Below are positions 1 to 64,000 of a stretch of DNA of 64,000 nt, piece after piece. Where the stretch lies: contig NZ_JABTCF010000012.1 in NCBI RefSeq assembly GCF_014596745.1, positions 62,001 through 126,000 on the forward strand. The letters run 5' to 3'. Source of the DNA: Maribacter aquimaris. GTDB lineage: Bacteria > Bacteroidota > Bacteroidia > Flavobacteriales > Flavobacteriaceae. Each line of letters starts with the position of its first letter. Within the stretch, counting starts at the first letter, position 1. Under the pieces are notes generated by a model. It was given only the letters and a program-made list of their open reading frames with translations. It had not been told where the DNA came from and did no database searches. A program made the translations under genes and the position numbers.

Positions 1-666
1 GCAGAAGAAAATCGCCATGGTGACGTCCTGAATAAATATTTGTATTTGTCTGGGCGCGTTAATATGCGTGAAGTGGAAATTACCACACAGCATTTGATTG
101 CCGATGGTTTCGATATTGGCACCGATAGGGATCCCTATAAGAATTTTGTCTATACCTCATTTCAGGAATTGGCGACCAACATATCACATAAACGGGTCGG
201 ACAAATGGCTAAAAAAAGGGGTAACGCCCTTTTGGGTAAGATGTGTACCATTATTGCCGGTGACGAAATGCGACATCATTTGGCGTATCGTGAGTTTGTG
301 AAGCATATTTTCGGGGAAGATCCCTCGGGAATGATGTTGGCTTTTGCCGATATGATGAAGAAAAAAATTGTTATGCCCGCACATTTTTTGCGTGAATCTG
401 GTGGGAGTATAGGTACGGCCTTTGAGAATTTTTCCAATTGTGCACAACGTCTAGGGGTTTATACGGCACAGGATTATATCGATATTCTTAGGAAATTGAA
501 TTCGTATTGGCAATTGGATACTGTCAGGCATCTTAATGATGAGGCTGAAAAGGCCCGTGATTATTTAATGAAATTACCAGATAGATTACAACGTATTTCA
601 GAGAGGATGTCATTTCCTGAAGATCAATACCATTTTAAATGGGTTGAGGCCAACGGAACTTTATAG
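1..666 (+). CDS. Acyl-ACP desaturase (fatty acid desaturase type 2), 5'-truncated by the window
   Basis: Soluble diiron enzyme that puts a double bond into acyl chains bound to acyl carrier protein, part of cytoplasmic unsaturated fatty acid synthesis. The frame is open from base 1, so the true start lies upstream; 221 residues are visible. The first iron-ligand motif EENRHGD is at visible residues 2-8 and the second, DEMRHH, at about 88-93; both match the E/ExxH pairs of plant-type stearoyl-ACP desaturases. A TTG at 40 is not a real start because it would remove the first motif. The gene ends at a TAG and is followed within 5 bases by a bidirectional terminator. The family call is safe; double-bond position and preferred chain length cannot be read from sequence. 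Confidence 0.93.
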   Translation, partial: AEENRHGDVLNKYLYLSGRVNMREVEITTQHLIADGFDIGTDRDPYKNFVYTSFQELATNISHKRVGQMAKKRGNALLGKMCTIIAGDEMRHHLAYREFVKHIFGEDPSGMMLAFADMMKKKIVMPAHFLRESGGSIGTAFENFSNCAQRLGVYTAQDYIDILRKLNSYWQLDTVRHLNDEAEKARDYLMKLPDRLQRISERMSFPEDQYHFKWVEANGTL

Positions 667-670
667 CATA

Positions 671-703
671 AAAAAAGCCCTGATAATTTTATCAGGGCTT
701 TTT
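671..703. terminator. Bidirectional intrinsic terminator
   Basis: Fourteen-base arms (672-685 and 690-703) form a stem around GCCCTGATA with an A-run on the left and a T-run on the right, so it can stop transcription from both sides. It sits between the convergent desaturase and helix-hairpin-helix genes. Confidence 0.85.
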
Positions 704-709
704 GTTGAT

Positions 710-1282
710 TTATAGTTTTCCATGGTCGTGTTCATCTTGCCACTTGGCGAGTTCCTTCCATTTACCTTCGTAACACATTCTAGCTTGCATAGGCCATGAG
801 GCGGGATCGTGAACCTTATAACGATCACCCCCACCATTAAGGATTTTTTGACAATCCGAAACTGCGGTCTCAGAAAGGGCTTTCCATGTTTTGATACCCG
901 CATCATTGAACATTCCTGATATTTTAGGGCCTATGCCTTCAACAACTTTTAAATCATCTTTCTTAATGACTTTCCCTATGGCGGCTTTTGCGGCAGCCGC
1001 ATCAAAAGGAATTTCCTTTTCTTTTACGGGTTCAGAGGTTAATGAGGCAGCGGCTACGGCCCCACCAGCTGCGGCCATTGCGGCACCGGCTGATAATTTC
1101 CCTTTACAGGCATCCAAATCGGCTTTAAGTTTTACATTTTTATCCTGCAATAGTTTCAAATCCTGGGAATTGTCTATCGTCTTGGTATTGCCCTTACCTA
1201 TAAGGTATCCGAAATAGGCACATAGTAAGCCCACCAATAGCGGAATTAACCAGCACCAAATATTCATTGTTGAAAAATCCAT
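710..1282 (-). CDS. Membrane-anchored helix-hairpin-helix protein
   Basis: Uncharacterised 190-residue protein. An N-terminal membrane segment (about residues 8-28, rich in Trp, Leu and Gly) is followed by a short charged/coiled stretch, an Ala-rich linker (about 60-95), and a helix-hairpin-helix fold with the core VEGIGPKISGMF near residues 114-125. Such C-terminal domains resemble the COG3743-type 'flap endonuclease-like' HhH modules, which bind DNA or act as protein contact modules; no nuclease active site is visible. The C-terminal tail is rich in Trp, Lys and His. It is encoded just downstream of the OmpA-family gene (26-base gap, same strand), so the two are probably cotranscribed and the protein may act in the envelope. 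Function is not known; the domain call is good. Confidence 0.75.
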   Translation of the reverse strand: MDFSTMNIWCWLIPLLVGLLCAYFGYLIGKGNTKTIDNSQDLKLLQDKNVKLKADLDACKGKLSAGAAMAAAGGAVAAASLTSEPVKEKEIPFDAAAAKAAIGKVIKKDDLKVVEGIGPKISGMFNDAGIKTWKALSETAVSDCQKILNGGGDRYKVHDPASWPMQARMCYEGKWKELAKWQDEHDHGKL

Positions 1283-1308
1283 TTTTTTTATATTTTTAGG
1301 TTAGTGAT

Positions 1309-2214
1309 TTAATTTAAAGTAATTACTGTTCGTCTGTTCTGTGCTTTTCCTTCTTCGGTTGCATTGCTGACCAATGGTTCATCCGGGCCTTTTGAAGTGG
1401 CGTTTATTTTACTTTCGGAAATTCCATTGCGCATCATATAGGCTTTAGCGAAATCAGCCCTTTCTTGACCTAATGCGATGTTGGTTGCCCGCTGCCCGGT
1501 ATTGTCTGTATGGCCCACAACATTTGCCGTAGCACCTTCCACCTTGTCTAAATAGGTAGAGATATCGGCAAATTTTTGACGCTGTTCCGATGAGAGGTTT
1601 ATAGAAGCCTCGGCGGTATTGAACTTAAGTGTTAATGGGTTGCTATTGATACGGTTGTATAGCGCTTTCAATTTGTCATCGGCATCTTCGGGCCTTTCGG
1701 TAAGGTTATATCCTAAAGGTCCCAGATAGATATTTCCCTTAGGAACAAGTTCGTTCTTTAAGGTTCCATAGATGTTTATTAACCTGGAAGGAATGCCCTT
1801 GGAGACAAAATAATTCTTTACCGCATTGGCACGTGCCAATCCTAAATTAGGGAAGGCAGAGTCATTTTCCTCATCACTTTTATAATATCCGGTGACATCC
1901 ATCACTTTATTCGGATTTTCGGTCAGGAAGGAGTTCAAACGGCCTATACCGTCTTCAATATCTTGGGTGACCGGCATAAGGATGGTCGATGAAGATGGAT
2001 TGAAGTTAAAGTTGTTGTTTGAACTGTACGCAAATTCACCTTCGTTAAAAGCAAACGGATAGGACGTAGCCTCATCTGCTACCGGGGCCATTACTTCTTT
2101 GTCGGGTTCTTTTTTGGACGACATTCCACATTCACTGCAACAGGTAATGTAAAAATACGTCCCCGCCAGAATAGTAATGATTATCCCTAGTAGGTTTGTA
2201 GTTTTTTTTGTCAT
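1309..2214 (-). CDS. OmpA-family protein with N-terminal membrane anchor
   Basis: 301-residue envelope protein. Residues about 8-25 are a hydrophobic N-terminal segment followed by a Cys cluster (CCSEC), so it is either an anchored protein or a lipoprotein with an unusual signal. The C-terminal ~110 residues are a typical OmpA-like peptidoglycan-binding domain: a TLKFNTAE strand, VVGHTDNTG, NIALGQERA and the closing AQNRRTVI motif. An additional, weaker OmpA-like segment (residues about 90-150, GYYKSDEEN and LGLARANAV) precedes it, so the protein seems to carry two OmpA-like modules in tandem. It probably tethers a membrane to peptidoglycan. The neighbouring HhH gene lies 26 bases downstream on the same strand. 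Confidence 0.85.
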   Translation of the reverse strand: MTKKTTNLLGIIITILAGTYFYITCCSECGMSSKKEPDKEVMAPVADEATSYPFAFNEGEFAYSSNNNFNFNPSSSTILMPVTQDIEDGIGRLNSFLTENPNKVMDVTGYYKSDEENDSAFPNLGLARANAVKNYFVSKGIPSRLINIYGTLKNELVPKGNIYLGPLGYNLTERPEDADDKLKALYNRINSNPLTLKFNTAEASINLSSEQRQKFADISTYLDKVEGATANVVGHTDNTGQRATNIALGQERADFAKAYMMRNGISESKINATSKGPDEPLVSNATEEGKAQNRRTVITLN

Positions 2215-2220
2215 TGTTTA

Positions 2221-2585
2221 TAATGATTTAGTGTTTAGTTTACAATGTATTAAAAAAATCTTAAAATTTTTTATAAAGCGGACACTAAATCCTCAAAATC
2301 AACAAGGTAGAATCGGGTTTTCCGGACCATGCATAATGCATTCATGCAGATGTTCGAATCATAGGTGGCTTTAATGTACAGGTTGTGCCAAAATATCAGG
2401 ATTAAACCCACTCCTTCCGACAAGGTTCCGGCATCGCAATAGGCATCGGGTTTATACAAAGAATGCCAAAAAGAGGGTTAAACATGACATTTATACAAAA
2501 GGCGTAACCACTTGTACATAAAAACTTGATTTCAGGCAATTGAACTAGTAAATTTAAGTATTCAGTAATGTTAGAACGCATCATT
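2221..2585. other. Intergenic stretch without recognisable gene
   Basis: Upstream region of the OmpA-family gene. It is A+T-rich next to that start (2221-2275) and then has ordinary composition. Several short overlapping reading frames exist but none has a recognisable domain or start context. I see no tRNA, terminator or repeat here. Confidence 0.5.
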
Positions 2586-2708
2586 ATGAAAGCAAGAATA
2601 AAAAACATTATCACCTTTTGTTGTATGGTAATTGTCTTGGGTACCCAGGCTTTGCTTGAAGGTAGTTGGAAAGTGGAGCCGCATGAAAGCAACAACTTGG
2701 AATCTTGA
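2586..2708 (+). CDS. Candidate 40-aa secreted peptide or gene remnant
   Basis: Short frame starting at an ATG (an in-frame ATG also occurs at 2568). The product has a clear Sec-type signal: MKAR, a hydrophobic core ending VIVLGTQA, then a short mature part beginning LLEGSWKVEP and stopping after 40 residues. The motif after the signal resembles the start of secreted Bacteroidota proteins (LEGTWK-type), so this may be the surviving 5' end of a decayed gene rather than a real peptide gene. It is followed by the hairpin element at 2787-2859. No Shine-Dalgarno sequence is seen, which is normal for this phylum. Low certainty. Confidence 0.3.
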   Translation: MKARIKNIITFCCMVIVLGTQALLEGSWKVEPHESNNLES

Positions 2709-2739
2709 GCTATAAGGTGATGATCGGAACAGTGTAACT

Positions 2740-2860
2740 TTTATTTATTTCTTTATAATTTGGGTTAGTTAGTTTAGTTGGTTATTAAAACCCGCTGACG
2801 ATTTTGGGATGGTCTCACCTATGGCAAGACGGATTCCTTGAACGGTCAGCGGGTTTTTTA
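2740..2860. ncRNA. Candidate small RNA/terminator element A (GTTGGTTATT box plus long-loop hairpin)
   Basis: A T/A-rich run is followed by TTTAGTTGGTTATT at about 2773-2786, then a 13-bp perfect stem (AAAACCCGCTGAC at 2787-2799 with its complement at 2845-2857) enclosing a 45-base loop and followed by T residues. The same box occurs before terminators near 18793 and 47376. It separates the short secreted ORF from the end of the leftward aldehyde dehydrogenase gene, and the stem can also act on the minus strand. The unusually long loop and the repeated box argue for more than a plain terminator, but transcription is not shown. Confidence 0.4.
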
Positions 2861-2864
2861 CGTA

Positions 2865-4418
2865 CTATAAATCAAATTTAATCCCTTGGGCCAAAGGTAG
2901 TTCGGTGGTGTAATTTATGGTATTGGTTTGTCTTCGCATATATACTTTCCATGCATCGGAACCCGATTCACGGCCTCCACCAGTTTCTTTTTCGCCCCCA
3001 AAAGCACCTCCGATTTCAGCACCGGAAGTACCAATATTCACATTAGCGATACCACAGTCGCTACCCGCACAGGAAAGGAAATTTTCAGCTTCACGCAAAT
3101 TATTGGTCATTATGGCTGAAGATAAACCTTGAACCACCCCGTTTTGTATTTCTATGGCATTATTGACATCCCCTGAATATTTAAGCAGATACAATACGGG
3201 CGCAAAAGTTTCATGCTGTACTATTTCGAAATCATTATTGGCCTCGGCAATGGCTGGTTTTACATAACATCCACTTTCATAGCCTGCTCCATTTAAAACC
3301 CCTCCCTCTACAATCAATTTTCCACCTTCTTCCACAACCTTGGTTAAGGCACTTTGATAATTGGCAACAGCATCGGTATCGATTAAAGGTCCTACGTGAT
3401 TCTTTTCATCCAAGGGATTTCCAATCCGCAATTGGTTGTAAGCTTTCACTAGTGCTTCTTTGACGGTCTCGTACATTGATTCATGTATGATCAATCGACG
3501 TGTTGAGGTACACCGTTGTCCTGCAGTACCTACGGCTCCAAAGACAGCACCGATTACGGTCATTTTTATGTCGGCGTCAGGAGTTACGATAATGGCATTG
3601 TTCCCGCCAAGTTCAAGTAATGATTTGCCTAATCGGGCGGCTACCGCTTGCGCTACGATCTTCCCCATTCTTATGGATCCCGTTGCAGAGATCAAAGGTA
3701 TACGCGGATCTTGGGTCATCATTTGCCCAACTTTATAATCACCGTTGATCAGACATGAGATTCCCTCGGGAAGCCCATTGGATTTAAGTACCGAAGCTGC
3801 TATATGTTGACATGCAATACCGCATAATGGTGTTTTTTCTGAAGGTTTCCAGATACATACGTCTCCACATACCCAAGCCAAGGCAGTGTTCCATGCCCAT
3901 ACGGCAACCGGAAAATTGAAGGCTGAGATAATACCGACCACTCCTAAAGGATGGTACTGCTCATACATACGGTGGCCGGGACGCTCGGAGTGCATGGTCA
4001 AGCCGTGGAGTTGCCTTGAAAGTCCGACGGCAAAATCACAGATATCGATCATTTCCTGAACCTCGCCTAAACCCTCTTGGTAGCTTTTCCCCATTTCATA
4101 GGAAACCAATTTACCTAGGGGTTCTTTAAGTTCACGTATCTTATTGCCAAATTGCCTAACAACCTCACCACGTTGGGGGGCGGGCATTTTTCGCCAAGGT
4201 TTAAAGGCTTGGGTAGCGGTAACCATGGCCTGCTCATAGTCGGTTTTTGTGGTGCTTTTTACTTTCCCGATAAGGGCGCCGTCTACAGGTGAATGTGAGG
4301 CAATAACCTCGCCAGATCCAAAATTGTTTGAGCCCGTAGAGGTACCTTGATTGATATCCTGGATGCCCAATTTTTTAAGGGCATCGTTGATGCCGAATTC
4401 CATTGCTATTTTTGACAT
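2865..4418 (-). CDS. Aldehyde dehydrogenase, ALDH7/aminoadipate-semialdehyde type
   Basis: 517-residue NAD(P)-dependent aldehyde dehydrogenase of the cytoplasm. The catalytic Cys303 lies in GQRCTSTRR and the general base Glu269 in LLELGGNNA, with the usual 34-residue spacing. The NFPVAVWAWNTALAWVCGD stretch and the GGNN (rather than GGKS/GGKN) variant point to the ALDH7 (antiquitin-like) family, whose members oxidise L-2-aminoadipate 6-semialdehyde in lysine breakdown. Its upstream neighbours on the same strand are a DUF1304 gene and 3-hydroxyanthranilate dioxygenase, so an aldehyde of aromatic breakdown is an alternative substrate, though a 101-base gap and its own -7 box (4456-4463) suggest separate transcription. 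Enzyme class is certain, substrate inferred. Confidence 0.93.
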   Translation of the reverse strand: MSKIAMEFGINDALKKLGIQDINQGTSTGSNNFGSGEVIASHSPVDGALIGKVKSTTKTDYEQAMVTATQAFKPWRKMPAPQRGEVVRQFGNKIRELKEPLGKLVSYEMGKSYQEGLGEVQEMIDICDFAVGLSRQLHGLTMHSERPGHRMYEQYHPLGVVGIISAFNFPVAVWAWNTALAWVCGDVCIWKPSEKTPLCGIACQHIAASVLKSNGLPEGISCLINGDYKVGQMMTQDPRIPLISATGSIRMGKIVAQAVAARLGKSLLELGGNNAIIVTPDADIKMTVIGAVFGAVGTAGQRCTSTRRLIIHESMYETVKEALVKAYNQLRIGNPLDEKNHVGPLIDTDAVANYQSALTKVVEEGGKLIVEGGVLNGAGYESGCYVKPAIAEANNDFEIVQHETFAPVLYLLKYSGDVNNAIEIQNGVVQGLSSAIMTNNLREAENFLSCAGSDCGIANVNIGTSGAEIGGAFGGEKETGGGRESGSDAWKVYMRRQTNTINYTTELPLAQGIKFDL

Positions 4419-4455
4419 AATATAACTTTTTAACCACGAATTGTTAAATATATGA

Positions 4456-4463
4456 CAAAGCTA
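4456..4463 (-). promoter_or_regulatory. Candidate -7 box for the ALDH7 gene
   Basis: On the minus strand the bases read TAGCTTTG, matching the Bacteroidota -7 consensus TAnnTTTG, 37 bases before the dehydrogenase ATG. No clear TTG -33 element was found at the right distance. Confidence 0.4.
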
Positions 4464-4519
4464 CGAATAATCATGCGGTTTGTCATTGGGCGGGTTTTAA
4501 TATAAAGGGTTTACGGGAA

Positions 4520-4882
4520 CTATTTGACCAAGAGTAGGATTATTGCTATCATCGCAGGTGCTGCCTGGAAAAGGAATATTTTTTTATCTGCTGTCATTGC
4601 CCCGTAAATACCGGCAACGGTGACGCATCCTAAAAAGAAAAGGGCAATATTCGATTTCCATATGGGATCTGTGATAAAAAAGGTCCATAGGAGTCCAGCT
4701 GCCAGAAAGCCATTATATAATCCTTGATTGGCTGCAAGGGGTTTTGTAGGCTCGAATAGTTCCGGCGGAAAATTCTTAAAGATCCGCTTACCCCGTGTTG
4801 TCCAGGCAAACATTTCGAACCAAAGGAAATAGAGGTGCAATATTGCGACCAGACCTACAAGAATGTCTATAGCTGTTCCCAT
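4520..4882 (-). CDS. DUF1304 family membrane protein
   Basis: 120-residue integral membrane protein with four hydrophobic segments (about residues 4-25, 52-72, 78-98 and 101-119). The conserved FEMFAWTT and NQGLYNGFLA motifs are those of the DUF1304/COG3759 family of unknown function. It starts 3 bases after the end of 3-hydroxyanthranilate dioxygenase, so the two are almost certainly cotranscribed. No catalytic residues can be proposed. Confidence 0.85.
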   Translation of the reverse strand: MGTAIDILVGLVAILHLYFLWFEMFAWTTRGKRIFKNFPPELFEPTKPLAANQGLYNGFLAAGLLWTFFITDPIWKSNIALFFLGCVTVAGIYGAMTADKKIFLFQAAPAMIAIILLLVK

Positions 4883-4885
4883 GGT

Positions 4886-5425
4886 TTAATCCTCCGAAGT
4901 AAAACGTTCATCAACGGGCATTACCGTGCCACAATTGTCACAGGTGCGTAATTCCTTGGAACCGTAAAAGTGTTTAAAGTGTGCTAAAAAATCCTTTTCT
5001 ATGTCGTTCAAGGTAAAATATGCCTCGTATAATTTGTGGTTGCAATTGTCACAGAACCATAGCAAGCCATCATCAACGTCCATATTGGCCCTTTTACGTT
5101 CAATGACCAATCCTATCGATCCTTCATGCCGAACAGGGGAATGTGGTACTTTTGCTGGGTGTAGATACATGTCGCCCGGTCCAAGCTTCATGGTTTTTTT
5201 TTGTCCATTTTCTTGAATATGGACTTCTATATGGCCTTCCAATTGGAAGAAAAGTTCCTCGGTTTCATTGTAATGATAGTCTTTACGGGCATTTGGCCCA
5301 GCAACGATCATTACAATATAATCACCTGATTCCTTATACAGATTCTTATTCCCTATGGGGGGTTTTAGTGAATCCCGATTTTGTTCGATCCACTTTAATA
5401 GATTAAAAGGGGGTGAAATGGCCAT
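4886..5425 (-). CDS. nbaC: 3-hydroxyanthranilate 3,4-dioxygenase
   Basis: Cytoplasmic Fe(II) cupin dioxygenase that opens the ring of 3-hydroxyanthranilate in the kynurenine pathway, giving the precursor of quinolinate or of further breakdown. From the ATG at 5425 it is 179 residues long, the family's usual size. The iron ligands are His51, Glu57 (HYNETEE) and His95; the C-terminal rubredoxin-like site has Cys125, Cys128, Cys162 and Cys165 (CDNC and CDNC), typical of the bacterial homodimeric form. An upstream in-frame ATG (5482) would add 19 residues with no homologous character, so 5425 is preferred. Tryptophan 2,3-dioxygenase of the same pathway lies 43 kb away in this window. Confidence 0.95.
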   Translation of the reverse strand: MAISPPFNLLKWIEQNRDSLKPPIGNKNLYKESGDYIVMIVAGPNARKDYHYNETEELFFQLEGHIEVHIQENGQKKTMKLGPGDMYLHPAKVPHSPVRHEGSIGLVIERKRANMDVDDGLLWFCDNCNHKLYEAYFTLNDIEKDFLAHFKHFYGSKELRTCDNCGTVMPVDERFTSED

Positions 5426-5530
5426 AATTAAAATTTGAATATTAATAACTAGCCCGTTGGATCCCACACCAAACTTATACAAGCCAGTAATTCAAATGTA
5501 AGAAAAGAAAATTGGACTTTAGGCTATCTT

Positions 5531-6007
5531 TTATCGATAGAAGAGCTGCGTAAAGTATAAATGGCCTTCATTATCTTTTTTAACGCTAACCGCTGTATGG
5601 GTAAAGTTGCCTTCCATGGTTTTTTTATGTTCGGTACTGGCCAACCATTTTTCAAATGCCTCATAAGCGGACGCATAGTCCTTGGCAACATTTTCGGCAA
5701 CCATTTCGGCATTGACCTCGGAAGAGATACTTGAGGCCCTAGAACTAAAACCATCGTGGCTAAGACTACCGGTCGCTATCATGTGGTCGTTGTGTTGGTT
5801 GGCGTACTCATAGGCAATGGCACTGAATTCCATGGAGGAATAGCCCATAGACAGCCTGTGGCCATTTACAATATCCAAAAGGTCATTCTCTACTTCAATG
5901 GCATTCTTTGCCTCGATAATATCTGTATCATCCAATGATTCTTGTGAACAAGAATTTAGAATTAAAACAGATATAATGAGGAATGCTTGTGACAATCTCA
6001 TTTTCAT
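5531..6007 (-). CDS. CAP/SCP-domain lipoprotein
   Basis: 158-residue exported protein with a lipoprotein signal ending in LNSC (Cys20), which LspA and the lipoprotein pathway would process. The mature part is a CAP (cysteine-rich secretory/PR-1-like, SCP) domain: conserved His in the NQHNDHM and LSHDGF segments, the AENVA motif near residue 105, and a His in STEHKKTM. CAP proteins bind small ligands or act at the surface; the bacterial ones have no agreed function. An internal ATG at 6001 is an equally possible start. It is divergent from the alpha-2-macroglobulin gene. Confidence 0.85.
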   Translation of the reverse strand: MKMRLSQAFLIISVLILNSCSQESLDDTDIIEAKNAIEVENDLLDIVNGHRLSMGYSSMEFSAIAYEYANQHNDHMIATGSLSHDGFSSRASSISSEVNAEMVAENVAKDYASAYEAFEKWLASTEHKKTMEGNFTHTAVSVKKDNEGHLYFTQLFYR

Positions 6008-6344
6008 ACAATGTTCTAAATTGTAAGTAGGTGTGTTCTTAAATAAGTAGGTGGAGAATTGGGGTCTCGTGTTCTAAAGTCGAATGGGGTGTCTCAACTG
6101 CCGTAATGATAGAAAATTTTGTGGTAACAACCTACTAGAAGATGTTTTTTTTCGATGAACTGCAACCTACTTTTGGATATATGTTATTAGTTGAGCCTGT
6201 TTTTTGTCAATTTGTAATTAAATAGGGGCTATATGGAAAGGAATTTTCACTCTTTTTCATGTATGATATTTTAAGCTCGAATTTTATTCTTTTAGAATTG
6301 GTTTTTATAAAATCCCTATTACTTTTATGGTAAATATCCATTTT
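6008..6344. other. Divergent intergenic region before the alpha-2-macroglobulin gene
   Basis: About 340 bases between the CAP lipoprotein and the alpha-2-macroglobulin gene, so it must hold both promoters. It is A+T-rich from 6110 onward. I find no exact TAnnTTTG box in a convincing position, no RNA fold and no repeat. Confidence 0.45.
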
Positions 6345-9300
6345 ATGAAATTTGCCCATTTAGTGCGTTTGGCACTTCTTTCAATACTACTTGTTGGATG
6401 TACCTCTAAAAAGGAATCTTCCATTGAACAATTCGATGATCTTAGCAAATACCAATCGTATATATCCGAGGTAACCCATGGTATTATTTCCGCAAAAAGT
6501 GATGTTCGGGTTGTGTTGAACCAACCTGTTGGATCTTGGGAAAATGGTGATGGATTGGACAATGGCCTACTTAAGGTAAACCCCAAGGTAAAGGGAAAGG
6601 TGGTTGCATTGAACAATAGGACAATAGCTTTTGTTCCCGAAGAAGGTTTTGATCAGGATACGGATTACACATTTACCTTGGCGTTGAAGGGTATTATAGA
6701 CGAAGTCCCAAAAGAACTGAAGACCATGGTTTTCGGCGTAAAAACGCAAAAGCAACAGTTTAATGTTTACACGGAGCCATTGCAGTCCTATTCCAAAGAC
6801 TTACAATACATAACCGGTCATGTGCGAAGTTCTGATATCATGCCTTTACAGGAATTGAAAGAGCTCATATCGGTAAGGCAGAACGGGAAGGATGTAAAAC
6901 TCAAATTTGAAGGTGCGGTAACAGAAGGCACGCAGTTTTTTTTTAAGATCGACAGTATACAGCGATTTGAAGAGGATTCGTCCCTGGAAGTTGTCTGGGA
7001 TGGAACAAAAAAAAATATCGAAAGCTCAGGCAAGAATACCATAAAGATTCCTGGTAAGAACAACTTTACGGTTTTGGAAGCCTTGGTACAAACCGGAGAA
7101 GATCAATTGGTTTTGATCAATTTTTCCGACCCCATAAAAAAAGGTCAAAATTTAAAGGGCTTGGTGGTTTTGGAAGGAGCTTCCAATCCAAGATTGGTCG
7201 TAGATGGCAATGTTTTGAGGGTCTATCCCAACCAAGAAATTAAAGGAACGGCATTGCTAGAGGTTTTTGATGGGATCCAAAGTGCCGATGGGTATAAACT
7301 CATGTCCAAATTTGAGGAGCGTGTGGCCTTTGAACAGATTAAACCTGAAATACGGTTATTGGGCAATGGAACAATATTACCATCATCGAACAACCTAAAG
7401 ATAAATTTCGAAACGGTAAATCTTAAGGCTGTGGACATATCTGTTTTGAAGATTTACGAAAACAATGTCCTTCAATTCCTTCAGGGGAATACCATTGACG
7501 GCAATAATAACTTGCGCTCGGTAGCCCGTCCCATCGTCAGAAAGAAAATCAAACTACAAACCCAATTATCAAATACCAATGAGAAATGGACGGCACATGC
7601 GTTGGATCTTAAAACTTTGATAACACCCGATCCTGGGGCCATTTATAGGGTAGAGTTCAATATTAAACCCTCATACAGTTCTTATAAATGCAGCACTACC
7701 AATTTTGATTCTGATTCGGAAACAGTCGAGGATTTTGATGAAGCACAGGAAGATAGTTCCTGGGATGGTATAGAAACCTATTATGAGGACTACTATTATA
7801 ACTATGACTGGAACGAGCGAGACAATCCATGCCATACGTCCTATTACTACAATAAAACTGTCGGCATCAATGTTTTGGCCAGTGATCTTGGTGTTACGGT
7901 AAAAAAGGGAGTGAATAACAGTTATTTTGTGGCTGTCAATGATATTTTAAATACGAGCCCTGTTCCTGGGGCAAAGGTTACCTTCTATAATTTTCAACAA
8001 CAACCCTTGGGGAATGTCGTTACCGATGCTGATGGCACATCTATTTTCGATGCCGAAAAGCTGGCTTATTTTGCCATTGTTGAGAAAAATGGACAGAAAA
8101 CCTATGTTAAACTCAACGATGGTAATTCCCTGTCGGTGAGTAAATTCAATGTATCTGGGGTACAACTGCAGAAAGGCATTAAAGGTTTCATTTTTGGGGA
8201 ACGCGGGGTATGGCGTCCTGGAGATCAAATCTTCCTTTCGTTTTTGTTGAATGATAATGCGAATAAATTACCTGACAATCATCCCGTTAAACTTGAGCTA
8301 TTGGACCCCTACAATAAAGTGGTCTTGCGTGAGGTCCGAACTTCCGGCCTGAACAATTTTTATCATTTTACGATCAAGACCGATGAAAATGCACCGACGG
8401 GCAATTGGTTGGCAAAAGTGTCGGTTGGTGGGGCAACCTTTACGAAGTCCATCAAGATTGAGACCATTAAACCCAATAGGTTAAAGATAAAGACAACATT
8501 CAAGGAGGAGGTACTCTCCAGTGCCAAACCTATTTTGGGCAATTTGGAAGTGAAGTGGCTCCATGGGGCTATTGCCAAGAATCTTAAAACAGATGTTACG
8601 GCTAAGTTCAATGCACAGAACACAAGTTTTAAATCCTTCCCAGGTTATGTTTTTGATGACCCAACAAGAACCTTTACTTCGGAAGAACAACGTGTTTTTG
8701 ATGGTAGATTGAATGCAGAGGGCAAGGTGGATTTCAGTATGAATGTCCAATTATCGAATAGGGCGCCAGGAATGCTCAATGCCGCTTTTATAACAAAGGT
8801 GTATGAAAATGGAGGCGATTTCAGCACCGATGTATTTGTAAAACCGTATTCCCCATATGCAACCTACATTGGATTGAATACCCCCAAAGGGGATAAAAAC
8901 AGGGGGATGTTACTGACAGATACCAAGCATCTTTTTGAAGTGGTATCGGTTGATGAAAAAGGAAATCCGAAAGCCGCCAAAAACCTTAAGGTGACCATCC
9001 ACAAAATTAATTGGAGATGGTGGTGGGATACTTCTGCGGATAATCTTAGCAATTTTAGCAGTAGTAATTACCGTGAGAAAGTTTTTGATAAGACAATAAG
9101 CACCAATGCCAAAGGGATTGCCACCTTTGATTTTGAATTGAAATACCCTAATTGGGGTCGCTATTTAGTGCGTGTAGAGGATGTCAACGGAGGCCATGCA
9201 ACCGGAAAGACCATTTATATCGACTGGCCAGGTTGGGCTGGTAAATCAAGGAAAAATGATCCTTCGGCGGCTACCATGTTGGTCTTTTCCGCGGATAAGG

Positions 9301-11864
9301 AAGTTTATAATGTAGGGGAAAAGGCCAAAGTGACTTTTCCTAGTTCCGAAGGGGGAAGAGCCTTGGTTACCATTGAAAATGGCAGTGAAGTCTTAGAGTC
9401 CCTCTGGGTAGAAACCACCAAGGGAGAGACACAATTCGAGTTGCCCATAAAGGATCTTTATACGCCAAACGTATTTATCCATATTTCATTATTACAACCG
9501 CACGCTTCAACCCTGAATGATTCCCCGCTTCGATTGTACGGTCTAATACCCATTTCGGTAGAGAATCCCACTACCAAATTAGAGCCTGTTATTGCGATGC
9601 CCGAGGTGTTGCGACCAGAGGAGAGTATCACATTAAAAGTAAGTGAGGCGAACAAAAAAGCAATGACCTATAGTGTTGCCATTGTAGATGAAGGGTTATT
9701 GGACCTAACCCGTTTCAAAACCCCTAACCCATGGGATACATTTTATGCCCATGAAGCCCTAGGGGTAAAAACATGGGATGTCTATGATGATGTTATTGGT
9801 GCTTTCGGCGGTCGTATAGACCAAGTGTTTGCTATAGGGGGTGATAGTGAATTGGCGGGGGCCAAGAACAAAAAGGCAAACAGGTTTGAGCCTATGGTCG
9901 TTTATTTGGGACCTTTTGAACTAAAAGAAGGTCAAACACGTTCACATAAGATTAAAATTCCAAAATATGTAGGGTCGGTCCGAACCATGATCGTCGCAGG
10001 GGAAAATACCAATGGGGCTTATGGCAGTGTAGAGAAGACCACTCCGGTTCGAAAGCCATTGATGGTATTGGCTTCTTTGCCCCGAAAAATAACACAAGGT
10101 GAAAAAGTAACCCTTCCGATAACGGTTTTTGCGATGGAAAAGAAGGTGCGTAATGTCACCGTTTCCATCAAAGGGGATCAAGCGTTCACCATCGAGGGAG
10201 CGGCTTCCCAAACCATTTCGTTTGCCCAGCCCGATGAGAAAATGGTCTATTTTAAGTTAAATGTGTCCGATTTTAAGGGTATAGGGAAAGTAAGGATAGA
10301 AGCTACGGGCAATGGGGAAAAGGCTTCGTTTGAAATTCCGATTGATGTGGTCAATCCCAATCCGATGACCTCTACGGTACAGGATTTGGTCCTTGATGCC
10401 CAAGGCAGTCAAACGTTGGATCTTCAAACTTTTGGAATTGCAGGAAGCAATTCGGCCCAAGTAGAATTTTCGACCATACCACCGATGAATTTCAATGGGC
10501 GTATGAAATATTTGATTCGGTATCCCCATGGTTGTGTAGAGCAGACCACTTCGGCTGCTTTCCCCCAACTGTTCTTGTCGGATATCTTTGATTTGGATGC
10601 CAATCGTAAAAGCCAGGTGCAAAAGCACGTAGAAAGTGCCATTCAGCGATTGGGAGGCTATCAATTGCCTAACGGGGGATTCCCGTATTGGCCTGGAGAG
10701 GGAAGGGTCAACGATTGGGGTACTTCCTTTGCCGGTCATTTCTTGATCGAGGCCGAAAGCAAAGGCTATGTGTTGCCTATTGGGTTTAAGTCGAGCTGGG
10801 TAAGTTACCAACAACAGGTTGCGAAACAATGGAGAAGTGGTTCGGAAAATTCTGATTTGGCACAGGCCTATCGTTTGTATACCCTCGCTTTATCGGGGAA
10901 TGCCGATGTAGCTTCAATGAACCGTTTAAGGGAGACCCGTGGACTTACCAACGAATCAAAATACCGCCTAGCCGCAACCTATGCCTTAATCGGTCAAAAG
11001 CGGGTTGCAGAAGAGGTGCTTTCCAATACCAAGATGGATTTTACGAACGATGAATACAACTATTATACGTTTGGTTCCGAAAGTAGAAATAGAGCTATGG
11101 CTTTGGAAACATATGTATTGCTCAATGATAAATCCAAGGCAAGGGAATTAGCCAAAACCGTAGCCCAACGATTGGGGGAAAAACAATGGATGAGTACGCA
11201 AAGCACTGCTTATAGTCTCTTGGCAATGGCCAAATTCGCTGGCATGGTAGGAGGCAAAGGCATCAAGGCCAAATTAACGGTAAATGGTGCGATAACAGAT
11301 GTAAATATGGCTAAGACCTTGGCAGAACATGAATTGAAAATCAAAGAAGGTAGCAATAGTATTGTGATATCAAATTTGGATCGGAACACATTGTATGTTT
11401 CAATTGTGAATAATGGAAAACTACCGGTAGGTGAGGATCGGGAATTTCAGCGAAACCTTAAGGTTAGTTCGGTATATAAAGGAAGGGATGGTTCGCGTAT
11501 CGATATTTCGAGAATCATGCAGGGCACCGATTTTGTAGCCGAGGTTACCTTGACCAATACCACGGGAAATAAGATTGAAAATGTGGCTTTGACACAAATA
11601 TTCCCAAGTGGGTGGGAAATTGTAAATACACGATTTACCGATTTTGGGGCGTTTGAACAAAATCAAGTAGACTATACCGATATACGGGACGATAGGGCTA
11701 ATTTCTATTTTGATCTCAATAAGAATGAAACAAAAACCTTTAGGGTGTTATTGAATGCCTCTTATTTGGGAACTTATTATTTGCCTGGGGTACAGGCAGA
11801 GGCCATGTATGACAATGATTATGCTGTAAGGACCAAGGGAAGATGGGTCGAGGTGGTACAATAA
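6345..11864 (+). CDS. Alpha-2-macroglobulin family lipoprotein (thioester type)
   Basis: Very large envelope protein (1839 residues from the ATG at 6345; an ATG at 6327 adds six). The signal ends LLVGC (Cys19), so it is a lipoprotein. Tandem beta-sandwich MG/MG2-like domains occupy roughly residues 30-1350; the bait/MG region is followed by the complement-like thioester domain with the motif GCVEQTT, Cys at about residue 1397, i.e. an intact Cys-x-Glu-Gln thioester. An Asp/Glu/Tyr-rich insert lies around residues 450-500. Bacterial members trap proteases that reach the periplasm. The family typically travels with PBP1C, and pbpC indeed lies 2.3 kb downstream on the same strand, though not directly adjacent here. 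Confidence 0.93.
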   Translation: MKFAHLVRLALLSILLVGCTSKKESSIEQFDDLSKYQSYISEVTHGIISAKSDVRVVLNQPVGSWENGDGLDNGLLKVNPKVKGKVVALNNRTIAFVPEEGFDQDTDYTFTLALKGIIDEVPKELKTMVFGVKTQKQQFNVYTEPLQSYSKDLQYITGHVRSSDIMPLQELKELISVRQNGKDVKLKFEGAVTEGTQFFFKIDSIQRFEEDSSLEVVWDGTKKNIESSGKNTIKIPGKNNFTVLEALVQTGEDQLVLINFSDPIKKGQNLKGLVVLEGASNPRLVVDGNVLRVYPNQEIKGTALLEVFDGIQSADGYKLMSKFEERVAFEQIKPEIRLLGNGTILPSSNNLKINFETVNLKAVDISVLKIYENNVLQFLQGNTIDGNNNLRSVARPIVRKKIKLQTQLSNTNEKWTAHALDLKTLITPDPGAIYRVEFNIKPSYSSYKCSTTNFDSDSETVEDFDEAQEDSSWDGIETYYEDYYYNYDWNERDNPCHTSYYYNKTVGINVLASDLGVTVKKGVNNSYFVAVNDILNTSPVPGAKVTFYNFQQQPLGNVVTDADGTSIFDAEKLAYFAIVEKNGQKTYVKLNDGNSLSVSKFNVSGVQLQKGIKGFIFGERGVWRPGDQIFLSFLLNDNANKLPDNHPVKLELLDPYNKVVLREVRTSGLNNFYHFTIKTDENAPTGNWLAKVSVGGATFTKSIKIETIKPNRLKIKTTFKEEVLSSAKPILGNLEVKWLHGAIAKNLKTDVTAKFNAQNTSFKSFPGYVFDDPTRTFTSEEQRVFDGRLNAEGKVDFSMNVQLSNRAPGMLNAAFITKVYENGGDFSTDVFVKPYSPYATYIGLNTPKGDKNRGMLLTDTKHLFEVVSVDEKGNPKAAKNLKVTIHKINWRWWWDTSADNLSNFSSSNYREKVFDKTISTNAKGIATFDFELKYPNWGRYLVRVEDVNGGHATGKTIYIDWPGWAGKSRKNDPSAATMLVFSADKEVYNVGEKAKVTFPSSEGGRALVTIENGSEVLESLWVETTKGETQFELPIKDLYTPNVFIHISLLQPHASTLNDSPLRLYGLIPISVENPTTKLEPVIAMPEVLRPEESITLKVSEANKKAMTYSVAIVDEGLLDLTRFKTPNPWDTFYAHEALGVKTWDVYDDVIGAFGGRIDQVFAIGGDSELAGAKNKKANRFEPMVVYLGPFELKEGQTRSHKIKIPKYVGSVRTMIVAGENTNGAYGSVEKTTPVRKPLMVLASLPRKITQGEKVTLPITVFAMEKKVRNVTVSIKGDQAFTIEGAASQTISFAQPDEKMVYFKLNVSDFKGIGKVRIEATGNGEKASFEIPIDVVNPNPMTSTVQDLVLDAQGSQTLDLQTFGIAGSNSAQVEFSTIPPMNFNGRMKYLIRYPHGCVEQTTSAAFPQLFLSDIFDLDANRKSQVQKHVESAIQRLGGYQLPNGGFPYWPGEGRVNDWGTSFAGHFLIEAESKGYVLPIGFKSSWVSYQQQVAKQWRSGSENSDLAQAYRLYTLALSGNADVASMNRLRETRGLTNESKYRLAATYALIGQKRVAEEVLSNTKMDFTNDEYNYYTFGSESRNRAMALETYVLLNDKSKARELAKTVAQRLGEKQWMSTQSTAYSLLAMAKFAGMVGGKGIKAKLTVNGAITDVNMAKTLAEHELKIKEGSNSIVISNLDRNTLYVSIVNNGKLPVGEDREFQRNLKVSSVYKGRDGSRIDISRIMQGTDFVAEVTLTNTTGNKIENVALTQIFPSGWEIVNTRFTDFGAFEQNQVDYTDIRDDRANFYFDLNKNETKTFRVLLNASYLGTYYLPGVQAEAMYDNDYAVRTKGRWVEVVQ

Positions 11865-11914
11865 AGAAGGAGTGAATGTGCTCGGAATGGGGATACTGTA
11901 AAAGGTCTAAAAAA

Positions 11915-12367
11915 TTAAAGGGAAACCCTCTTTTTCTTGGATTTCAATACTTCGGTATTCGAAATTTTATCGACCCAGATTATGGAATCCTCTAGGGAGT
12001 TGAACCAACGTGATTTTGTGTTCACGAACATTCTTTCGAGCATGGCATTAAAATAACCTGTCTTGGTATGGCTTATGATTCCGTATGCTTTTAGGTTATA
12101 ACTCAATTTAAAAAATATCTTCCAATCGGTAGGCACCAAGGAATAGTCGTTCACCCTATTCGAAATGTAGATGATATCCTTACCGTTATTATCATATAAA
12201 TTAGACAATTCCTCGGCAATCATCTTTCCGTGTTCTTTCCAAGAAACATGGACATTATCATGGATTTCACCTACGACAAAAGTGTCAAATAGGTAAAAAT
12301 CACCGAAACTATAATTGATTTCGTGAATTGCCCTATAATAATATGGAGTATCTTTTAATTTTTTCAA
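11915..12367 (-). CDS. Conserved hypothetical protein, possibly STAS/SEC14-like
   Basis: 150-residue soluble protein without signal or membrane segments. The alternating strand/helix pattern (FVVGEIHDNVHV, a helix around EHGKMIAEEL, KDIIYISNRV, AYGIISH) resembles the small SEC14/STAS-like proteins found in flavobacteria, but there is no diagnostic motif and I do not recognise the function. The C-terminus is Lys-rich. It is convergent with the alpha-2-macroglobulin gene. The ORF quality (ATG, ordinary codon use, good protein-like composition) supports a real gene. Confidence 0.6.
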   Translation of the reverse strand: MKKLKDTPYYYRAIHEINYSFGDFYLFDTFVVGEIHDNVHVSWKEHGKMIAEELSNLYDNNGKDIIYISNRVNDYSLVPTDWKIFFKLSYNLKAYGIISHTKTGYFNAMLERMFVNTKSRWFNSLEDSIIWVDKISNTEVLKSKKKRVSL

Positions 12368-12774
12368 TGCGTCATCATTACCTCGTTAACACTTACAAAA
12401 GAATACAATCTGATTTAACCTAAGGTTTTAAATCGTTAAATAGCCATTAAAATCCCTAAACTGTATTTATTAGTGTTCTTCAATCATTCGTAAATTAAAT
12501 GTCATTCAATATTTCGGGCCTTAACGTAGACCAAGGTCATGGTTGCTGGATGGCCTGACCGAGTGGTTAAAAGATATGGCTTAGCGACAATTTACTTCAA
12601 TATAACGAATAGTGGGGCAAGGAAAACACTATTATTTACAGACTATTCCCTTGGTTTAGATAAGGTTTGGAAGTATAGGGGTTTGGTTTCCCCTAAATTG
12701 ATGGTATTTGAATATGGCAGTAGGGGTCTTTTTAGGAAGGAATATGGCCTTATTATATTCAAAGTAATGACGCC
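12368..12774. other. Intergenic stretch between two leftward genes
   Basis: About 400 bases with no supported gene. A plus-strand frame from 12539 runs into the CvpA gene on the opposite strand and has no recognisable features. A segment near 12547-12575 resembles the D-arm of a tRNA-Ser (CCGAGTGGTTAAA) but no anticodon arm or T-arm follows. The left half is A+T-rich and may hold the promoter of the leftward 150-aa gene. Confidence 0.45.
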
Positions 12775-13284
12775 CTATTCTTCTTGGGATTCGTTTTCAT
12801 CCTTTTCCTTCAAGACCTTGGAGAAGACCAAGGCACCTATTTCCTTTACGGGTTCATAGAGTACGGACTCTTCCAACGTTTCGTTTTTCACCAAATTAAC
12901 CGAGGAGTTGGCACGTTCAAAGAATACCAAAAGAGCACCAATGATCACAGCTACTTTTAAAGCGCCAAAAATAGCCCCTGCCAATTTGTTCAACAGTCCC
13001 AACATGGCAAAATTAGCGATTTTGGTCAGGAATTTTCCGGCTAGGTGCACTATAATGACAATGATGATAAAGGTGATGATAAACGCGGTAATATTCATAT
13101 AACGTTCATTCCACTCCATGTTTGAAGAAAGGTAATCCCCTGCTATATATGAGAAATGTATCGCGCCATACAGTCCGGCAACCAATGCGATGATTGAGGC
13201 GATTTCAACAAATAGGCCGTTTATAAAACCTTTATAAAGTCCGTAAACCAATAATAGCCCCAAAATAATATCCAATACTCCCAT
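12775..13284 (-). CDS. CvpA family membrane protein
   Basis: 169-residue inner-membrane protein of the CvpA (colicin V production) family. It starts MGVLDIILGLLLVYGLYKGFINGLF, the conserved family N-terminus, and has four membrane segments (about residues 3-22, 27-47, 64-86 and 100-122) with a Gly-rich loop NKLAGAIFGALK before the last. The C-terminal ~45 residues are charged and cytoplasmic. CvpA-type proteins affect envelope homeostasis and secretion, mechanism uncertain. Divergent from the 118-aa hypothetical gene. Confidence 0.85.
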   Translation of the reverse strand: MGVLDIILGLLLVYGLYKGFINGLFVEIASIIALVAGLYGAIHFSYIAGDYLSSNMEWNERYMNITAFIITFIIIVIIVHLAGKFLTKIANFAMLGLLNKLAGAIFGALKVAVIIGALLVFFERANSSVNLVKNETLEESVLYEPVKEIGALVFSKVLKEKDENESQEE

Positions 13285-13399
13285 CCTGATTGTTTTTAAA
13301 AAGAGACCCCAAACGTGGTCTAGGGAAACACAATTGTTTTAAGCGGTAGTCAATAAATAGCAAAACAAGTTTCATCAACAAATATAAAACATTGATTTG

Positions 13400-13407
13400 T
13401 ACCTTTG
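13400..13407 (+). promoter_or_regulatory. Candidate -7 box for the 118-aa hypothetical gene
   Basis: TACCTTTG fits TAnnTTTG exactly and lies 17 bases before the ATG at 13425. It also rules out the upstream GTG/ATT-type start positions near 13392, which would lie before the transcript start. Confidence 0.4.
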
Positions 13408-13424
13408 AACCAGAAAACAAATCT

Positions 13425-13781
13425 ATGTCAAGAGACCTACAATTAAAGGAACGATGGGAGCAATTGGTTGAAAAGCTTTCGAATCAATTTGCCGATGGGG
13501 ATGCATTGGAGTTAGATGCTATCATTTATTTGGTGGGCATACAAGAATTGGGTCAATACCAAAATACCTTTAAAAAGGATGAGAAATTGAATCTGATGCA
13601 TATTGCGATCTGTCGTTTATTGGAACCTTATGGTTATTATGAATTTGAATATTTTGATGAAGAAGGATGGCCCCATTATACGATTAAGGAAGAATTACCG
13701 GCATTGAAGGCAGGTGAACAATCCGTTCTTATGAAAGAGGCCATTGTATCGTACTTTTTGGAAAGGGAGTATATATATTGA
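13425..13781 (+). CDS. Conserved hypothetical soluble protein
   Basis: 118-residue acidic cytoplasmic protein, no signal or membrane segment. It is mainly helical in the N-terminal 60 residues (RDLQLKERWEQLVEKL) and has an aromatic, acidic patch YGYYEFEYFDEEGW in the middle. I recognise it as a kind of small protein common in Bacteroidota but know of no function. Start at 13425 is chosen because a -7 box lies just upstream. It precedes the ABM-type monooxygenase and pbpC on the same strand with a 104-base gap. Confidence 0.7.
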   Translation: MSRDLQLKERWEQLVEKLSNQFADGDALELDAIIYLVGIQELGQYQNTFKKDEKLNLMHIAICRLLEPYGYYEFEYFDEEGWPHYTIKEELPALKAGEQSVLMKEAIVSYFLEREYIY

Positions 13782-13885
13782 TGGTTATTAAACGCTAAGT
13801 ATAGGTTAAGAACTTGATCTAGGGTAATGGGAATCCAATGAACCCTCTAGATTTGGGTCTTCTTACAACTTGACAACAACGAAAT

Positions 13886-14188
13886 ATGACAAAGCCCTAT
13901 TATGCCGTGATTTTTACGAGCAATAGAACCAGTGGAGATCATGGGTATGTTGCGATGGGCCAAAAAATGGAGGATTTGGCCCGACAACAACCTGGTTTTT
14001 TAGGTTTTGAAAGTGCCCGGGATGAAATAGGTATCTCTGTAAGTTATTGGGAGAGCCTGCAGGATATTGCCCATTGGAAATCGAATACCGATCATTTACT
14101 GGCACAGGAAAAAGGTAGATCCGATTGGTATGCAAGGTATAAGGTCAGAATTTGTTTGGTAGAACGGGAATATGGGTTTGATCAATAA
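13886..14188 (+). CDS. Antibiotic biosynthesis monooxygenase (ABM) domain protein
   Basis: 100-residue single-domain protein of the dimeric ferredoxin-like ABM family. It shows the family pattern: strand YYAVIFTSN, helix ending LARQQPGFLGFES, strand ISVSYWESL, and AHWKSNTDH. Members include cofactor-free monooxygenases and heme-degrading enzymes, but many are of unknown role, and this one is best called a domain protein. Its 3' end overlaps pbpC by 17 bases, so translation of the two is probably coupled. Confidence 0.85.
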   Translation: MTKPYYAVIFTSNRTSGDHGYVAMGQKMEDLARQQPGFLGFESARDEIGISVSYWESLQDIAHWKSNTDHLLAQEKGRSDWYARYKVRICLVEREYGFDQ

Positions 14189-16550
14189 TATAATTCCTTT
14201 TAAACGTGGGGGTATTAAGGAATGGATTAAAAAGCATCCCGGGAAAGTATTGGTTTTCGCGGTTCTATTGCTTGCTTATTATTTTTGTTTGCCCAAGGAT
14301 CTTTTTGTAGACCCTACTGCCACGGTAATCGAAAGTAAGAATGGGAAACTTTTAGGGGCTATGATCGCGGATGATGGGCAATGGCGGTTCCCTGAGGTTG
14401 ATAGCGTGCCATTTAAGTTTAAAACCTGTATTATTCAGTTCGAGGATGCTTATTTTTATCAGCATCCAGGCTTTAATCCCATTTCCATGGCGAAAGCCGT
14501 GGCAGCGAATATTAAGGCGGGGAAATCTGTTCGGGGAGGGAGTACCTTGACCCAACAGGTAATTCGTTTGTCCAGAAAAGGGAAAAAACGCACCTATTGG
14601 GAAAAGGCTATTGAATTGGTTCTGGCGACCCGATTGGAACTTGGCCATACCAAGGAAGAAATTATAGGTCTTTATGCAAGTCACGCCCCTTTTGGGGGAA
14701 ACGTCGTAGGGCTCGATGTGGCCGCTTGGCGCTTTTTTGGGTTGCAGGCCCATCAATTATCCTGGGCCGAATCGGCTACTTTAGCGGTTTTGCCGAATGC
14801 CCCTAGCCTTATATATCCTGGGAAGAATCAAGGGCAGTTGCTTCAAAAAAGAAATCGATTACTGAGAAAATTGTTCGAAAATGGCATTTTGGACCATACG
14901 ACCTATGAGATGGCGTTATTGGAAAAATTACCGCGAAAACCATACCCACTTCCAAAATTGGCACCCCATCTCGTGCACTATTTGGCAAGAAGCCATAGAG
15001 GCGAACGGATTACTTCGACCATTGATGGAAATTTGCAATCCAATGTCGATGTTATTTTAAACAAGCACTATCAAAATCTAAAACAAAACCAGGTGCATAA
15101 TGCCGCAGTATTGGTGTTGGATGTGCATACCAGACAAGTACTGGCCTATATAGGAAATACGCCAACGGATAAGAATCATCAAAAGGATGTGGATATGGTC
15201 CAGGCCATTAGAAGCACAGGAAGCACATTGAAACCATTATTATATGCCGCGATGATGGATGCTGGGGAATTATTGCCCGATATGTTGGTGCCCGATGTGC
15301 CAACACAGATTGCCGGGTATAGACCAGAGAATTTCAATGAGGATTACAGTGGGGCCGTTGAGGCAAAAAAGGCTTTGGCGCGTTCCTTGAATATTCCTGC
15401 AGTTCGATTGTTACAAAAGTATGGGTTAGAGCGTTTTCGAGATCAATTGAATGCCTTCCATATGAGAGGTATTGATAAACCTGCCGATTACTATGGACTT
15501 ACATTGATTTTGGGAGGTGCGGAAAGTAATCTATGGGATCTTTGCAAAACCTATGCTTCAATGGCGTCAACCATCAATCATTTTAATACTTCATCAAGTG
15601 AATATTTTGATCAGGAATTCGCAAATCCGAGTTTGATCAAAGGTCATACAATTGATTTTGGAAAAAAATCCACCGAAAAAACCATTTTTGATGCGGGCAG
15701 TATATACCTGACATTTGAGGCTATGAAAGAGGTGAACCGACCCCAAGGCAATGAATCTTGGGAGTTTTTCGATAGCAGTAAGGAAATCGCTTGGAAAACT
15801 GGGACGAGTTTTGGCAATAAGGATGCATGGGCCATAGGAACCACAAAAGACTATGTTGTCGGTATTTGGGTAGGTAATGCCGATGGCGAGGGTAGACCGA
15901 ATGTTACAGGGGTTTCGAGTGCCGCCCCTATACTTTTTGATGTTTTCGATGTGCTTCCGAAATCTGATTGGTTTGAAAAACCGTTGGATGAATTCGTATC
16001 GGTGGAAGTTTGCCGAAATAGTGGTTTTTTAGCCACTAAGGATTGTCCGAAAAAGACAATTTCCATTCCGGATAAGAACAATTATGTTGAGGTCTGTAAG
16101 TATCATAGGATGGTTCTTTTAGACCAACAAAAACAATTTCGGGTTAATTCCTCCTGTGCCGATATATCCGCCTCCTACCGGGAACCTTGGTTCGTGCTTC
16201 CACCCCTAATGGCGTTCTATTATAAAAAAAGTCATCCTACCTATAAGAATTTACCGCCCTTTAAGGAAAATTGTAAAAACGCTTTGGAGCCTACTATGGA
16301 GTTTATTTATCCAAAGAACCATGCCCAAATAAGTTTAACCAAAAATTTTGAGGGTAATTTGAATGAACTGGTGCTGAATTTGGCACACACGAAACCTGAA
16401 ACATCGGTTTATTGGTATTTGGATGAAAAGTATCTGGGTCAAACCAATAATTTTCATGAATTGGGCATATTGCCCACCACCGGAAAGCATATCATAATTG
16501 CTATTGATGAACTCGGGAACGAGGCTAAAATTAACATTAACGTAAAATAA
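14172..16550 (+). CDS. pbpC: Penicillin-binding protein 1C (bifunctional glycosyltransferase/transpeptidase)
   Basis: 792-residue peptidoglycan synthase. One membrane anchor (about residues 25-43), then a family-51 glycosyltransferase domain with the catalytic Glu91 in FEDAYFYQHPG and the GGSTLTQQ motif, then a transpeptidase domain with SxxK as Ser351-Lys354 (STLK), the SLN-type motif in ARSLNIPAV and KTG at 542-544. The C-terminal ~130 residues match the BiPBP_C domain found only in PBP1C. PBP1C genes usually sit beside alpha-2-macroglobulin genes; here four genes lie between. The partnership is thought to repair wall damage when proteases breach the envelope. The start overlaps the ABM gene. 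Confidence 0.95.
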   Translation: MGLINNIIPFKRGGIKEWIKKHPGKVLVFAVLLLAYYFCLPKDLFVDPTATVIESKNGKLLGAMIADDGQWRFPEVDSVPFKFKTCIIQFEDAYFYQHPGFNPISMAKAVAANIKAGKSVRGGSTLTQQVIRLSRKGKKRTYWEKAIELVLATRLELGHTKEEIIGLYASHAPFGGNVVGLDVAAWRFFGLQAHQLSWAESATLAVLPNAPSLIYPGKNQGQLLQKRNRLLRKLFENGILDHTTYEMALLEKLPRKPYPLPKLAPHLVHYLARSHRGERITSTIDGNLQSNVDVILNKHYQNLKQNQVHNAAVLVLDVHTRQVLAYIGNTPTDKNHQKDVDMVQAIRSTGSTLKPLLYAAMMDAGELLPDMLVPDVPTQIAGYRPENFNEDYSGAVEAKKALARSLNIPAVRLLQKYGLERFRDQLNAFHMRGIDKPADYYGLTLILGGAESNLWDLCKTYASMASTINHFNTSSSEYFDQEFANPSLIKGHTIDFGKKSTEKTIFDAGSIYLTFEAMKEVNRPQGNESWEFFDSSKEIAWKTGTSFGNKDAWAIGTTKDYVVGIWVGNADGEGRPNVTGVSSAAPILFDVFDVLPKSDWFEKPLDEFVSVEVCRNSGFLATKDCPKKTISIPDKNNYVEVCKYHRMVLLDQQKQFRVNSSCADISASYREPWFVLPPLMAFYYKKSHPTYKNLPPFKENCKNALEPTMEFIYPKNHAQISLTKNFEGNLNELVLNLAHTKPETSVYWYLDEKYLGQTNNFHELGILPTTGKHIIIAIDELGNEAKININVK

Positions 16551-16614
16551 GTACTGGATGCTGAATCCAGCACGCTCCAAATCGGTTTATTTGGGCCTGG
16601 TTAAGCCCTAGAGC

Positions 16615-17616
16615 TTAGTCTATCTTGTTGGTCAAGGCTGCGAAAGTGCTTTTGGCATTTTTACCAAGATAGAGTACGTCATATACCGCATCGATAATCG
16701 GTGTACGTACCTTACTTTTAAAATCCGCTTTTTGTTTGTAGGCGCTTTTGGTGGCATAATAACCTTCGGCTACCATGCTCATTTCCATCATCGCACTTTT
16801 GACGGTATACCCTTTTCCAATCATATTCCCGAACATTCTATTTCGACTGAATGTAGAGTACCCTGTGACCAATAAATCACCCAGATAGGCAGAATTGTTA
16901 ATGTTGCGTTTCATTCGGTGTACGCGTTTAATGTAGCGTTTCATCTCTCGGATACTATTGCTCATAAGCACACTTTGAAAGTTGTCCCCATATCCCAAAC
17001 CATGGAAGATACCTGCGGCAATTGCATAAATATTCTTTAACATTGCAGCATACTCCGTTCCGATAATATCATCGGAAATCTTGGTTTTGATGTAGTCACT
17101 TTTTAACGAATCGGCCACCAATTGGGCTTTTGCTTTGTCAGCACAGGCGATGGTGAGGTATGAAAGACGTTCCAAGGCAACTTCTTCAGCATGGCAAGGT
17201 CCTGTGAGCACACCGATGTTCCCAATAGGGATATTGTACATCTTATGAAAGTGTTCACCCACGATCAAACCTGTTTCCGGAACGATTCCTTTAATCGCGG
17301 AAAATATGATTTTATCCTTTAGTGAAACTGTCAATTTCTTCAATTCGGTATCAAGAAATGCCGAAGGTATGGCGAAGATGAGCACATCATTGTCCATTAC
17401 GGCCGCATTCAGATCGGAGGTTAGGTTCAATTGATTGGTATTGAATTCAACCGAACTTAAATAATTGGGATTGTGTTTTTGGGTTTTAATATGGGCTATG
17501 GCATCTTCATTACGCATGTACCATGTGATTTGTTGAAGGTTCTCAGTGAGCATTTTAACTATAGCTGTTGCCCAACTTCCGCCACCGAATACCGCAAATC
17601 GAAAATCTTTTTCCAT
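16615..17616 (-). CDS. gpsA: NAD(P)H-dependent glycerol-3-phosphate dehydrogenase
   Basis: 333-residue cytoplasmic enzyme that reduces dihydroxyacetone phosphate to sn-glycerol 3-phosphate for phospholipid synthesis. The N-terminal Rossmann motif FGGGSWATA is at residues 9-17. KGIVPE, GPCHAEEVA and the catalytic-Lys region EYAAMLKNIYAIAAG follow in the expected order. The gene is convergent with pbpC (64-base gap) and has a good -7 box on the minus strand at 17636-17643. Length is normal for the family. Confidence 0.95.
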   Translation of the reverse strand: MEKDFRFAVFGGGSWATAIVKMLTENLQQITWYMRNEDAIAHIKTQKHNPNYLSSVEFNTNQLNLTSDLNAAVMDNDVLIFAIPSAFLDTELKKLTVSLKDKIIFSAIKGIVPETGLIVGEHFHKMYNIPIGNIGVLTGPCHAEEVALERLSYLTIACADKAKAQLVADSLKSDYIKTKISDDIIGTEYAAMLKNIYAIAAGIFHGLGYGDNFQSVLMSNSIREMKRYIKRVHRMKRNINNSAYLGDLLVTGYSTFSRNRMFGNMIGKGYTVKSAMMEMSMVAEGYYATKSAYKQKADFKSKVRTPIIDAVYDVLYLGKNAKSTFAALTNKID

Positions 17617-17635
17617 ATGAAATTATAATTGACAC

Positions 17636-17643
17636 CAAAAGTA
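17636..17643 (-). promoter_or_regulatory. Candidate -7 box for gpsA
   Basis: The minus strand reads TACTTTTG here, an exact TAnnTTTG, 19 bases before the gpsA ATG. A TTG lies further upstream at 17659-17657 but closer than the usual spacing. Confidence 0.42.
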
Positions 17644-17816
17644 AATAAAATTAGAACAATAATCTAAATAGCTGTAATACAGTAAATTGTGATTTATGGC
17701 ACGGTGCTTGGTCGGTGTAAGTTGAACAAACACAATCAGATAAAGGAATAAGCCGAAATAATTTTCGCTCTGCACCGAAAGGTTATTTGGCACATTGTAT
17801 TTAAAAAGTGGAACAT

Positions 17817-18740
17817 ATGAAAGCTATAAAACTTCACCTTGGATTATTATTGATAGGAATCTTAATGTCTTCTTGTTATACGGAAGTGATACTCGAGGAT
17901 GAATTCATAGAGGAATCCGGTTTTAATACGGCCCAGGTATTGCAATCATTTGACCTTTGGTATATCGATATCAATGAGACGACAGGAAATGGGGAGGTTC
18001 CTTTTCTTCAACGAGCCTTTACCATTTCCTTTGATAATGGCAACGTATATGCGAACAATAATATCGCAGGACTTGGAAAGACCGGAAATGGCTATGGGAT
18101 CCAAATTGGTTATTTTAATGCCTTTCCTGGAACTTTGGAAATAGACCATGATGTTGATGGGCGGTGGTTATTGGATGTGTTTGCAGTCAATGGTAACACA
18201 TTGGAATTGTACGATTCCAACTCTAACACCTCCTATTATTTAAGAGGCTATCAGTTGAACCGTTTCGATTTCGATTTGGTATTTTATGACAACATAAAAT
18301 ATTTATTACAGGAATATGATGTATGGGAGAAAACGTATACCAGTGAAGTAGGGGCATTGAATGAATTTGATAGGGAGAACTTTCTACAGTTTTTTGAGAG
18401 TGGCCAGAATGATGTTTTTAAATCGTCCATTGACCCGATAGGCAGTGCCATAAACAACCTTCAATGGGATTATGAAGGGGATTATACCGTTTATGATGTA
18501 GAAAACGATGAAACGCTTAAAACTTTAAAGTTGGGGTATGATTTCATGGGCAATGATTACTTTGAGTTGTACGTTATTAATGATAGTACCATTGAATTGT
18601 ATCACCCCAGCAGTGGAACGGTGTATAGGTTTAAGGGAAGGGGTTACATTCAATACCTGAAATCCGATAAGACTTTGGACGGGAAGAAACGAAAGAAAAC
18701 GATAAACCCAGTGATGCAGGTGAAACGAAGTAGGGAATAA
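17817..18740 (+). CDS. Conserved lipoprotein of unknown function
   Basis: 307-residue lipoprotein: signal ending LMSSC (Cys20), then CYTEV. The mature part is rich in Asp, Asn, Tyr and Phe and seems to hold two related halves, since FLQRAFTISFDNGNVYANNN with VNGNTLELYDSN in the first half parallels DYTVYDVEN with INDSTIELYHPSSGTVYRF in the second; both halves end in a T-x-E-L-Y strand. A Lys/Arg-rich tail closes the protein. I recognise this as a flavobacterial surface lipoprotein type but know of no function. A GTG at 17808 is an alternative start that would add three residues; the ATG at 17817 is preferred. Downstream lies the hairpin/terminator element B. Confidence 0.75.
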   Translation: MKAIKLHLGLLLIGILMSSCYTEVILEDEFIEESGFNTAQVLQSFDLWYIDINETTGNGEVPFLQRAFTISFDNGNVYANNNIAGLGKTGNGYGIQIGYFNAFPGTLEIDHDVDGRWLLDVFAVNGNTLELYDSNSNTSYYLRGYQLNRFDFDLVFYDNIKYLLQEYDVWEKTYTSEVGALNEFDRENFLQFFESGQNDVFKSSIDPIGSAINNLQWDYEGDYTVYDVENDETLKTLKLGYDFMGNDYFELYVINDSTIELYHPSSGTVYRFKGRGYIQYLKSDKTLDGKKRKKTINPVMQVKRSRE

Positions 18741-18846
18741 TATAATCAACGCTTTAATGCAGTTAATGCGTTGATCAAATAAGGACTTTTTGGTTGGTTA
18801 TTAAGTTAAGAACCGCCCTGATCAAAACGATTGGGGCGTTTTTTTT
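18741..18846 (+). ncRNA. Candidate 3'-UTR/small RNA element B (hairpin, GTTGGTTATT box, terminator)
   Basis: Directly after the lipoprotein stop there is an 8-bp hairpin (ATCAACGC at 18745-18752 with GCGTTGAT at 18768-18775), then TTTTGGTTGGTTATT at about 18790-18803, then an intrinsic terminator with stem 18814-18823/18829-18838, loop AAAAC and eight T residues. The box is shared with elements near 2773 and 47376. It certainly can terminate the lipoprotein transcript; whether a separate small RNA is released is open. Confidence 0.5.
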
Positions 18847-18975
18847 GGGGATACAAAGAAGGGCTAAACACAAATGGAATGCTATAGGGGTCTCTCTTTT
18901 GGATCAATCCGTGCACACCTTTTGGGACTGACCCGTCTATTGGTCTAAGAAATGTACTGATCCATACATCAAGAT

Positions 18976-19824
18976 TCAATGATTCAAGTGCCTCCTTCTG
19001 AATTCTGAAGGATTTTCATCGGTTATCTTCCTAAAGGTGCGATTGAAATAGGATAAACTTTCAAAACCGCAAGCGTAACAGGTTTCACTTATATTTTTTC
19101 CGGTCAAAAGCAATCTTTTTGCTTGACTGATGCGATATTGGTTCAAGAATCCGACAAAAGTGGTTCCTGTTGTCTTTTTGAAATAACGGCAAAATGCAGG
19201 CTTGGTCATATGGCATAAAGTCGCAACCTCATCCAATGATATTTTATCCTGATAGCGCTCATCGATCAGACCATGGATTTTACGAAGGCGGCCTTGCTCC
19301 TTTTTACGGTATTTGTTGATAAAGGGTTTTTTATGGAGCAACTCAAATTCCTTGCTCTGCGAAAGTAGTTTTAGGATGGTGACGACCTGCATAAAGAAAT
19401 CAAAAGGCGATAGGGTGTGGAGCGTTTTCATAAGTTTACCGATTTCGGTTTTTGTACTGCCCGTAAATGCAATGCCATATTTTGAAAGTTCCAAAAGGTG
19501 CTCCAAGGATTGTAGTTCGGATGTTTGCTCAATAAAGTCCGTTTTAAAGGAGGGTTTAATATGCAATACTTCTTTCAAATAGGGGGTTTTTACACCATGA
19601 TCAAAATTCAAATGCGGAATATTTGATCCAATAAGTACCAAATCATTGTTTTTGTAGTGTGATATATGGTCACCTACATGGCGCTTTGCACTGGCTCCCT
19701 CAATATAGACCAATTCAAATTCCGGATGAAAATGCCAGTAATACAGATGGTTCAATTTAGGGTCATGTAGCAACCGGAAGGGACTTTTGGTTGGCTGGTC
19801 GAAGGTTTCTAGTTGGATTTTCAT
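18976..19824 (-). CDS. AraC family transcriptional regulator
   Basis: 282-residue regulator. The N-terminal half is a cupin-like sensor domain (YYWHFHPEFELVYI, then NDLVLIGSNIPHL), the C-terminal ~100 residues are the paired helix-turn-helix AraC domain (ISLDEVATLCHMTKPAFCRYFKK and ISETCYACGFESLSYFNRTFRK). It is divergently transcribed from the PhyH dioxygenase gene 142 bases away, the common arrangement for a regulator and its target. The inducer cannot be told from sequence. Confidence 0.93.
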   Translation of the reverse strand: MKIQLETFDQPTKSPFRLLHDPKLNHLYYWHFHPEFELVYIEGASAKRHVGDHISHYKNNDLVLIGSNIPHLNFDHGVKTPYLKEVLHIKPSFKTDFIEQTSELQSLEHLLELSKYGIAFTGSTKTEIGKLMKTLHTLSPFDFFMQVVTILKLLSQSKEFELLHKKPFINKYRKKEQGRLRKIHGLIDERYQDKISLDEVATLCHMTKPAFCRYFKKTTGTTFVGFLNQYRISQAKRLLLTGKNISETCYACGFESLSYFNRTFRKITDENPSEFRRRHLNH

Positions 19825-19965
19825 ACGTAATAGACAACAAAATTATCCTAATATGGATATAAATGGAGTTTAATTATCAATATAGTTCAAATATAGATCA
19901 ATATCAAGGTAGATTAATGCCGTTTCGTTAAATAGTTTTACCCTATTATTTCTAAATCCTTTATC

Positions 19966-20940
19966 ATGAAGAATACCCAAGCAAAATTTGGAAGGGCCAA
20001 TAAGGGCCATGAGGATATTCCTGGAAATCCATCCATGGCAACCAGTAGTAACATAAAATTAAATGACCGATCCAATGGAAGACCGTTAAGGGTTTTGAGC
20101 GAAGCCGATTGGGATTTCTGGATGCATAATGGGTATGTAATTATTAAAAATGCCGTTCCCAGGGAACAAGTTCAAAAAACCGCTGAATTTCTATGGGAAT
20201 TTGAAGAGAAGGAACCAGGCGACCCAAATTCTTGGTATCCTCCACCAAGGGCAGAAATGAAAATGAAAGAGCTTACTGGTACGGGAATGGTAGAGGTATA
20301 TAATCATCAGCATTTATGGAACAATAGGCAAATGCCACGGGTTTATGATGCGTTTGTGGATATATGGGGCACCGAAAAATTATGGGTAACGATCGATCGG
20401 GCCAATTTAAATTTTCCGAATAGGCCCGGTCATGAACAAAAAGGCTTCATACATTGGGATTACGACCCAGAGACCCGACCACAGAATGTACAGGGGGTTT
20501 TGGCGTTGGCCGACCAGACCGATGACCAAATGGGAGGTTTTCAGTGTATACCATGGCTTTATAGAAATTATGAAACTTGGAAATCGACACAACCTAAGGA
20601 CAGGGATCATTTTCAACCTGATATTAATGGTCTCGAAGACAAAATCGTAAAGGTGAAACTAAAAGCCGGTGATTTATTGGTTTTCCATAGTGCACAGCCA
20701 CATGGCATTCGGCCGAACAGGTCAAAGGATAAAGTACGCATGGCCCAATATATTTCTATGATGCCGGCAGAAGAGGATAATAGGGAATTAAGACAATGGC
20801 GTATGATGTCCTGGAAGAACCGAATTGCTCCTGAGGGATATGCTTTTCCGGGGGATCCCAGAAATTGGGAACAAACGAAATACGATACAGCCAATTTATC
20901 CCCTCTTGGTGAAAAATTGTTGGGATTAAAGTCTTGGTAA
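19966..20940 (+). CDS. Phytanoyl-CoA dioxygenase (PhyH) family protein
   Basis: 324-residue Fe(II)/2-oxoglutarate-dependent oxygenase. The iron triad is visible: His and Asp in FIHWDYDPE and the distal His in SAQPHGIRPNRSK, whose Arg would bind 2-oxoglutarate. The family hydroxylates diverse small molecules; in Bacteroidota and Planctomycetes such genes beside AraC regulators are thought to act in sugar or secondary-metabolite breakdown, but the substrate is unknown. No signal peptide, so cytoplasmic. Divergent from its probable regulator. Confidence 0.88.
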   Translation: MKNTQAKFGRANKGHEDIPGNPSMATSSNIKLNDRSNGRPLRVLSEADWDFWMHNGYVIIKNAVPREQVQKTAEFLWEFEEKEPGDPNSWYPPPRAEMKMKELTGTGMVEVYNHQHLWNNRQMPRVYDAFVDIWGTEKLWVTIDRANLNFPNRPGHEQKGFIHWDYDPETRPQNVQGVLALADQTDDQMGGFQCIPWLYRNYETWKSTQPKDRDHFQPDINGLEDKIVKVKLKAGDLLVFHSAQPHGIRPNRSKDKVRMAQYISMMPAEEDNRELRQWRMMSWKNRIAPEGYAFPGDPRNWEQTKYDTANLSPLGEKLLGLKSW

Positions 20941-20993
20941 GTTGTTAAATCCTTAATAATTTCGTGTTTTAAGGTCATCCCAACTATTAGCAC

Positions 20994-21001
20994 TATTTTT
21001 G
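20994..21001 (+). promoter_or_regulatory. Candidate -7 box for the SulP gene
   Basis: TATTTTTG, an exact TAnnTTTG, 19 bases before the ATG at 21021 and within the gap after the PhyH gene, suggesting independent transcription. Confidence 0.42.
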
Positions 21002-21020
21002 CGCCCTTTAATTATAGGGT

Positions 21021-22598
21021 ATGAGGAAGTATTTGAATATATTCGATTTTAAACAGAAAGTAGATTATAAAACAGAGATCTTATCAGGTCTTACGGTGGC
21101 CTTGGCTTTGGTGCCTGAGGCAATTGCTTTTGCTTTGATTCCTGGGTTCTCTCCTTTAACGGGTTTGTATGCTGCCTTTGTTTTGGCCTTGGTGACTTCT
21201 ATCCTTGGAGGTAGGCCAGGTATGATATCGGGGGCTACTGGGGCTGTTGCCGTTATTTTCATTGGGTTGATCTTAGAACTCAAAAATACATTTCCGGGTA
21301 TCGAACCAGAGACTATTTTACATTATGTTTTTGCGACGGTGATCATTGCTGGAGTATTACAGGTAATTGCTGGGTTTTTGCGTTTGGGTAAATTTATTCG
21401 ATTGGTACCCCACCCCGTAATGTTCGGATTTGTAAACGGTCTTGCGATTATCATATTTATGGCCCAGTTCCCGAATTTCTATCAAAAAGGAACGGATGAT
21501 CTTTTAACAGGTGCTTCCATGTATACCATGTTGGGGCTAACCTTTTTGACAATGTTGATCATTTGGGGGGTTCCAAAATTGACAAAGGCCATTCCTTCTT
21601 CCTTATTGGCCATTGTAGTGGTTTCAGCAATCGTAATTGGCTTTAATGTTGATACGCTTACCGTAGCGGACACCATGAAAGAGGGACAAACCATTCAAGG
21701 TGGTTTTCCACCATTATCCATTCCGAATATACCATTCACTTTGGAAACCTTGAAAATCATTTTCCCATTTTCCTTGATTGTAGCGGTCGTAGGATTAACA
21801 GAAAGTTTACTTACCCTGAATATCATCGATGAAATAACCGAAACACGTGGTAGTGGTAACAAGGAGTGTGTTGCCCAAGGAACGGCTAACATCCTTTCCG
21901 GATTTTTGTCGGGCATGGGTGGTTGCGCTATGATCGGTCAGAGTTTGATCAACACTTCTTCGGGAGCACGTGCAAGATTGTCGGGAATTACCGCTGCTGT
22001 CATGTTGTTGGTTTTTATAATGTTTGGATCTAGCCTTATCGAGCGTTTGCCTATGGCGGCTTTGGTCGGACTTATGTTCATGGTAGCTATCGGTACATTT
22101 GAATGGGCAAGTTTCAAGACCTTTCGAAAAATGCCCAATTCCGATGTTATTGTGATGGTCTTGGTAACCTTGATTACAGCCGTTACGCATAATTTGGCCG
22201 TCGCCGTATTATTTGGAGTAGTCATTTCCGCATTGGCGTATTCTTGGGAAAATGCAAAACGTATCCGGGCTAGGAAATATGTCGATGAGCAAGGGATTAA
22301 GCATTACGAGATTTATGGTCCGCTATTCTTTGCCTCTACTACGTTGTTCAATGAAAAATTCGATGTTCAAAATGATCCTGAAGAAGTCATCATTGATTTT
22401 CGGGAGAGCCGTATTGTGGATATGTCCGGTATTGAAGCTTTGAATAAACTTACCGAACGCTATGCCAAAGCAGGGAAGAAAATCCATTTAAAACATTTAA
22501 GCAAAGATTGTATTCTACTTTTGGAAAATGCGTATGATATTATCGATGTGAATGTATTGGAAGATCCAACATATAAGGTAGCTGTTGACAAGGTATAA
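21021..22598 (+). CDS. SulP family inorganic anion transporter with STAS domain
   Basis: 525-residue inner-membrane transporter. About a dozen membrane segments fill residues 20-405, beginning with the SulP signature region ALVPEAIAFALIPGFSPLTGLYAAF; a cytoplasmic STAS domain occupies about residues 430-520 (EEVIIDFRESRIVDMSGIEAL). SulP proteins carry sulfate, bicarbonate or other anions, often with Na+ or H+; the substrate cannot be told. No carbonic anhydrase gene is adjacent, which would have favoured bicarbonate. It is convergent with the cytochrome c gene. Confidence 0.92.
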   Translation: MRKYLNIFDFKQKVDYKTEILSGLTVALALVPEAIAFALIPGFSPLTGLYAAFVLALVTSILGGRPGMISGATGAVAVIFIGLILELKNTFPGIEPETILHYVFATVIIAGVLQVIAGFLRLGKFIRLVPHPVMFGFVNGLAIIIFMAQFPNFYQKGTDDLLTGASMYTMLGLTFLTMLIIWGVPKLTKAIPSSLLAIVVVSAIVIGFNVDTLTVADTMKEGQTIQGGFPPLSIPNIPFTLETLKIIFPFSLIVAVVGLTESLLTLNIIDEITETRGSGNKECVAQGTANILSGFLSGMGGCAMIGQSLINTSSGARARLSGITAAVMLLVFIMFGSSLIERLPMAALVGLMFMVAIGTFEWASFKTFRKMPNSDVIVMVLVTLITAVTHNLAVAVLFGVVISALAYSWENAKRIRARKYVDEQGIKHYEIYGPLFFASTTLFNEKFDVQNDPEEVIIDFRESRIVDMSGIEALNKLTERYAKAGKKIHLKHLSKDCILLLENAYDIIDVNVLEDPTYKVAVDKV

Positions 22599-22603
22599 AA
22601 GAA

Positions 22604-22638
22604 TGGTGATACCTTTTCCTATGGATAGGGTAACACCA
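22604..22638. terminator. Stem-loop between convergent genes, possible terminator
   Basis: TGGTG at 22604-22608 pairs with CACCA at 22634-22638, with further pairing inside (CCTAT/ATAGG). It lies between the SulP and cytochrome c genes. There is no T-run, so intrinsic termination is uncertain. Confidence 0.3.
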
Positions 22639-22662
22639 CTGGAAACTTGTTATGGGCAACGC

Positions 22663-23142
22663 TTAAAGTGTACGCAAATACTCCGCAATAGCTCTTGCGT
22701 CATCCTTACTTAGGTTTTGGTTCAGCATTATGGAATTATTGTATTCTTTCAAGAGGGCTTTTGCGATAGGATCTTCTTTAAGCATACCATCGGGGTTTAA
22801 GATCATATTCATCACCCATTCAGGACTTCTCTTATTATAAAGGCCCTTCATGGCAGGTCCGATCATTCGTTGTTCGGCCATATGACAGGCAACACAAATG
22901 GTCGAATAGAGCTTTTCTCCTTTGGCGGCCAATTCGGTATCTATTTCCGTACCGAATTCGACCGAGGTAATTGGTCCAACCCCTTTGTTGTTTAAATCAA
23001 CGGGAACTTCCCCAGTGGTTTTTTCCGCTTTGATTTCTTTTTTGGCGCGGTTCATTTCAAAACCACCTTTCTTCTCCTCTTTTTTTTCGCCACAGCCAAT
23101 AATAAGGCTTCCAACAGCCAAGACAGTAAGTATTTTCTTCAT
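22663..23142 (-). CDS. Monoheme c-type cytochrome lipoprotein
   Basis: 159-residue exported electron carrier. The signal ends LIIGC (Cys17), giving a membrane-anchored lipoprotein, followed by a Lys/Glu-rich linker (residues 18-45). The heme site CVACH is at Cys83-Cys86-His87. The C-terminal part (ILNPDGMLKEDP, NSIMLNQNLSKDDARAIAEYLRTL) resembles class I cytochromes, with a Met in the latter stretch the probable sixth ligand. It would act at the outer face of the inner membrane. Redox partners are not encoded nearby. Confidence 0.9.
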   Translation of the reverse strand: MKKILTVLAVGSLIIGCGEKKEEKKGGFEMNRAKKEIKAEKTTGEVPVDLNNKGVGPITSVEFGTEIDTELAAKGEKLYSTICVACHMAEQRMIGPAMKGLYNKRSPEWVMNMILNPDGMLKEDPIAKALLKEYNNSIMLNQNLSKDDARAIAEYLRTL

Positions 23143-23217
23143 ATTGTTCTATTAAGCTGGGGGTAACCTGACAGCTATCGATTTTCAATTTACTAAGATA
23201 AGGTTTAGTGGTGAAAT

Positions 23218-24177
23218 TTATAAGTCAGCAAAGAATTTTAGGGCTCTTTTTTCGGTATATGTGGTATTCTGACTTCCGTAAAAACCTACATGTCCACCCG
23301 AGTTTGGAATCTCTAAAAAAATCGAGTTGTTTTCTTCCGCTTCCTTGTAGGGATAACAGTTAGGGCCTAAAAAAGAATCGTTCTTGGCGTTGATAATGAG
23401 TGTGGCAATATCAATCCCAGGCAAGAACTGTAACGAACTACATGTTTTGTAATAGTCGAGAGCATCTTTGAAACCGTGTGCCCTGCTTGTGTAAATATCA
23501 TCAAAATCTTTGAGGGTTTTGATATTGGCAATATCGGCATCTGATATTTTTGAAGGAAATACTTTTTGTTTCAGTCTCAATTTGGCAATTAAATGATCTT
23601 TGAAACGTTGGCTGTAGAGATAATTTTTTGGAAGCAATAATTGTTTTAGTGAACTATGTAGGTCACATGGGGCAGAGACTGCCACGACCCCCTTTATCTG
23701 TTTGGGTAGGTCTCGACCCTCCCCAATATATTTAAGTGCCAGGTTTCCGCCTAAGCTAAAACCCTTGATAAAGATTTTGCCATAGGTGTTTTTTTTCAAA
23801 AGATGTTGTACAACGGCATCCAAATCTTCCGTGGCTCCAGAATGATAGGAGCGATACAAGGTGTTGGTCACCCCGCTACATCCCCTATAATTAACGGCGC
23901 AAACATCATAACCTTGGGCGCTGGCCAATTTGGCACTTCCTGTGATATAGGGTCTTTGGGCACTACCCTCTAGCCCATGAAGCAAGATGAGTACTTTGCG
24001 GCTCGGTTGCAGGGAATATGTCCAGTCCAAATCCAAAAAATCCTGATCGGGAAGCACGATTCGTTCCCGTTCTTGATGTACTCCGGAAACCGTTCGTATA
24101 ACGCCGGAGTATACGGTGGAGAAATGTCCGTTTTTAAAAAGTAATGGAGGGTTGTATTCCGATGCGATTATGGGCAT
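23218..24177 (-). CDS. Alpha/beta hydrolase, YheT family
   Basis: 319-residue hydrolase of the COG0429 (YheT) group. Oxyanion segment LLHGLEGSAQRPYI, nucleophile elbow GFSLGGN (Ser about residue 140), acid in NAKNDSFLGP and catalytic His in PNSGGHVGF all appear in order. Relatives are esterases of unknown natural substrate. The gene follows the nitronate monooxygenase on the same strand with a 26-base gap, so both may share a transcript. No signal peptide. Confidence 0.9.
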   Translation of the reverse strand: MPIIASEYNPPLLFKNGHFSTVYSGVIRTVSGVHQERERIVLPDQDFLDLDWTYSLQPSRKVLILLHGLEGSAQRPYITGSAKLASAQGYDVCAVNYRGCSGVTNTLYRSYHSGATEDLDAVVQHLLKKNTYGKIFIKGFSLGGNLALKYIGEGRDLPKQIKGVVAVSAPCDLHSSLKQLLLPKNYLYSQRFKDHLIAKLRLKQKVFPSKISDADIANIKTLKDFDDIYTSRAHGFKDALDYYKTCSSLQFLPGIDIATLIINAKNDSFLGPNCYPYKEAEENNSIFLEIPNSGGHVGFYGSQNTTYTEKRALKFFADL

Positions 24178-24203
24178 GTTGTTGTATGATAGGATTATTC
24201 TTT

Positions 24204-25178
24204 TTATTTGGGAAAGGTGTCCAATACTTTTATCTGTTCCTCTATGGCAGTCTTAAATTCTATTTTTAGATTGTCGACCAATTTGGCAACGGGTACGACA
24301 TTTTCTATGGTTGCTACCCCTTGGCCTGCGGACCATATTGTCTTCCAGGCCTTGGCCTCGGTATCCAGTTCTTTTCCAAAATCTATTTTCCTATCTTTTT
24401 TCAAATCTTCCTCCGTGATGCCAGCCGCCTTGAGGCTGGCCCCCAGGAAGTTGGCGTGTACCCCGGAAATAGAGGCCGTATATACCACGTCACTGGCCCC
24501 GGATTCAATGATCATATTTTTGTACTCATCCGTAGCCTTACTTTCCTCAACATTGATGAAACGGGTACCCATATAGGCCAAATCGGCACCCATTTGAAGG
24601 GCCGAGGCAATATCCCTTCCTGTAGTTATACAACCGGAAAGAATAATGGTTTTGTTATAGAATTTTTTGATTTCCGCCACTAAGGTCATGGGATTTATGG
24701 TCCCTGCATGGCCACCTGCCCCGGCTGCGACTAAAATGAGTCCGTCAACACCGGCCTCTGCAGCTTTTTGGGCGTGTCTTTTTTTAATGACATCGTGGAA
24801 TACCAGTCCACCATAACTATGAATGGCATCCACGACTTGCGAAACCGCACCAAGAGAGGTGATGATCAGAGGTACCTTATGTTTGACACAAAGTTTTATA
24901 TCGGCTTCTAACCGTGGGTTGGTCGGGTGTACGATAAGGTTGACCCCAAAAGGAGCCGCCTTTTTCCCACTTTCTTTCTCAAAAGCCTCCAATGCACTTT
25001 TTATCTCTTTCAACCATTCCTCAAAACCCTCACTAGTGCGCTGGTTTAAGGCGGGAAAAGTGCCCACAATGCCATTTTTGCAACATTCGATTACCAATTT
25101 CGGTCCAGAGATTAGGAACATTGGAGCTGCAATTACGGGTAAGGAAAGGTTTTTGATGAAGGGTGCTGAGGTACTCAT
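24204..25178 (-). CDS. Nitronate monooxygenase family flavoprotein
   Basis: 324-residue FMN-dependent TIM-barrel enzyme (2-nitropropane dioxygenase-like). Features are the N-terminal PVIAAPMFLISGPKLV, the FMN phosphate region GAGGHAGTINP and ALQMGADLAYMGTRFINVEES, all typical of the family. Members oxidise nitronates such as propionate-3-nitronate or reduce quinones with NADH; the exact reaction is uncertain. Cytoplasmic. The YheT hydrolase follows 26 bases downstream. Confidence 0.9.
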   Translation of the reverse strand: MSTSAPFIKNLSLPVIAAPMFLISGPKLVIECCKNGIVGTFPALNQRTSEGFEEWLKEIKSALEAFEKESGKKAAPFGVNLIVHPTNPRLEADIKLCVKHKVPLIITSLGAVSQVVDAIHSYGGLVFHDVIKKRHAQKAAEAGVDGLILVAAGAGGHAGTINPMTLVAEIKKFYNKTIILSGCITTGRDIASALQMGADLAYMGTRFINVEESKATDEYKNMIIESGASDVVYTASISGVHANFLGASLKAAGITEEDLKKDRKIDFGKELDTEAKAWKTIWSAGQGVATIENVVPVAKLVDNLKIEFKTAIEEQIKVLDTFPK

Positions 25179-25251
25179 AACTTTAGTTTTAAAGTTTTAA
25201 AAGTAGGAATTATTTTTTGGGATTGTTATCTGCAGTTTTCCAAAACTATGG

Positions 25252-25259
25252 TATTTTTG
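25252..25259 (+). promoter_or_regulatory. Candidate -7 box for the thioesterase gene
   Basis: TATTTTTG, exact TAnnTTTG. A transcript starting about seven bases later would leave only a few leader bases before the ATG at 25272 but a normal ~33-base leader before the ATG at 25299, favouring the latter start. Confidence 0.42.
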
Positions 25260-25298
25260 TGATTCTTATGCATGCATAATAAAATAATTCATAAAAGA

Positions 25299-25775
25299 AT
25301 GTTTCTAAAAGAGTTTGAAGTTCGTTGGAGTGATGTAGATGCCAATCGCCATTTAGCCAATTCGGCCTATATTAATTTTATGAGCCATACCCGTATGGCC
25401 TTTTTATTGGATTTGGGCTTTGGTCATGAGGTTATGGTCAAAAACAGGATAGGCCCTGTGGTTTTTTATGAGCACATGTACTATTTCAAAGAGCTCTTTC
25501 CAGGTAAGCCGGTTAGGGTTTCATTGGAGGTAATGGGGATGAGTGAGGACGGTTGTTTCTTTGAATTCCATCATAATTTTTACGACAGTAAGGGTAAGAA
25601 TGTTGCCCATTGCGAAATGATGGGTGCTTGGATCAGTTTGGAAACAAGGCAGCTTACACCATTGTCCAAAGAATTATTGTCACGTTTTGACCAGATAGAA
25701 AGACCGGAAGGCTTTCGTGTCCTAACGAAGGAAGATACCCGTAAGTTTGCTAAAAAGCCTAAGGATTTGGTTTAG
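25299..25775 (+). CDS. Acyl-CoA thioesterase, hot-dog (4HBT) family
   Basis: 158-residue cytoplasmic hot-dog protein starting MFLKEFEVRWSDVDANRHLAN, the standard opening of the 4-hydroxybenzoyl-CoA thioesterase/YbgC-like family, with the catalytic Asp in the DVDANRH loop. A helix (NSAYINFMSHTRMAFLLDLG) and the central strands follow. It probably hydrolyses acyl-CoA or acyl-ACP, substrate unknown. An ATG at 25272 would add nine residues; the -7 box position and family alignment favour 25299. The 3' end overlaps the convergent EamA gene by 17 bases. Confidence 0.85.
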   Translation: MFLKEFEVRWSDVDANRHLANSAYINFMSHTRMAFLLDLGFGHEVMVKNRIGPVVFYEHMYYFKELFPGKPVRVSLEVMGMSEDGCFFEFHHNFYDSKGKNVAHCEMMGAWISLETRQLTPLSKELLSRFDQIERPEGFRVLTKEDTRKFAKKPKDLV

Positions 25776-26652
25776 TTTTTCGACTCGATAAATACACTCC
25801 CAAGAAAACCAATAAGGCGGCAAGAATCTTCGTGGCGGTTAGGACATCCTTACCAACGGCAATGGCGAAGAGGATGCCTATTAGTGGTTGTACATAGACA
25901 AAAGCACTTAAGGTAGATGCTTTTAGTTGGGTGAGTGCAAAAATATTGAACAGGTACGTGCAGAATGTGGTTCCCAGGATTACAAAGGCAATTCGCCAAA
26001 TAATATCAAAGGGTAAAAGGGACCATTCTATCGCTATAAGTTCATGGTACCCCAATGGCAGACAAATAAGGATTCCCATTGAAAACATCCATTTCATAAA
26101 GGTGAAAGGGTGGTATTTTGAAATCAGGATTTTAGCCAGTATCAAATAGGTTCCATAGAAAAAGGAATTCAACAGGATCAAAAAATTACCCATTGGGATA
26201 TTTGGGGCATCTTGCCGTAGTTCGGTTCCGAACAGTATTAAGCCCATGGCCCCAAGAAGTCCGACGAATATCCCAAATACTTTTCTGCCCGATATTTTTT
26301 CCTTGATAAGAATGGCCGAAAGGATCAAAACGATAATAGGCGTGGTGGTAATTAAAACAGCACTGTTTATTGGTGTCGAAAGGGATAATCCTTTAAAGAA
26401 AACCAACATGTTCAATCCCATTCCGAAAATGGCGCAAACAACGATTCGTAAGTAATCCTTCTTTTCTATTTTCTCCTTGGGGCCAAAAAGCGAGGCACCC
26501 CAAAACAATGCAGCGGCACCAATGACCCTTAATACGACAAAACCATAGGCCCCGACATAATTGGGCATTACCCCTTTGGCTATGGTGTGGTTTATTCCAT
26601 AGATGATAGTGGCCCCAATGGCGGCTAAAATGGCTAAAGTACGTTTACTCAA
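25759..26652 (-). CDS. EamA/DMT-superfamily transporter
   Basis: 297-residue inner-membrane protein with ten membrane segments arranged as two EamA repeats (residues about 5-138 and 150-290). The motifs NHTIAKGVMPNYVG, VLRVIGAAALFWG and SAFVYVQPLIGILFAI are typical of drug/metabolite exporters of the EamA group; the exported metabolite cannot be told. Its start overlaps the stop of the ArsC-like gene by four bases (ATGA), so the two are one transcription unit. Confidence 0.92.
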   Translation of the reverse strand: MSKRTLAILAAIGATIIYGINHTIAKGVMPNYVGAYGFVVLRVIGAAALFWGASLFGPKEKIEKKDYLRIVVCAIFGMGLNMLVFFKGLSLSTPINSAVLITTTPIIVLILSAILIKEKISGRKVFGIFVGLLGAMGLILFGTELRQDAPNIPMGNFLILLNSFFYGTYLILAKILISKYHPFTFMKWMFSMGILICLPLGYHELIAIEWSLLPFDIIWRIAFVILGTTFCTYLFNIFALTQLKASTLSAFVYVQPLIGILFAIAVGKDVLTATKILAALLVFLGVYLSSRKTKPNP

Positions 26653-27002
26653 GGATGTATGGTTTCTTTTGCGGTTTCGACCACTTTTTTGCTGTTTCCC
26701 ACAAAGATTTTGTCATTGAAAATGATCACTGGGCGCTTTAAAAAAGTATAGTGTTCAAGAATCAATGTTTTATAATCCTCTTCGCTGAGGCTTTTTTGGG
26801 CCAATCCCTTTTCTTTATAAAGTCGTGCCCTTTTGCTGAAAAGGGATTCATAACTACCGGCCAATTTATACATTTCCTCTATTTGGGAAAGGGTTATGGG
26901 TGCTGTTTTAATATCCTGTAATTTAAAATCATCCAACGGATTCAAGTCGTTCAAAATCCTTCTACAGGTATCACAGGTACTTAGGTAGTATATTTTTTTC
27001 AT
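26649..27002 (-). CDS. ArsC/Spx-like reductase family protein
   Basis: 117-residue thioredoxin-fold protein with the family opening MKKIYYLSTCDTCRRIL; Cys10 and Cys13 form a CxxC pair. The mid-part QIEEMYKLAGSYESLFSKRARLYKE and the C-terminal FLKRPVIIFNDKIFVGN match ArsC/YffB-type proteins. Arsenate reduction is not demonstrated for this subgroup and no other ars genes are near, so a thiol/redox or Spx-like role is equally possible. Start at 27002 is chosen; an upstream in-frame ATG (27059) would add an unrelated leader. Confidence 0.85.
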   Translation of the reverse strand: MKKIYYLSTCDTCRRILNDLNPLDDFKLQDIKTAPITLSQIEEMYKLAGSYESLFSKRARLYKEKGLAQKSLSEEDYKTLILEHYTFLKRPVIIFNDKIFVGNSKKVVETAKETIHP

Positions 27003-27102
27003 GTTTGGGGTGTTTGGGTTTCCTTGCATATAATGGTATACAAAGAAACCCAATTCCATTGGAATTTTTCTATTTTTACAGCTACTTTATAAATTAGATC
27101 CA

Positions 27103-27570
27103 TTGGAAAGATTAATTAACATTACACTACAGAACCGAAAGGCACTTTATTCGGTACTCACCAAGACACCAAAAGAATTGTTGTTGAAAATCCCTAGTGG
27201 ATATCGTAACAATATCTGGTGGAACATCGCCCATGTGGTTGTTACCCAGCAGTTATTGGTTTATAAATTAAGTGGTTTGGACATGAAGGTTCCCGATGTG
27301 TTGGTCGATAAATTCAGAAAAGGTACGGTGCCCGATGGTAAGGCGACCGATGAGGAATTGGATATCATCAAAGGATTTTTGTTTTCTAGCATTGAATGGA
27401 CCCAGGAAGATTATGAAAATGGAGCTTTCAAGAATTTCAACGAATATACCACTAGTGCCAATGTTACCTTAAAGAACGTAGAGGATGCCATTGCCTTCAA
27501 TTTGTTTCATGAAGGGTTGCATTTAGGGGTAGTGCTATCGTTGGAAAAAGTATTGTTGGCCGAGGATTAA
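27103..27570 (+). CDS. DinB family protein
   Basis: 155-residue four-helix-bundle protein of the DinB/YfiT family of metal-binding thiol-dependent or unknown enzymes. The three conserved metal His are visible: one in NIAHVVVTQ and two in NLFHEGLHLG. The start is a TTG at 27103, reading MERLINITLQNRKALYSVL, since no ATG fits the family N-terminus. It is divergent from the ArsC-like gene. In Bacteroidota such genes are common and of unknown role (not the E. coli polymerase IV, which shares the name). Confidence 0.87.
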   Translation: MERLINITLQNRKALYSVLTKTPKELLLKIPSGYRNNIWWNIAHVVVTQQLLVYKLSGLDMKVPDVLVDKFRKGTVPDGKATDEELDIIKGFLFSSIEWTQEDYENGAFKNFNEYTTSANVTLKNVEDAIAFNLFHEGLHLGVVLSLEKVLLAED

Positions 27571-27572
27571 AA

Positions 27573-28316
27573 TTACAATCCGATTTTATGGATCAAATAG
27601 TTTTTTGTCTCATTGAAGGGTAAAACCAATGTAATGGCACCATCGGCATAGGACGCCACTTCGTACTGGTTATAGAGCAAGACTATTCCTTCTTCGGTAA
27701 ATCCGATGTTTTCAGGGAGGTAGAACGTATCTCCTTCGAACATAAAACCTGTACTATTGATAGGTTCCTCTAGGGGAATATCCTCTTGTATCCTAAATTT
27801 TGTCTCCGCAAAGTGCTCAAAATCCTTGCGGTCTTTGAACAGTTCCCGATTTTCAATTTCCATTCCTTTGTTTTTGTCAAAATTCAAGAATCGTCGGGTC
27901 GTATAGCCATGGGCCCCTCCAGTGAATAAATAGGAATTAAGGGCAATGGTCAGTATGTTCTTGTTCTCATATGAAACAGTGCCTGTAATTTTGGCCTCCC
28001 ATTTTACGGTTTCATCGGGGTATAGCTTTTGTAATTCATTATATCCGTTTTTAAAGGATTGAATGGCTTCGGATACGGTTGTTGCTTCCATCCCATCATC
28101 ATAGACCAATAGGGAGATCAATTCTTCGTCAAGAGCCGTGTTAATGGTCTCTGCAAGTTTGGTTTGATCCAAAACCTTTGGTACTTCAATCGAAATTTCA
28201 GGACATTCTTCACAGGCTTCATCGGTAATCGTTTGGGGTTCAAAGGTGAGTTTGCCATCATCCTTACATCCAAGAAATATTAAAAGGCAAAGCAATATGG
28301 TGATTGGGGCTTTCAT
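27573..28316 (-). CDS. DUF4163/DUF3298 lipoprotein (RsiV/PdaC-like)
   Basis: 247-residue lipoprotein with signal ending IFLGC (Cys17). The mature part has the two-module layout of RsiV/PdaC-type proteins: an N-terminal DUF4163-like region (residues about 40-135, IEVPKVLDQTKLAETIN) and a C-terminal DUF3298 with the family motif FTGGAHGYTTRRFLNFD. In Bacillus relatives these domains occur with deacetylases or bind lysozyme as anti-sigma factors; here there is no catalytic or sigma-binding domain, so the role is open. It has its own -7 box and ends 3 bases after the convergent DinB gene. Confidence 0.85.
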   Translation of the reverse strand: MKAPITILLCLLIFLGCKDDGKLTFEPQTITDEACEECPEISIEVPKVLDQTKLAETINTALDEELISLLVYDDGMEATTVSEAIQSFKNGYNELQKLYPDETVKWEAKITGTVSYENKNILTIALNSYLFTGGAHGYTTRRFLNFDKNKGMEIENRELFKDRKDFEHFAETKFRIQEDIPLEEPINSTGFMFEGDTFYLPENIGFTEEGIVLLYNQYEVASYADGAITLVLPFNETKNYLIHKIGL

Positions 28317-28339
28317 TTATTTGTTGTGTTTCTTAGTTA

Positions 28340-28347
28340 CAAAATTA
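28340..28347 (-). promoter_or_regulatory. Candidate -7 box for the DUF3298 lipoprotein
   Basis: Minus-strand TAATTTTG, exact TAnnTTTG, 23 bases before the ATG at 28316. Confidence 0.4.
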
Positions 28348-28404
28348 CGGCTTCATTGCAATCTCCGAAAGATAACAATACTTTTATATGATAAAATTTA
28401 ATGT

Positions 28405-29559
28405 ATGGGCAAAAAAGACTTAAAATTCAACAGTAAAACCATCCACGGCGGACAAGAACCGGATAAGGCCTATGGTGCGGTAATGCCTCCAATATACCAA
28501 ACCTCGACATATGCCCAAACCACACCGGGAGGACATAAGGGTTTTGCGTATTCACGCAGTGCCAATCCAACCCGTACGGCATTGGAAAATGCTTTGGCAA
28601 GTATTGAAAATGGGAAATATGGACTAGCCTTTGCAAGTGGCCTGGCGGCTATTGACGCCGTTATCAAATTATTGGACCCTGGCGATGAGGTACTATGTAC
28701 GAGCGATCTTTATGGGGGTAGTTATCGACTCTTTAAACGTATTTTTGAAAGATATGGCATCGTGTTTCACTTTGTCGATATGCATGCTACTGGGGATTTG
28801 GTTGGTGTTATCAACAAGAAAACAAAATTGGTTTGGGTAGAGACCCCTACCAACCCAATGATGAACATTATAGATATAAAGGCAGTTGCCAAAATTACGG
28901 AAAAGTACCAATTGCTCTTGGTTGTTGATAATACTTTTGCGACACCCTATTTGCAACAACCGTTGGATTTAGGGGCCGATATTGTCATGCATTCGGCAAC
29001 CAAATACCTAGGCGGCCACAGCGATGTCGTTGTTGGTGGATTGGTGGTAAAAGACAGGGCATTGGCCGATAAATTGTACTTTATTCAAAACGCAAGTGGG
29101 GCTGTTTGTGGGCCCATGGATAGTTTTTTGGTGGTGCGGGGAATAAAAACACTACATGTGCGCATGCAAAGGCATTGTGAAAACGGTATGGCTGTTGCCC
29201 ATTATCTGGAAAATCATCCTAAAATTGAGCGCGTCTATTGGCCAGGGTTCGAAGGACATCCGAATCACGATGTGGCAAAAGAGCAAATGAAAGGCTTTGG
29301 CGGTATGATTTCCTTCATACCCAAAGGAAGTAATCTAGAGGATACCATTCGAATTGTCGAAAAATTAAGGTTGTTCACTTTGGCAGAATCATTGGGAGGT
29401 GTTGAGAGTTTGGTGGGCCACCCAGCAAGTATGTCGCATGCCGGTATTCCCAAAGAAGAACGGGAAAAAAGTGGTGTTCTCGACACATTGATTCGCCTGA
29501 GTGTCGGTATAGAGGATAAGGATGATCTTATAGCGGATTTAGAACAGGCATTAAGTTGA
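28405..29559 (+). CDS. Cystathionine gamma-synthase/lyase (Cys/Met metabolism PLP enzyme)
   Basis: 384-residue cytoplasmic PLP enzyme of the Cys/Met metabolism family. The PLP-binding Lys is in SATKYLGGHSDV; substrate/PLP residues appear in YSRSANPTR and the helix SLGGVESLVGHPASMSHA. Such enzymes join homocysteine and cysteine through cystathionine, either as synthase (MetB) or as gamma-lyase; sequence similarity between these two activities is too close to choose. The opening HGGQEPDKAYGAVMPPIYQTSTYAQ fits the bacterial synthase/lyase clade rather than sulfhydrylases. No other Met genes are adjacent and no SAM riboswitch is seen upstream. Confidence 0.92.
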   Translation: MGKKDLKFNSKTIHGGQEPDKAYGAVMPPIYQTSTYAQTTPGGHKGFAYSRSANPTRTALENALASIENGKYGLAFASGLAAIDAVIKLLDPGDEVLCTSDLYGGSYRLFKRIFERYGIVFHFVDMHATGDLVGVINKKTKLVWVETPTNPMMNIIDIKAVAKITEKYQLLLVVDNTFATPYLQQPLDLGADIVMHSATKYLGGHSDVVVGGLVVKDRALADKLYFIQNASGAVCGPMDSFLVVRGIKTLHVRMQRHCENGMAVAHYLENHPKIERVYWPGFEGHPNHDVAKEQMKGFGGMISFIPKGSNLEDTIRIVEKLRLFTLAESLGGVESLVGHPASMSHAGIPKEEREKSGVLDTLIRLSVGIEDKDDLIADLEQALS

Positions 29560-29682
29560 TGTATACGTAAACTTGGGAGGTTCTGGTTGGAAGGCGATTG
29601 CATAATGTGCAGATTGCAGTCCTTAAATTGAAATTAATTACAGTATTTTTAGAAAAACAAAGTTTAAATTATAGGAATAGTA

Positions 29683-29690
29683 TAATTTTG
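29683..29690 (+). promoter_or_regulatory. Candidate -7 box for gdhA
   Basis: TAATTTTG, exact TAnnTTTG, 48 bases before the gdhA ATG; a partial TTTA -33-like element sits 17 bases upstream of it. Leader length of about 40 bases is normal. Confidence 0.42.
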
Positions 29691-29738
29691 GGATAATATT
29701 CTAAAGTCAATATAGACAAAAAGCATAATCAGTACTAT

Positions 29739-31082
29739 ATGGAGGCAAAAATCAAAGCATTCATGGATGAGGTAAAGACCAGAAACGGTCATGAGCCTGA
29801 GTTCATACAAGCAGTACAGGAGGTCGCCGAAACAGTGATTCCGTACATTGCGAGTAATGGGATTTATAAAGGAAAGAGCATTCTTTTGAGAATGGTCGAG
29901 CCAGAAAGATTGATTTCATTCAGGGTGGCTTGGGTAGATGATAAAGGTAAAATTCACGTGAATCGAGGTTACCGTATTCAAATGAACTCCGCGATAGGTC
30001 CATACAAAGGAGGATTGCGTTTTCATCCTTCAGTGAATGCCAGCATTCTTAAATTCCTTGCCTTTGAACAGGTTTTTAAAAATAGTTTGACCACCTTACC
30101 CATGGGTGGTGGTAAAGGTGGTTCTGATTTTGACCCGAAAGGAAAATCAGATGATGAGGTAATGCGTTTTTGCCATGCATTCATGCTAGAGCTGAACAGG
30201 CATATTGGACCAAATACGGATGTACCTGCGGGTGATATCGGCGTGGGGGCCAGGGAAATCGGATTTCTTTTCGGTATGTATAAGAAAATAAGAAACGAGT
30301 TTACCGGGGTTCTTACAGGAAAAGGCTTGTCTTGGGGTGGTTCTAAAATTCGTCCAGAGGCTACTGGCTATGGTACAGTATACTTTGCACAAAATATGCT
30401 AAAAACCAAGAATAATGATGTTAGCGGTAAAACCGTTGTTATTTCCGGTTCAGGGAATGTAGCCCAATATGCAGCGGAAAAGGTTTTACAACTCGGAGGA
30501 AAGGTAGTGACCATGTCGGATTCCAGCGGATTTATCCACGATAAAGATGGTATCGATGAAGATAAGCTGGCTTTTATCATGGATTTAAAGAACAACAAGC
30601 GTGGTCGTATTTTTGAATATGTAGACACATATTCCTCTGCTACCTTCCATAAAGGTGAAAAACCATGGGGAGTTAAGTGCGATATCGCATTTCCATGTGC
30701 GACCCAGAACGAACTGGACCTTGAGCACGCAAAACAACTTATGAAAAACGGCTGTATCTGTGTGGTCGAAGGTGCCAATATGCCTTCTACAGCAGATGCG
30801 ATCCATGCTTTTCATAAAGCGAAGATATTATTTGCGCCAGGTAAAGCCTCCAATGCGGGTGGTGTAGCCACTTCTGGTTTGGAAATGTCCCAGAATTCGT
30901 TGCGTATCAGCTGGACAAGGGAAGAGGTAGATGAGCGTCTAAAAGGAATTATGTCTGATATTCACGATTCCTGTATCGAATTCGGAAAAGAGGATGATGG
31001 CTATTGCAATTACGTAAAAGGGGCAAATATTGCCGGTTTTGTAAAAGTTGCCGACGCTATGCTCGCCCAAGGGATCATATAA
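29739..31082 (+). CDS. gdhA: NADP-specific glutamate dehydrogenase
   Basis: 447-residue enzyme that aminates 2-oxoglutarate to glutamate with NADPH, the main ammonium assimilation route in many Bacteroidota. Family length is normal. The substrate-binding and catalytic region PYKGGLRFHPSVN, LPMGGGKGGSDFDPKGKSD and DVPAGDIGVGAREIGF is complete, followed by the Rossmann domain (VVISGSGNVAQYAAEKVLQLGGKVV). It is transcribed alone, with a promoter and a strong terminator at 31111-31139. Cytoplasmic hexamer by family knowledge. Confidence 0.97.
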   Translation: MEAKIKAFMDEVKTRNGHEPEFIQAVQEVAETVIPYIASNGIYKGKSILLRMVEPERLISFRVAWVDDKGKIHVNRGYRIQMNSAIGPYKGGLRFHPSVNASILKFLAFEQVFKNSLTTLPMGGGKGGSDFDPKGKSDDEVMRFCHAFMLELNRHIGPNTDVPAGDIGVGAREIGFLFGMYKKIRNEFTGVLTGKGLSWGGSKIRPEATGYGTVYFAQNMLKTKNNDVSGKTVVISGSGNVAQYAAEKVLQLGGKVVTMSDSSGFIHDKDGIDEDKLAFIMDLKNNKRGRIFEYVDTYSSATFHKGEKPWGVKCDIAFPCATQNELDLEHAKQLMKNGCICVVEGANMPSTADAIHAFHKAKILFAPGKASNAGGVATSGLEMSQNSLRISWTREEVDERLKGIMSDIHDSCIEFGKEDDGYCNYVKGANIAGFVKVADAMLAQGII

Positions 31083-31110
31083 CATTCGACCGTTTCAAAA
31101 TAATCATAAG

Positions 31111-31139
31111 GCCTTCCTAATTTTAGGAAGGCTTTTTTT
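31111..31139 (+). terminator. Intrinsic terminator of gdhA
   Basis: Nine-base arms GCCTTCCTA (31111-31119) and TAGGAAGGC (31124-31132), loop of four bases, then seven T residues. A textbook rho-independent terminator. Confidence 0.9.
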
Positions 31140-31164
31140 ATACGGGTAATCATTTTGATAGTTT

Positions 31165-31172
31165 TATCTTTG
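31165..31172 (+). promoter_or_regulatory. Candidate -7 box for recO
   Basis: TATCTTTG, exact TAnnTTTG, 20 bases before the recO ATG and just after the gdhA terminator. Confidence 0.42.
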
Positions 31173-31192
31173 AAAACCGCTAAGAGAACATC

Positions 31193-31912
31193 ATGCAAGT
31201 AACTACCAAGGCTATTGTTTTATCTACCTTAAAATTTGGGGATACTAGTTTGATCGTAAAGGCTTTTACGTTTTCCGACGGATTGAAATCCTATTTGCTC
31301 AAAGGGGTTTTGGCATCCAAAAAAGGGAAGTTGAAATCTGCCTATTTTCAGCCACTTACCCAATTGGAGATAGTCGCCAACCATAAGAATAAAGGTACTT
31401 TGGAGACGATTCGTGAGGTTAGGGTCTCCTATCCATATCAATCTTTGCATTTCGATATATCCAAGAATGCCATGACCATGTTTTTGGCTGAGATGTTAAC
31501 GAACAGTATTCAGGAAGAAGAATCCAATGAAGGGCTTTTTTACTATGTGGAAAGTGCGCTTCAATGGTTGGATACAAACAACCAAATTACCAACTTCCAT
31601 ATCTATTTCTTATTGGACCTGACCAAGTATTTAGGCTTTTATCCCGATGTAACCCACATTTCGAGGGCGTACTTTGATTTACTCGAGGGGGAGTTTATCG
31701 ACATAGCCAATTTAAACCCGAATATTTCGGGGGAAAATATAAATTATTTTAAAAGGTTCTTAGGCACAAATTTTGATGCAATTCATAACGTCAAGATGAA
31801 GAAGGTAGATAGGCAGCAGCTACTACAAACAATAGTCCTTTATTTTGAATTACATTTGCAGGGATTTCGAAAACCCAAGTCTCTGGCTATTTTAAATGAA
31901 GTTTTCAGTTAA
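31193..31912 (+). CDS. recO: DNA repair and recombination protein RecO
   Basis: 239-residue RecO: helps load RecA onto gapped DNA with RecR and anneals single strands coated by SSB. The N-terminal OB-fold (QVTTKAIVLSTLKFGDTSLIVKAFT) and the helical C-terminal half with FHIYFLLDLTKYLGFYPD match the family. The zinc-binding Cys cluster of some RecO proteins is absent, as in many Bacteroidota. The TonB receptor begins one base after its stop codon, so the receptor is probably read from the same transcript, an unexpected pairing. Confidence 0.9.
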   Translation: MQVTTKAIVLSTLKFGDTSLIVKAFTFSDGLKSYLLKGVLASKKGKLKSAYFQPLTQLEIVANHKNKGTLETIREVRVSYPYQSLHFDISKNAMTMFLAEMLTNSIQEEESNEGLFYYVESALQWLDTNNQITNFHIYFLLDLTKYLGFYPDVTHISRAYFDLLEGEFIDIANLNPNISGENINYFKRFLGTNFDAIHNVKMKKVDRQQLLQTIVLYFELHLQGFRKPKSLAILNEVFS

Positions 31913-31913
31913 T

Positions 31914-34325
31914 ATGGATAAGGTAGTATTCCTTCTGTTTTTTATATTTTTAAATGCTGTTACCGCACAAGAAATCAGGGTACTGGACTATTATTCGAAA
32001 GAACCTATCGTAAATGTCGCGGTCTATAACCAGGATAAGTCAAAAGCGGCACTTTCGGATCTTGAAGGGGTTTGTGATATTTCCGTTTTCTCGGACAATG
32101 AACGAATTACCTTTAAGCATCTTAGTTACGAGATTCATAAAGCCACAAAAATCCAGTTATTGAGGAATGGTGCAGAGGTCTATTTGGTAATCAGGCCGGA
32201 AGAACTCGATGAGGTGGTTATGTCTATATCAAAATGGGAACAACAAAAAAAAGACATACCCCATAAAATTGTTGCGTTGAATGCAAGGGCTATCGCATTT
32301 ACAAACCCACAAACCTCGGCGGATCTCCTCCAAAACAGTGGTAAGGTATTTGTGCAAAAAAGCCAACTTGGGGGTGGTAGTCCTATGATAAGGGGTTTTG
32401 CGACCAATAGATTGTTGTTGACGGTTGATGGTGTTCGTATGAACAATGCCATATTCCGAGGGGGTAACCTACAGAATGTCATTTCAATAGATCCTTTTAA
32501 TATTGAGAAGACCGAAGTGATTTTTGGTCCAGGTTCTGTGATCTACGGCAGTGATGCCCTTGGTGGGGTCATGAATTTTTACACCAAAAGAGCCATTTTC
32601 TCCCATAAGGACAGTCTTGAGGTTTCTGGACACTCGAATCTGAGATATGCCTCGGCCAACAATGAAAGAACGGGCCATTTTGATATTAACTTGGGCAAAA
32701 AAAAATGGGCCTTTCTAACCGGTGTGTCCTATAATGATTTTGATGACTTGAAAATGGGTTCCCATGGTCCGGATTCATATAAAAGGAATAATTACGTCAC
32801 TACCGAAAATGGTCTCGATGTCCTTACGACAAATAGCGACCCTAGAAAGCAAGTAAGTACCGGTTACGACCAGTGGAATTTTATGCAGAAAATCACTCAC
32901 AAACCTAATAATAATTGGGGATTGGACATGGGATTGTTTTATTCCGAAACTTCTGATTATTCGCGTTACGATAGGTTGATCCGACCCGATAAGGAAGGGT
33001 CGGGACTGCGGTCTGCCGAATGGTACTACGGCCCCCAGAAATGGTTCATGGGGAATGTGCAGTTGAATAAAAAAGGGAAAGGGAAGTTCTATGACGGACT
33101 TAAAATAACAACGGCATACCAATATTTTGAGGAAAGTAGGAACGATCGGGGATTTCAAGACGCCATTTTATATTCGACAAGGGAAATGGTTCATGCGTTC
33201 TCGACCAATGTTGATTTTGAGAACAAGAAAATTGGGGATCTTCGATTGTATTATGGAACGTCATATGTTTTAAACAAGGTGGGTTCCGATGGTAGCCAGA
33301 AGGACATTACCACAAATTTAATAGCAGATGCGCCATCGCGGTATCCTGATGGGTCATCATGGCAAACGGCTGCGGCCTATTTAAACGGGGAGTATAAGGC
33401 AAAACCAAACTTCAGTCTGCTTTCAGGACTGCGATATAGTCATGTTTGGATCAATGCTGATTTTGATAAAACCTTTTATCCTTTCCCTTTTGATGATGCG
33501 AATCTCAGTACGGGGGCACTCACGGGTAGTATAGGTTTTAGTTGGTTTCCAAGGGCCAATTTACAAGTAACCTTAAATGGATCTACAGGGTTTAGGTCGC
33601 CCAATATCGATGATGTAGGAAAGGTTTTTGATTCGGAACCGGGTTCCGTTGTCGTGCCGAATCCTGATTTAGAACCGGAATATGCCTATAATATGGAGTT
33701 GGGTGTACAAAAAAACTATAATGACAAGGTCGTCTTTAAAGGGGCCGCGTTTTACACCTATTTGGTCGACGCCTTGGTGCGCAGGGATTATCTGTTCAAT
33801 GGGGAATCACAAATTGAATACAATGGCGAATTGAGTACCGTTCAGGCCATGCAAAATGCTGCCAAGGCTTATGTATATGGATTCGAATTCGGATTGGAGG
33901 CCTTTTTGACAGAAAATATATCATTGGTTTCCAATTTAACGTTGACCGAGGGTATTGAGGAAGAAGAAGATGGCACCGACAGTCCGTCTAGACATGTGCC
34001 CCCAACCTTTGGTGACGTTCATTTTGTGTTTAAAAATCAGAACCTAAAGACCGATTTCTTCCTGAATTTTAATGGGGAAATAGCAAATGACGATCTAGCA
34101 ACCTCTGAGCAGGCGAAAACATATATGTACGCGGAAGATGCAAATGGGTTACCCTATAGCCCTTCTTGGTATACGTTAAACCTTCGTACCCAATATCGAT
34201 TGAACAAAGGATTTGCGATTACCTGTAGTCTAGAGAATATGACAAATCAGCTTTATAGGTCGTATTCTTCAGGTATAGCGTCTCCAGGAACCAATCTTAT
34301 TTTGGGGGTCGACTATAGTTTTTAA
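31914..34325 (+). CDS. TonB-dependent outer-membrane receptor, heme/siderophore type
   Basis: 803-residue receptor from the ATG at 31914 (an ATG at 31896 inside recO adds six residues and spoils the signal). Signal peptide VVFLLFFIFLNAVTA, then a carboxypeptidase-like beta domain (about residues 20-100), the plug (SPMIRGFATNRLLLTVDGVRMN, EVIFGPGSVIYGSDALGGVMNF) and a 22-strand barrel ending LILGVDYSF, the C-terminal Phe being the usual BAM signal. The barrel motif FRSPNIDDVGKVFD with VVPNPDLEPEY is characteristic of heme/hemoglobin-type receptors, so iron or heme uptake is likely. The final 22 codons are the first unit of a sixfold repeat. Confidence 0.92.
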   Translation: MDKVVFLLFFIFLNAVTAQEIRVLDYYSKEPIVNVAVYNQDKSKAALSDLEGVCDISVFSDNERITFKHLSYEIHKATKIQLLRNGAEVYLVIRPEELDEVVMSISKWEQQKKDIPHKIVALNARAIAFTNPQTSADLLQNSGKVFVQKSQLGGGSPMIRGFATNRLLLTVDGVRMNNAIFRGGNLQNVISIDPFNIEKTEVIFGPGSVIYGSDALGGVMNFYTKRAIFSHKDSLEVSGHSNLRYASANNERTGHFDINLGKKKWAFLTGVSYNDFDDLKMGSHGPDSYKRNNYVTTENGLDVLTTNSDPRKQVSTGYDQWNFMQKITHKPNNNWGLDMGLFYSETSDYSRYDRLIRPDKEGSGLRSAEWYYGPQKWFMGNVQLNKKGKGKFYDGLKITTAYQYFEESRNDRGFQDAILYSTREMVHAFSTNVDFENKKIGDLRLYYGTSYVLNKVGSDGSQKDITTNLIADAPSRYPDGSSWQTAAAYLNGEYKAKPNFSLLSGLRYSHVWINADFDKTFYPFPFDDANLSTGALTGSIGFSWFPRANLQVTLNGSTGFRSPNIDDVGKVFDSEPGSVVVPNPDLEPEYAYNMELGVQKNYNDKVVFKGAAFYTYLVDALVRRDYLFNGESQIEYNGELSTVQAMQNAAKAYVYGFEFGLEAFLTENISLVSNLTLTEGIEEEEDGTDSPSRHVPPTFGDVHFVFKNQNLKTDFFLNFNGEIANDDLATSEQAKTYMYAEDANGLPYSPSWYTLNLRTQYRLNKGFAITCSLENMTNQLYRSYSSGIASPGTNLILGVDYSF

Positions 34326-34914
34326 ATAAAAAAACCCTGACATTCATCGTCAGGGTTCAATTTTATCGGTCGTATCCTTCAAGTATAGCGTCTCCAGGAA
34401 CCAATCTTATTTTGGGTGTCGACTATAGTTTTTAAATAAAAAAAACCCTGACATTCATCGTAAGGGTTCAATTTCGTCGGTCGTATTCTTCAGGTATAGC
34501 GTCTCCAGGAACCAATCTTATTTTGGGGGTCGCGACTATAGTTTTAAATAAAAAAAACCCTGACATTTATCGTCAGGGTTCAATTTCGTCGGTCGTATTC
34601 CTTAGGTATAGCATCCCAGGAACCAATCTTATTTTGGGTGTCGACTATAGTTTTTAAATAAAAAAAACCCTGACATTTATCGTCAGGGTTCAATTTTATC
34701 GGTCGTATTCTTCAGGTATAGCGTCTCCAGGAACCAATCTTATTTTGGGGGTCGACTATAGTTTTTAAATAAAAAAAACCCTGACATTCATCGTCAGGGT
34801 TCAATTTTATCGGTCGTATTCCTCAGGTATAGCATCCCAGGAACCAATCTTATTTTGGGGGTCGACTATAGTTTTTAAATAAAAAAAACCCTGACATTTA
34901 TCGTCAGGGTTCAA
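34258..34914. repeat. Six tandem ~110-bp repeats of the receptor 3' end plus terminator
   Basis: Units begin at 34258, 34368, 34479, 34591, 34701 and 34812 (periods 110, 111, 112, 110, 111). Unit 1 is the last 22 codons, stop and terminator of the TonB receptor. Units 2 and 5 keep the frame through the TAA; unit 3 has a two-base insertion (GTCGCGAC), and units 4 and 6 share a one-base loss in the GCATCCCAGG segment. Each unit carries a 9-bp stem (AACCCTGAC/GTCAGGGTT) with an A-run on its left side, i.e. a strong terminator for minus-strand transcription and a weak one on the plus strand. Looks like slippage or unequal recombination copies; not CRISPR, as there are no unique spacers. Confidence 0.95.
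34883..34912 (-). terminator. Intrinsic terminator of the LEA-like gene (first of six)
   Basis: On the minus strand the stem AACCCTGAC/GTCAGGGTT is followed by a run of eight T residues. It is the first such hairpin met by leftward transcription from the LEA-like gene; five more copies follow in the repeat array. Confidence 0.8.
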
Positions 34915-34935
34915 TACTCTTAATGTGAAAAACGC

Positions 34936-35355
34936 TTAGTTTTTGATAACGTCTTTTACTTCAGCGGCTTTTTCTTTAGCCTTATCAGCAGCATCAGTAG
35001 CGGCATCTTTAACATCGGCGCCAGCTTCTTTAGCTTTGTCAACGGCAGCACCAGCAGCGTCTTTTACACCTTCGGCTGCATTTTCACCAGCTTCTTTAGC
35101 ACTGTCAACAGCGTTTCCGGCTTTGTCCATAGCACCTTCAGCAGCTTCACCAGCGGCATCGGTAGCATTTTCGATTGCTTCACCAGTAGCATCAGCAGCT
35201 TCGTCAATGGCTTCACCTGCAGCATCGGCAGCTTCGCCCATGGCTTCACCAGCTTTTTCTGTGGCTTCACCAGCTTTTTCGGCAGTTTCTCTACATGAAA
35301 CGAATGATACGCTCATAGCGATCATTAAAATTGCACTAAAAATTAATTTTTTCAT
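34936..35355 (-). CDS. Ala/Glu/Lys-rich LEA-like lipoprotein
   Basis: 139-residue exported protein. Signal MKKLIFSAILMIAMSVSFVSC (Cys21 as lipobox) shown in two parts: the core AILMIAMSV and the lipobox FVSC. The whole mature part (residues 22-139) consists of loose 11-residue repeats of the form GEAxDEAADAT/GEAAEGAMDKA, the pattern of group-3 LEA proteins and apolipoprotein-like amphipathic helices. Such proteins are disordered in solution and helical on membranes or when dried, so an envelope-protecting or spacer role is plausible but unproved. Low sequence complexity means database hits would be weak evidence. It is followed by six terminator copies. Confidence 0.8.
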   Translation of the reverse strand: MKKLIFSAILMIAMSVSFVSCRETAEKAGEATEKAGEAMGEAADAAGEAIDEAADATGEAIENATDAAGEAAEGAMDKAGNAVDSAKEAGENAAEGVKDAAGAAVDKAKEAGADVKDAATDAADKAKEKAAEVKDVIKN

Positions 35356-35499
35356 TTTGGATATATTTATTTGATTTCAATTCAAAGGATATACGTAACA
35401 GATTGATTTTTGGATGCTTTATTTTAACATTTATCCAATATACCCCTAACTCGCTGTATTTCATTTAGTATAATATGAAATAAATTCAATCTAAATTTA

Positions 35500-35507
35500 T
35501 AATTTTG
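35500..35507 (+). promoter_or_regulatory. Candidate -7 box for ileS
   Basis: TAATTTTG, exact TAnnTTTG, 33 bases before the ileS ATG. No T-box-like leader is present in the short upstream region. Confidence 0.45.
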
Positions 35508-35540
35508 CAGCCTTATTAAAACAGCAATACCAGAGACACA

Positions 35541-38500
35541 ATGAAGTTTGCCGGATATAAAGGTTTGGATTTACCAAGAGTTGCAAAAGAAGAACTCCAG
35601 TACTGGAAGGAACACTCGATTTTTGAAAAGAGTATTTCCACCAGGGCGGGAAATCCCAGCTATGTATTTTATGAAGGCCCCCCTTCGGCAAATGGTATGC
35701 CGGGTATACATCATGTGATTGCCAGGACTATAAAGGATATCTTTCCCCGCTACAAGACCATGAAGGGTTTTCAGGTCAAACGAAAAGCTGGATGGGATAC
35801 CCATGGACTCCCTATTGAATTGGGTGTTGAAAAGGAATTGGGCATCACCAAGGAAGATATCGGGGTAAAGATATCCGTTGAAGATTATAATGCAGCCTGT
35901 AAAAAAGCTGTGATGCGATATACCGATGTTTGGAATGAAATGACCGAGCGTATTGGCTATTGGGTAGATATGGATGATCCCTATATCACTTATAAGTCCA
36001 AGTATATGGAGTCGGTTTGGTGGTTGTTAAAGCAGATCTACGACAAAGGATTGATTTATAAAGGGTACACCATACAGCCTTATTCGCCCAAAGCGGGAAC
36101 AGGGTTGAGTTCCCATGAATTGAATCAACCTGGTACGTATCAAGATACAACCGATACCACGGTTACTGCACAATTCAAAGTGTTGAAAGAAACGCTTCCA
36201 GAGGCTATCAAAGGAATTGAGGGGGATATCCACATGTTGGCGTGGACCACTACACCTTGGACACTTCCTTCGAATACGGCACTGACCGTCGGGGCCAAGA
36301 TCGAGTACGTTGTAGTGAAAACATTCAATCAATATACCTTTGAACCTATTCAAGTGGTGCTTGCCAAAAATCTTGTAGGCAAACAATTTAGTGGTAAGTT
36401 TTTCGAGTCAGGTGAGGAAAGTGATTTTTCAAACTATACAAGTGCAGATAAAAAAATCCCATACAAAATAATTGGAGAAACAGTAGTAGGTAAGGATTTG
36501 TTGGGAACCCGTTATGAACAATTGTTGCCCTATACCCTTCCTTATCAAAATCCGGAGAATGCCTTTAGGGTCATTATCGGTGATTTTGTTACAATCGAGG
36601 ATGGTACCGGTATAGTGCATACGGCACCTACTTTTGGGGCTGACGATGCCTTGGTAGCGAAACAGGCTACGCCAGAAGTACCACCGATGTTGGTTTTGGA
36701 TGACAATGGCAATCCCGTGCCCTTGGTCGATTTGCAGGGTAAGTTCAGGCCTGAGATGAAAGAGTTGGGAGGTAAATATGTCAAGAATGAATATTATGAT
36801 GACGGTACTGCACCTGAACGTTCGGTCGATGTTGAAATAGCAATTAGACTAAAGGAAGAGAACAAGGCTTTTAAAGTGGAAAAATATGTCCATAGCTATC
36901 CCAACTGTTGGCGTACGGATAAGCCTATATTATACTACCCATTGGATTCATGGTTTGTAAAGGTAACCGATGTTAAGGATCGTATGTTCGAACTTAACCA
37001 AACCATTAATTGGAAACCTAAGGCAACTGGCGAGGGCCGGTTTGGGAACTGGTTGGCCAATGCGAATGACTGGAACCTTTCCAGATCGCGATATTGGGGT
37101 ATTCCTTTACCTATTTGGCGTACAGAGGATGGTACTGAGGAAATGATCATAGGTTCGGTTGGGGAACTCAAGGCTGAAATGGCTAAAGCTGTTAAGGCGG
37201 GAGTTTTGGAAGCTGATATTTTTGACGGGTTTGTCGTTGGTGATATGAGTGAGGAGAATTATGAAAAGATAGACCTTCATAAGAATATTGTAGATCAAAT
37301 CACCTTGGTTTCCGCTTCGGGAAAACCCATGAAAAGGGAAAGTGATTTGATAGATGTATGGTTCGATAGTGGTTCAATGCCCTATGCCCAATGGCATTAT
37401 CCTTTTGAAAAAAAGGATTTGATCGATAAGGGCCAGACCTTTCCTGCGGATTTCATTGCGGAAGGTGTGGATCAAACCCGTGGGTGGTTTTATACCTTGC
37501 ACGCCATAGCAACAATGGTTTTTGACTCGGTGGCTTATAAGAATGTAGTATCCAACGGTTTGGTACTCGATAAGGAAGGCAAAAAGATGTCGAAACGATT
37601 GGGCAATGCTGTTGATCCCTTTGAAACTATGGATCTTCATGGGCCTGATGCCACAAGGTGGTATATGATTTCCAATGCCAATCCTTGGGATAATCTTAAG
37701 TTTGATATCGACGGTATCGTTGAGGTAAAACGAAAATTCTTCGGGACCCTTTATAATACGTATTCATTTTTTGCCTTATATGCGAACCTTGACGATTTTA
37801 AATATGCCGAGGATGACATTGCATTAAAGGAACGTCCAGAGATAGACCGTTGGATTCTGTCGGAATTGCACACCTTGATCAAGAAAGTCGATGAGGCCTA
37901 TGCGGATTATGAGCCTACCAAGGCAGCTCGTGCCATTTCTGATTATGTACAGGAAAACTTAAGTAATTGGTACGTTCGTTTATGTAGAAGACGCTTCTGG
38001 AAAGGGGAGTATGGGCAGGATAAGATTTCGGCCTACCAAACCTTGTATACCTGTTTGGTCACGGTAGCTAAATTATCGGCCCCGATAGCACCATTCTTTA
38101 TGGATCGCTTATATAAGGATATGGCAAATACGACCCATAAGGATGCTTTTGAAAGTGTGCATCTGTCGCGTTTTCCTGAGTATGATGACACTTTTGTAGA
38201 TAAAGAATTACAGAGCAAGATGGCTAAGGCCCAGACGATTTCGTCATTGGTGCTTTCGATACGCCAAAAAGAAAAAATAAAGGTTCGTCAACCCTTGCAG
38301 AAAATCATGATTCCGGTTCTGGATGATCAACAGCGACACGAAATCGAAGCTGTGGCCGACTTGATCATGTCGGAGGTCAATGTAAAGGAAATTGAATTAT
38401 TGGACGATGCATCCGGTATCCTTGTGAAGCAAATAAAACCAAATTTCAAGGTTCTAGGACCAAAATTCGGTAAGGATATGAAATTGATTGCACAGGAAGT

Positions 38501-38945
38501 AAGGGCTTTAGGACAGGAGGATATCCAAAAAATCGAACAAGAGGGCGAAATAACATTACAAATCAATAATAAAAGTATTAAATTACAGTTACAGGATGTA
38601 GAGATAACCTCCCAGGATATAGAAGGTTGGTTGGTTGCCAGTCAAGGCCCGCTTACAGTGGCTTTGGACGTAACCATCGACGAAAATCTTAAAAGGGAAG
38701 GTATTGCCCGTGAACTGGTAAATAGGATTCAAAATATCAGAAAAGAGTCCGGTTACGAAGTTACAGACAGAATTGACATAAGGATTTTGAGAGACGGCCT
38801 AGTAGAAAACGCGGTTGAGAGCAACCTTGATTATATTAAGACCGAAACATTAACAGCAGATCTTGTCTTTGAGGACACTTTGGAAAATGGCACGGCTATT
38901 GCTTTTGACCAAGTGAACACAAGATTGTTTATTGAAAAACACTAA
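35541..38945 (+). CDS. ileS: Isoleucyl-tRNA synthetase
   Basis: 1134-residue class I aminoacyl-tRNA synthetase joining Ile to tRNA-Ile. The nucleotide-binding HIGH-like site is in PPSANGMPGIHH (about residues 49-60) and the KMSKR loop in EGKKMSKRLGN (about 682-692); an editing domain lies between (WTTTPWTLPSNTAL). The extended C-terminal part, with no obvious four-Cys zinc site, fits the longer eukaryote-like IleS form found in Bacteroidota, often linked to lower mupirocin sensitivity (family knowledge, not tested). The dksA-like gene follows after two bases. Confidence 0.97.
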   Translation: MKFAGYKGLDLPRVAKEELQYWKEHSIFEKSISTRAGNPSYVFYEGPPSANGMPGIHHVIARTIKDIFPRYKTMKGFQVKRKAGWDTHGLPIELGVEKELGITKEDIGVKISVEDYNAACKKAVMRYTDVWNEMTERIGYWVDMDDPYITYKSKYMESVWWLLKQIYDKGLIYKGYTIQPYSPKAGTGLSSHELNQPGTYQDTTDTTVTAQFKVLKETLPEAIKGIEGDIHMLAWTTTPWTLPSNTALTVGAKIEYVVVKTFNQYTFEPIQVVLAKNLVGKQFSGKFFESGEESDFSNYTSADKKIPYKIIGETVVGKDLLGTRYEQLLPYTLPYQNPENAFRVIIGDFVTIEDGTGIVHTAPTFGADDALVAKQATPEVPPMLVLDDNGNPVPLVDLQGKFRPEMKELGGKYVKNEYYDDGTAPERSVDVEIAIRLKEENKAFKVEKYVHSYPNCWRTDKPILYYPLDSWFVKVTDVKDRMFELNQTINWKPKATGEGRFGNWLANANDWNLSRSRYWGIPLPIWRTEDGTEEMIIGSVGELKAEMAKAVKAGVLEADIFDGFVVGDMSEENYEKIDLHKNIVDQITLVSASGKPMKRESDLIDVWFDSGSMPYAQWHYPFEKKDLIDKGQTFPADFIAEGVDQTRGWFYTLHAIATMVFDSVAYKNVVSNGLVLDKEGKKMSKRLGNAVDPFETMDLHGPDATRWYMISNANPWDNLKFDIDGIVEVKRKFFGTLYNTYSFFALYANLDDFKYAEDDIALKERPEIDRWILSELHTLIKKVDEAYADYEPTKAARAISDYVQENLSNWYVRLCRRRFWKGEYGQDKISAYQTLYTCLVTVAKLSAPIAPFFMDRLYKDMANTTHKDAFESVHLSRFPEYDDTFVDKELQSKMAKAQTISSLVLSIRQKEKIKVRQPLQKIMIPVLDDQQRHEIEAVADLIMSEVNVKEIELLDDASGILVKQIKPNFKVLGPKFGKDMKLIAQEVRALGQEDIQKIEQEGEITLQINNKSIKLQLQDVEITSQDIEGWLVASQGPLTVALDVTIDENLKREGIARELVNRIQNIRKESGYEVTDRIDIRILRDGLVENAVESNLDYIKTETLTADLVFEDTLENGTAIAFDQVNTRLFIEKH

Positions 38946-38947
38946 TT

Positions 38948-39331
38948 ATGGCAGAAGATTTAAAAGTAAGATATTCCGATAAGGATTTGGCAGAATTCAA
39001 AGCTTTGATAGAGGAAAAGATTGTCAAAGCCAAAAGCGATTTGGAGTTGTTAAGGAGCTCCTATATGAACGATGGTAATAATGGCACCGATGACACCTCG
39101 CCTACATTCAAGGCTTTCGAGGAAGGTTCCCAGACCATGAGTAAGGAGGCAAATACGCAGTTGGCCATCCGTCAGGAGAAGTTCATTCGCGATTTGAAGA
39201 ATGCCTTGTTGCGCATAGAAAACAAAACCTATGGTATCTGTAGGGTAACGGGGAAATTGATCAATAAGGATCGATTGAAGTTGGTGCCCCATGCCACGCT
39301 GAGTATCGAGGCTAAAAATATGCAAAAATAA
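38948..39331 (+). CDS. TraR/DksA family protein with single-Cys zinc-finger remnant
   Basis: 127-residue RNA-polymerase-binding-type regulator. N-terminal coiled coil (residues about 10-90, with DKDLAEFKALIEEKIVKAK) and a C-terminal DksA-type segment YGICRVTGKLINKDRLKLVPHATLSIEAK. Where DksA has four zinc-binding Cys, only the first remains; this is usual for the Bacteroidota form, which folds without metal. It would bind the secondary channel of RNA polymerase and tune promoters. Start is two bases after ileS, and in Bacteroidota the gene regularly lies between ileS and lspA. Confidence 0.9.
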   Translation: MAEDLKVRYSDKDLAEFKALIEEKIVKAKSDLELLRSSYMNDGNNGTDDTSPTFKAFEEGSQTMSKEANTQLAIRQEKFIRDLKNALLRIENKTYGICRVTGKLINKDRLKLVPHATLSIEAKNMQK

Positions 39332-39335
39332 TACG

Positions 39336-39359
39336 AACGCCCTTTTGGGCGTTTTTTTT
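39336..39359 (+). terminator. Intrinsic terminator after the dksA-like gene
   Basis: AACGCCC (39336-39342) and GGGCGTT (39347-39353), loop TTTT, followed by eight T residues. It ends the ileS-dksA unit just before the start of the secreted-protein gene. Confidence 0.9.
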
Positions 39360-39362
39360 CGA

Positions 39363-39995
39363 ATGATTGGTAGATCCAGAAACATTTTTATTGTTTTTAT
39401 ACTGATGGGCATCACTGTGTTGAACGCCCAAAAGATAGTAAGGAAATCCGTTCTTGACCCAGAAACATCATTTCTGATAATAGATGCGGATAACTGCTTT
39501 AGAGTGGAGTTGGCAACCTCGGAATCAAAGGAGATTGTGGTAGAGGCACATATAGACGGCGAGTATCGTGATGATCTACTGGTCAAATTGGAGCATAATG
39601 GTCCTATCGTGGAACTAAGTGCTGGTTTTTACCCCGATTTTATTCAACCCAATGATAAATTAAGCGCCCATAAGGTAATTTCCATAGCACTCCAAGTACA
39701 AGTTCCAAAGAATATGAGGATTAGCATCTTGGGTACTGCTACCAATGTCTTTGCAAAAGGGACTTATGATCGTTTAAAGGTTGTTTTGGATGATGGAAAT
39801 TGTAATCTTGATTTGTTTTATGGTACTGCCAAAGTAATCACCCGTAGTGGGGATATCAACGTGAGAACAAAGTCCGCAATGTTTAAAACAAAGACCGGTT
39901 TTGGGAAAATTGAAAGTGATTCCATTCCTAAGGGGGAAGATTTTTATGATATAAGCACCACCACAGGCGATATACATTTAATGAAAATGGAATAA
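39363..39995 (+). CDS. Secreted beta-repeat protein, DUF4097/adhesin-like
   Basis: 210-residue protein beginning MIGRSRNIFIVF with a signal sequence ending VLNAQ. The rest is a series of short strands with repeating hydrophobic/Asp/Gly turns (ISILGTATNVFAKGTYDRLKVVLDDGNCNLDLFYGTAKVITRSGDINVRTKS), the pattern of DUF4097-like right-handed beta structures. No catalytic site. It begins just after the terminator of the ileS-dksA unit and just before lspA, which has its own promoter inside the gap. A TTG upstream at 39345 lies in the terminator stem and is rejected as start. Function unknown. Confidence 0.75.
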   Translation: MIGRSRNIFIVFILMGITVLNAQKIVRKSVLDPETSFLIIDADNCFRVELATSESKEIVVEAHIDGEYRDDLLVKLEHNGPIVELSAGFYPDFIQPNDKLSAHKVISIALQVQVPKNMRISILGTATNVFAKGTYDRLKVVLDDGNCNLDLFYGTAKVITRSGDINVRTKSAMFKTKTGFGKIESDSIPKGEDFYDISTTTGDIHLMKME

Positions 39996-40001
39996 TATAC
40001 C

Positions 40002-40009
40002 TATTTTTG
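40002..40009 (+). promoter_or_regulatory. Candidate -7 box for lspA
   Basis: TATTTTTG, exact TAnnTTTG, 19 bases before the lspA ATG, allowing lspA to be read independently of the upstream gene. Confidence 0.42.
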
Positions 40010-40028
40010 GCAACCTATATTTTATCCG

Positions 40029-40688
40029 ATGAATATTAAAAAATCCGTACTGATAATAATCTTGGTCCTGCTTGTTGACCAATTAAGTAAGATCTATATC
40101 AAAACACACTTCGTCCTAGGTGATTCTTATGTGGTTTTTGATTGGTTCAAAATCCATTTCATTGAAAATTCAGGAGCTGCATGGGGTGCAAAACTAAATG
40201 ATTTCTTACCGATTTCCGAGCACACCGCAAAACTGATATTGACGGTATTTCGACTATTTGCGGTTGCAGGTATCGGTTATTGGCTTTACGATAGTATCAA
40301 GAAACAATTTTCCGGAACCTTGGTTTTTGCGGTTTCGTTGATTTTTGCTGGAGCTTTGGGAAATATCATCGATTCTGTCTTTTATGGTATGCTCTTCAAT
40401 GAGAGTATTGGCCAAGTTGCGACGATATTCTCCGATGAACCTTACGGTGGATGGTTTTTTGGAAAGGTGGTAGACATGCTCTATTTTCCAATGATCGACA
40501 CCACGTGGCCGAATTGGATTCCTTATTTGGGGGGTAAAAGCTTTAGCTTTTTCGATCCGGTATTTAACATAGCGGATATGTCAATCAGTACGGGGGTTGG
40601 TATTCTATTGGTATTCAATAAGAAGGCGTTTGCACACAAAAAGGAAGACGATGCGATTGAAGAAAATCAGGATACTGGGAATGAATAG
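40029..40688 (+). CDS. lspA: Lipoprotein signal peptidase (signal peptidase II)
   Basis: 219-residue inner-membrane aspartyl protease that removes signals from prolipoproteins, of which this window encodes about nine. Four membrane segments; the conserved VDQLSK near the N-terminus, FIENSGAAWG, and the two catalytic Asp in GNIIDSVFYG and FNIADMSIS. Compared with E. coli LspA it carries an extra ~45-residue loop (MLFNESIGQVATIFSDEPYGG and following) between the Asp motifs, typical for Bacteroidota. Its 3' end overlaps the convergent cyclo-ligase gene by 22 bases. Confidence 0.95.
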   Translation: MNIKKSVLIIILVLLVDQLSKIYIKTHFVLGDSYVVFDWFKIHFIENSGAAWGAKLNDFLPISEHTAKLILTVFRLFAVAGIGYWLYDSIKKQFSGTLVFAVSLIFAGALGNIIDSVFYGMLFNESIGQVATIFSDEPYGGWFFGKVVDMLYFPMIDTTWPNWIPYLGGKSFSFFDPVFNIADMSISTGVGILLVFNKKAFAHKKEDDAIEENQDTGNE

Positions 40689-41233
40689 GTTTTTAATGGA
40701 GTGATACAGTAGTCCAAGGGGATATCATCTTCAAAAACATCCTCAATCTGTTGTTCTGCCTCAAATAAGGATAAACCGACTTTAATTACATCGGGCCTGC
40801 ATTGTTGTAAGAACCTATCATAATATCCCTTGCCATAACCCACCCTGTTCCCTTTTTTATCATAGGCAAGTAAGGGCATGAAAACTACATCGATTTTAGA
40901 AGGTTGTATGCCTATGCCATCAACGGGTTCAGGAACATTCCATTTATTTGGTTGAATTTTGGTGTTGTCGGTAAGTAAAAAATGGATTAATGTATCACCT
41001 TCCATCTTTGGAAGAACGACATGTTTGTCCCTTCCCTGTAAAATGGATAGTAAAAATTCGGTTTCGATTTCTTTTTTGCCAGGAATTGGCAAGAAAATGT
41101 GGTAAAACTCAAATTCCCAAATAGGGAGTTCTAAAGTTTTGTTTGCAATCAATAAACTCAAATCAGAAATTTTACCAGAAGGTATTTCATTTCTTAATTT
41201 GGAATAACACAATCGTAAATCTGACTTCATCAT
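40667..41233 (-). CDS. 5-formyltetrahydrofolate cyclo-ligase
   Basis: 188-residue cytoplasmic enzyme converting 5-formyl-THF to 5,10-methenyl-THF with ATP. The nucleotide-binding Lys/Arg region at the N-terminus (LRLCYSKLRNEI) and the diagnostic GYGKGYYDRFL motif near residue 135 are intact, with the closing IPLDYCITP. A second ATG one codon later is equally possible. A possible 28-codon membrane peptide is encoded 43 bases upstream on the same strand. Confidence 0.92.
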   Translation of the reverse strand: MMKSDLRLCYSKLRNEIPSGKISDLSLLIANKTLELPIWEFEFYHIFLPIPGKKEIETEFLLSILQGRDKHVVLPKMEGDTLIHFLLTDNTKIQPNKWNVPEPVDGIGIQPSKIDVVFMPLLAYDKKGNRVGYGKGYYDRFLQQCRPDVIKVGLSLFEAEQQIEDVFEDDIPLDYCITPLKTYSFPVS

Positions 41234-41276
41234 ATAAGAAGATCGAATATTTACGATTAAAGATAATAAGTCGTTT

Positions 41277-41363
41277 TTATTCTTTTGCAGCTACGGCAAT
41301 ATAAATTTTAAAAAACAACATTAATATCAAATAAGTACCGAGGGTTATAATATAATTGTCCAT
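41277..41363 (-). CDS. Candidate 28-aa membrane peptide
   Basis: Short minus-strand frame ATG-TAA giving a peptide that begins MDNYIITLGTYLILMLFF and ends KIYIAVAAKE: one central hydrophobic helix with a charged end, as in small membrane proteins. It lies between the cyclo-ligase gene and a large empty gap, with an A/T-rich upstream region but no exact -7 box. Codon content is unremarkable. Such frames can arise by chance in A/T-rich DNA, so confidence is low. Confidence 0.28.
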   Translation of the reverse strand: MDNYIITLGTYLILMLFFKIYIAVAAKE

Positions 41364-41782
41364 GCGAATTTTGATTTTGATACTTTAAATATAGGTAAAA
41401 AAATTATTAAAATCCTATTAAGTGCGCTTTTTTATCGATGAAATGCACTAATTGTGTCAAAATTTAACATTTTGATAAAGAATAGTCGTTGAACGACCAC
41501 CGAGGAATATATATAAGGGTGGTTATGAACAAGAAGAAAAACGAGGTACTTTTGTAAAGTGGAACTTTACGAATAAGGCTAAATATACCGAAAATAGCAA
41601 AGTGATGCCCTTTTGGGAATGCATTTTATTTTCTTGAGGTATTGTTTTCGGGAATAGACGTTGTACGGTCCATGGTTTTATTGTGTCGCGTAGTAGCGAA
41701 TAATATCGAAACACCTTTTATTTGATTGAAAAGCGTAGTAAATTAACGGATAACTTAGAATCTAATCCTCTTTCGAGCATCA
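41364..41782. other. Intergenic stretch upstream of uvrC
   Basis: About 420 bases with no supported gene. It contains two very small hairpins (GTCGT-TGA-ACGAC near 41487 and TCGC-GTAGTA-GCGA near 41687) with no T-runs. I see no RNA gene or repeat. It should include the uvrC promoter, which I could not locate with confidence. Confidence 0.4.
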
Positions 41783-43570
41783 ATGACCCAATTGCCCTTA
41801 AATATACAGATCAGCACATTGCCGAATAGTCCTGGGGTATATCAGTTCTTTGATGGGGAGGATAAGATTTTGTATGTAGGCAAGGCCAAAAACCTTAAGA
41901 AAAGGGTGTCTTCTTATTTCAACAAAAACCACGAATACGGAAAAACCCGTATTCTCGTAAAGAAGATCAAGAATATACGTCATATTGTGGTCTCCACGGA
42001 ATCGGATGCTTTACTGTTGGAGAATAATCTAATAAAAAAGTATAGGCCGCGATATAATGTACTGCTTAAGGATGATAAGTCCTATCCCTGGATCTGTATC
42101 AAAAAAGAACGTTTCCCGAGAATATTCACGACCCGTAGGATGATTAAGGATGGGTCAGAATATTTTGGTCCCTATACAAGTATGTATACGATCAAAACCT
42201 TGTTGGATTTGATTAAGAATATTTATCCCATTAGAACCTGCAATTACGATTTATCCGAAGCGAAGATCAGGGCTGGTAAATATAAGGTATGCCTTGAGTA
42301 TCATTTGGGGAATTGTCTAGGCCCATGTGAGGGTTTTCAAAGTAGTGTTGAATATGATAAACAGGTCAATGAGGTTCGCGATATATTGAAAGGTAATTTT
42401 AAATCCTCGTTACATTCTTTCAAAAACAAAATGAGGCTGCTTGCAGATGAAATGCGCTTTGAGGAAGCGCAGCAATTCAAGGACAAGATCGAGGTGCTTG
42501 AGAATTACCAGTCGAAAACGACCATCGTAAATCCGAAGATCAATAATGTTGATGTCTTTTCCATCATTACCGATGACGCTTTTGCCTACGTTAACTTTTT
42601 ACAATTGTCCCATGGCTCGATCATTAGGTCGCATACCATGGAAATCAAAAAGAAATTGGAAGAGAAGGACGAGGACTTGTTGCAATTGGCGATCTTTGAG
42701 CTACGGCAACGTTTCAATTCAGAATCCAAAGAGGTCTACCTCCCTTTTAAGGTGACTGTTGAACCCCATTTAAAAGTAACTATCCCCAAATTAGGGGATA
42801 AGCGCAAGATCTTGGATCTTTCTATACGGAATGCCAAATATTTTAGGCAGGAAAGATTCAATCAGATTAAGATCATGGATCCGGAACGCCATACGAAAAG
42901 GATCATGGCACAAATGAAAAAAGACTTGCGATTATCAAAAGAACCACGTCATATAGAATGCTTTGACAATAGTAATATACAGGGTAGTAATCCCGTAGCA
43001 GCCTGTGTGGTTTTCAAGAACGGAAAGCCTTCCAAAAAAGAGTATAGGCATTACAATATAAAGACGGTCGAAGGTCCTGATGATTTCGCTTCAATGGAGG
43101 AGGTCGTTTTCAGGCGTTATAAAAGATTGTTGAACGAAGAGCAACCTTTACCACAATTGATCGTCATAGATGGGGGTAAGGGGCAGTTGTCCTCTTCCTT
43201 AAAGAGTTTGGATCTTCTTGGGTTAAGGGGTAAAATTGCGATTGTAGGTATAGCCAAAAGATTGGAGGAAATTTATTTCCCTGGGGATTCCGTACCCTTG
43301 TATTTGGATAAAAAGTCCGAGAGCCTAAAGATTTTGCAACAACTCCGGAATGAGGCACACCGATTCGGAATTACCTTCCATCGGAATAAAAGAAGCAAGG
43401 CGGCCATAAATTCGGTTTTGGAAGGTATTGATGGGGTGGGTGAGAAAACAACGAGGGATCTACTGAAAAAATTCAAATCGGTGAAAAGGATCAAAGAAGC
43501 ATCACTCGAAGATCTATCCGCCGTGGTAGGAAACGCCAAGGCAAACAAGATTTATAAAACATTTCACTGA
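41783..43570 (+). CDS. uvrC: Excinuclease ABC subunit C
   Basis: 595-residue nuclease that makes both incisions in nucleotide excision repair. The GIY-YIG domain is at residues 14-95 (PGVYQFFDGEDKILYVGKAKNLKKR), the UVR/UvrB-binding helix pair at about 200-235 (RLLADEMRFEEAQQFKDKI), the RNase-H-like domain at about 375-520 (IECFDNSNIQGSNPVAACVVF, LIVIDGGKGQLSS) and the C-terminal helix-hairpin-helix pair (VLEGIDGVGEKTTRDLLKKF). All elements are intact and the length is normal. The patatin gene follows after 21 bases. Confidence 0.97.
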   Translation: MTQLPLNIQISTLPNSPGVYQFFDGEDKILYVGKAKNLKKRVSSYFNKNHEYGKTRILVKKIKNIRHIVVSTESDALLLENNLIKKYRPRYNVLLKDDKSYPWICIKKERFPRIFTTRRMIKDGSEYFGPYTSMYTIKTLLDLIKNIYPIRTCNYDLSEAKIRAGKYKVCLEYHLGNCLGPCEGFQSSVEYDKQVNEVRDILKGNFKSSLHSFKNKMRLLADEMRFEEAQQFKDKIEVLENYQSKTTIVNPKINNVDVFSIITDDAFAYVNFLQLSHGSIIRSHTMEIKKKLEEKDEDLLQLAIFELRQRFNSESKEVYLPFKVTVEPHLKVTIPKLGDKRKILDLSIRNAKYFRQERFNQIKIMDPERHTKRIMAQMKKDLRLSKEPRHIECFDNSNIQGSNPVAACVVFKNGKPSKKEYRHYNIKTVEGPDDFASMEEVVFRRYKRLLNEEQPLPQLIVIDGGKGQLSSSLKSLDLLGLRGKIAIVGIAKRLEEIYFPGDSVPLYLDKKSESLKILQQLRNEAHRFGITFHRNKRSKAAINSVLEGIDGVGEKTTRDLLKKFKSVKRIKEASLEDLSAVVGNAKANKIYKTFH

Positions 43571-43591
43571 AAATCACGACCTAGTATAGAT

Positions 43592-45865
43592 ATGAAAACA
43601 TTGACTCCCTTATTATTTCTCCTTTTTGCCGTTCAGGTCTTTGCCCAAGACCAAAATCAAAACCAAAATCAAGAAAAAGAGATAAAGATAGGTTTGGTTT
43701 TGAGTGGTGGCGGTGCTAAGGGTTTGGCCCATATCGGGGCACTTAGGGTAATTGAGGAGGCTGGCATTAAAATCGATTATATCGCGGGTACGAGTATGGG
43801 AGCCATTGTTGGGGGGCTCTATGCATCGGGCTATTCAGCATCCCAACTCGATTCAATATTCCGGAGTATCGATTTTACAAGTCTCATTAATGACAATCTT
43901 CCCAGGAGCGCAAAGACATTTTATGAAAAGGAAGATTCTGAAAGGTATGCCATAAACTTACCGTTTAACAATTTTAAGCTTTCCGTACCCCAAGGATTTT
44001 CTGGAGGTCAGAATATTTATAACGAACTGGTGAAACGTTTGTACCATGTAAAGGATATCCACGATTTTAGTAAACTACCCATCCCTTTTGTGTGCATTGC
44101 CACCAATGTGGAAACAGGGGAGCAGATCAAACTTGATAAAGGGTATTTGCCAGAGGCGATCATGGCTTCGGGTACCTTGCCCTCTTTGTTCGAGCCCACA
44201 ACAATTGATGGCAAGGTGCTTATTGATGGTGGTGTTGTTAACAATTATCCTGTAGAGGAAGTTAAGGAAATGGGGGCCGATCTAATAATCGGTGTTGATG
44301 TACAACACGGATTGAGGGATAGGGGTAGTCTTCTTTCCGCTACCGAAATATTGTTGCAGATCAGCAATTTCAGGACGGTGAAGAATATGGTCGAAAAATC
44401 GGCAATGACAGATGTTTATATTAAGCCGGATATGATGAACTATTCGGTGATGGATTTTGACCTGGATGATGAAATCATCGAAAAAGGGAAGAAGGCCGCC
44501 GAGGAAAAATATGATGAACTAAAAGTTGTTGCCTCAAAACAAACCTCGGAGTACAAATCAAAGAAACACATAGCGCCTGTAGATAGTTTGTTGATTACCA
44601 GGTTAGTGATCAGGGGTGATGTAGACAACTATACCCGTGGGTATGTGAAGGGAAAACTTAGATTTAATTTAGGCGACAAGACCACTTTCCAAAAACTGCA
44701 GCAAGGGGTCAGTAATTTGGCGGCAACGGGGAACTTCACTTCAATTCGGTATGAGCTATTATCGGATGGGGATGGGGAAGACCTTATTTTGAAGTTGAAT
44801 GAATCCCCAAACAAGACATTCCTTAAAATCGGGGCCCATTATGATGACCTGTACCATAGTGCGGCGCTTATCAACCTTACACGAAAGAACCTTTTTTTCG
44901 GCGACGATGTGGCTTCCTTCGATTTGATTTTAGGAGATCAAGTGCGTTACAATATGCAGTATTATATTGATAAGGGTTCCTATTGGAGCTTTGGAGTAAA
45001 TTCAAGGTATAATAATTTTGGAAAGGAGATCAATTTTGACTTGATCAAAAACAATTTTCAAATTCCTTCCGGTATCAATATCAACACTTTGAATATGGAT
45101 GTTTTGGATGTGACCAACCAAATCTATGTACAGACTGCACTTCAGGAGGAATTTGGCATTAGTTTGGGTATCGAACATAAGTTTTTAAAATATAGTACCA
45201 AAACATTGGGGGCCATGGCTGATGAAGGGGGTGAATTATTCGCAAATTCCACAGAGGACCGTACTTATTTTGAAAAAAGCAATTTTTACAGTGCTTATGG
45301 CCAATTGAAGTTAGATACTTATGACGATACCTATTTTCCGACACGTGGACTGTTTTTTGATGGGGATTTCCATTTCTACCTTTTATCATCTGATTTCAAT
45401 GATAACTTCAAGGAGTTCTCGATTGCCAAAGCAAGGATGGGTGCCGCATTTTCCTTGACCGAAAATTTATCGTTGAATATAGAAACCGAGGGTGGTTTTA
45501 AGTTGGGCACATCGGGGGTTACCGCTTTTGATTTTGTTTTAGGGGGGTATGGTACCCATCTGATCAATAATTTTACGCCTTTTATCGGATACGATTATTT
45601 GTCCCTTCCCGGTAATAGTTATGTTAAGGCCTATAGTCGACTGGATTGGGAAATAGCAGCCAAAAACCATTTTATGCTAGTGGCTAATTTTGCCAACGTG
45701 GACGATGATCTTTTTAGGACTGGGGAATGGTTTGATGTACCCAAATATTCGGGATATGGTATAGGCTATGGTCTTGAAACCTTCATGGGCCCCTTGCAAG
45801 TGATGTACTCTTGGTCCCCAGAGGGTAACAATAGGTTCTTTTTTAGTTTAGGATATTGGTTTTAA
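43592..45865 (+). CDS. Patatin-like phospholipase fused to surface-antigen (Omp85-like) barrel
   Basis: 757-residue exported protein, PlpD-like. Signal ending VQVFAQ, a short Gln/Asn linker (DQNQNQNQ), then a patatin domain (residues about 30-310): glycine-rich GLVLSGGGAKGLAHIG, nucleophile elbow GTSMGAIVGG and the catalytic Asp in VLIDGGVVNNYPVEE. A POTRA-like segment follows (about 330-400, RGDVDNYTRGYVKGKLRFNLG) and the C-terminal ~350 residues form a surface-antigen/Omp85 barrel ending FSLGYWF. The layout suggests a lipase displayed or released through its own barrel (type Vd). Substrate not known. Confidence 0.93.
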   Translation: MKTLTPLLFLLFAVQVFAQDQNQNQNQEKEIKIGLVLSGGGAKGLAHIGALRVIEEAGIKIDYIAGTSMGAIVGGLYASGYSASQLDSIFRSIDFTSLINDNLPRSAKTFYEKEDSERYAINLPFNNFKLSVPQGFSGGQNIYNELVKRLYHVKDIHDFSKLPIPFVCIATNVETGEQIKLDKGYLPEAIMASGTLPSLFEPTTIDGKVLIDGGVVNNYPVEEVKEMGADLIIGVDVQHGLRDRGSLLSATEILLQISNFRTVKNMVEKSAMTDVYIKPDMMNYSVMDFDLDDEIIEKGKKAAEEKYDELKVVASKQTSEYKSKKHIAPVDSLLITRLVIRGDVDNYTRGYVKGKLRFNLGDKTTFQKLQQGVSNLAATGNFTSIRYELLSDGDGEDLILKLNESPNKTFLKIGAHYDDLYHSAALINLTRKNLFFGDDVASFDLILGDQVRYNMQYYIDKGSYWSFGVNSRYNNFGKEINFDLIKNNFQIPSGININTLNMDVLDVTNQIYVQTALQEEFGISLGIEHKFLKYSTKTLGAMADEGGELFANSTEDRTYFEKSNFYSAYGQLKLDTYDDTYFPTRGLFFDGDFHFYLLSSDFNDNFKEFSIAKARMGAAFSLTENLSLNIETEGGFKLGTSGVTAFDFVLGGYGTHLINNFTPFIGYDYLSLPGNSYVKAYSRLDWEIAAKNHFMLVANFANVDDDLFRTGEWFDVPKYSGYGIGYGLETFMGPLQVMYSWSPEGNNRFFFSLGYWF

Positions 45866-46052
45866 ACAACTTAAGACTTCATAACTGGATTTTTACGATA
45901 TTTGTCCAAGCGCATATTTCGCATGATAAAAAAGAGAATTGATATAACTGCCCATTTGAGGGCGATGTGGTAAGACCAAAAGGTTCATTTTCCCAATAAC
46001 CTTAGGTTTAAAAAAAACCATTTTTCATTATCACCATAAAAATTCCAATATC

Positions 46053-47195
46053 ATGTCAACTTTAGATAATACATCCTTAAGATTACCAAAAGAAAATCCA
46101 GGCGCGGAAGATTTCCTGCCTTTGTTGGGTACTGATTTTGTTGAGCTGTATGTTGGAAACGCCAAACAGGCCGCGCACTATTATATTTCTGCATGGGGTT
46201 TTCAGCCTTTGGCATATGCCGGTTTGGAAACCGGTTTAAAGGATAGGGTTTCCTACGTTTTAGAACAAGATAAAATACGGATGGTCCTTACTTCCCCCTT
46301 AAAGTCGGGCGGGCCCATCAATAAGCATATCGACGCCCATGGCGATGGGGTAAAGGTCATTGCCCTTTGGGTCGATGATGCCACCCATAGTTATAAGGAG
46401 ACAACTGCCAGGGGCGCAAAAGGATATATGGAGCCTAATCGGGTAAAGGATGAAAATGGGGAGGTTGTTTTTTCAGGTATACATACCTATGGGGAAACGG
46501 TACACCTATTTGTGGAACGATTTAACTACAAGGGGGTGTTCTTGCCTGGTTATGTGAAATGGGATCCAAGATATAAAGCTGCTTCAGTTGGTCTAAAATA
46601 TATAGATCATATGGTTGGCAATGTCGGTTGGAATGAAATGGATAAATGGTGTAAATTTTATGAAGAAGTCATGGGGTTTGCACAATTGATTTCCTTTGAT
46701 GACAAGGATATATCAACGGAATATACCGCTCTAATGAGCAAAGTGATGAGTAATGGTAATGGCAGGATAAAATTTCCGATAAACGAACCTGCCGAAGGTC
46801 GAAAGAAATCCCAAATCGAGGAGTATATCGAATTTTACAATGGGGCTGGGGTTCAACACATGGCTTTGGCTACGGATAACATCATCGAAACGGTAACGGC
46901 ATTACGGAATAGGGGTGTCGAGTTTTTGACCGTTCCCCCAAGTTATTATGAGGATGTTTTGGATAGGGTTGGTGAAATAGACGAAGACCTTAAGCCTTTA
47001 AAAGCGTTGAGTATCCTCATTGATAGGGATGAAGAGGGGTACTTGTTGCAAATATTCACCAAACCGATATTGGATAGGCCTACCATGTTCATAGAAATTA
47101 TACAAAGAAAGGGGGCCAAGTCTTTCGGAAAAGGAAATTTCAAAGCACTTTTTGAGGCTATAGAAAGGGAGCAGGAATCAAGGGGAACACTATAA
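46053..47195 (+). CDS. hpd: 4-hydroxyphenylpyruvate dioxygenase
   Basis: 380-residue Fe(II) enzyme turning 4-hydroxyphenylpyruvate into homogentisate in tyrosine and phenylalanine breakdown. Two VOC halves; the iron triad is visible as His in IDHMVGNVG, His in GVQHMALAT and Glu in MFIEIIQRKG, followed by the C-terminal FGKGNFKALFEAIEREQ helix that closes the site. Length is normal. The rest of the homogentisate pathway is not in the window. Downstream lies the structured element C, then the DUF3108-tryptophan dioxygenase operon. Confidence 0.97.
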   Translation: MSTLDNTSLRLPKENPGAEDFLPLLGTDFVELYVGNAKQAAHYYISAWGFQPLAYAGLETGLKDRVSYVLEQDKIRMVLTSPLKSGGPINKHIDAHGDGVKVIALWVDDATHSYKETTARGAKGYMEPNRVKDENGEVVFSGIHTYGETVHLFVERFNYKGVFLPGYVKWDPRYKAASVGLKYIDHMVGNVGWNEMDKWCKFYEEVMGFAQLISFDDKDISTEYTALMSKVMSNGNGRIKFPINEPAEGRKKSQIEEYIEFYNGAGVQHMALATDNIIETVTALRNRGVEFLTVPPSYYEDVLDRVGEIDEDLKPLKALSILIDRDEEGYLLQIFTKPILDRPTMFIEIIQRKGAKSFGKGNFKALFEAIEREQESRGTL

Positions 47196-47280
47196 ACGGA
47201 TGGTATATTTCTTAACGATTTCCCAATTTTCAATAAGCTTCCCTTAATAACTGTTAAGGGTTTAGTTAAAGTACGTTAAA

Positions 47281-47420
47281 AGGGTTTTGGGTACCATGGG
47301 GATGTATTAAATTTGCTCATGTAAGGGGTGGTTCCCTTACAACTTTAAGTATTGGTTTTTCATAATTTAAAGTTTGGTTGGTTATTTAGGAAAAGCCCAG
47401 TTGTAAGACTGGGCTTTTTT
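47281..47420 (+). ncRNA. Candidate small RNA/3'-UTR element C (two hairpins, GTTGGTTATT box, terminator)
   Basis: Between hpd and the DUF3108 gene: hairpin GTAAGGG/CCCTTAC (47321-47327 and 47334-47340), a second stem AACTTTAA/TTAAAGTT (47341-47348 and 47367-47374), then TTTGGTTGGTTATT at about 47373-47386, then a strong terminator with arms AAAAGCCCAGT (47391-47401) and ACTGGGCTTTT (47408-47418) and a long T-run. The order hairpins-box-terminator is like element B. It may be the processed 3' end of the hpd mRNA or a separate small RNA; no expression evidence exists here. Confidence 0.5.
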
Positions 47421-47513
47421 TTTATACAATACTTTGGAACAAATATTGTTTAAGTAATTATAAATATGCAATTGGATTAATTCTCTTTTAGTAGATTTAC
47501 TAAATCTTAAAGT

Positions 47514-48293
47514 ATGAGATTATTACTAACAATATTATTTTTGACCATTTCATTTGGCTTGAATGCACAAAGTAATGAGTCGGTTTTTGAACCTGGGGAA
47601 TGGTTGAAATTCCGTATGCATTACGGTTGGTTGAATGCTAGTTATGCTACATTGCAGGTTAAATCGGCCAAAATAGAGGGTAAGGAGGTCTATCATGTAG
47701 TGGGCAGGGGCAAGACCACGGGTTTTGCGAGTATTTTCTTTAAGGTAGATGATACCTATGAAAGCTATTTTGACAAACAAGATGGTAAGCCCTATCGGTT
47801 TGTTCGAAAAATAGATGAAGGTGGTTATAAAAAGGATGTTGAAATCAATTTTGACCATAAAAGGGATAAAGCCATCCTGAATGATAAAAAAAACAAGAAA
47901 AAGATTAATTTTGCACTCCAAGATAGCATTCAAGATCTTATTTCCGCATTTTACTACCTCAGGAACAATTATGAGCCGGAGGATTTAGTAAAAGGGGAAG
48001 CCATAAAATTGAAATTACTGTATGATGATGACGGTATTTTCGATTTTCAATTAAAATATTTGGGTAATGAAACCATTAAGACCAAATATGGAAAGGTTGA
48101 ATGTTATAAGTTTAGACCTTTGGTGCAATCCGGAAGGGTGTTCAAGGAAAAAGAGAGTCTGACACTTTGGGTTTCCAAAGATGAAAATAGGATTCCCATC
48201 CGAATCAAGGCCGACTTGGCGGTAGGTTCGATAAAAGCCGATCTTGATGGCTATAATGGACTAAAATACCAGTTTAAAATACTAATGGATTGA
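47514..48293 (+). CDS. DUF3108 domain-containing exported protein
   Basis: 259-residue protein with a Sec signal ending GLNAQ (residue about 19). The mature part opens with FEPGEWLKFRMHYGWLNASYATLQV, the DUF3108 signature, and is all-beta in pattern, ending KYQFKILMD. The family is of unknown function, thought to be periplasmic or outer-membrane associated. It begins a compact operon: the next gene starts after seven bases, then two more follow with gaps of one base or less. Confidence 0.85.
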   Translation: MRLLLTILFLTISFGLNAQSNESVFEPGEWLKFRMHYGWLNASYATLQVKSAKIEGKEVYHVVGRGKTTGFASIFFKVDDTYESYFDKQDGKPYRFVRKIDEGGYKKDVEINFDHKRDKAILNDKKNKKKINFALQDSIQDLISAFYYLRNNYEPEDLVKGEAIKLKLLYDDDGIFDFQLKYLGNETIKTKYGKVECYKFRPLVQSGRVFKEKESLTLWVSKDENRIPIRIKADLAVGSIKADLDGYNGLKYQFKILMD

Positions 48294-48300
48294 CCCTATA

Positions 48301-49272
48301 ATGGATAATAAAGAGAAGATCGAGTCCCAAATATCAAAACTAGAGGAAAAATATAAGGATTCTGGTCAAGATCTAAGTTCTTATTTAGACGGACTCCTTC
48401 ATCAACGTTATCTTACGTATTGGGACTATATCCATTTAGATACCCTATTAAGTCTTCAGGTACCACGAACTTATTTTCCCGATGAGGAAATCTTCATTAT
48501 GTACCACCAAATAACCGAGTTGTATTTTAAGCTTATACTTCATGAGCAAAAACAGTTTGTAGACCATAAGGCGCAGGATGTTGATTTCTATATAGAAAAG
48601 GCCAGGCGAATCAATAGTTACTTTGAGGCCCTGATATCCTCCTTCAGCATTATGATCAAAGGCATGGAACGGGAACAGTTTCTGCAATACAGAATGGCTC
48701 TTTTGCCAGCAAGCGGATTTCAATCGGCCCAATATAGAATGATCGAAATTTATGCCACCCCTCTAGAAAATCTGGTACACCATAGTGAAAGGGACCGATT
48801 TTCGGATAAAAATCCCATCGAGGATCTTTATGAGCGCATCTATTGGAAGAAAGGTGCGACTGATTTGGCCACGGGTGAAAAGACATTGACCTTAAAGCAA
48901 TTTGAATACAGATATACACCAAGATTGATTCGAATTTCCAAACAAGTGAAGCACAGTACCATATATCATAAATATTTGGAACTTCCTGACGATAAAAAGA
49001 ATAATAAAGGGCTGGTCAAAGCGTTAAGGACATTGGATATAAATGCGAACATTAACTGGCCGTTAATGCATATGGGTTCTGCCCATAGGTATTTGGGAAA
49101 AGAAAGTGGCGGGATAGAGGCTACAGGAGGCACAAATTGGAAGGAATATTTGCCGCCAAGTTTTCAAAAAGTCGTATTTTTCCCTGAATTATATACACTA
49201 GAAGAATTAAACGATTGGGGGAAACAATGGGTAGACCATTTGTTCAATCCGAATAAAACCATAAAACAATAA
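48301..49272 (+). CDS. kynA: Tryptophan 2,3-dioxygenase
   Basis: 323-residue heme enzyme opening the indole ring of Trp to N-formylkynurenine, first step of the kynurenine pathway. Motifs YLTYWDYIHLDTLLSLQ and FIMYHQITELYFKLILHEQ, with the distal-pocket His in the latter, and the heme-ligand His region NWPLMHMGSAHRYLG fit the family; the RMALLPASGFQSAQYR segment binds the substrate carboxylate. It is slightly longer than Xanthomonas-type TDO. The stop overlaps the M23 gene start (TAATG), so translation is coupled. HAAO of the same pathway is far off at 4.9-5.4 kb. Confidence 0.93.
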   Translation: MDNKEKIESQISKLEEKYKDSGQDLSSYLDGLLHQRYLTYWDYIHLDTLLSLQVPRTYFPDEEIFIMYHQITELYFKLILHEQKQFVDHKAQDVDFYIEKARRINSYFEALISSFSIMIKGMEREQFLQYRMALLPASGFQSAQYRMIEIYATPLENLVHHSERDRFSDKNPIEDLYERIYWKKGATDLATGEKTLTLKQFEYRYTPRLIRISKQVKHSTIYHKYLELPDDKKNNKGLVKALRTLDINANINWPLMHMGSAHRYLGKESGGIEATGGTNWKEYLPPSFQKVVFFPELYTLEELNDWGKQWVDHLFNPNKTIKQ

Positions 49273-50555
49273 TGCAAAAGTATTGGGGCATCTTTACAGC
49301 AGCATTGCTACTATTTGTATCCTGTAAGGAAGAAAAAGAAAAAGATTCCATCAAAAGTGATGCGAATGAAATGGCAATTGTTCAAGAACAGACCATTGTA
49401 AAGCGATATGGTTTTAACTTTGATGACTTTACGGTCCAGCACGACACGGTGCGAAGAGGGGATAGTTTTGGTGAACTGATGTTGAGCAATAAGGTAGATT
49501 ATCCTAAAATTGCCAAAATCTCCCAGGATTTCAAAGATACTTTCGATGTGCGTAAAATCCGTGTGGGCAAACCTTATGTTATTCTGAAATCAAAGGATAC
49601 CACCGAAACAGCACAAGTCTTTATCTATGAAAACGACGCCATAAATTATACCGTGGTTGACCTAAGGGATAGTGTCGTGGCATATAAAGATAAGAAGGAA
49701 GTCAAATATGTGGAGCGGGAAGCTTCCGGTATTATAGAAACATCGTTGTCGGAAGCCATACTGGATCAAGGTATCGATTATAATGTGACGAATAACTTAT
49801 CCGAGATATATGCTTGGACCATTGATTTCTTTAGACTTCAAAAAGGGGATCGATTCAAGGTGATTTATAAGGAAAGGTATATCAATGACTCTATTTATGC
49901 CGGTGCTGAGGCTATTGAAGCGGCTTACTTTGAGCATAATGGCAGGCCTATTTATGCCTTTGCCTATGAAAATGATTCCCTAAAAAGGTTGGTTGATTAT
50001 TTTGACGAAGAGGCCAATAATCTGAGAAGGACCTTTTTGAAGGCACCCGTTAAGTTCAGTCGGATATCTTCAAGATATAATCTTAAAAGAAGAATTCGAT
50101 ATTATGGATATAAAATACGACCCCATAAAGGAACCGACTATGCGGCACCGATCGGAACGCCCATAATGGCTACCGCAGATGGTACGGTTACCGAATCTAC
50201 CCGAAGGGGGGGTAACGGTAAATATGTAAAAATCCGTCATAATGGTACATATTCCACACAGTATCTCCATATGAAAAACCAGAATGTCAAGAAAGGACAA
50301 TTCGTACGACAAGGGGATGTCATAGGTTGGATAGGAATGACCGGTAATACGGGAGGGCCACATGTATGCTACCGTTTTTGGAAAAACGGAAGTCAAATCG
50401 ACCCATTAAAAGAAGAATTGCCACAGGCAGAGCCTTTGGCTGAGGAGTTAAGGCCTGATTATTTTGCTTTCATTGCCCCATTAAAGGAGCAATTGGATTG
50501 TATTGAATATATTGAAAAACAAAAGGAAGAAGAACTGCTAACACTTAACGAGTAA
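49272..50555 (+). CDS. M23 family metallopeptidase lipoprotein
   Basis: 427-residue lipoprotein, signal ending LFVSC (Cys18). After a region that resembles LysM/OapA-type spacer domains (residues 40-270) comes a LytM/M23 domain with the zinc motif [16 protein letters not shown] and the last motif in the form PHVCYRFW, where the usual H-x-H is H-x-C. The Cys replaces the third zinc ligand; this His-to-Cys form is frequent in Bacteroidota M23 proteins, so activity is likely but not certain. It would cut peptidoglycan cross-links in the periplasm. It overlaps the TDO stop by one base and pgi follows after one base. Confidence 0.9.
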
Positions 50556-50556
50556 C

Positions 50557-52194
50557 ATGGCACTACAAAGTATTGACCCAACAAAAACACAAGCCTGGAA
50601 AAAACTAATCCAACATTATGCAACTACGAAGAGCGATCACTTAAAAGGGTTGTTCACTGCGGATAGTGATCGGGCGAATAATTTCAGTATCCAATGGAGT
50701 GATTTTTTATTTGATTTTTCAAAGAACAGGATTACCAAGGAAACGTTATCATTATTGTTGGAGTTGGCCGATGAGGTTAATTTGAAGGATGCCATTTCAA
50801 AATATTTTGATGGTGAAGCTATAAACCAAACCGAAAATAGGGCGGTTTTGCACACAGCCTTACGGGCCAAGAAATCCGATAAGGTTTTGGTCGATGGTGT
50901 CGATGTGATTCCCGAGGTCTATGAAGTAAAGGAACATATAAGGTCTTTTTCAAAATCGATCATCTCCGGGGAGAAGAAAGGATATACGGGGAAGGCTTTT
51001 ACCGATGTCGTCAATATAGGGATCGGGGGTTCTGATTTGGGGCCCGCTATGGTGGTTGAGGCCTTGAAATTTTACAAAAACCATTTAAGGACCCACTTTG
51101 TGAGTAATGTAGATGGTGATCATGTGTATGAGGTTTTAAAGGAATTAAATCCGGAAACGACATTGTTTGTCGTGGTGTCAAAAACGTTTACCACCCAAGA
51201 AACCTTGACCAATGCCACTACGATTAAAAATTGGTTTTTAAAACAGGCTACCCAAGAAGATGTAGCCAAGCATTTTGCCGCCGTTTCTACCAATACGGAG
51301 AAAATATCCGAATTTGGGATAGCTGCTGAGAATGTGTTTCCTATGTGGGATTGGGTCGGTGGTCGTTTTTCATTATGGAGTGCGGTTGGGATTACCATTG
51401 CACTGGCGGTAGGCTATGAAAATTTCGATAGCCTTTTAAAGGGGGCCAATGCCATGGATGAACATTTTGAAAGCACGGAATTCGATAGTAATATTCCGGT
51501 GATCATGGCATTGCTTAGTGTTTGGTATAACAATTTTCATAAGGCTGAAACCGAGGCAATTATTCCCTATACCCAATATTTGAGTAGGTTCTCTGCGTAT
51601 TTGCAACAGGGTATTATGGAAAGTAACGGTAAGAGTGTAGACCGTAACGGTAACCCTGTCGATTACCAAACAGGAACGATTATATGGGGAGAGCCGGGTA
51701 CGAATGCCCAGCATGCCTTCTTTCAATTGATCCATCAAGGGACTAAATTGATTCCTGCAGATTTTATCGGTTTCAAGGAATCCCTTCATGGCGATACCGA
51801 CCATCACAATAAGTTGATGGCCAATTTTTTTGCACAGACTGAAGCTTTAATGAATGGCAAAACGGTTGAAGAGGTTCGCAGTGAACTGGAAGGGAAGAAT
51901 CTTTCTAAGGAAGAAATCTCAAAATTGCTTCCTTTTAAGGTTTTTGCGGGTAACAAACCCACCAATACCTTTTTGATAAATAAACTCACCCCACAGAGTC
52001 TTGGGGCTTTGATCGCGGCATATGAGCACAAAATTTTTGTGCAGGGTGTGATTTGGAACATTTTCAGCTATGATCAGTGGGGGGTTGAACTGGGAAAACA
52101 ATTGGCAACAAATATCCTTAAGGATATCGATAGTTTGGAAATATCCGATCATGATAGCTCTACATTGAATCTTTTACAATTTTTTAAGAAATAA
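50557..52194 (+). CDS. pgi: Glucose-6-phosphate isomerase
   Basis: 545-residue glycolytic enzyme interconverting glucose 6-phosphate and fructose 6-phosphate. Signatures present: [44 protein letters not shown] and, around the catalytic Glu and His, [18 protein letters not shown]. Length and order are normal for the large bacterial form. It is the last gene of the DUF3108-TDO-M23 operon, with one base after the M23 stop. No clear terminator follows. Confidence 0.97.
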
Positions 52195-52366
52195 TCCATC
52201 TTATTTTCATTTCTTAATAAAGGTTGATAACTTATTGTCTGTCAGCTCGAATTAGTGTTTTTTTATGTTAATTTTAACACGCTAAATTTAACATAGGCTT
52301 AATATACGGTCCATTAAAAAAGATCACATTTGCACTTTGTATTAAACCAAATTAAACACTCAAAAA

Positions 52367-54976
52367 ATGAAAAAAATGTACATGGTCTTGGCAGCATTTT
52401 TAATGACTGCTATGGCATTTTCACAAGAAACGATCACCGGTACAATATTGGACGGTGAGACAAGTGACCCACTACCGGGTGCCAGTATTGTTGTAAAGGG
52501 AACAACAAAGGGCGCAACCACGGATTTTGATGGTAAGTTTTCTTTAAGTGTTACTGATGGTTCAGGAACATTGGTTATTTCTTACATGGGTTATGTGACC
52601 AAAAACGTAGCTTTTAAAAGTGCTGGTAGTTTAGGTTCAATCTCATTGGAACCGGATGCTGAGCAACTAGGGGAAGTTGTTGTTGTTGGTTCGGGCATTA
52701 TTGACCTTGCGGGGTCCCGGCAAACACCAATAGCCGTTTCAACTATTACTGTGGCGGAAATTCAAACAAAAGGTGTGGGTAACGTTGAGTTTCCTGAGAT
52801 AATGAAAAACACTCCAAACGTATATGTTTCCAATCAAGCAGGTGGTTTTGGAGATTCCCAAATGTATTTAAGGGGTTTTAGTCAATCAAATACTGCTTTT
52901 CTTTTGAATGGTCAACCTATAAACGGCATGGAAGATGGGAAAATGTATTGGTCTAACTGGTCAGGGATGACCGATGTTGCCAATGCCGTGCAGGTGCAAA
53001 GAGGTTTAGGTTCTTCTAAATTGGCAATCTCTTCTGTAGGAGGAACAATTAATATTGTTTCTAAATCTTTGGATAGGGAACAAGGTGGTTTTGTTCGTTT
53101 CATAACAGGTAATGATAGTTATGCTAAAACTACGGTTTCTTATGATTCGGGACTTCAAGGTAAATGGGCTTATTCTATCATGTTGGATCATTGGCAAGCA
53201 CATAGGAAATATGCAAGTGGTACTAGCGGGCAGGGGCAAAACTACTTTTTTTCTGTAGGGTATGTTCCTAATGAGAACCATACAATTAACTTTTTGTTGA
53301 CTGGTGCTCCACAATGGCATGGTCAAAACTATTCCAAAGATTTGGAGGAGTACGAACAATATGGAGAAAAATATAATGATAATGCTGGTTTCTTAGATGG
53401 TGAATGGACCACTTGGAGAAAAAATTATTATCACAAACCAATTGCCAATCTTAACTGGGATTGGGATATTAGTGATAATAAAACATTATCAACTGTATTA
53501 TATGCCTCTTGGGGTAGAGGAGGAGGAACAGGTGCTTTAGGTGCAAGTTCAGATACTTATAATCTTTTAACTTCAGATAAAGGACTTGCTGATTTTGATG
53601 CGGTTTATGCAAACAATTTAGCAGAATCGGATGCCAATAATTTAGGATCTTATAGTAATGGAGGTGTAATTAGATCATCTGTCAACAACCATAATTGGTA
53701 TGGTTTAATAACTAATTACAACTACGATACTCAAGAGAACTGGTCTTTCAATGTAGGTGCTGATTTTAGATTTTATAAGGGAACACACTTTAGGCAATTG
53801 GTAGATTTATTAGGACTGGATGGTTTTAAGGACAATTATAAATCAGCTAGAAGGGATAGTGATTATGTGTTATCAGAAACCTTTAAAGCAAATCCTTGGT
53901 CTGCACTTTTTGATTATGCTGATTCTGATCAAAGATATGATCGAGATTATTCTGAATGGATTAATTATCAAGGTATTTTCGCACAAGCTGAATATGCCAA
54001 TAATGGTTTTTCAGGTTTTTTCCAAGGAGCCTTGTCTAATCAATCCTATCAAAGAGAAGAGAGGTATACGACGCCCACTGATGAAAAATCAGATAAAATA
54101 AATAAAATCGGTTATAACCTAAAAGGAGGTCTAGCTTACGAATTTATTGAAAACCATAAAGTTTTTGCTAATGCAGGTTATTATTCTCGCCAACCATTTT
54201 TGGATAATATTTTCGATAATGTAACTGAAGGAAATGATTTGGTAGATAATGGGGATGTTGATAATGAGGAGGTTCTTGGCTTGGAAGCCGGGTATACTTT
54301 TAAATCCAGCGATATCGTTATTAACCTTAATGCCTACTATACCAATTGGAAAAATCGATTTTTATCTGTAGGGGGGTCAACATTGGTAGATGGTGTTGAC
54401 ACTGATGTTTATTATTATTATACTGGTATTTCACAGGTACACAAGGGTCTTGAGGCAGATTTTAAATATAGGCCATCTACTGCATTGATGTTGAGATGGT
54501 ATGGGACAATTGGTGATTGGGAATATGATGGATCAACACCATATCGTATCCAAGTACAAGATCAAGGATCAGGATCAAGCGATGTATTGGAAAGGGGCGA
54601 AATTGACCTTACAGGAACTTATGTTGGTAATGCCCCACAAGTATCTACTGGTTTTGGTCTTGATGTTGACGTCCTTAAAAACTTGAGTTTTGACATAGAT
54701 ATGAACATTTATACTAAATTATATGGCTTTGTTGATACTGAAGATGTAATTGATATTGCTTCCACTGGAGATGTATACCAAGCAGAGAAATTACCAGCCT
54801 ATACTCTATTTGATGCAGGTTTAACTTATGATTTCTCTTTAGGATCAAATGATTTAAGACTTAGAGGTAATGTCTATAATCTGTTTGGTGAAAACTTTAT
54901 TAATCAAAAGGATCAATATGGTTATTACTTGGGTAATGGAACTACATATAACGTTAGTCTACGTTTCAATTTCTAA
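52367..54976 (+). CDS. TonB-dependent receptor with carboxypeptidase-like N-domain
   Basis: 869-residue outer-membrane receptor. Signal MVLAAFLMTAMAFSQ, a carboxypeptidase-regulatory-like domain (residues 20-100, ITGTILDGETSDPLPGASIVVKGT), then a SusC-like plug (VVVVGSGIIDL, QMYLRGFSQSNTAFLLNGQPING) and barrel ending YNVSLRFNF. No SusD gene follows, so it is not a complete glycan-uptake pair; an iron or small-molecule substrate is as likely. The second half (from about 53300) looks more A+T-rich than neighbouring genes by eye, consistent with faster change or transfer of the barrel. A possible -7 box of weak fit (CACATTTG, 52325-52332) precedes it. Confidence 0.9.
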   Translation: MKKMYMVLAAFLMTAMAFSQETITGTILDGETSDPLPGASIVVKGTTKGATTDFDGKFSLSVTDGSGTLVISYMGYVTKNVAFKSAGSLGSISLEPDAEQLGEVVVVGSGIIDLAGSRQTPIAVSTITVAEIQTKGVGNVEFPEIMKNTPNVYVSNQAGGFGDSQMYLRGFSQSNTAFLLNGQPINGMEDGKMYWSNWSGMTDVANAVQVQRGLGSSKLAISSVGGTINIVSKSLDREQGGFVRFITGNDSYAKTTVSYDSGLQGKWAYSIMLDHWQAHRKYASGTSGQGQNYFFSVGYVPNENHTINFLLTGAPQWHGQNYSKDLEEYEQYGEKYNDNAGFLDGEWTTWRKNYYHKPIANLNWDWDISDNKTLSTVLYASWGRGGGTGALGASSDTYNLLTSDKGLADFDAVYANNLAESDANNLGSYSNGGVIRSSVNNHNWYGLITNYNYDTQENWSFNVGADFRFYKGTHFRQLVDLLGLDGFKDNYKSARRDSDYVLSETFKANPWSALFDYADSDQRYDRDYSEWINYQGIFAQAEYANNGFSGFFQGALSNQSYQREERYTTPTDEKSDKINKIGYNLKGGLAYEFIENHKVFANAGYYSRQPFLDNIFDNVTEGNDLVDNGDVDNEEVLGLEAGYTFKSSDIVINLNAYYTNWKNRFLSVGGSTLVDGVDTDVYYYYTGISQVHKGLEADFKYRPSTALMLRWYGTIGDWEYDGSTPYRIQVQDQGSGSSDVLERGEIDLTGTYVGNAPQVSTGFGLDVDVLKNLSFDIDMNIYTKLYGFVDTEDVIDIASTGDVYQAEKLPAYTLFDAGLTYDFSLGSNDLRLRGNVYNLFGENFINQKDQYGYYLGNGTTYNVSLRFNF

Positions 54977-54993
54977 GGATTGAAATAGTATTT

Positions 54994-55027
54994 AAAAAAC
55001 CCTGACGGCAACGTCGGGGTTTTTTTA
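54994..55027. terminator. Bidirectional terminator after the TonB receptor
   Basis: AACCCTGACG pairs with CGTCGGGGTT around loop GCAA (one G-T pair), with A-run on the left and T-run on the right. It separates the receptor from the convergent ThrE genes. Confidence 0.85.
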
Positions 55028-55093
55028 TGCTCAAGAGGTAATTGTTCCAAGAGAACAAATGACTTATGTAAGTAGAAAATTTGATATACAAGC

Positions 55094-55588
55094 CTATTTA
55101 TCATCGGCTTTTTTAACGGTTTCCTTTCTAGAGAGCAGGAGGGGCAAAGACACCCCAATAGTAATTGCAATCAGAATGAATAAGGTGGTAAAACCATTAT
55201 AGAATATGGACACGATTAATTCAACTCTTTCCGGGCTCCCCTTTTCCATAAAAGTAAATGACATTATAGACAGTACGGTTTCATAGGCGTAATACCCTGG
55301 AATCATCGGAATAACGGCAGGAATCGAAAAAACGACCGGCGGATGATGGACCTTGTGGGCTAATGGGCTACTTAAAATCCCAACAAAACTGGCAGCCACT
55401 AAACTTGACAATACGATATTGACATTAAAATGAATAAGTAGGAATTTCACCAGACCTGCGGCGAACCCCAAAAAAAATACGACCAAAATGGTTTTACGGG
55501 GAATATTGAACAATATTCCAAAGCCAACAGCCGCAATACCTGACCATATGGATAACTCCAATACATTAATTATAGCTTCTTCCATCAA
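55094..55588 (-). CDS. ThrE family exporter, C-terminal-type subunit (DUF3815)
   Basis: 164-residue membrane protein with five membrane segments, matching the C-terminal half of threonine/serine exporter ThrE (COG3610): GYYAYETVLSIM and MIPGYY motifs. The N-terminal half is a separate gene overlapping by four bases (ATGA-type overlap at 55585-55588). Together they would export threonine/serine or related small molecules; in Bacteroidota the two-protein form is common. Confidence 0.88.
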   Translation of the reverse strand: MMEEAIINVLELSIWSGIAAVGFGILFNIPRKTILVVFFLGFAAGLVKFLLIHFNVNIVLSSLVAASFVGILSSPLAHKVHHPPVVFSIPAVIPMIPGYYAYETVLSIMSFTFMEKGSPERVELIVSIFYNGFTTLFILIAITIGVSLPLLLSRKETVKKADDK

Positions 55589-56343
55589 TTCAATTGAAAT
55601 AGTAACATGGTAACGAAAAGTCCAAGGGCAATGGATAGAAAGGTCATCGCCCCATTTGTGAATCTAACCATGCCATTCAGTATGTTGTTGTCCAATAGAT
55701 CCGTAAAGGAATTTATCAAGGGAACTCGGGGTACTAAAAATAATACAGAGGTTGCCAAAGCTGCTTGGGGGTGCTCCCCTAAATGGTAGAACACACCCAA
55801 TGAAGCAAGGAAAGAGGCGGAGAAGGAGGCCAGAAAAGTCGCTATATAGGCGTTGATTTTGTGGTTATGGGCGGTTTGTAGAATAAATAAGCCTATTAAG
55901 GTACTGATGAAGGCCACGAGCATATTTAGATAATCCCCCTTGAAAATATTACAAAACCCGGCTCCAGCGAGACTCACGGCTATAAGGACTAAGGTTCTGG
56001 GATACCTGTTATGTGATTTTATGATATGTAATTCTTTTTCTATTTGGGCTATGGTCCAATCATCCCTTAAAGCACTCCAACTCGCTCTACTAATAGACGA
56101 AATGGTAGAAAAATTGATTCGGTACTTAGGTATTTTCTTGACTCTTGTAAAAGTTGCTTCGGTTTCATTATCGGTAACGGTTAAAACCAGGGTCTTATGG
56201 GTGACCATACTATAGGCCTGGCAATTTAAGGTGGAAGCGAACCGGGTAAGACTTAGATTTATTCTGTTGGTGTTAGCTCCTGATACCATTAATAGGGAGG
56301 ATATGTCCAACAATAGATCCGCCGTTTTTTTAAGCTTGTCCAT
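55585..56343 (-). CDS. ThrE family exporter, N-terminal-type subunit (DUF1212)
   Basis: 252-residue protein. A cytoplasmic N-terminal region (residues 1-125) with the family signature SGANTNRINLSLTRFA is followed by five membrane segments; FLVPRVPLINSFTDLLDNNILNGM is the characteristic loop. It corresponds to the N-terminal part of ThrE (COG2966). It is translated first in a two-gene unit with the DUF3815 partner. Confidence 0.9.
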   Translation of the reverse strand: MDKLKKTADLLLDISSLLMVSGANTNRINLSLTRFASTLNCQAYSMVTHKTLVLTVTDNETEATFTRVKKIPKYRINFSTISSISRASWSALRDDWTIAQIEKELHIIKSHNRYPRTLVLIAVSLAGAGFCNIFKGDYLNMLVAFISTLIGLFILQTAHNHKINAYIATFLASFSASFLASLGVFYHLGEHPQAALATSVLFLVPRVPLINSFTDLLDNNILNGMVRFTNGAMTFLSIALGLFVTMLLFQLN

Positions 56344-56475
56344 GACGTTTGTTTATATCAGAAAAGAAAAAGCAAAATTACTGTTTTTGGGGGTTCGTGG
56401 TATAAGGCATAGATCTTATTTTTTATGCGTAAAAAGTAGTATTTTTAGGCAATCATATTAATCAACTTAAAAATT

Positions 56476-56931
56476 ATGGAAGAACCAGGACTTGCATATC
56501 AATGGGTACTGCAATTACACTCGTATTTGGCCTACGTGGCATTAGCTGTATTATTTTTGGCCGTAGCCAATGCTATCATCGGATTGGTTAGCAATAAAAT
56601 GTTTTTACCTCAAAAAGACTTCCGTATAAGCCTTTTCGCGCTTATCCTATGTCATTTACAACTCTTGGTGGGGCTTCTGCTTTTCTTTGTATCTCCCAAC
56701 GGTTTAAATGCCATACAGCAATTGGGTATGGGCGGAATGGATTCGGCTTCCCGATTGTTGGCCGTTGAACATCCTTTTATCAACATTATAGCTTTGGTTT
56801 TGATAACCATAGGCTGGTCTAGGCATAAGAAGTTTATGGAAGGCCATAAAAAATTCAAGAGTATTGCCGTGTTTTACGGACTCGGATTAATACTTATTTT
56901 GAGTAGGATTCCATGGTCCCAATGGTTATAG
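56476..56931 (+). CDS. Small four-helix membrane protein with conserved His
   Basis: 151-residue inner-membrane protein with four predicted helices (about residues 12-36, 48-70, 90-112 and 126-146). His residues sit at similar depth in LQLHSYLAY, LCHLQLLVG and VEHPFINI, the sort of pattern seen in small cytochrome b-like proteins of Bacteroidota, but no heme is proven. It stands alone 59 bases before a DUF1080 gene. I recognise the family type only loosely. Confidence 0.65.
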   Translation: MEEPGLAYQWVLQLHSYLAYVALAVLFLAVANAIIGLVSNKMFLPQKDFRISLFALILCHLQLLVGLLLFFVSPNGLNAIQQLGMGGMDSASRLLAVEHPFINIIALVLITIGWSRHKKFMEGHKKFKSIAVFYGLGLILILSRIPWSQWL

Positions 56932-56990
56932 GGAATTATGTTCTTACTTTTTGGCTTATACAATAGAATTCAAACTAAAAATAATCAATA

Positions 56991-57584
56991 ATGAAAAATG
57001 CCTTACTACTAGTAGCCTTACTCTTTTCCGCATCGGGTTTTACCCAGGAAAAACCCTTGTTTAACGGAGAAGACCTTACCGGGTGGACGGTCTATGGTAC
57101 CGAAAAGTGGTACGTGGAAGACGGTTTGTTGGTTTGTGAAAGTGGGCCTGACAAACAATACGGATATCTGGCGACCAATGAACACTACAAGGATTTTACG
57201 CTTACCCTGGAATTTAAACAGGAAGCTAATGGTAATAGTGGTGTTTTTATTCGTTCCACGATAGAAGGCACTAAAGTTAGTGGTTGGCAAGTTGAAGTGG
57301 CTCCTCCGGGCCATAGCACTGGTGGGGTTTACGAATCCTATGGGCGTGGTTGGTTGATCAAACCAGATCCAGAAAAAGACAAAGCCTTAAAGATGGGTGA
57401 TTGGAACGAAATGAAAATTCGGATGAATGGCGACACCTTGACCTCTTGGTTGAATGGAGTGGAGATGGTCACCATTCAGGATGAAAAAATAGGTGCCGGT
57501 GAAGGTTCCATCGCCTTACAAATCCATGATGGGGGTGGCATAAAGGTTAATTGGAGGAATATTAGGATTTCAAAACCTCAATAA
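56991..57584 (+). CDS. DUF1080/3-keto-disaccharide hydrolase domain protein
   Basis: 197-residue exported protein, signal MKNALLLVALLFSASGFTQ split as core LLVALLFSA and end GFTQ. The mature part is a concanavalin-like jelly roll with the DUF1080 pattern: LFNGEDLTGWTVYG, then NSGVFIRSTIEG and IALQIHDGGGIKVNWRNIRI. The family has recently been linked to 3-keto-glucoside hydrolysis and to sugar binding, often with PhyH or oxidoreductase genes; the substrate here is unknown. It ends four bases before the convergent EEP gene. Confidence 0.85.
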   Translation: MKNALLLVALLFSASGFTQEKPLFNGEDLTGWTVYGTEKWYVEDGLLVCESGPDKQYGYLATNEHYKDFTLTLEFKQEANGNSGVFIRSTIEGTKVSGWQVEVAPPGHSTGGVYESYGRGWLIKPDPEKDKALKMGDWNEMKIRMNGDTLTSWLNGVEMVTIQDEKIGAGEGSIALQIHDGGGIKVNWRNIRISKPQ

Positions 57585-57587
57585 CCC

Positions 57588-58625
57588 CTATTGTACAGGT
57601 TTAATAAGGTATAAATATACCGGAAAATGGTCACTGTACCCACCGGTATAACTGCCCCCTGCATAGGTGCGAAAAGGATAGCCCTTGTAGTTGCCCTTTT
57701 TTGTAAATAAATAGGGGGCGGTAAATACATTTGCCTTCCAGAATTGGTAACCATCCTTGCTATTCAAGAAATTGCTTGTGAAATACATTTGGTCAAAAAG
57801 GTTCCATTGGTCTCTGTAAGCCAGGGAGCCAATCCCTTTTTTGAATAGTTTTTCCATTGGATTGTAAAGGTCGTTTTCTTCCAGCCCGTTCTTCATTCCT
57901 TTGGTCTTGAGTATTTTCTTAAGGCTGTCATCCACGGGGTCATCATTCAAATCGCCCATACTGATTATTTTTGCCGATACATCCTGCTTTACAATAGAGT
58001 CGATAATCCTTTTGTTCAAAGCTGCGGCGGCCAACCGATTTGGTTTGCTTCTTTCGGCACCGCCACTTCGCGAGGGCCAATGATTAACGATGAAATAAAT
58101 TTGTTCATCGTCCAATAAACCGCCGACAACCAGTTGATCACGGGTATAATCCCGTTCACCATCGTCATTCTGGAGTAATAGTCTTCTGCTTTGAAAACTT
58201 GTAGGAAGGAAGGATCCATGTTTGTAAATAAGGGCCACGTCTATACCCCGTTCATCAGGGGAATCAAAGTGGAGGATTCGATAATCCATTTTTTGCAGTC
58301 GGGGATGGTTTACCAAATCCTCTAATACTTTTAGATTCTCAACCTCACAGAGCCCTAGAACATCGGGAGAGGTGCTTATTTGGCTGCTACCGATATCCGA
58401 AATGACCTTAGCTATATTGTCAATTTTCCTGGAATACCTTTCAGTGGTCCAATGGTCTTTTCCTTGGGGAGTGCGATCATCATCAAAAGTCAAGGAATCA
58501 TTTTCAATGTCGAAAAGATTCTCAACATTGTAAAATGCTATGGTCTTGATTTTAAACGTGTTCCCTTTTTGGGAAAATAGGATGAGTGGAAAACAAATTG
58601 AAAGAAAAACAAGCTTAAAATTCAT
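57588..58625 (-). CDS. Exported endonuclease/exonuclease/phosphatase family protein
   Basis: 345-residue secreted protein, signal ending FPLILFSQ. The EEP fold motifs are complete: YNVENLFD (metal Asn/Glu), VLGLCEVENLKVLEDLV, YFIVNHWPSRSGG with catalytic His, MGDLNDDP (Asp/Asn), and the final SDHFPVYLY with catalytic His. Extracellular members are nucleases that release nucleotides or phosphate. It is divergent (109 bases) from a TonB receptor and near a DUF5689/lamin-tail protein, a frequent grouping in flavobacteria that suggests joint use of extracellular nucleic acids. Confidence 0.9.
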   Translation of the reverse strand: MNFKLVFLSICFPLILFSQKGNTFKIKTIAFYNVENLFDIENDSLTFDDDRTPQGKDHWTTERYSRKIDNIAKVISDIGSSQISTSPDVLGLCEVENLKVLEDLVNHPRLQKMDYRILHFDSPDERGIDVALIYKHGSFLPTSFQSRRLLLQNDDGERDYTRDQLVVGGLLDDEQIYFIVNHWPSRSGGAERSKPNRLAAAALNKRIIDSIVKQDVSAKIISMGDLNDDPVDDSLKKILKTKGMKNGLEENDLYNPMEKLFKKGIGSLAYRDQWNLFDQMYFTSNFLNSKDGYQFWKANVFTAPYLFTKKGNYKGYPFRTYAGGSYTGGYSDHFPVYLYLIKPVQ

Positions 58626-58734
58626 AGGTATTCGCAGTAATTCATCGAAAATATAATAATTATTAGGTAAAAAACTACAAAATATTGCGTATTCTTAATA
58701 TATTTAACAAGAGAATCAACCGAATTTTTAAGTT

Positions 58735-61464
58735 TTGCGACTTTTTTTAGTACCATTTTTCGCATTGTTTATATGCCAGTTGATAAACAGTCAGGAAACC
58801 GATCATGTTTCCGGCACTGTGCTTTCCTCATATTCAAAAAAACCCATTCCTGTAGGTATCATTAAGTTGGAAGGAAGTACTATTTCCTGTAAACCGGACA
58901 AGAAAGGCGTTTTTAGACTTCCGCTGCAGACTATAGGTCATTTTATCCTAAACATTACCGCTTCAGGGTATATTCCCAAACGTATTCCAATATTTTTCGA
59001 AGGTGACAATATGGAATTAGGCAATATCTTTCTTGAACAGGACATTGAAATGGACAAAACGGATAATCTTATAACGCTAACCGATGCTGAATTTTCTGAT
59101 GGGGAAGATGCTATGGTCGCAGTAGGTTTACTTCAGGCGACAAGGGATGTATTCTTAAAGAGGGCGGCCTTCGATTTTGGTCAGGCTTTTTTTAGGGTGC
59201 GGGGTTACGACTCCAAGAATGGTATGGTCATGATCAACGGTATACCTATGAACAAATTATTTGACGGTCGACCACAATGGAACAATTGGGGCGGATTGAA
59301 TGATGTTACAAGAAACCAAAATTATTCTAATGGACTGCATGCTTCGGAATATACGTTTGGGGGTATTTTGGGCAATACCAATCTCGATACCAGACCTTCT
59401 GGATTTCGTCCTGGACTTCGGTTTTCCGCATCGGCCTCCAATCGGACCTATACGGGTCGTATCATGGCTACTTATACTTCCCCAAAACAAAACAAAGGAC
59501 TTACATATTCCATATCAACGTCAAGAAGATGGGCCAAGGAGGGTTATATCAATGGCACCCTGTATGATGCATATTCCGTATTTGGTGCCTTGGAATTTGA
59601 AATGGATTCAAAAAATAGTTTAATGGCCACGGTAATTATGGCTTCCAATCGACGAGGCCGTTCCTCCGCAATTACGGAGGAAGTACAAGATTTGGTAGGC
59701 CAACGATACAACCCCTATTGGGGATACCAAAATGGTGAAATACGAAATTCAAGGGAACGTAAAATTGCTGAACCCATCCTAATGGTAAACCACTATTATG
59801 AAACCGATAAATTTAATTTGAATACAGGAATCTCGTATCAGTCCGGCATCCATTCCAAAAGTAGGTTAGGCTATTATAACGCCCCAAATCCCGATCCAAC
59901 CTATTATCGGTATTTACCCAGTTTTTATATCAATAGCCCTATTGGTGCCAACTTTATAAGTGCTGATTGGGCTAAACAAGGATTTTTGGGGAATCCCCAA
60001 ATGGATTGGGAAGCGATTTATACGGCCAATGCCACAGAACAAGCATCCTATGTCCTTTATGATGATATTGTCGAAGATCAACAGTTGGTCATCAACAGTG
60101 TTGGAAACCTGCAATTCTCCGAAGGTATTAAATTGGATTTTGGCTTTAATTACAAGCAATTACAATCGGATAATTATGCCAAGATTGTCGATCTCTTCGG
60201 GGCTGAATATCATGAGGATATAGACCCATTCTCAAATACCGCCAATAATCTTGATGGAAACACGAATCGACAGGAGAATGAAATATTCAATTATAATTAC
60301 GAACTGACCGCGGACCAATGGAACGCTTTTGTGCAATTGGGATATACCAGGAAGAAATGGAGTGGATTTGTTGCTGCCAACTATCTGGGTACCGATTATC
60401 AAAGAAATGGACTTTTCAGAAATGAACGATATGTCGATGATTCTTTTGGGGAAGGACCTGCGGTGGACTTCTCCAACTTCGGTTATAAGGGTGGAGTTTC
60501 CTATCAAATAACAGGAAGACATTGGATTAGGCTAAATGGTGGGGTTATTGAGCGACCCCCGGTTTTACAAAACACCTTTATCAATCCAAGGGAGAATAAT
60601 GGGATTGTTTCCAATCTTCAAAGCGAAACGGTTTCGAGTATCGATTTTAATTATTTTCTGCGGTTACCGAAGCTAACAGGGCGGTTGACCGGTTTCTATA
60701 CCCGCTTTCAAAATACCACGGATGTTAATTATTTCTTTGTGGACTCAGGGGTGGGTTCCGATTTTGTCCAAGAGGTCATTACCGATCTGGATAAATTGCA
60801 CATGGGTACAGAACTGGGGTTGGAGTACGAAGTGTCCCCAGCCGTAAAACTTTCTGCCGTTGCGGCAATAGGTAAATATTTGTATGCCAGTGATCCTAAT
60901 ATCAACATCAATTTTGATACAGCCGGAGCGGAGGAAGAGTTGATAAATATTGAAGGAGCCATTGATTTGGGGATCGCAAAGATCAAGGACTATAAGTTGG
61001 CACAAGGTCCGCAGAAAGCCTATGCACTGGGAATAGAGTATCGAGATCCGAAATACTGGTGGGTGGGGGCCACGGCAAATTATTTAGCGGATAATCACGC
61101 GAATATCTCAATGATTACAAGAACACGTAGTTTTTATTTGGATCCTGAAACCGGGCTTCCATTTCCCGATGCCACTGACGAGAATGTGGCACGATTATTA
61201 AAACAAAGTCCAATGGATAATTTTTATCTGTTGAATTTGGTTGGGGGTAAATCATGGTTGAGGAAAGGGAAGTATATCAGTGTTTTTGCCAGTATCAATA
61301 ATGTGTTCGACACTGTTTTTAGAACGGGAGGGTATGAACAAAGTAGAAATGGTAATTACGGACAATTAAAACAGGATAATTTAAGTGGTAATCCGTCTTT
61401 CGCCACCAAGTATTGGTATGGCTATGGGCGGACATATTTTTTGAATGTAGCGTATAGTTTTTAA
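58735..61464 (+). CDS. TonB-dependent receptor with TTG start, EEP-linked
   Basis: 909-residue outer-membrane receptor. The start is a TTG at 58735: the in-frame TAA at 58729-58731 lies two codons upstream and no ATG precedes the signal peptide, so the start is forced. Signal LVPFFALFICQLINSQ, a carboxypeptidase-like domain (residues 22-105, VSGTVLSSYSKKPIPVGIIK), a plug with FRVRGYDSKNGMVMINGIPMN, and a barrel ending FLNVAYSF. The gene is divergent from the secreted EEP protein and precedes the repeat array and the DUF5689 protein, implying a role in uptake of a product of extracellular phosphoester or nucleic acid breakdown (inference). Confidence 0.9.
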   Translation: MRLFLVPFFALFICQLINSQETDHVSGTVLSSYSKKPIPVGIIKLEGSTISCKPDKKGVFRLPLQTIGHFILNITASGYIPKRIPIFFEGDNMELGNIFLEQDIEMDKTDNLITLTDAEFSDGEDAMVAVGLLQATRDVFLKRAAFDFGQAFFRVRGYDSKNGMVMINGIPMNKLFDGRPQWNNWGGLNDVTRNQNYSNGLHASEYTFGGILGNTNLDTRPSGFRPGLRFSASASNRTYTGRIMATYTSPKQNKGLTYSISTSRRWAKEGYINGTLYDAYSVFGALEFEMDSKNSLMATVIMASNRRGRSSAITEEVQDLVGQRYNPYWGYQNGEIRNSRERKIAEPILMVNHYYETDKFNLNTGISYQSGIHSKSRLGYYNAPNPDPTYYRYLPSFYINSPIGANFISADWAKQGFLGNPQMDWEAIYTANATEQASYVLYDDIVEDQQLVINSVGNLQFSEGIKLDFGFNYKQLQSDNYAKIVDLFGAEYHEDIDPFSNTANNLDGNTNRQENEIFNYNYELTADQWNAFVQLGYTRKKWSGFVAANYLGTDYQRNGLFRNERYVDDSFGEGPAVDFSNFGYKGGVSYQITGRHWIRLNGGVIERPPVLQNTFINPRENNGIVSNLQSETVSSIDFNYFLRLPKLTGRLTGFYTRFQNTTDVNYFFVDSGVGSDFVQEVITDLDKLHMGTELGLEYEVSPAVKLSAVAAIGKYLYASDPNININFDTAGAEEELINIEGAIDLGIAKIKDYKLAQGPQKAYALGIEYRDPKYWWVGATANYLADNHANISMITRTRSFYLDPETGLPFPDATDENVARLLKQSPMDNFYLLNLVGGKSWLRKGKYISVFASINNVFDTVFRTGGYEQSRNGNYGQLKQDNLSGNPSFATKYWYGYGRTYFLNVAYSF

Positions 61465-61509
61465 GGATTGGTAGAATAAGTTTGTGGCGATTGGTAGCCA
61501 ATTCACAGG

Positions 61510-62110
61510 GTATTCCCGTAAAGCTGGTTTGTTGTCCTAGGAGGTATCCCTGCGAAGCTGGGTTGTTGCCCTGCAAGGTATTCCCGTGAAGCGGGTTTGT
61601 TGACCTGTAAGGTATTCCCGCGGAGCTGGTTTGTTGACCTGCAAGGTATTCCCGCGAAGTTGGTTTTGTTGACCTGCAGGGTATTACCGCGAAGCGGGTT
61701 TGTTGACCTGCGAGGTATTCCCGCGAAGTTGGGTTGTTATCCTGCGAGGTATTCCCGTGAAGTTGGGTTGTTACCCTGCAAGGTATTCCCGTGAAGCGGG
61801 TTTGTTGACCTGCAAGGTATTCCCGCGAAGTTGGGTTGTTGACTTGCAAGTTAACTCTGGGAAGCGGGTTTGTTGCCCTGCAAGGTATTCCCACGAAGTT
61901 GGGTTGTTATCCTGCAAGGTATTCCCACGAAGTTGGGTTGTTGCCCTGCAAGGTAACTCTGGGAAGCTTGGTTGTTGTCCTGCAAGGTATTCCCGCGAAG
62001 TTGGGTTGTTACCCTGCGAGGTATTCCCGTGAAGCGGGTTTGTTGACCTGCAAGGTATTCCCGTGAAGCGGGTTTGTTGACCTGCAAGGTATTCCCGCGA
62101 AGCGGGTTCC
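61510..62110. repeat. 34-bp tandem repeat array, about 17.6 units
   Basis: Units start at 61510, 61544, 61578, 61612, 61646, 61681, 61715, 61749, 61783, 61817, 61851, 61885, 61919, 61953, 61987, 62021, 62055 and 62089 (last one partial). Period 34 except one of 35. Consensus head GTATTCCCGYGAAG, middle CGGGTTTG or TTGGGTTG, tail TTGACCTGCAAG. Two units (61851 and 61953) have a different head (TAACTCTGGG). Units with CCCGTGAAGCGGG or CCCGCGAAGCGGG can form a five-bp stem with loop GAA. The block is more G+C-rich than its surroundings, fills the gap between a TonB receptor and a DUF5689 gene, and has no unique spacers. Translated frames across it are artefacts of the period. Confidence 0.95.
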
Positions 62111-62138
62111 TTGTAGGTCTAAAGAAAAATAAGTTGGT

Positions 62139-63515
62139 ATGGCATTAAAAATATCGAAATCAAAAATAAAAATATGGATTACTATAGTAGTTATAGTGAT
62201 GCCCTTTGGATGTATCAACGACCGAAGTTTTGATACACCAAAGGAATCGTGTACCACAGAATTGGCGGCTACTACTTCATATGCAGAGGTCAAGGCATTA
62301 TATGTCGATGAGACCGTTCAAATCCAGGATGATTTGATTATTGAGGGTTACGTGATTTCATCGGATAGGGAGGGTAATTTTTTTAGTTCGCTTCATTTCC
62401 AGGATGGTTTGGAAAATCCGGAAGGGGGATTTCAATTGGATTTTGATTTAAGGGATTCCCATTTGTTCTTTCCCGTGGGAAGTAAAATATTCATAAAATT
62501 AAAAGGACTCTATTTAGGCAAACAACAGGGAGTTTATAAATTGGGAGGGGTTTTTACTTCATTTGGCAACTTATCTGTAGGCAGGTTGCCTGCCCATGTT
62601 GTTACCCAGCACGTATTTACCACATGTGATGATGTACAGGCAATTGTTCCCCCCAAAGTAAGCCTTGGCCAATTGGAGGAGAAGATGGTCAACACCCTGG
62701 TACAATTGGATAATGTAGAGATCACTGAAAATGAATTAGGGCTTCCTTTTGCGGAACCAAAGGAAGAAACAGAACGAACCCTCATTGATTGTGACGATAA
62801 TGAAATCATCCTGTTGAACAGTGGGTATTCCGATTTTCAATCGACGCTATTGCCTGAGGGCAGGGGATCGGTTGTAGGGGTACTTTTGAAGGATAATAGG
62901 GATTATAAGTTGGTGATTCGGGAGTTGGGTGATATCGATTTCCAGAAGGAACGATGTGCGGACTTAATTGACGAATTCACGTCAAACTCAATATTCATTT
63001 CAGAATTGGCCGATCCCAATAATAATTCTGGGGCCCGCTTTGTAGAACTTTATAATTCAGGGACGGAAGTATTATCCTTAAAAGGCTGGTCCTTAAATCG
63101 ATTTACAAATGGTAATACGGAAATAAGTTCAACCATTGATTTATCAGGGTATGAAATTGGGGCTGAAAGTACATTTTTGATTTCTCCCAATGCTTCTGAA
63201 TTTGAGGCTGTATATGGGTTTGCACCGGATTTAGCCGTGGGTACCAACAGTCCGGCAGATTCCAATGGTGATGACAACCTCCAATTGGTGGATCCTTTTG
63301 GGACTGTAATCGATACTTTTGGAATTATTGGGGAAGATGGCTCGGGTACCAATCATGAGTTTGAGGATGGGCGAGCCTTGAGAAATCCCAATAATATCCA
63401 AGCAAATGCTACCTATACGTTTAGTGAATGGATTATTTTTAATGATACTGGGGCCTCGGGTACCACGAATCAACCTCAAAATGCACCGGAGGATTTTTCA
63501 CCGGGAATTAGATAG
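62139..63515 (+). CDS. DUF5689 and lamin-tail domain lipoprotein
   Basis: 458-residue surface protein. The signal-like start ends in MPFGC (Cys about residue 25), so it may be a lipoprotein. The N-terminal ~250 residues are a DUF5689 domain (LIIEGYVISSDREGNFFSSLHFQDG, VYKLGGVF, OB-fold-like), the C-terminal ~180 a lamin-tail domain (FISELADPNNNSGARFVELYNSGTEVLSLKGWSL). Both domains often accompany extracellular EEP nucleases in Bacteroidota, and such a gene lies 3.5 kb upstream. It probably binds nucleic acid or the wall at the surface. Its start is 29 bases after the repeat array. Confidence 0.88.
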   Translation: MALKISKSKIKIWITIVVIVMPFGCINDRSFDTPKESCTTELAATTSYAEVKALYVDETVQIQDDLIIEGYVISSDREGNFFSSLHFQDGLENPEGGFQLDFDLRDSHLFFPVGSKIFIKLKGLYLGKQQGVYKLGGVFTSFGNLSVGRLPAHVVTQHVFTTCDDVQAIVPPKVSLGQLEEKMVNTLVQLDNVEITENELGLPFAEPKEETERTLIDCDDNEIILLNSGYSDFQSTLLPEGRGSVVGVLLKDNRDYKLVIRELGDIDFQKERCADLIDEFTSNSIFISELADPNNNSGARFVELYNSGTEVLSLKGWSLNRFTNGNTEISSTIDLSGYEIGAESTFLISPNASEFEAVYGFAPDLAVGTNSPADSNGDDNLQLVDPFGTVIDTFGIIGEDGSGTNHEFEDGRALRNPNNIQANATYTFSEWIIFNDTGASGTTNQPQNAPEDFSPGIR

Positions 63516-63927
63516 AGCTAGGGTCATTAGGCAATTCTTCGAGCACGTTTCGAAGATCTTGGTGTGTAATAGGTTTAAGAATGTAGTTGTGGACTATCTT
63601 GTACTCATTAACACGTTCAACATCACGTGGGTCAACAGAGGAACTTATGATATAGACAACAACATTGTCCTGGTTATGATTGGGGATTTTGACAAAATCC
63701 TCTAAAAATTCCCATCCGTCCATTACGGGCATGTTCAAATCCAGAAAAATAACCGAAGGCAATTTTTCACCACGGGCGGTTATATTCAAAAGTCCGTCAA
63801 TGGCTTCCTGACCGTTGTTGAATACTAGAATCTCATCACAAAATTCCATTTCTTTCATAATCCTTTTAGCACCATAAACAAATATGGGGTCATCATCGAT
63901 GATGCAAGTACTCATTATCTTTTTCAT
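63508..63927 (-). CDS. Single-domain response regulator
   Basis: 139-residue receiver protein without output domain. Acidic pocket Asp11-Asp13 (IIDDDP), phosphorylated Asp63 in IFLDLNMPVMDG, Ser/Thr in IISSS and Lys118 in ILKPI are all present. Such CheY-like proteins in flavobacteria usually act with a nearby histidine kinase; the end of one lies 18 bases upstream on the same strand. An ATG four codons later is an alternative start. Convergent with the DUF5689 gene (8-base overlap). Confidence 0.92.
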   Translation of the reverse strand: MKKIMSTCIIDDDPIFVYGAKRIMKEMEFCDEILVFNNGQEAIDGLLNITARGEKLPSVIFLDLNMPVMDGWEFLEDFVKIPNHNQDNVVVYIISSSVDPRDVERVNEYKIVHNYILKPITHQDLRNVLEELPNDPSSI

Positions 63928-63945
63928 TTATTTGGGTGTTCTAGT

Positions 63946-64000
63946 TCATATATTTCTACGCAGCGTAAGTGTAAAGGTTGTTCCTTTATCTACGACACTC
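63946..64000 (-). CDS. 3' end of a histidine kinase (partial)
   Basis: The minus strand is open from the window edge to a TGA at 63948-63946. The last 17 codons read SVVDKGTTFTLTLRRNI, the closing strand of a HATPase_c domain (GTTFTLTL motif). Only this fragment is visible; it lies upstream of the response regulator gene, so a two-component pair is likely. Call rests on the short motif and on context. Confidence 0.6.
   Translation of the reverse strand, partial: SVVDKGTTFTLTLRRNI

Follow-up and report, generated by a model that had tools for sequence, protein, structure and literature searches.

Why does the 3' end of a receptor gene, together with the hairpin behind it, stand six times in a row in one Maribacter genome? 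We addressed this question in a window of 64,000 nucleotides, by which we mean the whole stretch of DNA that was analysed; named relatives place its host as a Maribacter near M. polysiphoniae. The gene order at the locus is a RecO gene, the gene for a TonB-dependent receptor (31896-34325, plus strand; an ORF of 809 amino acids with Pfam TonB_dep_Rec_b-barrel and Plug matches), the array, a convergent minus-strand ORF for a small alanine-rich lipoprotein-like protein (34936-35355, 139 amino acids), and a class I tRNA synthetase gene that we take to be ileS. The lipoprotein-like gene, called LEA-like in the initial annotation, matches Pfam apolipoprotein and NCBIfam Ag473, both far below the curated cut-offs. 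Its protein and the orthologues carry 33-bp internal repeats that differ among Maribacter species. The window also holds a 34-bp unit in tandem at 61509-62108 (17.6 copies, 82% matches).

TRF reported 6.0 copies of a 110-bp period with 93% matches at 34252-34915, and the sequence and a unit alignment confirmed the sixfold tandem repeat of receptor tail, stop codon and hairpin described in the initial annotation. Every unit comprises the receptor's 23 terminal codons, a stop codon and a hairpin of 25 bases; counting the codons from the Arg of RSYSSGIASPGTNLILGVDYSF gives 22, and including the preceding Tyr gives 23. Units 1 to 6 are 110, 111, 112, 110, 111 and 111 bp long in the alignment (the last including one flanking base). 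The longest exact repeat within the array is 77 bp, compared with at most 14 bp in 200 shuffles. With head-to-tail units of 110-112 bp and 93% matches, the array is built like an intergenic minisatellite, in which highly alike units of approximately 10-200 bp follow one another.

The six units, all read on the plus strand, differ in their coding state: the frame is kept to the stop codon in units 1, 2 and 5, and lost in units 3, 4 and 6. Unit 1 (34252-34361; hairpin 34333-34357) contains the functional receptor end and stop codon, its coding part being the terminal 23 codons of the gene. Unit 2 (34362-34472; hairpin 34444-34468) is in frame with two residues changed relative to unit 1. Unit 5 (34695-34805; hairpin 34777-34801) encodes the receptor tail exactly, as noted previously, and its DNA departs from that of unit 1 in two columns, with a synonymous AGG/CGG change in one and an additional A in an A-run in the other. 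Unit 3 (34473-34584; hairpin 34556-34580) is frameshifted by a 2-base insertion. Units 4 (34585-34694; hairpin 34666-34690) and 6 (34806-34915; hairpin 34887-34911) are also frameshifted and do share the one-base loss that had been attributed to them, a CCCC run of M. polysiphoniae being CCC here.

This pattern bears on an early proposal that the array is a reservoir of C-terminal strands, i.e., a source of alternative receptor ends that are recombined into unit 1 and vary the last barrel strand. Units 1, 2, 3 and 5 have derived bases in common, which suggests that the expressed end exchanged with, or gave rise to, array copies. However, three of the five extra copies are frameshifted, the two in-frame copies are nearly identical to unit 1 (one encodes an identical tail, the other differs at two residues), and the receptor protein tail of M. 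polysiphoniae is the same. Silent copies both in frame and diverse, as expected of a cassette reservoir, were not found. We consider this proposal extremely improbable.

We compared the locus among relatives, as the initial annotation had suggested. The nearest named relative, M. polysiphoniae DSM 23514, has a receptor that is 98% identical. We searched 11 congeners and found the receptor in 10 (the genome without a match is 68% complete); the array was absent in all 10, including M. polysiphoniae. In nine of these, a single hairpin is followed by the convergent lipoprotein-like gene, and in the tenth (G003), which also has one hairpin, the neighbour gene is different. The M. polysiphoniae flank past its single hairpin equals the flank past unit 6 over 25 bases. 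We also examined the loci of 80 named relatives, which overlap the congener set and four of which had less than 1.1 kb of flank. No copy of the receptor tail was found close to the stop codon at any of the 80; two tail matches of 13 and 18 bases were more than 1.5 kb away, and at three loci short repeats with a period of 12-14 lay close to the stop. Copy number between species is therefore six here and one in the 10 congeners, with one genome compared per species, and the array is private to this genome within the relatives examined. In the host genome itself, the full-length unit occurs at one place, the array; two weak matches beyond it (31 and 41 bases, E 2e-4 to 8e-4) fall on similar hairpins. 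A dispersed, MIRU-like repeat family was rejected, as the unit is full-length at the array alone. No Rfam family matched the window at gathering scores.

The repeated hairpin has the G+C-rich stem, short loop and T-tract of an intrinsic terminator, and is a predicted terminator by these features. Its T-tract is strong on the minus strand and weak on the plus strand. The full stem is kept in five of six hairpins, which fold at -14.2 to -15.3 kcal/mol; that of unit 2 has one broken pair and folds at -7.8/-8.9 kcal/mol. In a terminator scan, five of the six units were called for the minus strand and three for the plus strand. It found nine terminator-like sites in the region, one of them outside the array, versus a mean of 2.1 in shuffles. 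The battery of six terminators described initially is thus partly upheld: five full stems are present, but the hairpin of unit 2 is damaged and the scan calls fall short of six on either strand. The stem word was matched in all 12 Maribacter genomes, between one and nine times in each (nine in the host genome, five of them in the array). This recurrence suggests a common terminator form, and the hairpin is probably an old terminator.

We next consider whether six serial terminators were selected as an insulator that prevents transcripts of the receptor and lipoprotein-like genes from extending into each other. The five intact stems and the strong minus-strand T-tracts are consistent with this idea, as is the plus-strand tail after the stem, CAATTTTATC, which is made by the duplication junction and is terminator-like in three units, whereas the single-copy flank CAATACTC was not called. 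In contrast, nine congeners of the same convergent layout have one hairpin, the stem of unit 2 is damaged, and stem conservation is not significant: 1 of 18 stem columns is variable versus 13 of 76 coding columns (Fisher p = 0.29, a test with few columns and low power). A selected battery would be kept in relatives or have significantly conserved stems; it is kept in 0 of 10 congeners, and we found no sign of selection on the array in the comparison of stem with coding columns or among relatives. The transcription insulator raised in the initial annotation is therefore unsupported, and we regard it as quite improbable.

The history of the units is recorded in their shared variants. Relative to M. 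polysiphoniae, units 1, 2, 3 and 5 have two derived bases in common, and at one of the two sites units 4 and 6 retain the ancestral base. Two bases at the start are common to units 3 and 4, another base to units 2 and 4, and a loop base to units 3, 4 and 6. Among 14 unit characters there are eight incompatible pairs, although three of the characters have an equal pattern and are thus not independent. These groupings are mutually inconsistent and require either exchange among units or repeated mutation. Pairwise differences between units amount to 2-10 of about 111 columns. Proportionally, this is similar to the divergence of the receptor gene from that of M. polysiphoniae (119 differences in 2430 bases; 96 codons synonymous, 18 nonsynonymous), suggesting that the array is not brand new but has existed for a while. 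Copying of multi-unit blocks, as proposed earlier, is plausible and fits the shared variants, but these do not clearly follow a tidy two-unit period. TRF scored a period of 221 at 1189 versus 1156 for a period of 110, and units two apart differ on average by 7.25 versus 7.4 for neighbours. A strict 221-bp dimer structure was considered and could not be established, as the 1-3-5/2-4-6 split was second of ten and lag-2 units are barely closer. No microhomology was found at the first duplication join in the present sequence.

Based on these observations, the array is likely a lineage-restricted, near-neutral minisatellite derived from a gene end and its terminator, with the redundant terminators a side effect. 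The ancestral layout would have been that of the congeners: receptor gene, single hairpin terminator, and convergent lipoprotein-like gene. Approximately 110 bp, comprising the receptor's 23 terminal codons and the hairpin, would have been duplicated once, and homologous exchange between the copies would then have generated six units and mixed their variants. Unit 1 would still code for the intact receptor end, while units 2-6 would be noncoding and drifting. In the cell, the hairpins could end the minus-strand transcript, which would first meet that of unit 6, and could end the receptor transcript more weakly, beginning with that of unit 1; the inner copies are probably redundant. The simple slippage product offered in the initial annotation agrees with a tandem duplication in this genome only, but not with a single step, since the shared variants conflict and so point to exchange in several rounds. 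We infer near-neutrality from the frameshifts in three of five extra units, the one damaged hairpin and the absence of the array in congeners. Weak selection may nevertheless act on the array, given that only one of six hairpins is damaged and the stems are, in proportion, least variable.

Could the array be an artefact of assembly? The genome is a draft of 27 contigs, and two of its other arrays lie at contig ends. However, the units have distinguishing variants, and the longest exact repeat, at 77 bp, is below the length of ordinary short reads. We consider an artefact very unlikely, although the true copy number could differ from six.

We compared the array with known systems. Natural tandem terminators consist of several consecutive hairpin/T-tract sites downstream of a gene. 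The array resembles them as a hairpin/T-tract series 3' of a gene; unlike them, its series derives from joint duplication of gene end and hairpin, and is absent in the relatives examined. Our literature search, whose coverage was incomplete and does not prove absence, found no report of repeated gene ends with terminators or of intergenic tandem repeats in Maribacter. According to PMC2734929 (citing Supply et al. 1997, 2000), a MIRU-VNTR of Mycobacterium tuberculosis lies between rnc and fpg1, MIRUs are dispersed at 41 places, and the length of the repeats upstream of fpg1 went with expression. As so described, the likeness is in tandem units of tens to about 100 bp, between two genes, in one lineage and beside a conserved gene. 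Unlike MIRUs at 41 places, the full-length Maribacter unit occurs at one, and unlike the fpg1 VNTR, the Maribacter array lies between convergent 3' ends and contains a gene tail and terminator. The yeast CUP1 locus (PMC4232551) also has tandem duplications out of a single-copy locus; there, in a eukaryote, the whole gene is duplicated, whereas here it is the gene end only, with no evident benefit.

A search for other genes with repeated 3' ends, also suggested by the initial annotation, was performed in a sample of 1.264 of the 4.86 Mb of the host genome (window included), which consists of evenly spaced pieces of few contigs and is non-random. Among mechanically predicted ORFs, tail words recurred within 400 bases at 7 of 1045 3' ends. 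These seven are the receptor, four small ORFs within arrays (L114, L153, L160, and window 61699-62032), L130 and L157. The corresponding counts were 0 of 328 in M. polysiphoniae and 7 of 318 in G008, where five lie in the L194 repeats and the others in L207 and L212.

Intergenic arrays were collected with TRF at a period of at least 50 and sorted by eye. The host sample has approximately eight or nine in 1.264 Mb (window, L114, L121, L142, L153, two in L160, and one or two in L172), M. polysiphoniae has two in 0.4 Mb (L176, L183), and G008 has none in 0.4 Mb, L194 being set aside as within-gene repeats. Three other congeners also have none in 0.4 Mb; here we set aside L232 and L239, whose arrays are presumably CRISPR, and L243, where the repeat is inside an ORF and TRF missed a diverged array known to be there. 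Given this miss and a sample made of few-contig pieces, a difference in array rate is only suggested; an array-forming tendency of this lineage is plausible. The host sample contains other intergenic arrays with units of about 110-210 bp. Arrays of 124-129 bp built on a GTCATTTCGAAGGAGG...GAGAAATC element lie at L121:9032-9348 and L160:13334-14621 and 18244-19099, and L172:18178-19398 is a palindrome-rich intergenic cluster with a GAGGTCTCGACTGCGCTCGACC palindrome; units in L121, L160 and L172 are mostly about 122-129 bp. The arrays of L142 and L153 are intergenic and of low complexity. In M. polysiphoniae, a 149-bp unit stands twice at L176:4012-4311 (97% matches) and holds the first codons of a minus-strand ORF with the upstream region, a similar duplication of a gene start.

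Two further arrays of the host genome are linked to tRNA genes. The first (L114:8793-9478) has six copies of 116 bp upstream of a tRNA-Met gene. The second, also of 116 bp, lies at two contig ends and contains the initial 20 bases of another tRNA-Met gene (L226:1-354, L228:2000-2126, L222), with three double hairpins on contig C8 and one on C6, i.e., at least four copies; we treat the two pieces as parts of a single array, since in the sister species both flanks stand together. The copy numbers in M. polysiphoniae are two at the first site and one at the second. The double hairpin, TCCTGA..TCAGGATGCTGA..TCAGCA or relatives of it, lies within a partial tRNA 5' copy, several in the D-loop. In five Maribacter genomes it directly precedes an intact tRNA-Met or tRNA-Asn gene, with further sites at L227:3040-3270 and in L216, L217 and L218; the strict pattern was found in 1 of 149 family genomes, the host alone. 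It may be an insertion element, or a relic of one, aimed at tRNA genes.

These arrays raise the possibility that an active process in this lineage expands gene ends and adjacent hairpins into head-to-tail arrays with units of about 110-130 bp. The 116-bp arrays of tRNA 5' ends and double hairpins at both tRNA-Met genes, and the lower copy numbers of M. polysiphoniae at those sites, argue for it. However, the sequences of the receptor-end and tRNA-linked elements are unlike, gene ends commonly carry hairpins, and the same samples contain arrays without a gene end; the sample is also non-random. We consider such a shared process unlikely.

A different terminator-bearing tandem array, which resembles small RNA genes, is present in 12 of 12 Maribacter genomes searched (L183:8178-9120 in M. 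polysiphoniae, G007:C1; G000:C8:105289-105806 and G000:C4:80-836 in the host genome). Its copies, spaced by about 200 bp or more, have a near-invariant core, CCAUAGCAUAAGUAGGUUAAGUUYAUGGUAAGAUUUGGG, then a varying paired terminator stem and U-tract. With three mismatches allowed, the core was found in 36 of 120 Flavobacteriaceae genomes, in up to six copies. Across an alignment of 26 copies (seven loci; one copy truncated), the 39-base core is invariant apart from one C/U position, and visual inspection shows changes on both sides of the terminator stems. No Rfam match was found in L183 up to E 0.1. The array is a candidate sibling sRNA family, and its presence in all 12 genomes makes it an example of a kept terminator array. 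The receptor-end array shows no such conservation of core or stem, and the small-RNA-like array and the tRNA 5'-end arrays look more interesting than it does.

The receptor-end array illustrates cleanly how a gene end and its terminator can become a minisatellite while the gene itself stays intact. Repetition of a terminator does not by itself indicate a device, and comparison with relatives decides. If the gene-end arrays of this genome do share a cause, they would offer a naturally occurring model in which to study how tandem duplication is provoked by hairpins.
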